Shown here one piece after another: positions 1 to 32,760 of a DNA stretch of 32,760 bases. The notes beneath the pieces were generated by a model. That model made no database searches. It saw only the letters and a list, made by a program, of their open reading frames with translations, and had not been told where the DNA came from. The number at the start of each line of letters is the position of its first letter. Within the stretch, counting starts at the first letter, position 1. The translations under genes were made by a program, and so were the position numbers. The stretch covers positions 1-32,760 of IMG/VR virus record IMGVR_UViG_3300037493_003494. One strand, written 5' to 3'. This DNA comes from a virus.

Positions 1-2
1 CA

Positions 3-1043
3 GGATCGGAAGGAGGCGATTCTATTGAACCCATCGAGAAACCCAAAACCACCAGCCCCAAGCTCAGTAGAGCCGAAAAGGATGTCGAACGCTTATTTAG
101 CGTAAAGGAGGCCGCAGTTACCGAGGATTCCTCGGCAACTAAAGATTCAGATATCCCTCAGTCAATCAAATCCACAAAGGCGGCTGACGCTTTCCGGAAG
201 ATTAAAGAAGAGAAGGCTCAATTATCGAAGCAACTTGATGAGTTGAAGTTGGCCAAAACTTCCAATCAGGATCTTGATTCCAAATTTAAGACCTTGCAGG
301 AAGAACGCGACACACTTTCTGAACGTGTCCGATTACTTGATATCGAGCGTCATCCGAACTTCGTTAAAAAATACGAAAGCAAGATTACTGGCGTCTTTGA
401 CTCCATGAAGTCCGTCGTAGGAACCGAAGGTGATCGCCTAATCGGATTACTGAAGTCGCCTGAGAACGAATATCGAAATTCTCAGATCGATGACATCGTT
501 GATAACCTTTCAGCTTCTAAAAAGGCAAAGCTTGGAGCCTTGATCGTTCGATACGATGAAATCAATGGCGAAAAATCCTCGGAGATGTCTGAGGCTAAGT
601 CCGATTACGATGCCGTCATCTCAAGGTACAAGGAGGAGAACGACTCGAACACAGCTTCCGCTTTAGAGTCGGCCACTAAAACTTGGACCAAGGTTAGCTC
701 AGACGCTCGCGCCCTTGAAATCTTTGAGCCTCGCGATAATGACGATGAATGGAATGTTGAACTCAATGGCCGACTGAATCTAGCTCGCCAAATCTTCAAT
801 GGGGAGAATAGTGAGGAAGACCTCGCCAAAGCCGCCTTATGGGCCGCTGCCGCACCCAAATACCGCGAGCTACTCTACTCTCAGGTTGAGGTAAATAAAC
901 GGCTCACAGCGGAATTGGCTAAATATCGCGGAAATCAACCCGGAGTAGCCTCCCGATCCGGAATCTCAAACAATAATCCCAAATCTGACGCATCTAAGAG
1001 CGAAAACTTCGTCGCAAACGTGATGAAATCACTAGGTCGCTGA
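3..1043 (+). CDS. Partial coiled-coil protein, possible capsid scaffold (5' end outside window)
   Basis: The frame is open from the left edge of the window, so this is the 3' part of a longer gene; the first in-window candidate start (TTG at 243) is probably not the true start. The visible ~346 residues are charged and mostly helical, with a Lys/Glu-rich coiled coil around the reading EEKAQLSKQLDELKLAK and again near QEERDTLSERV. The tail is Ser/Asn-rich and ends ENFVANVMKSLGR. High charge, coiled coils, a disordered linker and a short C-terminal helix are typical of tailed-phage scaffolding proteins, whose C-terminus docks on the capsid protein. That role is inferred from composition and the capsid gene 3 kb away. 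It is odd that it lies on the opposite strand, convergent with the capsid/lysis transcription unit. It ends just before a hairpin terminator. It could be another coiled-coil virion protein. Confidence 0.55.
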   Translation, partial: GSEGGDSIEPIEKPKTTSPKLSRAEKDVERLFSVKEAAVTEDSSATKDSDIPQSIKSTKAADAFRKIKEEKAQLSKQLDELKLAKTSNQDLDSKFKTLQEERDTLSERVRLLDIERHPNFVKKYESKITGVFDSMKSVVGTEGDRLIGLLKSPENEYRNSQIDDIVDNLSASKKAKLGALIVRYDEINGEKSSEMSEAKSDYDAVISRYKEENDSNTASALESATKTWTKVSSDARALEIFEPRDNDDEWNVELNGRLNLARQIFNGENSEEDLAKAALWAAAAPKYRELLYSQVEVNKRLTAELAKYRGNQPGVASRSGISNNNPKSDASKSENFVANVMKSLGR

Positions 1044-1050
1044 AACAATT

Positions 1051-1085
1051 AGCCCCCGATAGTAATTAAACTGTCGGGGGCTTTT
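1051..1085 (+). terminator. Rho-independent terminator, possibly bidirectional
   Basis: Eleven-bp stem (AGCCCCCGATAG against CTGTCGGGGGCT, one G-U pair) with an 8-nt A/T loop, followed by TTTT. It starts eight bases after the stop of the plus gene and lies just downstream of the minus-strand lysis genes, so it may end transcription from both sides. The T-run is clear only on the plus strand. Confidence 0.85.
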
Positions 1086-1093
1086 CGTATCTA

Positions 1094-1243
1094 CTACTTT
1101 CTGCTCAAATATGGGCCACTTCCTTTTGGAATTGGCTTAGGAACCGGCTTAATCGGTGGTTTCGGCTTCGGTGACTGCTTGTATGGGCCACTACCTCCGC
1201 CACCTACGGGAGGTGACCCTTTATATGGTGCGTTGTTACTCAT
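1094..1243 (-). CDS. Small proline/glycine-rich protein (49 aa), last gene of lysis cassette
   Basis: The ATG at 1243 overlaps the TGA of the preceding lipoprotein gene in an ATGA junction, which is the main reason to accept this short frame. The protein is almost wholly low complexity: a SPPVGGGGSGPYK segment, then Pro-Lys alternation (KPKPPIKPVPKPIPK), then GSGPYLSRK. The GSGPY motif occurs twice. No membrane segment or known domain is visible. It ends nine bases from the shared terminator at 1051-1085. Proline-rich stretches are common in spanins spanning the periplasm, so a lysis-related role is possible, but no function can be assigned. Confidence 0.55.
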   Translation of the reverse strand: MSNNAPYKGSPPVGGGGSGPYKQSPKPKPPIKPVPKPIPKGSGPYLSRK

Positions 1244-1452
1244 TTATCCTTCGGCAATGCATACCAGCCTTCTGGTATCGTTATTTTGTTCTGCGACTTG
1301 ACCTGCTGGCCATCTTTATCAGCCACATAGACACGAGCCTTGACGCTCTCCGCAAGCCTCACAGGTTGGCCGTGGGGAACGTATATTACTCGACTCGCGC
1401 AACCGCTCTGACTCGCTAATGCGATCAAGCAAACTATTTTTAAGAGCGTCAT
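1240..1452 (-). CDS. Rz1-like outer-membrane lipoprotein (putative o-spanin)
   Basis: A 70-residue protein with an N-terminal hydrophobic signal (MTLLKIVCLIALASQSGC) ending in a lipobox-like Cys at position 18, so it is probably lipidated and exported. The -3 residue is Gln, which is not ideal. The mature part (VIYVPHGQPVRLAESVKARV ... ITIPEGWYALP) resembles short lipoproteins found in phage lysis cassettes. Its 5' 134 nt lie inside the preceding gene in another frame, the classical Rz/Rz1 arrangement. It ends in an ATGA overlap with the next gene. Known role of o-spanins: fuse outer and inner membranes in the last step of lysis. This implies a Gram-negative-type host envelope. The assignment rests on signal, length, overlap and position. 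Confidence 0.7.
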   Translation of the reverse strand: MTLLKIVCLIALASQSGCASRVIYVPHGQPVRLAESVKARVYVADKDGQQVKSQNKITIPEGWYALPKDK

Positions 1453-1543
1453 TTGGTTTGGAGTCCTCCGAGGTTTGATCCGTTTTCGTGAGCTTAGTAA
1501 GCCAATCCAGCACGGCCTTTACTAATTGCTCGACCCAATTCAT
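1319..1543 (-). CDS. Small lysis-cassette protein, possible i-spanin partner (74 aa)
   Basis: ATG at 1543 shares its A with the TGA of the upstream holin-like gene (TGATG), so translation is coupled; a GTG one codon earlier would add one residue. The N-terminus MNWVEQLVKAVLDWLTKLTK forms an amphipathic or weakly membrane-active helix, followed by a charged region (SLLDRISESERLRESS) and a Cys-rich tail (CEACGERQGSCLCG). The last 134 nt overlap the lipoprotein gene out of frame, so the odd Cys-rich tail may be dictated by that overlap. Position and overlap suggest an Rz-like partner, but a classical N-terminal transmembrane segment plus long coiled coil is missing, so function remains open. Confidence 0.6.
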   Translation of the reverse strand: MNWVEQLVKAVLDWLTKLTKTDQTSEDSKPNDALKNSLLDRISESERLRESSNIRSPRPTCEACGERQGSCLCG

Positions 1544-1722
1544 CACTCAGATTTAGCCGCGTCTTTTGCCATAATAAGACCAAAGCCGGCAGTGATGCCG
1601 ATCATCAGTTGGCTTGGGTCAAGATTGGTATTCGGATCGCCGTCAAATACCGCTTTTAGCGCACAGCCAATTGCGACGAGAATTGCTCCGACTCCTGCTA
1701 GTGTAGTTTTGTAGTTGGTCAT
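1543..1722 (-). CDS. Holin-like small membrane protein (59 aa)
   Basis: Short protein with two hydrophobic segments, about residues 8-26 (LAGVGAILVAIGCALKAVF) and 39-51 (LMIGITAGFGLIM), separated by a polar loop with DGDPNTNLDPSQ and followed by a charged end KDAAKSE. Size, topology and position between another membrane mini-protein and spanin-like genes fit a class II-type phage holin, which makes the inner-membrane lesions that start lysis. The start ATG at 1722 overlaps the upstream stop (ATGA) and the stop overlaps the downstream start (TGATG), so the whole cassette is translationally coupled. It could be the holin's antagonist instead. Confidence 0.7.
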   Translation of the reverse strand: MTNYKTTLAGVGAILVAIGCALKAVFDGDPNTNLDPSQLMIGITAGFGLIMAKDAAKSE

Positions 1723-1883
1723 TTTCTGAACATTCTGTAGAGGGTTACGGTTGCGATAGTAAGTCCAATTACCGCTGCGGCAAGTTGGACATATTGTGTG
1801 AGTTGCGGAATCAGACTGAATCCCGTTGCGGTCGCTGATGTTGCGATCCCGATGAACGGGATTTTGTTATCAGCGTTTGTCAT
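1719..1883 (-). CDS. Second holin-like small membrane protein (54 aa)
   Basis: The protein begins MTNADNKIPFIGIATSATAT, has a hydrophobic C-terminal half (QLAAAVIGLTIATVTLYRMF) and ends RK, giving one or two membrane spans with a positive tail. ATG at 1883 shares a base with the upstream TGA (TGATG), and the stop overlaps the next start in ATGA. Paired tiny membrane proteins in phage lysis cassettes are often holin plus antiholin; which is which cannot be told from sequence. No sign of a catalytic lysis domain. Confidence 0.65.
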   Translation of the reverse strand: MTNADNKIPFIGIATSATATGFSLIPQLTQYVQLAAAVIGLTIATVTLYRMFRK

Positions 1884-2194
1884 CACTGCTTAGTCCAGGG
1901 GTTTGGCAGTACAACTACTGGAGGATTTTTCTGAACGTCGATCTGCGATTGCACCCACGCCTCAACAAGTTTTTGATCGACTCCGTTGATCCACAGCCAA
2001 CCTAATACTTGATCCTGTGTGAGCTGATCATACGGTGTGAAATCGTCTCCCGGAGGCGCAAATTTAGTACTTCCCCAGACCGTACCGTAGATGCCGTCCT
2101 GCGTTGAGGAACACCGCCAGAAGCCAGTTAAAACCACATCTGTCAGCGTACCGTCAACGAGTTGCGTCTCTAGTTTTTCGATTGTCCAATTCAT
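1883..2194 (-). CDS. Conserved phage small protein between tail fibre and lysis genes (103 aa)
   Basis: The pattern MNWTIEKLETQL..., a central Gly/Trp/Tyr region (FWRCSSTQDGIYGTVWGST), the LTQDQVLGWLWINGVDQK segment and the tail QIDVQKNPPVVVLPNPW match a type of small protein I recognise near tail-fibre genes of many phages, without a proven function. No signal peptide or membrane segment. The ATG at 2194 has an A/T leader (TAATTTTT) and no Shine-Dalgarno. The stop overlaps the next start as TGATG, tying it to the lysis cassette. It may be virion-associated or a chaperone; both are guesses. Confidence 0.65.
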   Translation of the reverse strand: MNWTIEKLETQLVDGTLTDVVLTGFWRCSSTQDGIYGTVWGSTKFAPPGDDFTPYDQLTQDQVLGWLWINGVDQKLVEAWVQSQIDVQKNPPVVVLPNPWTKQ

Positions 2195-2199
2195 AAAAA

Positions 2200-3198
2200 T
2201 TAAGTTAATGCTAGTTGTGTTACATTACCGGCAGCACTCCTATAATACAATAATCCACCAGTAACATATAACTGACCACCAGCAATGTTTCCAGTTGGCA
2301 CAGTGCCATTTGCAATCTGCAATGTTAATGCCGCTGATGCACCCGCTGTAGCAACTCCAACCATTAAATTTCCGTTTAGTGCTACCACGTTACCGTTGCG
2401 GAATTGATGGATAACAACATTGCTATCTCCGTAGTTATATGTGTTTGAAGATGTGGCGGATGTAGCTTGAGCATTATTTCCAAAGAAACCATTGTTAGAT
2501 CCGGCGGTTTGGTTAGAGCCGGCTGACGCGCCTATGGCAGTATTATTATCTCCAGCACCTAAACCTGTTAAGCTTCGGCATCCTGCCCCTGTGTTGTAAC
2601 TGCCGGTTGCGCCAGAGAGACAGATATCGCCCACTGCGGTATTTTCTACGCCAGAAACCAGTGTAGTTAAACTGGACTGACCTACTCCCGTGTTGCTGCC
2701 TCCAATTGTTAAAGACTTCATCGCGTCTGACCCAATTGCAGTGTTTCTAGTTCCAAGTGTTAACACATTTAAAGCCCTATAGCCAATACCAGTTGAGCTA
2801 ACCGCAACGGTTACAACCGCCAGCGCACTATTACCAAAAGCTGTATTTGTTGAAATAGCATTATTGCCTTTTCCTACTGTCAACCCTTGCACGGTAGCAG
2901 CACCGGTTAGGGTGGTAATGCCTGTAACTGCTAGGGTAGCAGATAACGTGGCTGCACCTGTAACACCCAATGCGCCACCAACACTCAGCGCATCCGTAGT
3001 CTTATTGTAGACCAATCCAGCATCACCGTTAGCCACCCCGGAATCATTGAACAGCACCTGCGTGTTAGTGCTTGTCCCAATTCCGGAGCCGTTATAAAGC
3101 TCCGTAAAGTTCTGGTTCGTGTAATCAAACGATGTTCGCAGGGGTGTACCCGTCCCATCGTTTGGTGCTGCTCCAATGTTGATAACCTGTTTTGCCAT
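2200..3198 (-). CDS. Tail fibre / receptor-binding protein with beta-roll repeats
   Basis: A 332-residue protein. The N-terminal module INIGAAPNDGTGTPLRTSFD (residues ~6-25) followed by QNFTELY is a common start of phage fibre and virion appendage proteins. A Thr/Ala/Gly-rich region follows (GALGVTGAATLSATLAVTG). Then come about seven copies of a 20-24 residue repeat with core NTAIGxxAL (NTAFGNSAL, STGIGYRAL, NTAIGSDAM, NTGVGQSSL, NTAVGDICL, NTGAGCRSL, NTAIGASAG), which resembles the left-handed beta-roll of YadA-type adhesin heads. The C-terminus is beta-rich. Expected to form a trimeric fibre binding the host surface. The ATG has a CAAAAAT leader. It sits downstream of the capsid genes and directly upstream of lysis genes, as is usual. 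Confidence 0.85.
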   Translation of the reverse strand: MAKQVINIGAAPNDGTGTPLRTSFDYTNQNFTELYNGSGIGTSTNTQVLFNDSGVANGDAGLVYNKTTDALSVGGALGVTGAATLSATLAVTGITTLTGAATVQGLTVGKGNNAISTNTAFGNSALAVVTVAVSSTGIGYRALNVLTLGTRNTAIGSDAMKSLTIGGSNTGVGQSSLTTLVSGVENTAVGDICLSGATGSYNTGAGCRSLTGLGAGDNNTAIGASAGSNQTAGSNNGFFGNNAQATSATSSNTYNYGDSNVVIHQFRNGNVVALNGNLMVGVATAGASAALTLQIANGTVPTGNIAGGQLYVTGGLLYYRSAAGNVTQLALT

Positions 3199-3220
3199 AT
3201 TTTTGAAAGTGTTTTACCGA

Positions 3221-3442
3221 TTAGAACTGAGTCTGGTCAGCGGTTATAAGAGTCGAATCCGCTGTTATGGTGGTCATATCCGCCGTTATCTGGATCGCCG
3301 CAACATCCCCGAGCGCATCATAAATCCGGTTCAGCAGCGATAATTCGAGCAGATCCATTTCCCACGGTGAACGACAGCCGGTGGACGATGCCTCCGCAAT
3401 AAGCTGTGCCGTTTCCGCGCATGTTATTGATGAAGCTGGCAT
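3221..3442 (-). CDS. Small virion-associated protein, N-terminal paralogue of the upstream gene (73 aa)
   Basis: Residues 6-46 (ITCAETAQLIAEASSTGCRS, then PWEMDLLELSLLNRIYDALG) are clearly homologous to residues 4-43 of the 147-aa protein encoded immediately upstream, so this is a partial tandem duplicate. The C-terminus differs: three near-identical heptads (ITADMTT, ITADSTL, ITADQTQ) end the protein. Such Thr-rich heptads would suit a short beta-helical or fibrous stalk. It starts one base after the upstream stop and lies just before the tail fibre. Probably a structural or fibre-attachment protein, but this is inferred from context. Confidence 0.65.
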   Translation of the reverse strand: MPASSITCAETAQLIAEASSTGCRSPWEMDLLELSLLNRIYDALGDVAAIQITADMTTITADSTLITADQTQF

Positions 3443-3443
3443 A

Positions 3444-3887
3444 TTATTGGTGTGCTATGATAAACCAAGCCGAGCCATTGCTGATAATCTCAACCCTCGC
3501 CCATTGAGCGGACAAAACATGAGTCGCCGCTCCATCAATGGTTTCAGAGCCAAACGGATCGACAGTCACATTGTTCGCGCCAGCGTTCACCCGCTTAACA
3601 AAGAATATACGCCCAGTAACCGTCGAGGCCGCCGGTAGCGTAACAGCAATCGCGCCCGCTGTCGAATTAGCCAGAATCGCGTAATCACTCGTCGTAATCG
3701 TCGTCGATGCCGATACCGATCTCACCGATCCAAATGACCCACCATTCGACGCCTCTAACCCAATGCCGTCCGCAATCCGGTTCAGCAGCGCAAGTTTCGC
3801 CATCTCACGCTCCCACGGCGAGCGACATCCAAGAGGACTAACCTCACTCAATAATTGAGCCGTCTCAGCACATGTAATGTCAGACAT
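3444..3887 (-). CDS. Probable tail-fibre-like virion protein (147 aa)
   Basis: N-terminal module ITCAETAQLLSEVSPLGCRS followed by PWEREMAKLALLNRIADGIG, shared with the next gene. The C-terminal ~90 residues form a beta-sandwich-like domain typical of phage fibre tips: a TTSDYAILANSTAGAIAVTL strand pair, then GRIFFVKRVNAGANNVTVDP, GSETIDGA, and an ending WARVEIISNGSAWFII. That pattern (ILVDATAGAITVTLPAA ... ANTVTIDP-like) recurs across many phage tail proteins. The start has a Shine-Dalgarno-like AAAGGAAATTGT before ATG. Likely a virion surface or minor tail component. Confidence 0.7.
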   Translation of the reverse strand: MSDITCAETAQLLSEVSPLGCRSPWEREMAKLALLNRIADGIGLEASNGGSFGSVRSVSASTTITTSDYAILANSTAGAIAVTLPAASTVTGRIFFVKRVNAGANNVTVDPFGSETIDGAATHVLSAQWARVEIISNGSAWFIIAHQ

Positions 3888-3907
3888 ACAATTTCCTTTC
3901 CGCCGCG

Positions 3908-4228
3908 TTACGCCATCGGACCGGCAGCACCGCGCTGCATAACCTCCGCGATAAACCCGCCGCCGCGCCCATTACCACCCTCCTCAACCATCTCCCCCTC
4001 CTCCTCCATCTCACCCTCACCACGGTTGGCCATCTTCTTCCCCTTGGACTTTTTCTCGTACCCAGGGATCACCATACCATCAATCTCAATCAGCTCCACT
4101 TTACCACCTTTCCCAAGAAGAATCGTCGCCATTGTCTGGAACGCTTCTCCCTCTTGCAAATTCTCGGGAATCTCTACTCCTTTAGGTAACGTAAATGACG
4201 GCATAAAATAAGCATTATCCTTTACCAT
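3908..4228 (-). CDS. Conserved small phage protein with acidic low-complexity tail (106 aa)
   Basis: The conserved-looking core is MPSFTLPKGVEIPENLQEGE, followed by AFQTMATILLGKGGKVELIE and IDGMVIPGYEKK. After that comes a low-complexity tail rich in Glu and Gly (EGEMEEEGEMVEEGGNGRGG) and a short end AEVMQRGAAGPMA. Two starts are possible: ATG at 4228 (MVKDNAYFM...) or ATG at 4204 (MPSF...); the latter matches the point where the conserved-looking sequence begins. It lies downstream of the capsid gene, after a terminator, so it may be expressed at lower level by read-through. Function unknown; head decoration or assembly is possible. Confidence 0.6.
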   Translation of the reverse strand: MVKDNAYFMPSFTLPKGVEIPENLQEGEAFQTMATILLGKGGKVELIEIDGMVIPGYEKKSKGKKMANRGEGEMEEEGEMVEEGGNGRGGGFIAEVMQRGAAGPMA

Positions 4229-4239
4229 CCCATGTCAAT

Positions 4240-4273
4240 AAAATAAAACCCGCAGACCCTTTCGGACCTGCGG
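4240..4273 (-). terminator. Rho-independent terminator after the capsid gene
   Basis: On the minus strand, CCGCAGGTCC-GAAA-GGGTCTGCGG forms a 10-bp stem (two G-U pairs) with a GAAA tetraloop, followed by GTTTTATTTT. It sits 23 bases past the capsid stop. It probably boosts capsid mRNA level relative to the downstream fibre and lysis genes, with partial read-through. Confidence 0.9.
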
Positions 4274-4296
4274 ATTCTTGCTTTTTACTGAGTAAA

Positions 4297-5544
4297 TCAG
4301 CTACAGATGATCTGGGTGAGTGCGCCTGAGCATCTCCGGAAGATTATGGTCATTCCTTGATTGGTAAATATTGGTTCGGCGGCATGAATAAATTCAGCGT
4401 AATGCTGACCCTTCTTCTCCAATGGATCGGGGCAATCAGTACTAAGCTTGTAACCGCCAGTTACCCACTGCCATTCACCCATGTAGTTCGTCGGCATCCA
4501 ACTCAGATCGCCAACACGATTCACCGGTCGCACAATGTGACTCTTAAACACATACGGTGTCACAATAAACGCACCCTCGTATGCCGCCGTTGTCCAAGTA
4601 GGATTAACACTGAACACCGTTCCCTTCGTCCCGTTCGCACTCGTAAACGGCTGGATCAACGTGTACTTGCCACCAGCATAACTAAAGCGCGGCGGGAACA
4701 GATTCGGCACATGCCGGTAATTCTTGATCACCCGATTCGCCCCAATTCGCTTCAACAACTCCGCCCCAGCTCCCGCTCCCATCTCCGCCTGCCGGATATC
4801 CTCGCGGAATGCCGGATTGTTCTGCGCAATCCTCTGCGATGCCTCCAACCCAATATACAACGGAAACACCGGCCCATCACTCGAATAGCTGATAAACCCA
4901 CTGCTATCAGGATTCGTCGCACCATTCCGGATCAACGTAGCCGCCGCAACATCCAGCATCTCCTGCGTCAATTCACTCGTACTCTGGTTCAACGCCTGCC
5001 CAGTACTCACACCGTCAATCCACGGAAACTCATTCACACCACTCGGAATCGTCTCCACTTGCGTGAAACTACTGTCGGCCACTGCCTTAATCGCAAACTT
5101 CGCAAACGTATTCTGATACCGAGTCTCCCAACTACGCTGCGCTCTAACCGATAACTTCTCCAAATATACCCTCAGAAACGCCTCAACCCGATGGTCAAAT
5201 GTTAAGTCGTCCTTACACAATAATGGTCCCTTCAAAGCAAATCGCTCCGGTCCCCATGTCACCGCATTATACCCAACAGGCACATCGTTGTACGTCACAT
5301 TACACGCACCCTCGTTATCCCCAGGGTTACCACTCGCCAACGTAATCGCTGACCATGTCTCCGCTGCCGTTGGCTCAATACTTGTCGTGTTAAACGACGT
5401 CTGAGTCAATCCCGTCCCCTGCGGATACTCCCCGCGCTCTACCATATTCAGCCACATCGACCGATACGACGCCCGCTTATATACGTCCTCCGCTAATGAC
5501 TCCGTTGCCACAGCGAAAGCGTTAAATACATTTGCACAAGCCAT
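4297..5544 (-). CDS. Probable major capsid protein (415 aa)
   Basis: Size (415 aa with the start used here), an N-terminus with ATESLAEDVYKRASYRSMWL, a long middle with RAQRSWETRYQNTFAKFAIK, and a C-terminal part with FKSHIVRPVNRVGDLSW and YMGEWQWVTGGYKL fit phage major capsid proteins, although no diagnostic short motif proves the HK97 fold. The frame could start at 5592, but the ATG at 5544 is preceded by the A/T-rich leader (TATAAATTTTTT) seen before other leading genes here, while the upstream start has none. The gene is isolated: about 500 bp of non-coding DNA upstream and a strong terminator downstream, as expected for a highly expressed monocistronic capsid gene. The putative scaffold is on the other strand. 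Alternative: another abundant virion protein. Confidence 0.7.
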   Translation of the reverse strand: MACANVFNAFAVATESLAEDVYKRASYRSMWLNMVERGEYPQGTGLTQTSFNTTSIEPTAAETWSAITLASGNPGDNEGACNVTYNDVPVGYNAVTWGPERFALKGPLLCKDDLTFDHRVEAFLRVYLEKLSVRAQRSWETRYQNTFAKFAIKAVADSSFTQVETIPSGVNEFPWIDGVSTGQALNQSTSELTQEMLDVAAATLIRNGATNPDSSGFISYSSDGPVFPLYIGLEASQRIAQNNPAFREDIRQAEMGAGAGAELLKRIGANRVIKNYRHVPNLFPPRFSYAGGKYTLIQPFTSANGTKGTVFSVNPTWTTAAYEGAFIVTPYVFKSHIVRPVNRVGDLSWMPTNYMGEWQWVTGGYKLSTDCPDPLEKKGQHYAEFIHAAEPIFTNQGMTIIFRRCSGALTQIICS

Positions 5545-5639
5545 AAAAAATTTATAAACCGAGTTAAACCGCACCACCCCACGGATCGTCATCCCCGCTT
5601 AGACACGTTTTATCCAGTTGACCAATCAAAGATAATTTA

Positions 5640-5690
5640 AGGTCATACCACTATTTCTCACTGCTTTATTATCACTTGTCAAGACTTTAT
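5640..5690 (-). promoter_or_regulatory. Candidate promoter region for the capsid gene
   Basis: On the minus strand there is a perfect TTGACA (5682-5677), followed closely by GTGATAATAAAG and an A/T-rich stretch, about 130 bp upstream of the capsid ATG. Spacing to a good -10 box is not standard: GATAAT is too close and the hexamers 16-18 bp away (around GAGAAA) are poor. Position supports a promoter; motif quality does not. Confidence 0.25.
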
Positions 5691-5804
5691 TTTTTAGCCA
5701 AAAAGGCCAAAAAATTTCGTGGGGGGCTATATAGATAGAGAGATAAAAAAGGGGGGGTGCCGGGGTCGGGCTGGCGACGCCGCGCTTTTTCCCCTGGCAT
5801 CATC

Positions 5805-5865
5805 CAACCGCCGACCGCCGACCGCCAACCGCCGACCAACCGCCAACCGCCAACCGCCAACCGCC
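5805..5865. repeat. Tandem 7-bp repeat block 1 (ACCGCCR units)
   Basis: About eight head-to-tail heptamers of ACCGCCG or ACCGCCA, with one extra short ACC interruption. The heptad phase runs straight into the next block. Apparent reading frames across it (VGGWRLAVGG-type) only translate the repeat. Confidence 0.9.
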
Positions 5866-6009
5866 GATGATCGATGATCGATGATCGATGACCGATGATC
5901 GATGATCGATGACCGATGATCGATGACCGATGACCGATGATGACCGATGATCGATGATCGATGATCGATGACCGATGATCGATGACCGATGATGACCGAT
6001 CGATGATCG
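5866..6009. repeat. Tandem 7-bp repeat block 2 (ATGATCG / ATGACCG units)
   Basis: Roughly eighteen heptamers, ATGATCG or ATGACCG in an irregular order, with two 10-bp variants (ATGATGACCG). The block is dense in GATC and ATCGAT sites. It lies between the capsid promoter region and the minus-strand terminator at 6012-6042. The 470-bp stretch 5593-6063 otherwise holds two G-runs (5721-5726, 5751-5757) and no gene I can support. Possible roles are an iteron-like replication origin, a recombination or packaging hot spot, or neutral slippage DNA. Confidence 0.9.
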
Positions 6010-6011
6010 CC

Positions 6012-6042
6012 AAAAAAAAGCCGCTCCCATTTCGAGGAGCGG
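6012..6042 (-). terminator. Rho-independent terminator of the 60-aa minus gene
   Basis: On the minus strand CCGCTCC-TCGAAATG-GGAGCGG is followed by C and eight T residues. It is 21 bases beyond the stop of the gene at 6064-6246, which supports that gene being real. The repeat array starts immediately after it. Confidence 0.88.
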
Positions 6043-6063
6043 AGTGAGACCGACGATGACCGA

Positions 6064-6246
6064 TCACCACCCTAGTTTTTTGAAGAGGAGTTTCTCACAG
6101 GCTTCTCTCGTTTCGAAACTTTGAACTATGTGGTTAGTGCCGTCCCACATATTTCGGGCTTGGCAATCGGCTAGCGCTTCCGCCTCAGTGCCGATGAATA
6201 TATGGAACCCCGCAGGGACACTTAGTAAATGGTATTTCTCGTTCAC
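6064..6246 (-). CDS. Small hypothetical protein (60 aa)
   Basis: GTG start at 6246 with a G-rich stretch (GGGTGGGGAC) just before it. The product reads like a folded soluble protein (MNEKYHLLSVPAGFHIFIGT ... SFETREACEKLLFKKLGW), with no membrane segment or known motif. It is followed at a proper distance by a terminator and faces away from the plus operon starting at 6387, so it is probably a stand-alone gene. Family not recognised. Confidence 0.5.
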   Translation of the reverse strand: MNEKYHLLSVPAGFHIFIGTEAEALADCQARNMWDGTNHIVQSFETREACEKLLFKKLGW

Positions 6247-6386
6247 GTCCCCACCCTACACCTCACCCATCCCCAGTCAAACAAATCTTCAATCTTTTTT
6301 CACCCTACCAACTACCCGAAACTATTTCTTGCAACTCTCGCCCCATTGGCTATCGTTCTTCCGTTCGGTTCAACGCATTCAATCAT

Positions 6387-6554
6387 ATGTCATCCAACCT
6401 TAAAGACGGCTTCAATGGCTCCTTAACCATAGGAGATAGACTCTTCCCTGAGTCAATTGACCTTGGATTAGGGACCATAGTAACCGTCGATAATATCGAT
6501 GAGTTGACTTCGATTTTAACCAGCGAGCCTGTTCATTTCGTCAACACTATTTAA
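6387..6554 (+). CDS. Small hypothetical protein (55 aa)
   Basis: The product is MSSNLKDGFNGSLTIGDRLF, then PESIDLGLGTIVTVDNID and ELTSILTSEPVHFVNTI. Hydrophobic residues alternate as in a small beta/alpha fold; there is no membrane span. The ATG follows CAATCAT and the stop is seven bases before the next start, suggesting a two-gene operon with the 225-aa gene that ends at a terminator. The 140 bp upstream to the divergent GTG at 6246 presumably carries promoters for both, though no convincing boxes are visible. Function unknown. Confidence 0.55.
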   Translation: MSSNLKDGFNGSLTIGDRLFPESIDLGLGTIVTVDNIDELTSILTSEPVHFVNTI

Positions 6555-6561
6555 CCAATCC

Positions 6562-7239
6562 ATGAGAACAAAAAACAAACACAACGGCTACGTCATTCAC
6601 GAGGACTCTGACAGAGTCGTCATTGCCACCGGTTTCACCACCAAATCAAAAAACGCCAAAACTGGAGACATGATTCAGATCTGGATATTGGTCCGCAACA
6701 CCAATCCAGTTGACGCTATCAAATCCGGTCTCGATCACCTAATTTGCGGACATTGCCCTCACCGTGGGCATTCCGGCGGGGTTGAACGTGTTTGTTACGT
6801 CAGAGTCGAACACGCTCCATTGGCAATTTGGCGAGCATGGCGACGTGGTAAATATCCTGCTTTGACAGACGTCAACGTCTTCGCCAATCGCTCCGTCCGT
6901 TTCGGAGCCTACGGTGATCCATGCCACATTCCGGTTTCACTCATAGAGTCAATCACTAATACTTGCAATGGTTGGACAGGGTACACTCATCAATGGAGAA
7001 GGCATTCCACACTTAAAAGATTCTTTCAAGCGAGCGTTGACAATCTTCAAGAATTGAGCATGGCCCGTTTGAACGGATGGGGAACATTTCGGTTAGGCAG
7101 CCCTCAGCCTACCGAAACGGAGTGCGCCAATTCGCGAACTGGAATCTCATGCCGCGATTGCCAAGCTTGCAATGGCACGCTGTTCAGTATCTCAATTGAT
7201 CCCCATGGAATTGGCAAAAAACACGTTCAACTGAACTAA
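6562..7239 (+). CDS. Conserved cysteine-containing phage protein (225 aa), function unknown
   Basis: The order of blocks IQIWILVRNTNPVDAIKSGL, then a Cys cluster (CGHCPHRGHSGGVERVCYV), APLAIWRAWRRGKYP, FGAYGDPCHIPVSLI, TGYTHQWR, and a C-terminal Cys group (CANSRTGISCRDCQACNG) is one I recognise from many phage and plasmid genomes as a family with no assigned activity. The eight-plus Cys residues could bind zinc or an iron-sulfur cluster. The FGAYGDP and GYTHQW blocks suggest a conserved fold with an active site, but this is inference. It closes a short operon with the 55-aa gene and is followed by a strong terminator. Confidence 0.75.
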   Translation: MRTKNKHNGYVIHEDSDRVVIATGFTTKSKNAKTGDMIQIWILVRNTNPVDAIKSGLDHLICGHCPHRGHSGGVERVCYVRVEHAPLAIWRAWRRGKYPALTDVNVFANRSVRFGAYGDPCHIPVSLIESITNTCNGWTGYTHQWRRHSTLKRFFQASVDNLQELSMARLNGWGTFRLGSPQPTETECANSRTGISCRDCQACNGTLFSISIDPHGIGKKHVQLN

Positions 7240-7255
7240 TCACCCTCTTTCCCTC

Positions 7256-7287
7256 AGCCCTAGGCTCATCACCTAGGGCTTTTTTTT
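7256..7287 (+). terminator. Rho-independent terminator after the 225-aa gene
   Basis: AGCCCTAGG-CTCATCA-CCTAGGGCT forms a perfect 9-bp stem with a 7-nt loop, followed by seven T residues, 16 bp past the stop codon. The 123 bp from here to the next minus gene hold nothing I can identify. Confidence 0.93.
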
Positions 7288-7410
7288 GCCCGAAACGCCC
7301 CATTTCGCGATAGGCGCACTAGCAGGCGATTTAAGCGATCATTACCCTATAGTGGCATTACTACCTCAGAAATCAATAAAAACGCTACCACGGGCATCCT
7401 GACGACATTT

Positions 7411-7974
7411 TTAATCTTCACGCGCGTGACTTTTTTCAACGTTGAACAGTTTGTCAGGCATGGAGCCTAGCAGGTTGATACTGACACTGGGAGATTCACC
7501 GGATTCTGACCAACCGAAAACCAGTGCGGAGCGCTTGGAAAGGCTTCCAAGAATCTGTTCTCTGGTGCTTTCATCTTTAATGCCATCCAAATCATAAGAA
7601 TCGATCCTTTCCAGAGTGCTAACAGCATCACTAGCAAGGCGATTTCTGACTAGGATTGAGAGGCTTTCAAGAGACTGATTTTCTTTAGGCGAAATCGTGT
7701 TTCTCATTTCCTTCCTTACCTTGGGTAACCCTTCCCTTGAGGCTTTGGATAGTAGAGTTGATTGGTTTAGCCCTAAATCGCTTGAAATCGCTCCCCATGT
7801 CTTACCTGATAGATAGAGACTTTTAGCTTTTGTCCATTGTTCCGCCTTCACGCTGAAACCTTGCGTAGCTGAGACCAATTTCGCAATCCCCAATTCCATC
7901 CCATCCCACAAGCCCAAACTTTCCCAATAATAATTCTTGCAATCCATCCAATTCTCTGAATCAAAAAACAGCAT
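7411..7974 (-). CDS. Helix-turn-helix DNA-binding protein (regulator or terminase small subunit-like)
   Basis: Residues ~45-75 (EQWTKAKSLYLSGKTWGAIS followed by SDLGLNQSTLLSKASREG) form a clear helix-turn-helix of the kind found at the N-terminus of terminase small subunits and some regulators. The C-terminal half has a helical segment (ESLSILVRNRLASDAVSTLE) and ends with SINLLGSMPDKLF plus a charged tail. The start is uncertain: ATG at 7974, or internal ATGs at codons 10 and 26; none has a good Shine-Dalgarno. Its isolated position, divergent from the early operon and next to a palindrome at 8008-8029, argues for a regulator. The terminase reading rests on HTH type and length. No terminase large subunit is nearby. 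Confidence 0.6.
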   Translation of the reverse strand: MLFFDSENWMDCKNYYWESLGLWDGMELGIAKLVSATQGFSVKAEQWTKAKSLYLSGKTWGAISSDLGLNQSTLLSKASREGLPKVRKEMRNTISPKENQSLESLSILVRNRLASDAVSTLERIDSYDLDGIKDESTREQILGSLSKRSALVFGWSESGESPSVSINLLGSMPDKLFNVEKSHARED

Positions 7975-8007
7975 CCCCAGGGCATCACCCCCATCAAAAA
8001 TAAATTG

Positions 8008-8029
8008 AAATTAATCTCACAATTAATTT
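8008..8029. promoter_or_regulatory. Palindromic candidate operator in the divergent region
   Basis: AAATTAAT-CTCACA-ATTAATTT is a perfect 8-bp inverted repeat with a 6-bp spacer, extended imperfectly outward (TTG on the left, GCAA on the right). It lies 34 bp upstream of the HTH gene start and 125 bp before the plus gene at 8155, where an autoregulator would bind. Confidence 0.45.
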
Positions 8030-8154
8030 GCAATCGTTTCCGATTAGGTCCATTCTATTTGCATCGGAGCGGTTGGCCAGTAACCTGCCCCTCTGTTTTT
8101 TAAATCCTGAAAACCAGATTCAACTTTTCGTGTTACGATCCTCGGGGTCGCACG

Positions 8155-9249
8155 ATGGCGGTGAGCGAGGGGGACACAATCCCCATAGGTTGGTTCATCT
8201 CAGTCGGGGGATCGGCCCCCACTGAGGTGACTGAATCCACCGTCGTCATCGGCGAGACGAAGGACATCTCCAACCCCTATGACGGGGGGGCGGAGGTATG
8301 GGTACGGACCCTATCGGTCCGGTCCGCGTCGCAGGTTGCCGCAATCGCAGCGGCAGCGGCAGCGGACATCGTCGGTATCGCCGAGGCTGCCCGCCTAACG
8401 GCCATCATCACTGATGCCGGCATCGTCGGCTTGGCGGTGAAATGGGACACTTATTACGCATACGACGTAATCGGCCTACGGATGGGCCGAGACGTAGTCA
8501 CTGAATCATCAATCCGTGGCAACCTGTCCTACTGGCTTGAACGCCAGCAGGCCAGGGAAGCCAAAGCAGCGGCAGCGGCAGCAGCAGCGGCAGAGGCCGC
8601 AATCTGGTCAGGCATGCCGGACGTCATCAGCCTGACTCAGGCAGAATTCTCGCGGTGCGGATGGGTCGCGGCAGAACAGGGCCGCCTAACAATGACAGGC
8701 GGACCAGACTCATCTCACGTCCCATCCGACGGCGAGATGTATCTCTTTCGGCGGGACGTGGAAACGGAAGGATACAACTTCCTGAATCAGGGCCGAGGCG
8801 GATTTGTGGCGACCGGTCACCGGCATTTCAAGACCGTCGTCGTCCCTCACCCTCGGTACGACGCAGCAATATCGGCCGCACGGGCCGCATGGGCAAGCAA
8901 AACGGCAGTCACTCCGGATAGCCTCCTGTCGGTCATACGGACTTCAATGGGTGACATAGTCACGCCCATTGCTCCGCCTCCTCCAACGCAGGCGGAAATT
9001 CTCGCCGCAGAGGCCGCAGAACTCGCCGCTCAAAAAGCGGCCAACGCTACCCGTCGACAGGCTCGGTATGCCAGAGAAGCCGCAGAATTAGCAGCAATCC
9101 AAGCGGCCCGTTTAGCCAAGCGATATACAGGTCCGCTGCGACTGCCGCACAGTCAGCCGGAATCACCAGCACCGGACGCACCAGCAGCACCAGCTTCCTC
9201 GGTAAACCTCAATGATCCATGGGGGTCACTCAGCGCATTAAAACCATGA
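8155..9249 (+). CDS. Alanine-rich protein with two poly-Ala helical segments (364 aa), unknown
   Basis: Distinctly more GC-rich than its neighbours. The N-terminal ~50 residues look beta-rich (GDTIPIGWFISVGG). Two long Ala-rich helices follow at ~57-85 (ASQVAAIAAAAAADIVGIAE) and ~130-150 (QQAREAKAAAAAAAAAEAAI). A mixed central domain (~150-240) contains GWVAAEQGRLTMTGG and GYNFLNQGRGGFVATGHRHF. A further Ala/Glu/Arg coiled coil (AEILAAEAAELAAQKAAN) precedes a Pro-rich linker and the short end NLNDPWGSLSALKP. It leads the plus operon and overlaps the next start (ATGA). The ATG at 8155 is the first plausible one, without an A/T leader. Family not recognised; composition suggests horizontal origin or a structural or scaffolding role. 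Confidence 0.6.
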   Translation: MAVSEGDTIPIGWFISVGGSAPTEVTESTVVIGETKDISNPYDGGAEVWVRTLSVRSASQVAAIAAAAAADIVGIAEAARLTAIITDAGIVGLAVKWDTYYAYDVIGLRMGRDVVTESSIRGNLSYWLERQQAREAKAAAAAAAAAEAAIWSGMPDVISLTQAEFSRCGWVAAEQGRLTMTGGPDSSHVPSDGEMYLFRRDVETEGYNFLNQGRGGFVATGHRHFKTVVVPHPRYDAAISAARAAWASKTAVTPDSLLSVIRTSMGDIVTPIAPPPPTQAEILAAEAAELAAQKAANATRRQARYAREAAELAAIQAARLAKRYTGPLRLPHSQPESPAPDAPAAPASSVNLNDPWGSLSALKP

Positions 9250-9455
9250 CCACTACATACACTCTCAAATCAGCCGCATGGATTTACACTCCATCGATGA
9301 TCGCGCTGGCAATTAGCGAATACACCTCAAATCCTAAATGGAGCGTCAAGCTCCTGACTGAGGGTTTCAACCTCCCTGCAAAAGTCGCCAAAGGATTGGC
9401 GTCTGGGAAGATAGCCTATGTAGTGCAGAATGAGTCCGTTATTTTTACCGCCTAA
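9246..9455 (+). CDS. Small hypothetical protein (69 aa)
   Basis: ATG at 9246 overlaps the stop of the Ala-rich gene in ATGA; a longer frame from 9219 would overlap by 31 nt and is less likely. The product (MTTTYTLKSAAWIYTPSMIA ... LTEGFNLPAKVAKGLASGKI, ending YVVQNESVIFTA) looks like a compact folded domain. The segment NLPAKVAKGLASGKI could be a recognition helix pair, but no HTH is convincing. Its stop lies three bases before the 5' strand of the first hammerhead ribozyme. Function unknown. Confidence 0.65.
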   Translation: MTTTYTLKSAAWIYTPSMIALAISEYTSNPKWSVKLLTEGFNLPAKVAKGLASGKIAYVVQNESVIFTA

Positions 9456-9458
9456 CTA

Positions 9459-9505
9459 CCCACTGATGAGCCTGAGTTCAGGCGAAACCGCTCCGGCGGT
9501 CTGGG
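9459..9505 (+). ncRNA. Type I hammerhead ribozyme 1
   Basis: All core positions are present in order: open stem I CCCA (9459-9462), CTGATGA (9463-9469), stem II GCCTG/CAGGC with an AGTT loop (9470-9483), GAAA (9484-9487), stem III CCGC-TCCG-GCGG (9488-9499), then UC (9500-9501) and the stem I partner TGGG (9502-9505). The G10.1-C11.1 pair, the A15.1-U16.1 pair and a GUC cleavage triplet are all intact. Cleavage would fall between 9501 and 9502, leaving a 13-nt leader (TGGGCATAAAATC) before the next ATG. Stem I is only 4 bp and open, which defines type I. No loop-loop contact can be judged by eye. Confidence 0.88.
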
Positions 9506-9514
9506 CATAAAATC

Positions 9515-9649
9515 ATGAACAATTACGTCTTCGTCATCAAAAAAACGGTAATCTCAATCGCAGCCTTTTCCTATCACCAGGCCCTAGAAATCTTGGTCGC
9601 GACAGTTGGAATCGATTCGGCGTCACCTTACCTGTTTTCTGAACTCTAA
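9515..9649 (+). CDS. Small hypothetical protein (44 aa) behind hammerhead 1
   Basis: ATG AAC AAT begins 13 nt after the predicted ribozyme cleavage site; the frame encodes MNNYVFVIKKTVISIAAFSY, then HQALEILVATVGIDSASPYL and FSEL. This is an amphipathic beta-alpha-like mini protein with no predicted export signal. Its stop is four bases before the next start. The leader CATAAAATC is A/T-rich with no Shine-Dalgarno. Family not recognised. Confidence 0.55.
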   Translation: MNNYVFVIKKTVISIAAFSYHQALEILVATVGIDSASPYLFSEL

Positions 9650-9653
9650 ACCC

Positions 9654-9836
9654 ATGAAACTCCAAGAATTTCTTCGCCTTCGGGCCTTTGAAGAACCTTT
9701 CGTTTTATCAGGTGAAAAATGGCAATTCGTCACGGTTCGCCGTGATGACGGTGCGGAAGATATCGGTGTCTATCGCTTTGCGACGGACCTTTGCTATAAT
9801 TATGCAGACTTTCGGAAAGCGTACAATTTGGCCTGA
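9654..9836 (+). CDS. Small hypothetical protein (60 aa)
   Basis: Start chosen at ATG 9654 because the longer frame from 9606 would run into the preceding gene. The product is soluble and mixed alpha/beta: MKLQEFLRLRAFEEPFVLSG, EKWQFVTVRRDDGAEDIGVY, then RFATDLCYNYADFRKAYNLA. No recognised motif. The TGA stop directly touches an RNA hairpin element at 9837-9883. One of a train of accessory genes. Confidence 0.65.
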   Translation: MKLQEFLRLRAFEEPFVLSGEKWQFVTVRRDDGAEDIGVYRFATDLCYNYADFRKAYNLA

Positions 9837-9883
9837 CCTATCCTCCGCGCATCATCGCTCCGGCGGTGGTGCGAAAGGGTAGG
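9837..9883 (+). ncRNA. Unassigned structured intercistronic RNA element
   Basis: Outer helix CCTATCC (9837-9843) with GGGTAGG (9877-9883, one G-U), internal loop TCCGC against GAAA, and a 10-bp inner helix (9849-9858 with 9863-9872, two G-U) capped by TCCG. It begins at the base after a stop codon. It shares the 12-mer CGCTCCGGCGGT with hammerhead 1 and also has a GAAA on the 3' side, but it lacks CTGANGA and a third helix, so it is not a hammerhead as it stands. It precedes the gene at 9919 by 35 nt. Confidence 0.5.
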
Positions 9884-9918
9884 CCAGAAGCCTCCAGATC
9901 GGTTCAAGAAATAAAATT

Positions 9919-10299
9919 ATGAGTGAGCATAAAAACACCAGTTTCAAAATCCGTCGCGACGGCGAGCGTGCGTTGGCATTCAGTGGGCGGATTATCGGCC
10001 AGGCCGACGACAAAAGCCACAACAGCACCCGCTGGGAGGCAGTCACAATCTATCGCACGGCGTCCGGTAGGATTGTCGCCAAAGTCGAAGACCGGACTCA
10101 ATGGCAGGGAGAGAGTGACCATATCCGCGCGGACAGTTTCGCGAAGGCTAACGAGGCGATCCGCTATCTCCGTTTCGCGAATGACTGGTACGAATGCGAC
10201 GGTTACGAAGGCATCTTGCCGGAGGCCGCCCAAGAGGCCATCGAAGATGCGGCAAAGAATGATGAGGAGTTCTCGACCGCATTCACCGAAACTATATAA
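9919..10299 (+). CDS. Conserved accessory protein (126 aa), function unknown
   Basis: Leader AATAAAATT directly before ATG, typical for this genome. Segments FSGRIIGQADDKSHNSTRWE, AVTIYRTASGRIVAKVEDRT, FAKANEAIRYLRFAN and GILPEAAQEAIEDAAK recall a family found in phage and plasmid accessory regions (an RWxxxxxYRTxxGKxV block followed by an acidic helix). No catalytic motif. Cytosolic by appearance. It is followed by the 133-aa gene, another accessory family of the same kind, with a 15-base gap. Confidence 0.72.
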   Translation: MSEHKNTSFKIRRDGERALAFSGRIIGQADDKSHNSTRWEAVTIYRTASGRIVAKVEDRTQWQGESDHIRADSFAKANEAIRYLRFANDWYECDGYEGILPEAAQEAIEDAAKNDEEFSTAFTETI

Positions 10300-10314
10300 C
10301 CCACTCATAAACCT

Positions 10315-10716
10315 ATGGCCACACTATCAAAAAACGGCACTGAAATCGTCCGCTTTGACCGATTAAAAGCGTCCTACTCAATCCGCTCCAACGGAAAAGT
10401 CCTCAAGAACGAAGGTTTCGGCTGGAAACTTTGCGCGCTTAAACCGGGCAAGACGTCGCAAGATTTGAGAACCTCACTTGAGAACAGAGAGGCCTCTCTC
10501 TCACCTGAGTACCGGGCATACCGGAAAGCCGTGCAGGCGGAGTTCCCGCTTTCGGAGAGGTGGCAATATCTCACCTTGCGAGATCTTCTAGGTTCAGACC
10601 TTGACGGTATTTACACAGACCTTCAGGACCGTCGAATTTACACGGATTTAGACACGCTACAGGAACTTCGCGAACTCCAACTAGCGTCCCTCAATTCGCG
10701 AACAGTAACCCACTGA
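10315..10716 (+). CDS. Conserved accessory protein (133 aa), function unknown
   Basis: MATLSKNGTEIVRFDRLKAS, SYSIRSNGKVLKNEGFGWKL, PEYRAYRKAVQAEFPLSERW and a following acidic C-terminal half match the layout of a phage/plasmid accessory family I recognise but that has no known activity. The leader before ATG is CATAAACCT. The TGA stop (10714-10716) lies inside the CTGACGA core of the second hammerhead ribozyme, so terminating ribosomes would sit on the ribozyme. No unusual composition. Confidence 0.72.
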   Translation: MATLSKNGTEIVRFDRLKASYSIRSNGKVLKNEGFGWKLCALKPGKTSQDLRTSLENREASLSPEYRAYRKAVQAEFPLSERWQYLTLRDLLGSDLDGIYTDLQDRRIYTDLDTLQELRELQLASLNSRTVTH

Positions 10717-10762
10717 CGAGCTGACGAAATTTCAGCGAAACCGCTTCCGGAGCGGTATGGGT
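10708..10762 (+). ncRNA. Type I hammerhead ribozyme 2
   Basis: Stem I ACCCA (10708-10712) pairs with TGGGT (10758-10762). CTGACGA is at 10713-10719. Stem II GCTGA/TCAGC with a 7-nt loop spans 10720-10736. GAAA is at 10737-10740. Stem III CCGCT-TCCGG-AGCGG spans 10741-10755. UA follows at 10756-10757. All invariant nucleotides are present and the cleavage triplet is GUA, an active variant. The cut would fall between 10757 and 10758, leaving a 19-nt A-rich leader before the ATG at 10777. Relative to ribozyme 1, stems II and III differ in length and sequence while the core is kept, which is covariation-like evidence. Confidence 0.88.
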
Positions 10763-10776
10763 AAAAATAAAACATC

Positions 10777-11055
10777 ATGTACGCAATTCAAACCAAAAAA
10801 CTATCGGCCACAAACAGTCGCGGAGCGCGGATCAAGGCGACGCTTGCGAGCGAGGGCAGCATAACTGTGTCCTACAACTACGCGATAAGCGAAGTCTCCA
10901 ACCACCGTGAGGCGGCCAATGCGCTACTTGCAAAACTCCATGTCTGGGACAAGGCCCCAAATGAGCAGGAGATAAACCGCTGGCGCTGGAAACTAGCGAC
11001 AGGCGAACTTTCGGACGGTTCCTACGCGCACGTTTGGACGGGAGACCTGCCATGA
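10777..11055 (+). CDS. Conserved accessory protein (92 aa) behind hammerhead 2
   Basis: Starts 19 nt after the predicted ribozyme cut, with an A-rich leader (TAAAAATAAAACATC). The sequence YAIQTKKLSATNSRGARIKA, TLASEGSITVSYNYAISEVS, NHREAANALLAKLHVWD and the end DGSYAHVWTGDLP matches a small phage/plasmid protein type (RIKA...SI.V.Y ... AA..L...L.W ... G..YVFV). Function unknown. Its stop overlaps the next start (ATGA). Confidence 0.72.
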   Translation: MYAIQTKKLSATNSRGARIKATLASEGSITVSYNYAISEVSNHREAANALLAKLHVWDKAPNEQEINRWRWKLATGELSDGSYAHVWTGDLP

Positions 11056-11297
11056 ATAGCAACCATACTCCAGGACATTGGCCACTTAAGGTCACAAAAG
11101 TTGACGATTTTTTCACCTTAACAACGAACCAAGGGAACCATTACGCGAAGACCTTTGATCCTTTCGCCGCACACTTAATCTCGCTCGCGCCTGACTTGCT
11201 CGCGGCCCTTGAGCGTCTCGCGCATCCAATGGCGGACGACGAGGATCTTGAGAATGCTCGGGAGCTAATCGCCAAGGCCAAGGGAGCTGGCCAATGA
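11052..11297 (+). CDS. Small conserved phage protein (81 aa)
   Basis: ATG at 11052 overlaps the upstream stop as ATGA; a longer frame from 11034 is unlikely. The N-terminal half (MNSNHTPGHWPLKVTKVDDF) is followed by a typical helical end, HLISLAPDLLAALERLAHPM, then ADDEDLENARELIAKAKGAG. The APDLLAALERL...ARxxIAKAKG pattern recurs in many phage small proteins of unknown role. Stop overlaps the next start (ATGA). Confidence 0.72.
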   Translation: MNSNHTPGHWPLKVTKVDDFFTLTTNQGNHYAKTFDPFAAHLISLAPDLLAALERLAHPMADDEDLENARELIAKAKGAGQ

Positions 11298-11488
11298 CTC
11301 TCCAAGAGATCCAATCGGCGGTCTTAGCCGGCCAGAAAGTCCACTGGCAGACTAAAGCCTACGAAATCGTGCATGATAAAATCGGCCAATGGCTAGTCGT
11401 ATGCCGCGAAACCGGCGGATGTTGGGGACTAGTTTGGGCTGACGGCGCGACAATGAACGGCAAACCTTGGGACTTCTTCGTTGGGTAA
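11294..11488 (+). CDS. Small conserved phage protein (64 aa)
   Basis: MTLQEIQSAVLAGQKVHWQT, KAYEIVHDKIGQWLVVCRET, then GGCWGLVWADGATMNGKPWD and FFVG: a compact all-beta mini protein of a type often seen in phage accessory operons (Y.V..D..GQWLI.C...G...GL.W.DG..LNG...DF). No function known. Translationally coupled to the previous gene through ATGA. Confidence 0.72.
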   Translation: MTLQEIQSAVLAGQKVHWQTKAYEIVHDKIGQWLVVCRETGGCWGLVWADGATMNGKPWDFFVG

Positions 11489-11506
11489 ATTTAGAGAATA
11501 AAAATT

Positions 11507-11773
11507 ATGATAACAATATCACCGTCAGAAATGGAATCTTTGAAAGCTCAAATCGGCAATGCGATTGCTCGGAGCATATCAAGCAATGAAATTGTCACTC
11601 TCAAGATTAATGGAGAAACTGGAGACGCTTTGGAGGCGGTCAAATGTGTCACTGACTGGCCAACAGGTTATTCTGTTATCGATTACGAGGGAGAAGACCG
11701 CATGGAAATTTGGGGATTTGAAGACTCAAGCGATACTATCTGGAGACTGAGCATTACTTTCAGTGGAAACTAA
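11507..11773 (+). CDS. Small conserved protein (88 aa)
   Basis: Preceded by the full leader AATAAAAATT. Residues MITISPSEMESLKAQIGNAI, then DALEAVKCVTDWPTGYSVID and YEGEDRMEIWGFED. The DWPTGYxVxDYEGED block is characteristic of a small phage/plasmid family of unknown function. No membrane or signal segment. The six-base gap to the next gene consists of the next leader itself (TAAAAATT). Confidence 0.68.
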   Translation: MITISPSEMESLKAQIGNAIARSISSNEIVTLKINGETGDALEAVKCVTDWPTGYSVIDYEGEDRMEIWGFEDSSDTIWRLSITFSGN

Positions 11774-11778
11774 AAATT

Positions 11779-11970
11779 ATGGAAACACATTCAAAAAAAG
11801 TAGGGACAACCATCACCAGTATTCGCGCGGATTGGGATCAGGCATCATGCGCTATCATGGTCCGGCATTCGGACTGCGGATACGATGCGGAATGGGAGGC
11901 TACGGGTACTCAGGTTGCGGATTTCTGGCATGATTGGGAAGCCGCATTAGAATATTTCAGCAAAGACTAA
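11779..11970 (+). CDS. Small hypothetical protein (63 aa)
   Basis: Leader TAAAAATT directly before ATG; the upstream TAA is part of it. The product METHSKKVGTTITSIRADWD, QASCAIMVRHSDCGYDAEWE, ATGTQVADFWHDWEAALEYF has regular beta/alpha alternation and a Trp-rich end. No known motif. Probably soluble. Confidence 0.62.
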   Translation: METHSKKVGTTITSIRADWDQASCAIMVRHSDCGYDAEWEATGTQVADFWHDWEAALEYFSKD

Positions 11971-11985
11971 AAAAACTAAATAAAA

Positions 11986-12165
11986 ATGAGCGTTTACACC
12001 GAAAATGGATATTCAAACCGCCGGGAGTACCTTGACTCTCTCCGCGCGGAGTACGGACGAGAGATCGTTGATGCCTTAACGAGCTTTCTTGGGGCGAGCG
12101 AGGATTTCGACGGTCTGGTAACCCAATTGGAGGATAATCGAGAACTTTGGAGGCGCGAACTATGA
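11986..12165 (+). CDS. Small conserved phage protein (59 aa)
   Basis: ATG with leader AACTAAATAAAA. The product MSVYTENGYSNRREYLDSLR, AEYGREIVDALTSFLGASED, FDGLVTQLEDNRELWRREL matches a small conserved phage/plasmid type (YTxNGYxNRREYLxxLxxxYG ... FDGLVTxLED). Helical, cytosolic. An antisense frame across it is a shadow. Stop overlaps the next start (ATGA). Confidence 0.75.
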   Translation: MSVYTENGYSNRREYLDSLRAEYGREIVDALTSFLGASEDFDGLVTQLEDNRELWRREL

Positions 12166-12428
12166 TTAAATTTAAGAAATATCACCCACTAAATTCAGTA
12201 CCTGTTTGGAAGGCTGACTATAAAGACTGTAATATTGAAACAGGGGGAAACGGAGCTTATATTTTCGTAACAAACGAATTCGATTACGATACGTTTTTTC
12301 GTAATGGGCGCGATAATTGGGAAATTTCAACGGATAATGGTATCACAAAAAAATGGACCGGACCTGATTTTCAGGTGCTATTGAAGGCGATTGAGGAAAT
12401 TCCGGAGGAGGAGGAGGAGGAAAAATGA
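12162..12428 (+). CDS. Small hypothetical protein with poly-Glu tail (88 aa)
   Basis: Start taken at 12162 (ATGA overlap) rather than 12147. The product starts MIKFKKYHPLNSVPVWKADY, with a mixed core (GAYIFVTNEFDYDTFFRNGR) and the tail AIEEIPEEEEEEK. The Glu codons are all GAG and build a GGAGGAGGAGG run that also serves as Shine-Dalgarno for the next gene, so the tail may exist partly for that reason. More A/T-rich than neighbours in its first half. Family not recognised. Confidence 0.62.
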   Translation: MIKFKKYHPLNSVPVWKADYKDCNIETGGNGAYIFVTNEFDYDTFFRNGRDNWEISTDNGITKKWTGPDFQVLLKAIEEIPEEEEEEK

Positions 12429-12526
12429 GGGCTAAACATCTAGAAACTCTCGGATGCGTTATGCTGGCCACTCTCTTTCTCGCGCCATTTATATACGTTT
12501 TAGCGTGCGAAATGATGGGATTCTGA
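12425..12526 (+). CDS. Tiny membrane protein (33 aa)
   Basis: ATGA overlap with the previous gene and a very strong Shine-Dalgarno (GGAGGAGGAGGAAAA). MRAKHLETLGCVMLATLFLA followed by PFIYVLACEMMGF is one transmembrane helix with a positive N-terminus, so probably N-in. No further function can be given. Followed by 70 bp non-coding containing an A/T-rich stretch (GGTATATAAAG) that may be a promoter or only the next leader. Confidence 0.5.
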   Translation: MRAKHLETLGCVMLATLFLAPFIYVLACEMMGF

Positions 12527-12596
12527 GAACAGGGAGGGGCGCGACTCCGATTAACGCGCATAATTTCGGTATATAAAGCAAACCAAATTCAAAATA

Positions 12597-12878
12597 ATGA
12601 TATTAACGATTCAATCTAAAAGTAATGCCCAAACAATTGTTGATCTTTTCAACGCGATAGTCGCGGGCGAGGAGAGCGAGCATCAGGCTCAACCGCTGAG
12701 TATTTATGATGAGCATAAGCACATTTGCTCGTTGGTCGCTCCGGACGGGACGCAAATTCTTGAGCTGATCATCGAGCGTGAGCGGGGGGACGTTCTTATT
12801 CCCGCGCCGCTTCCGGAGGGTGAGGAGGCTGGTGGAAAAGCATGGCCTAGAAGCAAAACCAAAAATAAGGGAAAATAA
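12597..12878 (+). CDS. Small hypothetical protein (93 aa)
   Basis: Leader TTCAAAATA before ATG. The N-terminal domain MILTIQSKSNAQTIVDLFNA, then IYDEHKHICSLVAPDGTQIL and ELIIERERGD, looks like a folded beta/alpha unit. The tail PAPLPEGEEAGGKAWPRSKT is disordered and basic at the end. No motif recognised. Stop TAA at 12876-12878 forms part of an A/T-rich leader-like string before the next frame. Confidence 0.55.
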   Translation: MILTIQSKSNAQTIVDLFNAIVAGEESEHQAQPLSIYDEHKHICSLVAPDGTQILELIIERERGDVLIPAPLPEGEEAGGKAWPRSKTKNKGK

Positions 12879-12910
12879 TTATCATCATCCTCCCCCACTG
12901 GAAGATCCAG

Positions 12911-13117
12911 GTGATGGGAGCGTTGGGGTGGGCGGACGTTAAGAGCCGCGATTCCAACGCTCGGTTTACCACCGTAGAATTTCCCACGCGCAAGCAGGCG
13001 GAGGATTGCGCGAAACTAATAAACCCGCCGGACTACTCCCATGGAAAAGTTAGAACAGTTCCCGCGCACCTTTTACCAGAGGACTACGACATCTATCCGG
13101 TAGGCATAAAACGGTAA
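12911..13117 (+). CDS. Small conserved phage-type protein (68 aa, start uncertain)
   Basis: The frame with a standard start begins GTG-ATG at 12911/12914, giving MMGALGWADVKSRDSNARFT, TVEFPTRKQAEDCAKLINPP. Upstream, the same frame continues in a protein-like way (IIILPHWKIQV) to 12881, where ATC follows a perfect copy of the genome's leader (AAAATAATT). So the true start may be a non-standard ATC, or an ATG lost by mutation. The family pattern (K.Q.MG.LGWAD.K ... TRxxAE) suggests the upstream residues belong to the protein. Function unknown. Confidence 0.55.
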   Translation: MMGALGWADVKSRDSNARFTTVEFPTRKQAEDCAKLINPPDYSHGKVRTVPAHLLPEDYDIYPVGIKR

Positions 13118-13332
13118 ATTCCAATTTCAATTCTAAGCATCAAAAACAGGCGAACCATATCAACACATCATCCGACATTAAAAAGCTCCCTACGAGCCTC
13201 CTAGAGCGTTTAAAGAGCATCCAAGCAGAGCGGATGAGCGGTATCTTCCGCTCGGCGGGCTTCAGCCCCAACTTCTTCAAACCGAATGCGTCCGCTCCGT
13301 CAGGAAGCGGTTTAAGCATTTCGTGTTTGTAA
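13054..13332 (+). other. Open frame without a standard start, possibly a decayed or frameshifted gene
   Basis: In the -1 frame relative to the gene ending at 13117, the sequence is open for 92 codons. Its second half reads like protein: SSDIKKLPTSLLERLKSIQA, ERMSGIFRSAGFSPNFFKPN, ASAPSGSGLSISCL. The only ATG is at 13234 (32 codons left). It ends one base before the terminator hairpin, as a real last gene would. It could be a gene with a non-standard start, the -1 frameshift extension of the preceding gene, or a remnant. This covers much of the 370-bp interval 13118-13487 that has no confirmed gene. Confidence 0.35.
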
Positions 13333-13333
13333 G

Positions 13334-13374
13334 AAGCCTATCCCCTTTTTTAGAAAGGGGATGGCTTATCTTTT
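13334..13374 (+). terminator. Rho-independent terminator closing the accessory operon
   Basis: AAGCC(T)ATCCCCTTT pairs with AAAGGGGATGGCTT, a 14-bp stem with one bulged T and a short TTTAG loop, followed by ATCTTTT. It separates the accessory train from the regulated unit starting at 13488. Confidence 0.88.
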
Positions 13375-13415
13375 AGATGAGTAGAAGGGTTATTGGTAAC
13401 TTTTGGGTAAGCATT

Positions 13416-13477
13416 GGTAAATTTACTTTTAGGTTATTCCAGGTTACTTGACAAATAGGTTGTGGTAAATTTACTTT
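13416..13477 (+). promoter_or_regulatory. Promoter/operator region with duplicated palindrome
   Basis: The 14-mer GGTAAATTTACTTT occurs at 13416-13429 and again at 13464-13477, 48 bp apart. Each copy contains the perfect 10-bp palindrome GTAAATTTAC. Between them is a perfect -35 box TTGACA (13448-13453), and the second palindrome falls where the -10 region would be. Related half-sites (GGTTAT, GGTTAC, GGTAAC) are scattered from 13389 to 13447. This is the layout of a repressor-controlled promoter for the gene at 13488. Confidence 0.6.
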
Positions 13478-13487
13478 ATTCTTACCA

Positions 13488-14144
13488 ATGAGTTATCTAG
13501 AAAACGGCGAAACATTAAGATCGGCCTTCCGATTGATGGGGCCGACAAAGCATGACATTGATCCGGCGAAGTCCGAGGTCATTAATAACATCCGCCGGGC
13601 AATGGACTATGGCGAGATTGACGCGGTTCGCGCATTCAATTCGATGCGGAACGTGAAGAGTGGCGTGTTGGTTTTTGATCGAATTCACCGAATCTGGCGC
13701 GGGTGCGATTGGGTTCCTACGGACGAGGAAGCGCGTAAGGACTTTGTTCTTGGCCAACTGTCTCAACTTCGACGCGACATGAATCGTGAGCTTGCGGAAA
13801 TCCGAAAGGAGTTAAACGAGCTTCGGCACACTAGGTCTAGGAGGAAAAAGGAAGCGGACATCCAGCCTCAAACTGAAGAACCTGACCCGAACATCGAAAG
13901 CTACTCCGTAGAATTAAAAAACGGTCCACTGACGATTTACCGTGATGAAAATGAGCCGGACAATGAATGGCAGAGACGCAAGGACCATGTGCTGAACCAG
14001 CGCGTCATGTTCCTGAACATAAGCGGGAAAAGCGGAACACCGGAGCAGGAAGACTACATTAAGCGAATGAATTTTCCGCCGAATAAACCTCCCGCGAAGC
14101 CGGCCAATTCTTTGGAATCGATCATTACCCAGGCGTGGACCTAA
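13488..14144 (+). CDS. Hypothetical protein with central coiled coil (218 aa), possible regulator
   Basis: The ATG lies 11 bp after the second operator palindrome, in a TTCTTACCA leader. The N-terminal domain (~1-80) contains EVINNIRRAMDYGEIDAVRA, FNSMRNVKSGVLVFDRIHRI and WRGCDWVP. A coiled coil with a basic end (~85-125: LRRDMNRELAEIRKELNELR, HTRSRRKKE) is followed by an acidic linker and a C-terminal helix pair. No HTH is evident. A control position directly behind its own operators, and the regulator-like excisionase gene behind it, suggest a regulatory or DNA-associated role, but the family is not recognised. Confidence 0.6.
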   Translation: MSYLENGETLRSAFRLMGPTKHDIDPAKSEVINNIRRAMDYGEIDAVRAFNSMRNVKSGVLVFDRIHRIWRGCDWVPTDEEARKDFVLGQLSQLRRDMNRELAEIRKELNELRHTRSRRKKEADIQPQTEEPDPNIESYSVELKNGPLTIYRDENEPDNEWQRRKDHVLNQRVMFLNISGKSGTPEQEDYIKRMNFPPNKPPAKPANSLESIITQAWT

Positions 14145-14149
14145 GAATT

Positions 14150-14207
14150 CTTAAAATAGATTTGACGCAACTCTGGTCAACTGCTAATTAGTCACCACAA
14201 TTTTAAG
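14150..14207 (+). promoter_or_regulatory. Candidate promoter framed by an inverted repeat
   Basis: CTTAAAAT (14150-14157) and ATTTTAAG (14200-14207) are perfect inverted 8-mers 42 bp apart. Between them lies TTGACG (14162-14167) with TAATTA 17 bp downstream, a weak promoter match. The right arm ends two bases before the ATG at 14210. Confidence 0.25.
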
Positions 14208-14209
14208 CT

Positions 14210-14431
14210 ATGAAATGCTACACAACGAAGATTGCCGCGCAGATGCTGCATGTGTGCGAGGAGACGCTGCGACGACTGTGCCGAGAAGGAGTGCAGCACC
14301 GCCGGGTTGGAAGGCGTATTCTGTTCACCGAGAGCGACATTGCCGCGCTGCTTGAATCGAAGATCATGCGCGATGAAGTAAATCCGTTCGCAAGGAAGCT
14401 TAAGGTCAAGCAGGAGGAGGAGGTAAAATGA
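14210..14431 (+). CDS. Excisionase/MerR-type HTH DNA-binding protein (73 aa)
   Basis: KIAAQMLHVCEETLRRLCRE, then GVQHRRVGRRILFTESDIAA and LLES is the standard single-domain winged-HTH of the excisionase (HTH_17/MerR-like) family: helix-turn-helix at ~7-27, a wing with RVGRRILF, then the ESDIAALL helix. The basic-acidic tail ends KVKQEEEVK, whose codons build GGAGGAGGAGG, the ribosome-binding site for the next gene (ATGA overlap). Family members act as recombination directionality factors or small regulators. No integrase is in the window, so a regulator of the neighbouring genes seems more likely. Confidence 0.82.
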   Translation: MKCYTTKIAAQMLHVCEETLRRLCREGVQHRRVGRRILFTESDIAALLESKIMRDEVNPFARKLKVKQEEEVK

Positions 14432-14943
14432 CTACCGAGGTTCAGGCGACTAAACGGTGTTCAAAGTGTTTTTCCGAGCAATCCGTCAACGAGTTTTATC
14501 CAAGTAAACACACAAAAGAGGGCAGGCAAGCGAAGTGCAAGGCATGCGAAGTTAAATACCGTCTTGCAAATCAAACTTCAATCAAACTTAGGCTAGAAAA
14601 ATATCGATCAAAGAATGCAAATAGAAACAGAGAGCGTGAAAAGGCAAGATATGCTCAAATTAAGTTAGACCCTGAGAAATACGCAAAATTACAGAGTAGA
14701 AGAAGAATCCAGAAGACATTAAGATTGCGTAATCCAACACATGTAAAAGCTAATTCAAAAGTATCAACAGCGATCCACCTTGGTAAAATTGTGAGGCCAA
14801 ATGAATGTTCCAAATGTGGTGATCAATGCAAGCCCGAGGCTCACCACGATAGTTACGAAGAATCTCAATGGCTAGTTGTGCGCTGGTTATGTAAATCTTG
14901 CCACGCCGCCCATCACCGAAAATATCCCGATCTACCCAAATAA
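14428..14943 (+). CDS. HNH-like zinc-binding endonuclease-type protein (171 aa)
   Basis: The N-terminal zinc ribbon has CSKC and CKAC pairs (residues ~11-40: RCSKCFSEQSVNEFY ... QAKCKACEVKYR). A long basic helix follows (EKYRSKNANRNREREKARYA). The C-terminal domain holds CSKCGDQCKPEAHHDSYEES, then VVRWLCKSCHAAHHRKYPD, with paired CxxC and a central AHHDSY, the pattern of small HNH-type nuclease domains in phages. Base composition is more A/T-rich than the genes around it, as for mobile HNH genes. Strong Shine-Dalgarno and ATGA coupling to the excisionase-like gene. The nuclease activity is inferred, not proven; it could be a DNA-binding zinc protein only. Confidence 0.72.
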   Translation: MTTEVQATKRCSKCFSEQSVNEFYPSKHTKEGRQAKCKACEVKYRLANQTSIKLRLEKYRSKNANRNREREKARYAQIKLDPEKYAKLQSRRRIQKTLRLRNPTHVKANSKVSTAIHLGKIVRPNECSKCGDQCKPEAHHDSYEESQWLVVRWLCKSCHAAHHRKYPDLPK

Positions 14944-14947
14944 TTTT

Positions 14948-14968
14948 ATCCACCTCAACTAGGTGGAT
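14948..14968. other. Perfect hairpin/palindrome ATCCACCT-CAACT-AGGTGGAT
   Basis: An 8-bp perfect stem with a 5-nt loop five bases after the HNH-like gene. No T-run follows on the plus strand, so it is not a normal terminator. It may be an operator, an RNA processing site or a weak pause for the recombination operon starting at 15003. Confidence 0.4.
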
Positions 14969-15002
14969 GTGTCAGAAAAACAAAAAATAGAGAATACAAA
15001 GT

Positions 15003-15806
15003 ATGAGCAACCAAACATTAACTACAGTCGCAACAACGCAACCGCTGGCAGTGGCCAGCCCTGACTTCTACGAACAAGCCTGCACATCGCTAGACGCCGT
15101 AAAGACTCTTGGAGATTGGATAGCTCACTCTGGCATGTTCGGATGCGTTAAGCCCGAGCAGGGCTACGTCCTTGCCCTTGAGTGCATCGCCAGTCGGATG
15201 ACTCCGCTCTCTTGGAAGCGCGAGAACCATTTGATTAATGGAAACATCACCATGAAGAGCGAATCGATGCTCTCTGGGTTGATGAATGCCGGTTGGGACA
15301 TCGACTGGATTCAGTTCGATGCGGTCGCCGCCATCGCTGATTTCAGCAAGGGAGTGAAGAAGGTTCGCGTCTCGTTCACCTCAGACGACGCGAAGCTTGC
15401 AGGATTGCTTCCGGCAAAGCCCGGCAGTGGATGGGCGAAGTTTCCGGCTGAGATGCTGAGAGCGCGTGTCACTAGCAAGGCGACAAGGATGCTTGATCCT
15501 CGGATCACTCAAGGGCGATACACGCCTGAGGAAGTGTCCGACTTCTCTGGGCCAGCGTCTACAGGCTCGTCATCTCCGGCTCCCGCTCCGGTCAACGTGA
15601 CACCGGAGATCTCAATTATCGAAAAACTCGAAAAAATTCTGGAGCCGATTTCGGAAATCGCTAATGCGTTTCTTGTTCACAAGAATCTGATTAAGGCTGA
15701 CCAAAATTTCAGAGATGTTTCGGGCAAGGTGGCCAACATCATCTTGGCGGATGCTGAAGACTTCATTACAAAGGCTAAAGCTTTCTCTAACCCTGGGCCT
15801 GAGTGA
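15003..15806 (+). CDS. RecT-like single-strand annealing protein (267 aa)
   Basis: Central blocks GYVLALECIASRMTPLSWKR, ENHLINGNITMKSESMLSGL, a WDIDWIQFD segment, AEMLRARVTSKATRMLDPRI and RYTPEEVSDF follow the plan of phage recombinases in the RecT-like group (a LINGxxxxKSExMxA block, then MLRARxxSxxxRxxxP...GxYTPEEV). It is directly followed by a RecE-like exonuclease and an SSB-like gene, the standard recombination cassette. Expected role: anneal complementary single strands at processed ends. The C-terminal ~90 residues after a Ser/Pro linker are helical and lineage-specific. The leader is GAATACAAAGT. No direct catalytic motif exists for this family, so context carries much of the weight. 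Confidence 0.75.
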   Translation: MSNQTLTTVATTQPLAVASPDFYEQACTSLDAVKTLGDWIAHSGMFGCVKPEQGYVLALECIASRMTPLSWKRENHLINGNITMKSESMLSGLMNAGWDIDWIQFDAVAAIADFSKGVKKVRVSFTSDDAKLAGLLPAKPGSGWAKFPAEMLRARVTSKATRMLDPRITQGRYTPEEVSDFSGPASTGSSSPAPAPVNVTPEISIIEKLEKILEPISEIANAFLVHKNLIKADQNFRDVSGKVANIILADAEDFITKAKAFSNPGPE

Positions 15807-15815
15807 TTTTGAAAA

Positions 15816-16655
15816 ATGAAAATTGAACCATATTTCAAAGCGTCAACCATAATGAACCAGCACACTGTAATCAATCGCGTGGTGAACGAGACCATGCCAG
15901 CGGAAAGCTATCACGCGACGGATGCTTTATCCAAGTCAACGATGACCAAGGCTCTGAAGTCTCCGGCGCACTATCAGGCCGCGCTAATGGAGCGGTCTGA
16001 GCCATCGAAGGCGATGCAACTTGGGACCGCGATCCACACTTCGATTCTGGAACCGGCTCTTTATTCTGAGATTGTCGCGATCCTACCTTCCGACATCGAC
16101 GGACGTACGAAGGAGGGCAAAGTTTGGCGGGAAGCGAATAAGAGTCGCATCCAACTTACGGTCGCGGAGCATGTCGAAGTGCAAGGAGTGGCCCACTCGG
16201 TAAGAAGTCATCCCTTTTGGGACATCATTAGTTGGCCGCACAAGATTGAGGCGAGTGTGTTCGGACAGGATCTTGAAACTGGACTTGCTTTGAAAGCACG
16301 GCCCGATCTTTGGGTAAATGAAACGACGCTGGTGGACATCAAGACGACGGACGATGCGTCACCGGAAGCTTTCACTCGGACGATTGCCGCGTTCCGATAC
16401 CACATTCAGGCAGCGCATTACCTTGCCATGACCGGAGCCGAGGAGTTCTATTTTGTGGCGGTGGAGCGGAAGGCTCCGTATGCGGTCGCCATCTACAAAC
16501 TGGATTCAGAATGGCTCCAGGCTGGCGAGATCCTACGAAGGAATGCGATTATGACCATCCATGAATGCCGCGCACTGGACAGTTGGCCAGCCTATCCAAC
16601 AGCAACGCAGACACTTTCTTGCCCAAAATGGGCTTTGAATAAATCGGAAACTTAA
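15816..16655 (+). CDS. RecE-like PD-(D/E)xK exonuclease (279 aa)
   Basis: Characteristic blocks in order: YHATDALSKSTMTKALKSPA (residues ~32-51), AMQLGTAIHTSILEP (~66-80), ALKARPDLWVN with Asp164, LVDIKTTDDAS with Asp174 and Lys176 (the D...D-x-K active site), and YHIQAAHYL (~195-203). These match the exonuclease VIII/RecE C-terminal nuclease family, which degrades one strand from double-strand ends to feed a RecT partner, encoded just upstream. Start at 15816 (GTGATTTTGAAAA before ATG) is used; ATG at 15852 would remove 12 residues before the conserved part and is equally possible. Length fits the isolated nuclease domain. Confidence 0.88.
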   Translation: MKIEPYFKASTIMNQHTVINRVVNETMPAESYHATDALSKSTMTKALKSPAHYQAALMERSEPSKAMQLGTAIHTSILEPALYSEIVAILPSDIDGRTKEGKVWREANKSRIQLTVAEHVEVQGVAHSVRSHPFWDIISWPHKIEASVFGQDLETGLALKARPDLWVNETTLVDIKTTDDASPEAFTRTIAAFRYHIQAAHYLAMTGAEEFYFVAVERKAPYAVAIYKLDSEWLQAGEILRRNAIMTIHECRALDSWPAYPTATQTLSCPKWALNKSET

Positions 16656-16664
16656 AATAACATT

Positions 16665-17120
16665 ATGTTTGAAATTAATAGAAAAGACGCTGGAGGTCGG
16701 TATATTGATGCCGAGGGCGATCACTTGGTGACGGTGTCCAAGGTTGAAGAGAACTTGGATGCGAAGGGTAGAGAAGTTTGCAAGGTAACGTTCAAGACGG
16801 ACGACGGTGCGACGATCAATGATCGTTTCATTAATCAGGAGAACCTTTGGTTTCGGATTAACCAGATGGTTGTGGCAACGCGGCATAATGTGCCGGATGG
16901 AGCGAAGTACGATTTCACAGGGGTTAAGGGAAGCTATGCAGCGTTCCTGAGATCCATGATCGGACTGGACCTGATCATCACTGTGAAGCCAGAGGAGTAC
17001 CAATTGAATGGCGAGACAAAGAAAGCGATGCGGATCAAGAGAATGAAAGCCTCTGATGGGGTTGTGAAGGCGGCGGTGGTTTCGGATAACGATGGTGCGA
17101 CGGATGAAATACCGTTCTGA
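16665..17120 (+). CDS. SSB-like / DUF669-type single-strand DNA-binding protein (151 aa)
   Basis: Small beta-rich domain (GGRYIDAEGDHLVTVSKVEE, CKVTFKTDDGATINDRF, then ... LDLIITVKPEEYQLNGETKK) with a flexible end that closes in DEIPF. An acidic -D-[DE]-I-P-F tip is the signature with which SSB-type proteins recruit partners, so this is probably a recombination-associated SSB. It follows the RecT-like and RecE-like genes with only a 9-nt gap, and has a leader TAAAATAACATT. It is distinct from the second, OB-fold SSB-like gene at 21142. Confidence 0.75.
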   Translation: MFEINRKDAGGRYIDAEGDHLVTVSKVEENLDAKGREVCKVTFKTDDGATINDRFINQENLWFRINQMVVATRHNVPDGAKYDFTGVKGSYAAFLRSMIGLDLIITVKPEEYQLNGETKKAMRIKRMKASDGVVKAAVVSDNDGATDEIPF

Positions 17121-17167
17121 ATAGGGACAATGAGGGGAGCGCATTCAACCAAACGCTCATAAAAATT

Positions 17168-17407
17168 ATGAAAATTATAACAACACGGTCGGTAAAATGG
17201 ATTGTTGGTCCGGTGGATGAGTCAGTCTATTCTGATGAATTGACATCGGTGGAAATTTTAGACGAGGGCGCAGGCGAATTTGTCCAAATCTCGCAGTGCG
17301 ATGAGGATCGCGCTGATGAAAAAATCAAGATCAGTCCAGAGGAATGGCCGGAGCTTATGAACGCAATTGACCAGGCAATTAAGATGTGTAAGGAGATGCC
17401 AAAATGA
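17168..17407 (+). CDS. Small hypothetical protein (79 aa), head of the mini-gene chain
   Basis: Leader CATAAAAATT directly before ATG, no Shine-Dalgarno. The product MKIITTRSVKWIVGPVDESV, YSDELTSVEILDEGAGEFVQ, then SPEEWPELMNAIDQAIKMCK looks like a small beta sheet with a C-terminal helix (WPELMNAIDQAIKM). The final codons (KEMPK) include AAGGAG, the ribosome site for the next gene, whose ATG overlaps this TGA. Family not recognised. Confidence 0.65.
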   Translation: MKIITTRSVKWIVGPVDESVYSDELTSVEILDEGAGEFVQISQCDEDRADEKIKISPEEWPELMNAIDQAIKMCKEMPK

Positions 17408-17655
17408 GCGATCCGAAACACATTAACACAGGCGTCCCAATGCAGGACGAGGTTAGCGACATCGCGAACAACGGAGGACCGGCGTTTCCGGTCACCAATT
17501 GGGCCTCTTCGGGCATGACCCTGCGCGATTATTTTGCGGCGACAGCGTTGCAAAAGTGGTGGTATATCGCGGGTAACGAAAAAGCCGACGCAATAGCTCA
17601 CGGCTGTTATCAATATGCCGACGCAATGCTCAGGGCTAGGGAGGCCAAACCATGA
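17404..17655 (+). CDS. Conserved phage small protein, NGGPAFP/GMTLRDYFA family (83 aa)
   Basis: The motif pair NNGGPAFPV and SSGMTLRDYFAATALQ is one of the most recognisable signatures among phage small proteins; its function is not known. The rest (KADAIAHGCYQYADAMLRAR) is a helical end. The last codons (REAKP) carry AGGGAGG for the next gene. ATGA overlaps at both ends. Cytosolic. Confidence 0.85.
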   Translation: MSDPKHINTGVPMQDEVSDIANNGGPAFPVTNWASSGMTLRDYFAATALQKWWYIAGNEKADAIAHGCYQYADAMLRAREAKP

Positions 17656-17837
17656 ACTCCCCCGCCGAATCTATGCTGATAGATGAGCGGATCAAAAACA
17701 GAAAACTGGAGCAATATGTCGCCGCCTTAGAACAGCTCATTGTCGGGCTACACGACGACGACGACATCGGCAAGCGGCGCATGGATATCTTAAAACTCAA
17801 GTACACAATTTACATTTATAAATACGCATCCAAATGA
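17652..17837 (+). CDS. Small helical protein (61 aa)
   Basis: MNSPAESMLIDERIKNRKLE, then QYVAALEQLIVGLHDDDDIG and a basic end (KRRMDILKLKYTIYIYKYAS). It is likely a short coiled coil with an Asp4 turn. Strong Shine-Dalgarno inside the previous gene, ATGA overlaps on both sides. No family known. Confidence 0.6.
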   Translation: MNSPAESMLIDERIKNRKLEQYVAALEQLIVGLHDDDDIGKRRMDILKLKYTIYIYKYASK

Positions 17838-17989
17838 GTACCTCAAAGCACAGAACTAAAATTAGAAAATTAGACGCGGGAACTAAAAATCCAGTCTCAC
17901 ACGACGGGCTTACCAACACTCAGAAAATTGTCGCGGAAAAGTACCGGGCTTGGCTCGTTCGCCGAGGCTTCCGAGAGGAGGCACTATGA
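17834..17989 (+). CDS. Small basic protein (51 aa)
   Basis: MSTSKHRTKIRKLDAGTKNP, VSHDGLTNTQKIVAEKYRAW, LVRRGFREEAL. It is rich in Lys/Arg and could bind nucleic acid, but no motif shows this. The last codons (REEAL) contain GAGAGGAGG, the ribosome site for the next gene. ATGA overlaps at both ends support reality despite the short length. Confidence 0.58.
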   Translation: MSTSKHRTKIRKLDAGTKNPVSHDGLTNTQKIVAEKYRAWLVRRGFREEAL

Positions 17990-18309
17990 CACCTCAAAAA
18001 CAACGTATCGCCATTGCGGAAGCGTGTGGACTGACAAACGTAGTACCCGTGGTCATCAGGAACGTACGGCATCAAGGCGACGATATTACAGTTAGGATCT
18101 CGTCGGATTCTGGGCAGGTTCCGGACTACATTTACGACCTCAATGCCATGCACGATGCGGAGAAGGTGCTGACGGGCGAGCAAGTGGCTGCGTATGTCAC
18201 GACGCTTTACCTTGAGGTGCAGCCTAAGCCAATGTTGCACCACGCTACCGCCGCCCAACGCGCCGAGGCTTTTCTCCGCACGATTGGTAAATGGGAGGAG
18301 GCGACATGA
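17986..18309 (+). CDS. Hypothetical protein (107 aa)
   Basis: Start chosen at 17986 because GGAGG lies seven bases upstream and the ATG overlaps the preceding TGA. MTPQKQRIAIAEACGLTNVV, a short central sheet (DDITVRISSDSGQVPDYIYD), LNAMHDAEKVLTGEQVAAYV and the end ATAAQRAEAFLRTIGKWEEA. The segment 'xxIAEAxGW ... PDYxxDLNAMHDAEKxL ... AAQRAEAFLRTxGKW' is a layout common in phage-encoded proteins that track recombination genes; function unknown. Followed by ATGA overlap. Confidence 0.75.
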   Translation: MTPQKQRIAIAEACGLTNVVPVVIRNVRHQGDDITVRISSDSGQVPDYIYDLNAMHDAEKVLTGEQVAAYVTTLYLEVQPKPMLHHATAAQRAEAFLRTIGKWEEAT

Positions 18310-18473
18310 GCGACACCCCGAGAACGGACGCGGCAGAATTCTATCCGAGTGATTCAAAGGAAAAGGTTTGCGACGCAGAATTTACGCGCATACTTGAACG
18401 CCACCTAAACTCAGCAAACGACCTTATTGTCAGGCTACAGGCAACAATTAATCGTTTGGAGGAGGCGCAATGA
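18306..18473 (+). CDS. Small MSDTPRTDAA-type protein (55 aa)
   Basis: The N-terminus MSDTPRTDAAEFY and the C-terminal helix FTRILERHLNSANDLIVRLQ, then ATINRLEEAQ match a very common phage mini-protein type (MSDTPRTDA...LERELN.AN..I..LE). Start at 18306 (GGGAGGAGGCGAC before ATG, ATGA overlap). Likely a short coiled-coil. The terminal LEEAQ codons provide GGAGGAGGC for the next gene, whose N-terminus again reads MSDTP. Confidence 0.78.
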   Translation: MSDTPRTDAAEFYPSDSKEKVCDAEFTRILERHLNSANDLIVRLQATINRLEEAQ

Positions 18474-18670
18474 GCGACACACCGGGAGAACAGTCAGACG
18501 ACTGCGACATCATCTGTCCGCATTGCGGTTATCGCGCTCAAGCGCAACCATGCGATGGGGATGCAAACGAAAACCCATCAGAACGTGAATGCAACGAGTG
18601 CGGAAAACCGTTCCTGCTCTACGCATCCATAAGCATAACCTACCACACACAATTTAAGGAGGCACTGTGA
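18470..18670 (+). CDS. Small zinc-ribbon protein (66 aa)
   Basis: Two Cys pairs, CPHC (residues ~16-19) and CNEC (~42-45), form a zinc ribbon: DIICPHCGYRAQAQPC ... ERECNECGKPFLLYASISI. Zinc ribbons of this size may bind nucleic acid or partner proteins. The start MSDTPGEQSDDC shares the MSDTP of its neighbour. GGAGGAGGCGCA precedes the ATG. Stop overlaps a GTG start (GTGA). Confidence 0.72.
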   Translation: MSDTPGEQSDDCDIICPHCGYRAQAQPCDGDANENPSERECNECGKPFLLYASISITYHTQFKEAL

Positions 18671-18795
18671 GCTTCAAAGAATGGCTAGATGCAATGAGAG
18701 ACGAGTGGGAATTTCACAAACGTCACCCCGAGCTGTTTGTCGTTTGGGCGGGAGTAGCATGGGCAACCTACACCCTCGCAAAGGAGGCTCTGTGA
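18667..18795 (+). CDS. Tiny hypothetical protein (42 aa, GTG start)
   Basis: GTG overlaps the previous TGA (GTGA) behind AAGGAGGCACT. MSFKEWLDAMRDEWEFHKRH, then PELFVVWAGVAWATYTLAKE and AL: an amphipathic N-terminal helix followed by a possible membrane-spanning helix (LFVVWAGVAWATYTLA). It ends KEAL, exactly like the preceding gene, with AAGGAGGCTCT as the next ribosome site, so the two junctions are duplicates. Confidence 0.6.
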   Translation: MSFKEWLDAMRDEWEFHKRHPELFVVWAGVAWATYTLAKEAL

Positions 18796-19001
18796 CCGAG
18801 TCCCGCATGGCCGCACGCTTCGCAATGGTCGGCGAAATGATGGTCCCGCTCGCCACCAGCGAGGATATAGAGGCCGAGGCGCGGGCTTGGCGAATGGTCG
18901 CGGAGGATCTCGCCAATGGCTACCGGAAGCCTGACACCATCCGGCTGCACGGTGGACTGGCCGACTACGACGAGCTGGTCGAATTATATGGCGTGAAATA
19001 A
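18792..19001 (+). CDS. Small hypothetical protein (69 aa, GTG start)
   Basis: GTG at 18792 overlaps the previous TGA (GTGA) and has AAGGAGGCTCT upstream; the longer frame from 18681 is rejected. The product is MTESRMAARFAMVGEMMVPL, ATSEDIEAEARAWRMVAEDL, ANGYRKPDTIRLHGGLADYD, ELVELYGVK. Helical and soluble. The next gene does not overlap but follows with an AAATAAATT leader. No known family. Confidence 0.65.
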   Translation: MTESRMAARFAMVGEMMVPLATSEDIEAEARAWRMVAEDLANGYRKPDTIRLHGGLADYDELVELYGVK

Positions 19002-19004
19002 ATT

Positions 19005-19094
19005 ATGCTCACCGCAATTCTCATTATACTCACCATCGTTTTCCTCACCTCACTCGCGTTAATGACCGATCTAAATTCACCCAATGATCGTTAA
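19005..19094 (+). CDS. Tiny membrane peptide (29 aa)
   Basis: Leader AATAAATT (including the upstream TAA) then ATG. MLTAILIILTIVFLTSLALM is one transmembrane helix followed by TDLNSPNDR, N-terminus probably inside or at the membrane. Overlaps the next gene by 11 nt. Short, so real existence is supported only by the leader and operon position. Confidence 0.4.
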   Translation: MLTAILIILTIVFLTSLALMTDLNSPNDR

Positions 19095-19254
19095 AAATTG
19101 TCCACACTGTGGCTCACAACCCAAATCGGTTCGTCGCCAAGATTACTGGTCATGCGGATCGATGGACAAAAATTGGCGAAGCATAAAGTGTCACCAGAGG
19201 GAGATTACGGCCCTAAAAGCTCGGATCAAAATGCTGGAGGAGGCGAACATATGA
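19084..19254 (+). CDS. Small zinc-ribbon protein, Lar-like type (56 aa)
   Basis: MIVKNCPHCGSQPKSVRRQD, YWSCGSMDKNWRSIKCHQRE, then ITALKARIKMLEEANI. The CPHCGSxP ... YWSCGS ... C spacing resembles the small zinc-binding proteins of the restriction-alleviation (Lar) type found in many phages, followed by a coiled-coil helix. Such proteins can modulate host restriction, but the assignment here is only by pattern. The LEEANI end supplies GGAGGAGGCGAAC for the next start. Confidence 0.65.
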   Translation: MIVKNCPHCGSQPKSVRRQDYWSCGSMDKNWRSIKCHQREITALKARIKMLEEANI

Positions 19255-19274
19255 GCGAGGGCCATTACTTATGA
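19251..19274 (+). other. Seven-codon relay ORF (MSEGHYL)
   Basis: ATG overlaps the previous TGA, and its own TGA overlaps the next ATG, so it bridges two genes. The DNA ATGAGCGAGGGCCATTAC and the start of the next gene, ATGAGCTACGACCATTAC, are near copies, so it is a truncated duplicate of that start. Ribosomes from the GGAGGAGG site at 19237 would translate it and could re-initiate 20 nt later. Confidence 0.45.
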
Positions 19275-19438
19275 GCTACGACCATTACGCTCGACCAAAC
19301 AAATTGATCGGCCTCGACCCTGAGGTTTTAACCAACTATGACTCGCTTAAAAAATGGGACTACATCGCTCAAGAACTCGCACGAGAACTCGCCGAGGCTA
19401 AGAAGCGAATTAGGGAGTTGGAGGAAGCGAACAAATGA
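19271..19438 (+). CDS. Small coiled-coil protein (55 aa), duplicated module
   Basis: MSYDHYARPNKLIGLDPEVL, TNYDSLKKWDYIAQELAREL, AEAKKRIRELEEANK. The C-terminal helix ELAEAKKRIRELEEANK is nearly identical to that of the next gene (ELAEANKRIRELEETK), showing tandem duplication. The codons for LEEANK carry GGAGGAAGC before the next ATG. ATGA overlap on both ends. Confidence 0.68.
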   Translation: MSYDHYARPNKLIGLDPEVLTNYDSLKKWDYIAQELARELAEAKKRIRELEEANK

Positions 19439-19590
19439 GCGACACACCTCTGACCGATATTGCGGAGGCGATGTGCGATAAACTGAGCGTGATGGACGCT
19501 ATTGAGTTCGCCATCTACCACGCGCAAAAAATGGAGCGCGAACTCGCCGAGGCCAACAAGCGAATCAGGGAGCTGGAGGAGACGAAATGA
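19435..19590 (+). CDS. Small coiled-coil protein (51 aa), duplicated module
   Basis: MSDTPLTDIAEAMCDKLSVM, DAIEFAIYHAQKMERELAEA, NKRIRELEETK. It combines the MSDTP N-terminus of the gene at 18306 with the AEAxKRIRELEE coiled coil of the previous gene. GAGGAAGCGAAC lies before its ATG and GGAGGAGACGAA ends it. ATGA overlap on both ends. Unknown role. Confidence 0.68.
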   Translation: MSDTPLTDIAEAMCDKLSVMDAIEFAIYHAQKMERELAEANKRIRELEETK

Positions 19591-19691
19591 GCGACGGCAT
19601 TTTCAATTTGATCCACTTAGCCGAACACATCGAGGACAGCCCGCAGGCTGTGATCGATATTCTTAATGAGCATTTCTGGGATCTAGTATGA
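19587..19691 (+). CDS. Tiny hypothetical protein (34 aa)
   Basis: MSDGIFNLIHLAEHIEDSPQ, then AVIDILNEHFWDLV, an acidic helical peptide with the MSD N-terminus of the chain. Preceded by GGAGGAGACGAA, and both ends overlap neighbours in ATGA. No function known. Confidence 0.58.
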   Translation: MSDGIFNLIHLAEHIEDSPQAVIDILNEHFWDLV

Positions 19692-19861
19692 GCGATAAGA
19701 AGAAGAATAAGAAAGGCTTTAGGCGGTACGAGGACAAGCCTGCACCCATTACGCGCAAGGAACTAGATGACCTGCACGTTTGTAATTTTGTAATCCTCAA
19801 TGACGCGAAACGGCTTGTGGATTACGGGAAAAGAGTCGGTCTAATTCGGTCTAAAAGATAA
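19688..19861 (+). CDS. Small basic protein (57 aa), end of mini-gene chain
   Basis: MSDKKKNKKGFRRYEDKPAP, ITRKELDDLHVCNFVILNDA, KRLVDYGKRVGLIRSKR. The start is strongly basic and may bind nucleic acid. The ATG overlaps the previous TGA, but no GGAGG precedes it, so it depends on coupling. The stop TAA is part of the next leader. Confidence 0.62.
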   Translation: MSDKKKNKKGFRRYEDKPAPITRKELDDLHVCNFVILNDAKRLVDYGKRVGLIRSKR

Positions 19862-19867
19862 AATATT

Positions 19868-20062
19868 ATGGAACAACAACAAGAAGAGAAACCAATCGCG
19901 AAAGTAATTAATAAGAAGACGGTGATAACAATTAGTCCAAAAGTTCATTTTGAATTAAATAACTTCTGTCAACAAAATGGGTTAAAGATCGGTTTCTTTG
20001 CCGAGCAAGCATTGGAGGTAGCGTTGAAAAAGGCTATTAGCAGCAAGCATTTAACCGATTAA
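19868..20062 (+). CDS. Probable ribbon-helix-helix DNA-binding protein (64 aa)
   Basis: Leader GATAAAATATT before ATG. After a polar N-terminus (MEQQQEEKPIAKVINKK), the segment TVITISPKVHFELNNFCQQN, then GLKIGFFAEQALEVALKKAI has the beta strand plus two helices of the ribbon-helix-helix (CopG/MetJ/Arc) fold: strand residues 18-24, helix at FELNNFCQQ, GLKIGFF turn, helix AEQALEVALKKA. These act as dimeric repressors. Position before the helicase suggests regulation of replication genes or autoregulation. Confidence 0.7.
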   Translation: MEQQQEEKPIAKVINKKTVITISPKVHFELNNFCQQNGLKIGFFAEQALEVALKKAISSKHLTD

Positions 20063-20068
20063 TTGCCA

Positions 20069-21145
20069 ATGATCCTGAGAGAATACCAAGCGAAAGCAGT
20101 AGAGTGGGCCAAAACTAGTGATGGCCTAATAATCGCACCGGCGGGAAGCGGTAAAACGTGGATCGCCGCATCGATTATCAAGCACTACTCAAGGCTAAAT
20201 CCTGCATGGAAATTCGGTTGGTTAGCTCCAACAATCGAGACCTGTCAGCAGGGTAGGGTATCTCTCAGGGTCGCCGGTATCGCGGATGAGACGGTGGAGA
20301 TCCGTTGTCCGCATGAGTCTGTGGACTTCAGTAAGAAGCAGTTACTCATCGTGGACGAAGCGAAGAGGAGCGCAGCTAAAGTCCTGAAATGTATCATCAA
20401 GTCCTGCAATGGGCTGCTCTACGGCTTCGACGCCACACCTTGGTGCGATGATCCAGAGCGCAACGCGGTGACGAAGATACTCTTCAACCAGCGAGTCTAC
20501 GAAATCAAGCGAAGCGACATTGGCGATTCATTGGCCGACGCTTACCTGCACATATCCAACGCTACGGATCTCAATATCCACCGGAAGATAGATGAAAACA
20601 TCAAGAGACTCTTCGATTCTCGCCGAAGATTCATGCGGATCACTGACGAGGAACTAACTCGCATGTGCGCTTGGGAATCCATTGTCGATATCGGCATCTG
20701 CCAGAACCGCGAGCGAAACAACTACGCCATCAACTACGCTGTGGATCATGGCGACATGCAGACTCTAATCCTGATTCCTCGAATCACCCTTGGGGAAGAT
20801 TACGAGAAACGGATTCCCGGTTCTCGATTAGTCCATTCCAAGATTGGAAAGAAGCAGCGCAAGGCCGCGATGGAGGAATTCAAGGCCGGAACACTGAAGA
20901 CAATGATCGCAACAAGTTTGGCCGACGAGGGATTGGATCTTCCCAATGTCGAGTTGCTGATTATGGTGAGCGGAGGAAGGTCTTCGCAGAAGACGATCCA
21001 ACGTGCTAGTCGAGCATTGCGGAAGACTGAAACTAAAAACTGTGCGACAATCGTGGATTTTTCTGACAAATTCCACCCAATCGGATTGTATCACGCAAAA
21101 AAGCGCATGAAATGTTACCGTGAACTAGGTTGTATCTTTGAATGA
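20069..21145 (+). CDS. SF2 DNA helicase, DEAD/DEAH-box related (358 aa)
   Basis: Motifs in order: Q-like REYQAKA (~4-10), Walker A APAGSGKT (~23-30), Ia-like GWLAPTIETCQ, motif II LLIVDEAKRSAA (~92-103), motif III GFDATP (~119-124), motif V ATSLADEGLDLP and motif VI QKTIQRASRALR. This is a compact ATPase of superfamily 2 (XPB/UvsW-like) expected to remodel replication forks or recombination intermediates. Motif II is DEAK instead of DEAH/DEAD. The preferred start is ATG at 20069; a TTG two codons before exists. Stop overlaps the SSB-like start (ATGA). Confidence 0.85.
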   Translation: MILREYQAKAVEWAKTSDGLIIAPAGSGKTWIAASIIKHYSRLNPAWKFGWLAPTIETCQQGRVSLRVAGIADETVEIRCPHESVDFSKKQLLIVDEAKRSAAKVLKCIIKSCNGLLYGFDATPWCDDPERNAVTKILFNQRVYEIKRSDIGDSLADAYLHISNATDLNIHRKIDENIKRLFDSRRRFMRITDEELTRMCAWESIVDIGICQNRERNNYAINYAVDHGDMQTLILIPRITLGEDYEKRIPGSRLVHSKIGKKQRKAAMEEFKAGTLKTMIATSLADEGLDLPNVELLIMVSGGRSSQKTIQRASRALRKTETKNCATIVDFSDKFHPIGLYHAKKRMKCYRELGCIFE

Positions 21146-21501
21146 AAATAGAAACAGAAACACAAAATCAAGCACAAACACCCACTGAAAATACCGTTTG
21201 CTTAATAGGCGAAATGCGTGGGATTAGTAGGCGAACTGAAACCAAAACTGGCGCGATAATGGTTCGACGAATCATCTCCATTGCGAGGCACTGGACAGAC
21301 AATGAGGGACGATTCAATGAAGATTACGATGAGTTCGAGTTGTCATCTTGGGGACAGGTTGCGGAGAAGATTATTGATATCCCAAATGGGGCATTGGTAA
21401 GGGTTAAGGGTAGGGTAAAAGTTGAGAAGTGGAACGAGAGTGGAGAGACTAAAAGTGCGGTTAGAATCGCGGCTGAGAACGTAACAATCCTATGCATGTA
21501 A
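21142..21501 (+). CDS. SSB-like OB-fold protein (119 aa)
   Basis: ATGA overlap with the helicase. The core NTVCLIGEMRGISRRTETKT, then RRIISIARHWTDNEGRFNED, DEFELSSWGQVAEKIIDIPN, GALVRVKGRVKVEKW is the OB-fold of single-stranded DNA-binding proteins (strands around CLIGEM, RIISIA, LVRVKGRV and the final VRIAAENVTIL). It is short and lacks an acidic C-terminal tip, so it may only cover DNA. Overlaps the next gene by 10 nt in another frame. Lies in the replication block. Confidence 0.78.
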   Translation: MKIETETQNQAQTPTENTVCLIGEMRGISRRTETKTGAIMVRRIISIARHWTDNEGRFNEDYDEFELSSWGQVAEKIIDIPNGALVRVKGRVKVEKWNESGETKSAVRIAAENVTILCM

Positions 21502-21953
21502 CCAAACCAATTGTAGCGGTTGACCCAGGGGTAGGCGGAGGATTCGCCGTCAACACTCCTGAAGGGATCGTCCTATTGAAAATGCCGGAGTCATTGCCGG
21601 ACATCTGCGCTCTGATCAATCAGTTAAAGACGGCCAATGCAGAGTTATGGATTGAGGATCTTCCGAACTTTGTTTCTCCCATGACGAAAAGCTCGTCAAT
21701 GGCCGTGCTTCACAGAAACCTCGGTCGGGTTGAGGCAGCGGCTTATGCTTATGGGTACGCTCTTCATCGAGCAGCTCCAAAAGCTTGGCAGGCTCCTCTA
21801 GGGCTAGGCGGGAAGGCATCGTGCAAGGACTATTCAGAATGGAAAAGAAAGCTCAAAGCAAAGGCTCAGGAACTTTATCCTCATCTGGATGTAACCTTGA
21901 AGAATTGTGATGCTCTTCTGATCCTGCACTTTGCTTTGGGACGAGGAACCTGA
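21492..21953 (+). CDS. RuvC-like Holliday-junction resolvase / RNase H-fold nuclease (153 aa)
   Basis: IVAVDPGVGGGFAV (catalytic Asp11 in the first strand), ELWIEDLPNF (Glu55), MAVLHRNLGRVEAAAYAYGY (helix carrying Glu82), and the final NCDALLILHFALG (Asp140) set out the RuvC-type acidic residues. Residues 100-125 contain a Lys-rich segment. Expected to resolve branched DNA before packaging, together with the recombination genes upstream. Starts 10 nt inside the SSB gene. Length fits small phage RuvC-like proteins. Confidence 0.85.
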   Translation: MHVTKPIVAVDPGVGGGFAVNTPEGIVLLKMPESLPDICALINQLKTANAELWIEDLPNFVSPMTKSSSMAVLHRNLGRVEAAAYAYGYALHRAAPKAWQAPLGLGGKASCKDYSEWKRKLKAKAQELYPHLDVTLKNCDALLILHFALGRGT

Positions 21954-22057
21954 CTCTTCTGAACCGAAGTCCTAAATTATATATCGCCGCACAAGAGCAG
22001 CTCTTCGCGAAATTTAAGTCTCGCTCCGTAAAGATTCAGCATTGGAGCAAACACTTA

Positions 22058-22186
22058 ATGACGCCAAAAGAGATGGCTCTCCTTTTCCGTACCGTAGAAA
22101 AATCAAACTCAGTTCTCCAGAAAATCGCCGAGAGTGATCTTGGCGAGAGCGGAGACATAGCGCGTAAACAACTTGGAATCGAATGA
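22058..22186 (+). CDS. Small hypothetical protein (42 aa, perhaps 78 aa with upstream start)
   Basis: ATG at 22058 (GGAG 11 bp upstream) gives MTPKEMALLFRTVEKSNSVL, QKIAESDLGESGDIARKQLG, IE. The same frame is open and protein-like further upstream (KLYIAAQEQLFAKFKSRSVK, IQHWSKHL) back to a CTG at 21950 that overlaps the RuvC stop as CTGA and has GAGG three bases before it. No ATG/GTG/TTG exists in that upstream part. Its stop overlaps the next start (ATGA). It fills the only 229-nt gap in the replication block. Function unknown; perhaps a partner of the primase-helicase. Confidence 0.55.
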   Translation: MTPKEMALLFRTVEKSNSVLQKIAESDLGESGDIARKQLGIE

Positions 22187-24009
22187 ACCAATCAAAGATC
22201 GACCGTGCGAGGGCATGGCTCAGGAACACGCCAGGAGCCGTTACAGGTCAGAATGGACATGGAAGCACCTTCGCGGTCGCAACGGCTCTTGTACACGGCT
22301 TTGAGCTTGCTACAGCGGATGCTGAGACTCTCTTCCATGAGTACAACGCGAAGTGTCTACCGCCGTGGAGTCCGCATGAACTGGCCCACAAGCTAGATCA
22401 AGCGTCGAAGGTAGCTCACGATAAGCCAAAGGGATGGCTATTAGTCGCACAGAGCGGAACTCCTGTCTCATCGACTGGCAAGTTCATCGTTCAGAAGAAC
22501 ATCCAGAAAGCACCGGAACCGATCTCAAAATACACAACCATCGACTTCCTTAAGACCTGCTTTGAGATGGATGAAGTTGTCTGCATCTGCAACGACATCA
22601 TCTGTGACGAGGAAGGTAGATGTAGGCCAGCTTCCAAGGGTACATTTCTCAAGCGTGATGAATGGATCAAGAATCATTTCACGGCTCCTATTAGCCCTAT
22701 GTGGATGGGCGATGACAGCAAGGGAGCGTATGTCCGAGTTAATCCCTGCCTAGACGAGAGCGGATCTGATGCCGGTGTAGCGGTGTTCCGGCATGTGCTT
22801 GTCGAGATGGATGAGAAGACGAAGGACGAGCAATGGACGATTCTCAAGGAGTCTAAGCTTCCGATATCTGTGGTGATCGATTCCGGTGGCAAGAGCCTGC
22901 ATGGTTGGGTTCGAGTTGATGCGGCTAATAAAGCTGAATGGATGGAGCGTCGAGACGTTGTCTATCACCAGTTAGAAGCTCTTGGGATTGATCCGAAGAA
23001 CAAGAATGCGAGCAGGTTCAGCCGGTTAGCTTGTGTCATGCGAAATGGCAACGAGCAGAAGTTGTTGGCCATCAATGTTGGTGCGGTCAATTGGGAAGCG
23101 TACAAGGAAGACCTTGATTCGCAGAATCTACCGCAAGAGTTTTCGATAGAGAGCATCATCAGTTACGATCCGAATAACGATCCAGATAATCTGATTGGTG
23201 ACAGGTGGCTCCGGCGCGGATCGTCAATGCTCTTCGTTGGTCAGAGCGGCTGCGGCAAGAGTTCAATGGTCATCTATCAGGGTTTGAAATGGGCATCAGG
23301 CCATGATTGGTTTGGGGTGAAGCCGGTGCGTCCTCTGAAGGTCGCCTACATTCAGGCTGAGAACGATATTGCCGATCAGTATGACTCGCTGAAAGGTGCT
23401 GCCCAGATGGTTTATGGGGAGTTTGGATGGGAATCGGGATTGAGGCGGGCTAATGTCTTGTTCTTCAGGGAGACGATAAGGACTGGAATCGACTTCGCGG
23501 TAATGCTTAGGAAGCTCGTTCGCAAAACGAAGGTGGACATTGTCTATGTCGATCCGCTGCTATCGTATATCGGTGGTAATCCCTCGGACATCGAGGTGTG
23601 CTCTAATTTCACTCGTCACTTGCTCCAGCCCATAATGATGGAGACAGGGGTGGTGATAATTCTGGTTCATCACTTTCCTAAGCCGAAAGGTAATGATAAC
23701 AAGGTCGAGAGTGTGGCAGACATGGCCTACTCAGGATTCGGATCTTCCGATCTGACTAATTGGGCGAGAGAGGTGATGGTGATGAAGGAGGTTGGGTTTA
23801 ATCAGCCTCGACAATTCATGCTTGGAATGGCCAAGCGAGGAGATAGATCCGGTATGACAGATAAAAATGGGAATCCGACCGGAGCGATAATGATCCAGCG
23901 CGGGGTTGGAACTATCTCATGGGACTATGTACCTGATGCACCGTTTGTGGTGGATAAGGCTCCGGCGGGTAAGAAGCCGTGGAATGGGAGACCTAAGCGT
24001 GGAAACTAA
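22183..24009 (+). CDS. Primase-helicase (archaeo-eukaryotic-type primase plus RecA-like helicase), 608 aa
   Basis: N-terminal ~80 residues: helical primase-associated domain (RARAWLRNTPGAVTGQNGHG ... PPWSPHELAHKLDQA). Middle ~110-320: primase-like domain with FRHVLVEMDEKTKDEQW (acidic Glu208/Asp210 pair) and VIDSGGKSLHGWVRV (~232-246), the conserved SGGKSxHxW of phage AEP-type primases. C-terminal ~335-608: RecA-like ATPase with Walker A FVGQSGCGKSS (~351-361), VAYIQAEND, Walker B-like VDIVYVDPLLSYIGG, sensor VVIILVHHFPKPKG and an arginine segment (MLGMAKRGDRSG). The combination primes and unwinds at the replication fork. ATGA overlap with the gene before it. No DNA polymerase is in the window. 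Confidence 0.88.
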   Translation: MNQSKIDRARAWLRNTPGAVTGQNGHGSTFAVATALVHGFELATADAETLFHEYNAKCLPPWSPHELAHKLDQASKVAHDKPKGWLLVAQSGTPVSSTGKFIVQKNIQKAPEPISKYTTIDFLKTCFEMDEVVCICNDIICDEEGRCRPASKGTFLKRDEWIKNHFTAPISPMWMGDDSKGAYVRVNPCLDESGSDAGVAVFRHVLVEMDEKTKDEQWTILKESKLPISVVIDSGGKSLHGWVRVDAANKAEWMERRDVVYHQLEALGIDPKNKNASRFSRLACVMRNGNEQKLLAINVGAVNWEAYKEDLDSQNLPQEFSIESIISYDPNNDPDNLIGDRWLRRGSSMLFVGQSGCGKSSMVIYQGLKWASGHDWFGVKPVRPLKVAYIQAENDIADQYDSLKGAAQMVYGEFGWESGLRRANVLFFRETIRTGIDFAVMLRKLVRKTKVDIVYVDPLLSYIGGNPSDIEVCSNFTRHLLQPIMMETGVVIILVHHFPKPKGNDNKVESVADMAYSGFGSSDLTNWAREVMVMKEVGFNQPRQFMLGMAKRGDRSGMTDKNGNPTGAIMIQRGVGTISWDYVPDAPFVVDKAPAGKKPWNGRPKRGN

Positions 24010-24021
24010 ATTATTAATAAT

Positions 24022-24756
24022 ATGCGTGTCTTAGTCGCCTGTGAATATAGTGGAACGGTTCGTGATGCGTTCCGCGCCAAGGGCCATGACGCATGGTCTT
24101 GCGATTTGTTGCCTACTGAAGGTGACCCACGATGGCATTATAAAGGGGATATCTTAGATATTATAGACGGGAACTGGGACATACTAATCGCTCACCCACC
24201 ATGCACTTACCTATGTTCAAGTGGCCTACACTGGAATAACAAACGCCCAGGGCGATCCGAACTAACGCTCAAAGCACTAGATTTTGTTAGAACTCTACTA
24301 TCTGCTCAAATTCCTCGCATTGCACTAGAAAACCCAATTGGATGCATATCTACAAAAATACGACCTTACGATCAGACGGTTCAGCCTTACGAGTATGGAC
24401 ATGATGCAAGTAAAACCACTTGCCTTTGGCTAAAGAACCTGCCGCCATTACGACCAACCGGATTTGTTGAGCCGAGAATTGTTAACGGCAAACGAAGATG
24501 GGCTAACCAATGTGATAATGGAGGTCAAGATAAACTACCTCCAAGTGAAGACAGATGGAAAATTCGCAGCTTAACATATCAGGGAATCGCGGACGCGATG
24601 GCAAATCAGTGGAGCGAGTTCGCATTGTCTTCGCCTCTGATTGCAAACCATGCCCCGATTGCGGAGAACCTTTTTGCGTGGTCTGCCAGCAACATTACGC
24701 AGACTGCGAATGTCCAGGCCCAAGCAATGCTGAAGATGACGGATGGGAACTCGTAG
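24022..24756 (+). CDS. DNA cytosine-5 methyltransferase-like protein (244 aa)
   Basis: Leader ATTATTAATA before ATG. MRVLVACEYSGTVRDAFRAK (SAM-binding motif I-like), WSCDLLP, the loop LIAHPPCTYLCSSG (catalytic Cys61 in PPC) and IALENPIGCIS (motif VI, Glu103) mark a C5-MTase-type core. The family usually ends soon after the segment YQGIADAMANQWS, which here is residue ~197. The further ~47 residues are read in the region that overlaps the next gene in another frame and look unlike a conserved tail. So the normal stop may have been lost, or the overlap is genuine. Function: modify phage DNA, possibly against host restriction. Confidence 0.8.
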   Translation: MRVLVACEYSGTVRDAFRAKGHDAWSCDLLPTEGDPRWHYKGDILDIIDGNWDILIAHPPCTYLCSSGLHWNNKRPGRSELTLKALDFVRTLLSAQIPRIALENPIGCISTKIRPYDQTVQPYEYGHDASKTTCLWLKNLPPLRPTGFVEPRIVNGKRRWANQCDNGGQDKLPPSEDRWKIRSLTYQGIADAMANQWSEFALSSPLIANHAPIAENLFAWSASNITQTANVQAQAMLKMTDGNS

Positions 24757-24800
24757 AAGAAAACGGGATACTCTACGGAATACGTCCTATCACAACCTAG
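24555..24800 (+). CDS. Small Cys-rich (zinc-binding) protein overlapping the methyltransferase
   Basis: Read in +2 relative to the methyltransferase. The strong part is CKPCPDCGEPFCVVCQQHYA, DCECPGPSN, then DDGWELVEENGILYGIRP: a Cys cluster plus a small sheet of a type I have seen next to phage methyltransferase genes (CPxCxEPxCxxxxxHYADCxCxGP ... G.LYG.RP). The listed start (ATG 24555) overlaps by 202 nt; GTG at 24609 would give MERVRIVFASDC and is more likely. It ends four bases into the convergent minus gene at 24797. Function unknown; probably zinc-binding. Confidence 0.7.
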   Translation: MENSQLNISGNRGRDGKSVERVRIVFASDCKPCPDCGEPFCVVCQQHYADCECPGPSNAEDDGWELVEENGILYGIRPITT

Positions 24801-24958
24801 ACGTAGCTAGAGGACTTATCACCTGCGGCGCGGCGGCGGCGACCCTTTGCTGCGAGCGATTGGGACTTTGATTTGCCGGTCTTTTTGCTACCGAGGTAGG
24901 ATGCGAGAGCAGCAGGATCTTTGGCCTGCTTGCTAGGACCGTCACCGCCCATTTTCAT
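24797..24958 (-). CDS. Small basic protein (53 aa), last late gene
   Basis: ATG at 24958 with TATAAT-like leader (TGTATAAT); a second ATG two codons later is possible. MKMGGDGPSKQAKDPAALAS, YLGSKKTGKSKSQSLAAKGR, RRRAAGDKSSSYV is Lys/Arg/Ser-rich and probably binds DNA or sits in the virion. Overlaps the plus gene's 3' end tail-to-tail by 4 nt. It follows the virion gene at 24960 after only one base. Confidence 0.55.
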   Translation of the reverse strand: MKMGGDGPSKQAKDPAALASYLGSKKTGKSKSQSLAAKGRRRRAAGDKSSSYV

Positions 24959-24959
24959 A

Positions 24960-25280
24960 TTATACATAAAACGCAGAGTTTAGGGTTAGAATTGAAAGAG
25001 AAATTGCAAGAATCCACGCTTTGCAGCTCCAATGCCTCGGCGTCGTCTTATCGGTTGCCGTATCGCAGTTATGCCGCGCACGGAAGTTCTTACGTCGTCC
25101 TGGATCACTCTTCTTGATCGTCATGTCAGGATCGCCGAAGCGAACGATGACAACCTTGCCCGCAGGATTCTTGACGTAGACAGCACTCTTCTTGCGCTCG
25201 CTAGGTGTGTAGAACGGATTGTTCAACGTCACCTTCTTGCCCTGATAAAGGTTACCTTTCTTGGAGAGGGAGGTTTTCAT
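24960..25280 (-). CDS. Conserved phage late protein (106 aa)
   Basis: The ordered blocks LNNPFYTPSERKKSAVYVKN, GKVVIVRFGDPDMTIKKSDP, GRRKNFRARHNCDTATDKTT and PRHWSCKAWILAIS match a conserved protein type near phage virion genes (LNKPFRTPxxxKKFAVYVKN..KVV.V.FGDPxM.I...P.RR.NFRARHxC......ARYWSCxxW). Its function is not proven. In this genome the ATG overlaps the stop of the 940-aa gene (TAATG). The end ILTLNSAFYV is an added hydrophobic tail. Confidence 0.8.
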   Translation of the reverse strand: MKTSLSKKGNLYQGKKVTLNNPFYTPSERKKSAVYVKNPAGKVVIVRFGDPDMTIKKSDPGRRKNFRARHNCDTATDKTTPRHWSCKAWILAISLSILTLNSAFYV

Positions 25281-28102
25281 TAGAATCGAGGACGAGCAGG
25301 AACGCCAAGTGTGTCTTCAAAAACATCCCGCTTATCCTCTGGTAAACTCGCCTTAGCTTCTTCTGATTTTTTGTTTAGATTGTCCCATTCTTTATTGAAC
25401 TGAAGCAGCGACATATTTGAAGCTCTCGCGAACCTTTCAGCCTGCGGAAGTGTCAAGTTCGGCTTTAGGTTTGCAAATGTTTGAGGCAATCGAACTGCGC
25501 TGCTCAAAAAGTTTTGAACAGTTGGACTACCCACCAACGTATCAACAAGCCATCTTGCGCGAAATGCTTTCATTACTGAGTTAGCCAATTGATTAGGTTC
25601 AAGCGCAGCACCTTGGATTGTTAGATTTCTAGCGCGATTCCACTGCATATAATCGTTTATCATTTTGAAATCGTCAGGTCTTAACACATCTTTAATAATC
25701 TGCATTCGGTTCGGATTTTTGAAAATGTCGTCAAGACTGTTAATTCCATTTCTAAGATTCGACGGACCTGTTTCAGAAACATAGTTCAAAACAGCAACTG
25801 CTGCGTTTTCCCTCATTGCGTTTTTACTTACAGGACTCAATAGGTTCAGTGCGTCTTGAACAACTTTTGGATTTTCAGATTTAAATACAAAATCCCTAAC
25901 AAATTGAGTCGGATCAATATCTGGGTTAAGTCGATTTTTTTGAACTTCTATAGTTGTCTTATTGAAAAAATCTCTAGCCCTGTCTCTAGCCTGTATTGCT
26001 AAATTTGAAACCGTTCTCCTAAGAGTTCCAGAAGCAATATTTGGAAGGTTATCCACAATTTCACTCAACGTTGCAGAAGTGATTCCAGTCGCAATCGGAA
26101 TTGACATACCTACGTTTTGAGTTCGGACGGCATCGTTTAAAATTGACTGCAACCTGTTTGCGTTACCCTCGTTGCCAGCGACGATGTTTTTAACTCCCTG
26201 CGGAAGCTCTCTGAAACTAGTGGCAAAAGAAGATAAGTTTTCAGTTGGAACACCCGCGACATCAACAGTGTTTGCACTTCTCAAAGAATCAATAAAACCT
26301 CTACGAATTAGATTAAATTGAGTTTTCCCTGCGGCTGTAGCATTCAGAAGATTTTGAATTGATTCAAATGCAGCAGGCGATTTCGCTAATTCAGAGAAAA
26401 ATTCTTCTGTGTTTTGGTATCCACCCTCTTTAGCAGGAATAGTTGCCTTCCTGATGATCTGATTGTTTTGAAGAAGGTCGAACCGATTTTCAGCCGCCTT
26501 TTGAGCTGATACAATTTCTGGTTCAATTCCAAGCCTGCGGGCAGATGCAAGCTCTTCTTGTTTCAATGCAGAGCGAAGCCTGCCAAGTTGATTCTGAGCG
26601 AAACCTGGTGCAAATTCTTGAAATCGGTGGATAAGACTATCTATATTCTGCCTAAGACCAACTATTTGATCAAAAGTTTGAGGACTACTAGCGACGTCAA
26701 GTAATGATCTCGCCTTTCTAGCTGGCTCATCAAAAAACTGAGAAGGAATTCTTTCAATAGTGGTTATTGGTGTACCTCCAGGAACTAGAGATGGAGTAAC
26801 AGTGGTAATCTCTTCGGTTGCAAGATTTCCAAGCACCTCGTTAATTGAGTCTCTAAGATTTTGACTTGGTGTAACTGGAATTTCAGGTTTACCAGCTAAA
26901 TTTGTTGTTCGAGTTGTTCTTGCTGTGTTGTAAGTGGCATCAACAACATCGCTTAAACGCTGTTCTTCACCTTGAATGAACCCAACAGAATTGTTAGCTG
27001 CCTGTTGGAGAGATTTAGCCCTTGGAGAACTTGGTAAAATACTTCCAATAACACCTTCAACCTCAGTAACAGCTTCGCCTCCAGCACCAGCAGCACTCCC
27101 TCGTAATACTTGTCTTGAGCCACCTTCAGCATCAATCAACTCTTGCTGTATTGCTTGTGCTGCAATCCTGTCTTGGTCAGGTTTAAGTCCTAATGCAGTG
27201 CGAACTCTTTCTACAAGTCCTTGCTGCGTGGCAAGTCCGCTTGTGCCGGGGCCAAAAGTTCCCGGCACGTTTCTTCCTGTTTGTTGCGTAGCGGTCAGCG
27301 GTGCGGTTTGAGGTCCAAGAGTTGTTTCAAGACGTTGACTCGCTTGCCTGCCTTGTTCAGCAATTTGCTCTTCGGTTGTTAATGCGCGGGGTGAGCGTCC
27401 AAGTGCGCCGGATGCACCTCCAGTTACAGCACCAAAAAGAGCGGGAAGTTTAACTTCGTTCAATATTTCTTGCCTAGTAGGAAGCCGGTCCTGATCTATG
27501 TATTTTTGAATTACCTCGCCAAACGCTGCTGTTGAAGCGTTTAAAAGAGATTGTTTTCCAGCCTGATAAAAAGCTGCTCCTAAAGGTCCAGCAACTCCTT
27601 TTATTGGGCCTAATCCTGGTGTTGCTGCTACTATTGCAGACTTTAACATTTCACCAGTTTTAAATTCAGGTCTTTTACCTGAAGAAATTTCCAATCCTTG
27701 GGTAGCGGCGTCTGCAAGTAGACCAGTTGCGCCCATTGCTGCTGCGGTTGGAACAATGCCAGCCCCTGCGGTCAGCATTCCAGCAATACCAACTGGAACA
27801 ATTCTTCCGTATGCAGCTAAACTTTCTTTTGCGGTTTCAGTCGTTTCAAATGGAGGTTGAATAAACCCGCCGCCAGCGCGAGCAGCAGCGGTTGCGTATC
27901 CAATCTTATTGGACTGATCGACAGCTTCTTGAAGTTGCGATTGCACCTGCTCAGGAGGCAACGCAGCAACTTGTCCCTGCTCCTCGCGACGACGCATCTC
28001 GCCTATAGTGGCTGGCCCTTGCGACGGCAACTGAATCCCTCTTTTGGAAGCTTCAGATTTTAGCCGCTCAAACAACTGCTTCTCTTCAGGTGAAAGTGGC
28101 AT
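25280..28102 (-). CDS. Large internal virion / ejection-like protein (940 aa)
   Basis: The N-terminus has long charged helices (PLSPEEKQLFERLKSEASKR) and then Gly/Ala-rich hydrophobic segments at ~108-140 (GIAGMLTAGAGIVPTAAAMG) and ~195-235 (ALFGAVTGGASGALG). The remainder is mostly Asn/Arg/Leu-rich helix with no catalytic motif I can name (no clear lysozyme or transglycosylase centre). A very large, helical, partly membranous protein next to two smaller Gln/Gly-rich ones fits the internal virion proteins that form the ejection channel of short-tailed phages (T7 gp15/16 or P22 gp16/20 by analogy). The leader TAATTT precedes ATG. More A/T-rich than the plus operons. Confidence 0.6.
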   Translation of the reverse strand: MPLSPEEKQLFERLKSEASKRGIQLPSQGPATIGEMRRREEQGQVAALPPEQVQSQLQEAVDQSNKIGYATAAARAGGGFIQPPFETTETAKESLAAYGRIVPVGIAGMLTAGAGIVPTAAAMGATGLLADAATQGLEISSGKRPEFKTGEMLKSAIVAATPGLGPIKGVAGPLGAAFYQAGKQSLLNASTAAFGEVIQKYIDQDRLPTRQEILNEVKLPALFGAVTGGASGALGRSPRALTTEEQIAEQGRQASQRLETTLGPQTAPLTATQQTGRNVPGTFGPGTSGLATQQGLVERVRTALGLKPDQDRIAAQAIQQELIDAEGGSRQVLRGSAAGAGGEAVTEVEGVIGSILPSSPRAKSLQQAANNSVGFIQGEEQRLSDVVDATYNTARTTRTTNLAGKPEIPVTPSQNLRDSINEVLGNLATEEITTVTPSLVPGGTPITTIERIPSQFFDEPARKARSLLDVASSPQTFDQIVGLRQNIDSLIHRFQEFAPGFAQNQLGRLRSALKQEELASARRLGIEPEIVSAQKAAENRFDLLQNNQIIRKATIPAKEGGYQNTEEFFSELAKSPAAFESIQNLLNATAAGKTQFNLIRRGFIDSLRSANTVDVAGVPTENLSSFATSFRELPQGVKNIVAGNEGNANRLQSILNDAVRTQNVGMSIPIATGITSATLSEIVDNLPNIASGTLRRTVSNLAIQARDRARDFFNKTTIEVQKNRLNPDIDPTQFVRDFVFKSENPKVVQDALNLLSPVSKNAMRENAAVAVLNYVSETGPSNLRNGINSLDDIFKNPNRMQIIKDVLRPDDFKMINDYMQWNRARNLTIQGAALEPNQLANSVMKAFRARWLVDTLVGSPTVQNFLSSAVRLPQTFANLKPNLTLPQAERFARASNMSLLQFNKEWDNLNKKSEEAKASLPEDKRDVFEDTLGVPARPRF

Positions 28103-28105
28103 AAA

Positions 28106-29560
28106 TTATTGCTGTGACTCTTTTTGTTGAAACTGCTGGAGCAATCTTGCGATGTCTTCATTACTCATCAACTCTGTAGATTGCGTCGAAGATTGAAACG
28201 GAACCACAGGGACGGAATATGCAGAGGTAGTTCTAGTTCCAAATGGTGTCGTAGACCATCGTTCATAGAACGACGGAAGAGACTTGTCGATGTTTCGACC
28301 AATCGTCCCCCGCGCACTCCGCTCAATCCGCTTCCTAAACTGATCGAGCTTGATAATGGAGTTCTTATCGAACGATCCACCGATTTCCTGAGCGATTCGC
28401 TTGCCTTCTTCTACAGTGACGTTCAGGCCAGATGTGGTTTTTGCGGTGCGATTTACAACACCCATGAAGTCGGCCAACAAACCTAAGGCATCTTGGCGGG
28501 CAGGATCTTTCTCGGTCTGAACAAGAGAGCGAATCTTGATTTCAGTTGTTGGTATTGCCCCAAGAAAATCAGTGAACTTCTTGCCGGGATAACGGGACTC
28601 AAATTCGGCGATTCCATCTTGAAGAGAGTCAATCGTCTCCATGACAGCAAACTCGTCCTCTAGTTTTGTGGCTGTCTTGGCTTCAAGCGCCTTGAGCCGT
28701 CCACCGCCGCCGATAAATGTTTGCCTCAACTCAGCTTCTTTAGCTGGAGAAAGATCTTGGCCTACCGCTTTTGCTTTTGCTTTTGCGGCTTCAATGAACA
28801 AATCAGTGTTTTTCCCAACTGCACCTATCTTTGATTTATCAAAACTTTCTGCGGCAAGAAGTGTTTGTTGAGCAATATCTTGAGGTATTCCTCCTGATTC
28901 AATCAAACTTTCAACAGCAGGTTTTCCGAGTCTAGCATAACTTCCAATTCGAGACGCTGTTTCGCGTTGTTCTTTTCCAAGAGTTTGTTGCGACATTTTG
29001 GGCGCAACTGCATCAATAATTGTTTTTGCCTTATTAAAATCAATTTGATTGTACTCGTTTAAACCATTGTTGTTTTGCCAAACAACATCGTGCATTCCGT
29101 TTTTATTGGCAAATTCAATAACGCTTGCCAATTGTCCCCCAACAATTTGACTCGTTTGCTGCGCCCCATTCATCAACCGGCGACGAGTGGAAAAATCATC
29201 AAGCTGCTGACGATACTGATTCAAGATTCCTTGATTCTTAGCCGACTTTACCGGCCTAAAAGTTGGGAACGGAGCGTTTGGATCTACAAAAAACGTATCA
29301 ACTGACTGAACATTGTAGTTCATGTTGTCAACGTCAGAGACTTCGTCTTCAGAATTTTTGAGTGCGCGAGTTAGGTCAAACTCCCGAGCTTTATTCTGAA
29401 GCTCCATGCCACGCCGTTGAAGCACAGACTCCGCAGACTGCAACTGAAACTGCTCCATCATGCGTTTCTGCGTCTGTGCGCGGTCGTAGAGTGATGCGCC
29501 TAGTTGAACGGCCTGAAGCTGATTTTCCACTGCCATATTCCGATTTGGTTGCATATCCAT
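28106..29560 (-). CDS. Probable internal virion protein (484 aa)
   Basis: Gln-rich helical start (MQPNRNMAVENQLQAVQLGA, QTQKRMMEQFQLQSAESVLQ), a central helical domain (KTIIDAVAPKMSQQTLGKEQ ... SIRSLVQ-like repeats), and a Gln-rich end (DIARLLQQFQQKESQQ). No membrane segment. It lies between two similar proteins, suggesting the second subunit of an ejection complex. ATG at 29560 carries a leader CTAATCATT; ATG at 29536 is an alternative. The stop TAA plus TTT forms the next gene's leader. Function inferred from composition and position. Confidence 0.58.
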   Translation of the reverse strand: MDMQPNRNMAVENQLQAVQLGASLYDRAQTQKRMMEQFQLQSAESVLQRRGMELQNKAREFDLTRALKNSEDEVSDVDNMNYNVQSVDTFFVDPNAPFPTFRPVKSAKNQGILNQYRQQLDDFSTRRRLMNGAQQTSQIVGGQLASVIEFANKNGMHDVVWQNNNGLNEYNQIDFNKAKTIIDAVAPKMSQQTLGKEQRETASRIGSYARLGKPAVESLIESGGIPQDIAQQTLLAAESFDKSKIGAVGKNTDLFIEAAKAKAKAVGQDLSPAKEAELRQTFIGGGGRLKALEAKTATKLEDEFAVMETIDSLQDGIAEFESRYPGKKFTDFLGAIPTTEIKIRSLVQTEKDPARQDALGLLADFMGVVNRTAKTTSGLNVTVEEGKRIAQEIGGSFDKNSIIKLDQFRKRIERSARGTIGRNIDKSLPSFYERWSTTPFGTRTTSAYSVPVVPFQSSTQSTELMSNEDIARLLQQFQQKESQQ

Positions 29561-29578
29561 AATGATTAGTTAATCAGT

Positions 29579-30511
29579 TTATTGACCATAGCCGCCATAC
29601 CCGCCGGCAAATGGATTTGCGCTGAACCCATTGTTGGAACTGCCTCCGTAAACGCCAGCTCCGTAGCCAGGAGTTGGAGCATTCAGATTATAGAAACTTG
29701 ATGTTCCATAGAACTGATCTTCCGCGCTCCCTCGTCCTAATGGACTAGCTCCGGCTCCAGCTCCAGTTCCAGCGTTATAGAATCTAAAGTCAGATTGAGG
29801 TGATTGAGGTGATGGGGGTGCTGCCATCATCTTACTAAGTCCTTGACCAAAAGCCATTCCGCCTATGTTTGACATCGTTCCTCCGAAAGCGGCCATCATG
29901 GGGTTTGGTTGAGAAGCAACTTGAGCAGCGGCCATGTCTCGATTGAACTGGGTTTGGTTTTCTTGCAACGAAATATTCATTCGTTGGCTAGGGCTAATAA
30001 ACATGCTGGAAGCTGAGAAAGGTTGAGCCATGCCCATTGTTCGCTGCTGCTGCATAAAGCTCTGAGCTTGAGCGAATCCTTGGTTCTGCATCTGCATCGA
30101 TGTTAGCCCAAAATCCCTAGCGGTTCGAGCAGTCCCAAATCCTGATGCTGCTCCAGCACCGCTCATTAGATTTTTACCGGCACTAGATCTTTGAAGGTTG
30201 GCCATAACATCTGGGTTCAGCTCACCTTTTAAAGCTGATCCAATGTTGGAACTCATTTGACCGAGCATTTGGTCGTAGCCCGGAATAGCCCTGCGAAGCT
30301 GGCTTTCAAGCAAAGATTGCTCCGCAGAAGTTGTCTTCTGAGCTAGTTCATTGGCGGAGGTCAACGATGCAATGTTGCCTTTAATCGCTGCTTGCTGTTC
30401 GGCTTCTACGTCTACTTTTTTGAACTGCGGTACTTTGACTTTCTTACCAGCACTCATCGCTGCACCGCCGATCATTGCTGCTCCACCAACTCCAAGTGCT
30501 ATATATGACAT
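29579..30511 (-). CDS. Gly/Gln-rich internal virion protein, small subunit (310 aa)
   Basis: Starts with a glycine-zipper membrane helix (YIALGVGGAAMIGGAAMSAG), then a Lys segment (KKVKVPQFKKVDVEAEQQAA), Gln/Met-rich helices (LTSMQMQNQGFAQAQSFMQQ) and a Gly/Tyr-rich, probably disordered end (NGFSANPFAGGYGGYGQ). T7 gp14-like or P22 gp7-like ejection proteins have this size and an N-terminal membrane helix. Leader AGAATAATTT. Three proteins of this kind in a row (30511 to 25280) form the putative ejection module. Confidence 0.6.
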   Translation of the reverse strand: MSYIALGVGGAAMIGGAAMSAGKKVKVPQFKKVDVEAEQQAAIKGNIASLTSANELAQKTTSAEQSLLESQLRRAIPGYDQMLGQMSSNIGSALKGELNPDVMANLQRSSAGKNLMSGAGAASGFGTARTARDFGLTSMQMQNQGFAQAQSFMQQQRTMGMAQPFSASSMFISPSQRMNISLQENQTQFNRDMAAAQVASQPNPMMAAFGGTMSNIGGMAFGQGLSKMMAAPPSPQSPQSDFRFYNAGTGAGAGASPLGRGSAEDQFYGTSSFYNLNAPTPGYGAGVYGGSSNNGFSANPFAGGYGGYGQ

Positions 30512-30514
30512 AAA

Positions 30515-31021
30515 TTATTCTTCCTTTCCTGATCCAATAAAGTTCATTTTGTTCTGTTCGCGTAAACCAAGCGTACTCGGCTTCATGTAAGTTAAGTTGG
30601 CTTCAATTTGTTCAATATCCCTAATGTTTTCAAGGTTCAAATGAACAGTGGCCCACTCTGTTTCTTCGTGAACGAACAAAATTCTTCGGGTGTTTGGCTT
30701 TGTGATTCCAAAGTATGGAGCGACATATTCGACTGCTCCTTCGTTTTCACTAGCAACACTTACCCTCCCTTTTGTTATGAAAAACGGATTGTCAAATTTA
30801 TGGATTCTGCTGATTACGATTGAATCTGCTGGCATCACGATTTTACGAACGTACATGCCTTCAGGGAAAGAATGAGTAAGAGGACATTCAGTTTGTTGGA
30901 ACTGAGAAATATACTCTTCCCAACGATCTAGGCGTTCGTCAAAAGGAACAGACGAATCCTTGAGGTAATCAACCCAAGTAATTTCGGGTTGATCGACTTG
31001 TTCTGTCATGTCTAGAACCAT
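30515..31021 (-). CDS. Cupin-fold-like phage protein (168 aa)
   Basis: The central part CPLTHSFPEGMYVRKIVMPA, DSIVISRIHKFDNPFFITKG, RVSVASENEGAVEYVAPYFG, ITKPNTRRILFVHEETEWAT has the paired beta-strand plan of cupins, with H (HKFDN), G (TKGRVSV) and H (HEETEW) at cupin-typical places. Phage late regions often carry such a protein; its job (metal-binding enzyme or virion part) is unknown. ATG at 31021 has GGAGG 10 bases upstream and overlaps the preceding stop by 10 nt; an ATG at 31009 is possible. N-terminal 50 residues are acidic and helical. Confidence 0.7.
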   Translation of the reverse strand: MVLDMTEQVDQPEITWVDYLKDSSVPFDERLDRWEEYISQFQQTECPLTHSFPEGMYVRKIVMPADSIVISRIHKFDNPFFITKGRVSVASENEGAVEYVAPYFGITKPNTRRILFVHEETEWATVHLNLENIRDIEQIEANLTYMKPSTLGLREQNKMNFIGSGKEE

Positions 31022-31983
31022 TGTGAAAATCCTCCGCCATTCAATCCGACGCCTACCATTCTGATAGTGTGAACTGCATCTCCTAGATACTGCATGGTCT
31101 GCTCCTGCACAGCTTGAACAGCTTTTGCTTCGTAGGCCATTGCTTCTTGGATCAGATTATTCTCTTCTTTGCGAATTGCCATAACCATCAGCTTGATAGC
31201 GTCAGGCGAAGGAGGGATTAGGTAGTCGTTTTCGTTTGTCGCATTGATGTGACGCATCTTAGCCATGACAGTGACAGGCTTATTCTCGTCATTGCTGCAT
31301 CGATCAGCTAGGTAACTTCGGCGATACTGAGGAAGGGTTTCGTCTGGATCGTAGACTGCAATGTCCGTTTCAGAAAGGGCGGTGGCGTTGTACTCGTACA
31401 ATCGGCTCACCATGTTGGTTGTCTGCCGAATAACGCCAGTTAAGGAGGTAAACTTCTTGGTCGATTGAACATATGGAAGAGCTTGTGTCAGCTTTTCGCC
31501 ATCGATCCAGACGCCGGAGGACAGTGTCCGAATCCAATTACCGCTTGCGTCAAGTCCTTGGAGGGTAATGGATTTACCGACATCTGAAGCGTCCCCAGGG
31601 TAGACTCGGATGTAGCTGTTAGTTCCGCCGGACATATCGCGGTAAGAAACTACGGTCCCGCGATCTACGAGTTGTTTACCAACGCATGCGGAATTTTGAC
31701 CAAGCAATCCATAGCCTGTTTCCTGAAACTCGAACCACTGATTACGAACCGTTCCGACTCCGCAACAATCGGCTATGGCTTCGATAGTTTCGATCTGTCT
31801 AGGCCAAGTGATGCAGCCATTGGCGGTATAGATTGTGAATCGACCGTAGGCTCCAGCCCACAGACCCTTGTGGAGAAGCCTGCGGCAGGCTTGATTGATG
31901 TAGTCGTAAACGCGAGCGTCATCGACGCAGACGCCGATAACACGGGCAATAGTCGAGCGAATGTCCTGAACGATTAGCTTCAT
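31012..31983 (-). CDS. Virion protein, possible head-tail adaptor/connector (323 aa)
   Basis: N-terminal ~100 residues (VIGVCVDDARVYDYINQACR, RLLHKGLWAGAYGRFTIYTA, NGCITWPRQIETIEAIADCC) form the domain often seen in connector or neck proteins of uncultured phages: an early helix that counts residues and a sheet with GCITWP. Middle: beta-rich (TNSYIRVYPGDASDVGKSIT, LQGLDASGNWIRT). C-terminal: helical (DAIKLMVMAIRKEENNLIQE). Size and place between tail-collar and cupin/ejection genes suggest a structural role. ATGA overlap with the gene before it. No direct functional motif; could be a tail tubular protein. Confidence 0.6.
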   Translation of the reverse strand: MKLIVQDIRSTIARVIGVCVDDARVYDYINQACRRLLHKGLWAGAYGRFTIYTANGCITWPRQIETIEAIADCCGVGTVRNQWFEFQETGYGLLGQNSACVGKQLVDRGTVVSYRDMSGGTNSYIRVYPGDASDVGKSITLQGLDASGNWIRTLSSGVWIDGEKLTQALPYVQSTKKFTSLTGVIRQTTNMVSRLYEYNATALSETDIAVYDPDETLPQYRRSYLADRCSNDENKPVTVMAKMRHINATNENDYLIPPSPDAIKLMVMAIRKEENNLIQEAMAYEAKAVQAVQEQTMQYLGDAVHTIRMVGVGLNGGGFSQWF

Positions 31984-32741
31984 TTGGTGTAATAGGCTCG
32001 CGCTGTCCGCTTGATGAAGTAAACACCGTAGAACGGTGGAAGATTGTTGTGAGCAGTGTCGCCGCCTGTGCTTATTGAGCTTGCGGCAACATCTGGATCA
32101 AGGGTTGAAGTTGGGAATACGGTGGTGTTGTTTGTCAACGTGTTAGAAGAAGTGCCTCCATCCGCAGCAACCCTAGCTCCATCTTCTCCACCATGACCAA
32201 ACACTTTAATCGCAACATCGTGCGTGTGAGCGGCTAATTCCGAAATTATCAGAGCATGCTTATCCTCACCGGCAATTGATGTGGACGTAGTTGTTCCGGT
32301 CACAGCGACTGAACCACTCGCCGCGAAAGCTCCAACACCAACTGGGAATCTAGCCGAAAACGCTGCGTCAACATCCCACATTGCTCCAGCATACGTCGAA
32401 GGTGTAGTCGCCGTCCCATCTCCGCCATCGTAAGCTTGGAGATCTGAGATAGTTCCAACCCAGATTTTACGTTCGCCACTGTTTGGAGGTATAGGGTTTT
32501 CCCTAGTCCAAACGCCTCCAGAAAAAATCCACCATTGACCGTCATTATCGAACCAAGGGAAAATCTGATTGTTAACAGCAGGAGCAGATGCTCCAGTATT
32601 GAAGAAGCTGTTTCCAACGGTTGAATTGAAGGTGGCCTGCGTTCCATTGATTATGTCCAATGCCAGATTCTGGTAAGTGGCAGGACAATACCCCAGAGGC
32701 AATGTTGGAGCCGTAAGTGTAATTAAATTTAAATTTGGCAT
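31980..32741 (-). CDS. Tail-collar-type fibre protein (253 aa)
   Basis: Leader AGCTAAATT before ATG. The start MPNLNLITLTAPTLPLGYCP and middle ENPIPPNSGERKIWVGTISD, LQAYDGGDGTATTPSTYAGA are beta-rich. The C-terminal third has ISELAAHTHDV and the end HNNLPPFYGVYFIKRTARAY, which is the usual H-x-NLPP-x-x-x-x-x-x-IK signature of tail-collar / microcystin-dependent-protein-type fibre tips. Probably an attachment or whisker protein of the virion. It is the first complete gene at the right edge; its upstream partner is outside the window. Confidence 0.72.
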   Translation of the reverse strand: MPNLNLITLTAPTLPLGYCPATYQNLALDIINGTQATFNSTVGNSFFNTGASAPAVNNQIFPWFDNDGQWWIFSGGVWTRENPIPPNSGERKIWVGTISDLQAYDGGDGTATTPSTYAGAMWDVDAAFSARFPVGVGAFAASGSVAVTGTTTSTSIAGEDKHALIISELAAHTHDVAIKVFGHGGEDGARVAADGGTSSNTLTNNTTVFPTSTLDPDVAASSISTGGDTAHNNLPPFYGVYFIKRTARAYYTK

Positions 32742-32760
32742 AATTTAGCTGTCACTAATG

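Follow-up and report, generated by a model that had tools for sequence, protein, structure and literature searches.

A predicted type I hammerhead ribozyme at a phage gene junction whose core UGA doubles as the stop codon of the upstream gene

Why should a protein-coding gene stop inside the catalytic core of a ribozyme? The question is raised by the viral record IMGVR_UViG_3300037493_003494 (IMG/VR), of which positions 1 to 32,760 were analysed (hereafter the window, 32,760 nucleotides long), and in which a 133-aa reading frame runs into a hammerhead motif that we call HHR2. A preliminary description of this sequence had reported both a complete hammerhead and its overlap with the stop codon, and had proposed that a ribosome terminating there would hold the core single-stranded, and that self-cleavage could in this way be blocked or timed by upstream translation. 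The features discussed here are collected in Table 1.

Table 1. Positions in the window of HHR2, its parts and the neighbouring features.
Feature	Position	Strand	Sequence or detail	Basis
Upstream gene, 133 aa	10315-10716	+	stop TGA 10714-10716	ORF and 21 close homologs
Hammerhead ribozyme HHR2, type I	10708-10762	+		motif, minimum-energy fold, relatives
HHR2 helix I	10708-10712 / 10758-10762	+	ACCCA / TGGGT	
HHR2 catalytic core strand	10713-10719	+	CTGACGA (CUGACGA); contains the 133-aa gene's stop UGA 10714-10716	
HHR2 helix II	10720-10724 / 10732-10736	+	GCTGA / TCAGC	
HHR2 loop II	10725-10731	+	CGAAATT (CGAAAUU), 7 nt	
HHR2 conserved GAAA	10737-10740	+	last A paired with U10756 (A15.1-U16.1)	
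HHR2 helix III	10741-10745 / 10751-10755	+	CCGCT / AGCGG	
HHR2 cleavage triplet	10755-10757	+	GUA; cut expected between A10757 and U10758	
Downstream gene, 92 aa	10777-11055	+	PHROG 3199 (unknown function)	ORF, PHROG match
Hammerhead HHR1	9459-9505	+	core 9463-9469, GUC triplet; cut expected after C9501	motif, fold
Conserved hairpin 'element 2'	9830-9889	+	junction of 60-aa and 126-aa genes; stop TGA 9834-9836 in stem	fold z -4.99, relatives
RNA segment that cleavage at HHR1 and HHR2 would release	9502-10757	+		inferred

The hammerhead itself is borne out, with every element where the preliminary description had placed it. HHR2 carries the core CUGANGA...GAAA...NUH (as CUGACGA, GAAA and GUA at 10713-10757), ringed by three helices and including the A15.1-U16.1 pair, and since helices II and III are closed by loops while helix I is the open end, its topology, judged from fold and covariation, is type I. 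The unconstrained minimum-energy fold is exactly the hammerhead three-way junction, at -19.8 kcal/mol compared with a mean of -12.4 for shuffled sequences (z -2.65). A strict motif finder, which demands a perfect core, three helices and at least 14 pairs, returned two matches in the window, HHR1 and HHR2, whose cores begin at 9463 and 10713. Applied to both strands of 300 random windows generated by a Markov model to match its dinucleotide composition, the finder returned 0 matches. The position of the HHR2 cut is predicted from established hammerhead chemistry.

Comparison with relatives points the same way. The loop II of HHR2 is of a YGARANN type common to about 25 other phage hammerheads, and its exact sequence recurs in two hammerheads (L201 and L436) whose stems differ. 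Among 25 hammerheads of this loop type, compensatory variation is seen in all three helices, both sides having changed at 12 of the 15 pairs, and 99% of the alignment cells pair, compared with 24-38% when the partners are slid, a contrast that is inflated because members were selected partly by their pairing. With regard to a putative tertiary contact between the helix I region and loop II, the CGAAAUU loop and the flanking A residues fit a recurrent pattern. Within HHR2, a pseudoknot joining loop II to the 3' flank was considered and set aside as unconvincing, with at most 3-4 pairs by eye. Four other hammerheads (L082, L020, L102 and L116) have GGCA in loop II and TGCC or GCC in the 3' flank, a possible pseudoknot; pseudoknots of this kind have been reported for bacterial hammerheads.

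Rfam sees HHR2 weakly. At gathering thresholds no family matched in the window, the hammerhead families RF00163, RF00008 and RF02275 included, and the scores below threshold were 15.3 bits for HHR2 with RF00008 and 18.4 bits for HHR1 with RF02275, while a search of the window's hammerheads with RF00163 gave no match. The RAGATH-1-hammerhead family RF03152 scored 19.9 bits for HHR2 and 20.4 bits for HHR1, below its gathering cut-off of 56.3; it has the same order of elements as HHR2 (open helix I, CUGANGA, helix II, CGAAAC, helix III hairpin, GUH, helix I), but only positions 26-77 of its 77 are covered by HHR2, whose helix II stretch is longer. The identification of HHR2 therefore rests on core, fold and relatives rather than on an Rfam call.

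The overlap is borne out too. The TGA at 10714-10716 closes the frame 10315-10716, and the same three bases are the UGA of the CUGA core. We regard this frame as a real gene from its close relatives, found in 21 viral contigs at 64-74% identity, mostly over residues 1 to 121-129 of 133 (with a weak 22nd match), so that the alignment extends to about ten residues short of its end. Searches of Pfam and PHROG with the 133-aa gene found no match, nor did tblastn or blastn of this gene and four other queries against named phages, leaving Pseudomonas phage PaP3 as the sole annotated comparison. In the relatives, the stop overlaps the apparent start of the next gene (TTGA or GTGA), the two genes being directly joined; the gene order beside them differs from that of the window, and the surrounding stretches that were retrieved contained no hammerhead. 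Here, therefore, the 3' end of the gene has a different neighbour, the ribozyme, and the absence of a hammerhead at the equivalent place beside relatives of the flanking gene indicates that the ribozyme is not essential there.

To see where upstream genes stop relative to hammerheads more generally, we used a sample from viral contigs of at least 409 hammerheads accepted by the motif finder, at 268 loci. The search patterns began at the CTGA of the core and were thus blind to the upstream frame, with no selection for it. An upstream frame of at least 60 codons was present for 363 of the hammerheads listed, where genes were called mechanically and, even after clustering, some loci still come from similar phages. 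Among the matches listed, 113 of these 363 have the stop at offsets -10 to -7, abutting helix I, 25 have it at -3 and 51, about one in seven, at +1, which is exactly the core UGA; counted by family, the core UGA serves as stop in 40 of 267 upstream gene families. The median distance from the stop to the next ATG is 72 nt among the matches listed, about the length of the ribozyme plus a leader, and the distance from the cut to the next ATG has a median of 27 nt (quartiles 24-36) in 385 of the 409 viral hammerheads listed. Directly 5' of helix I, and again just 3' of it, A is strongly preferred among the matches listed, even where no stop lies there, so that a UAA stop next to helix I benefits the ribozyme too, and the cluster of stops at -9 and -8 may come in part from the ribozyme's own preference for an A 5' of helix I. 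We also considered a designed safety net of stops in all three frames within the ribozyme and rejected it, its frequency (158 of 382 among the matches listed) being near a rough hand estimate for a random stretch of equal length (about 0.38).

HHR2 does not stand by itself in the window. HHR1, an intact second copy, lies 1.25 kb upstream; the stop before it, TAA at 9453-9455, falls outside the ribozyme (offset -10), and the next ATG, at 9515, comes about 13 nt past the cut. The two belong to a run of genes on one strand that extends from about 8155 to a terminator-like hairpin at 13338, with no other terminator-like site on that strand, and the segment between the two cuts holds four genes (9515-9649, 9654-9836, 9919-10299 and 10315-10716). 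That hairpin (13338-13364) is strong, with a T-rich tail, and is the sole one found on the + strand in 8000-13500. Elsewhere in the window, on the minus strand at 5687-6070, ORFs of a repeated HRSSII/GHRSS peptide correspond to a short DNA repeat between longer genes.

We consider it probable, at roughly 0.78, that HHR2 is a self-cleaving type I hammerhead which processes a polycistronic phage transcript and is packed against its upstream gene, with the core UGA doubling as the stop codon. HHR1 and HHR2 would divide the one-strand run into units, and cleavage between A10757 and U10758 would yield an upstream mRNA ending in the core and hairpins II and III, with its stop retained, and a downstream mRNA with a short leader, beginning 19 nt before the ATG of the 92-aa gene. 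We infer such cleavage, these mRNA ends and any effect on mRNA stability. HHR2 abuts the upstream gene with no spare bases, and since the reading frame crosses the helix I 5' strand in the appropriate phase, the obligatory core UGA acts as the stop codon; the core overlap would then be an extreme case of tight packing, favoured since the core supplies its own stop. The overlap is real and recurrent, and is most simply accounted for by such packing. Against the processing reading count the scores of HHR2 under every Rfam cut-off, the lack of a hammerhead at the equivalent place beside relatives of the flanking gene, and an activity that is predicted from sequence.

The role itself has already been proposed. 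Perreault et al. (2011; PMC3088659) reported bacterial and prophage hammerheads in gene arrays, saw them flank phage genes, and proposed that they process long phage transcripts; their native hammerhead arrays, which share a complete core with HHR2, cleaved in vitro, and one array also did so in E. coli. The main text of that paper makes no mention of a stop codon, and where the upstream stop falls with respect to the core was apparently not examined there. A search of titles and abstracts in the open-access literature likewise found no paper about an overlap between a hammerhead and a stop codon. PaP3 (AY078382) carries a type I hammerhead on the complement strand (core at 44106), where, as at HHR2, the stop of the annotated upstream gene, orf67, abuts the ribozyme at helix I and the next gene follows shortly after; in contrast to HHR2, the orf67 stop is a UAA at offset -9, outside the core.

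An alternative is that the overlap is a matter of chance: because UGA is invariant in every hammerhead, any gene packed tightly against one is bound to end at that codon if its frame is right, and nothing need have been selected. The invariance of the core UGA and the tight packing of hammerhead junctions, as measured by the stop-to-ATG median among the matches listed, both fit this account, yet the choice of frame does not. Among the matches listed, 59 families have a frame that continues beyond helix I, and 40 of them end at +1, compared with the one third expected from random phase (binomial p about 7e-8), and when all close stops are taken together the frames are again biased, at 89:55:53 families (p 0.002) among the matches listed. 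Such a bias implies at least a preference for stopping at the core UGA over running on, and we regard a wholly unselected overlap as doubtful; in any event, the chance account refines the processing reading rather than contradicting it.

Control by the ribosome, as envisaged in the preliminary description, is an improbable explanation. It holds that a ribosome terminating at the core UGA keeps the core open, and that cleavage is thereby delayed or limited by translation of the 133-aa gene, to which the separation of the downstream gene is tied. As in a translation-gated RNA switch, the stop codon lies inside the structured core, the overlap recurs (51 of the 363 junctions listed) and the frame is biased towards it. 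There is also a precedent in the upstream domain of the TYMV 3'-UTR, where a stop codon within the RNA domain lets ribosomes, which cover about 16 nt beyond the stop, unfold that domain (PMC6265322). TYMV resembles HHR2 in that the stop lies inside structured RNA, which the terminating ribosome must unfold, but it is a plant RNA virus without a ribozyme, and an effect shown there is conjecture for HHR2 (PMC6265322). The preliminary interpretation is supported in part: with UGA 10714-10716 in the A site, a terminating ribosome would occlude the core together with some of helix II, and gating of HHR2 is geometrically plausible, but nothing found points to control of cleavage by translation. Nor is gating specific to the core overlap, because most hammerheads in the sample begin only a few bases from a stop codon and the same occlusion (of helix I and part of the core) would take place at the commoner offsets of -10 to -7, so that the overlap adds little. 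Homologs, whose comparison the preliminary description had suggested, do not keep the arrangement well, as a conserved translation-gated switch would have it: among the matches listed, homologous upstream genes of less than 95% identity form 30 pairs with at least one core-stop member, and because the overlap is common to both members in only 9, and the relatives of the 133-aa gene have no hammerhead nearby, we describe it as recurrent yet labile, easily gained and lost. The counts are explained by packing, and neither a regulatory partner nor an alternative fold was seen. The expected cut falls 41 nt beyond the stop and spares the upstream gene, so that no gating is needed to protect it. A more general version, in which phage hammerheads are placed so that upstream termination competes with folding, the terminating ribosome delaying the cut and translation timing the division of the transcript, with the core UGA as one of several suitable stop positions, seems to us as improbable. 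Least likely by our estimate is that HHR2 is inactive or in decay and just happens to sit between genes, as its low Rfam scores and the absence of a hammerhead from relatives might suggest, for all invariant core bases are kept, the three helices are intact, the fold is stable, loop II is of a recurrent type and a second intact copy lies upstream.

Another gene junction in the window holds a conserved hairpin, element 2. Its conserved strands are ACC(C/T)ATCCTCCGCGC and GCGAAAGGGTAGGCCA, and an unmatched internal loop (TCC / GAAA) interrupts the hairpin both in the window (9830-9889) and at the loci L551-L612. The exact pattern matched 62 viral contigs, at gene junctions, where the foot of the stem usually carries the TGA of the upstream gene and the next ATG follows after 26-35 nt (about 27). 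Element 2 had no match in Rfam, its scan matches in genome contigs look like chance and were discarded, and, unlike the window, the retrieved stretches carrying it (576 kb) contained no hammerheads. In many copies among L551-L612, the strand GGGTAGG could also engage a CTATCC farther downstream, just 3' of the hairpin, so that two alternative folds are suggested; the downstream part is missing from the window copy. Element 2 is thus a candidate new structured RNA that may fill the gene-junction niche of the hammerheads.

Taken across the sample, the systematic placement of phage hammerheads, with a stop codon that abuts the ribozyme or lies within it and a start codon about 27 nt past the cut, supports their role as gene-junction processors and offers a directly testable design. 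The overlap, in turn, shows that, across many unrelated phage genes, invariant bases of a catalytic RNA can have a second function as a coding signal.
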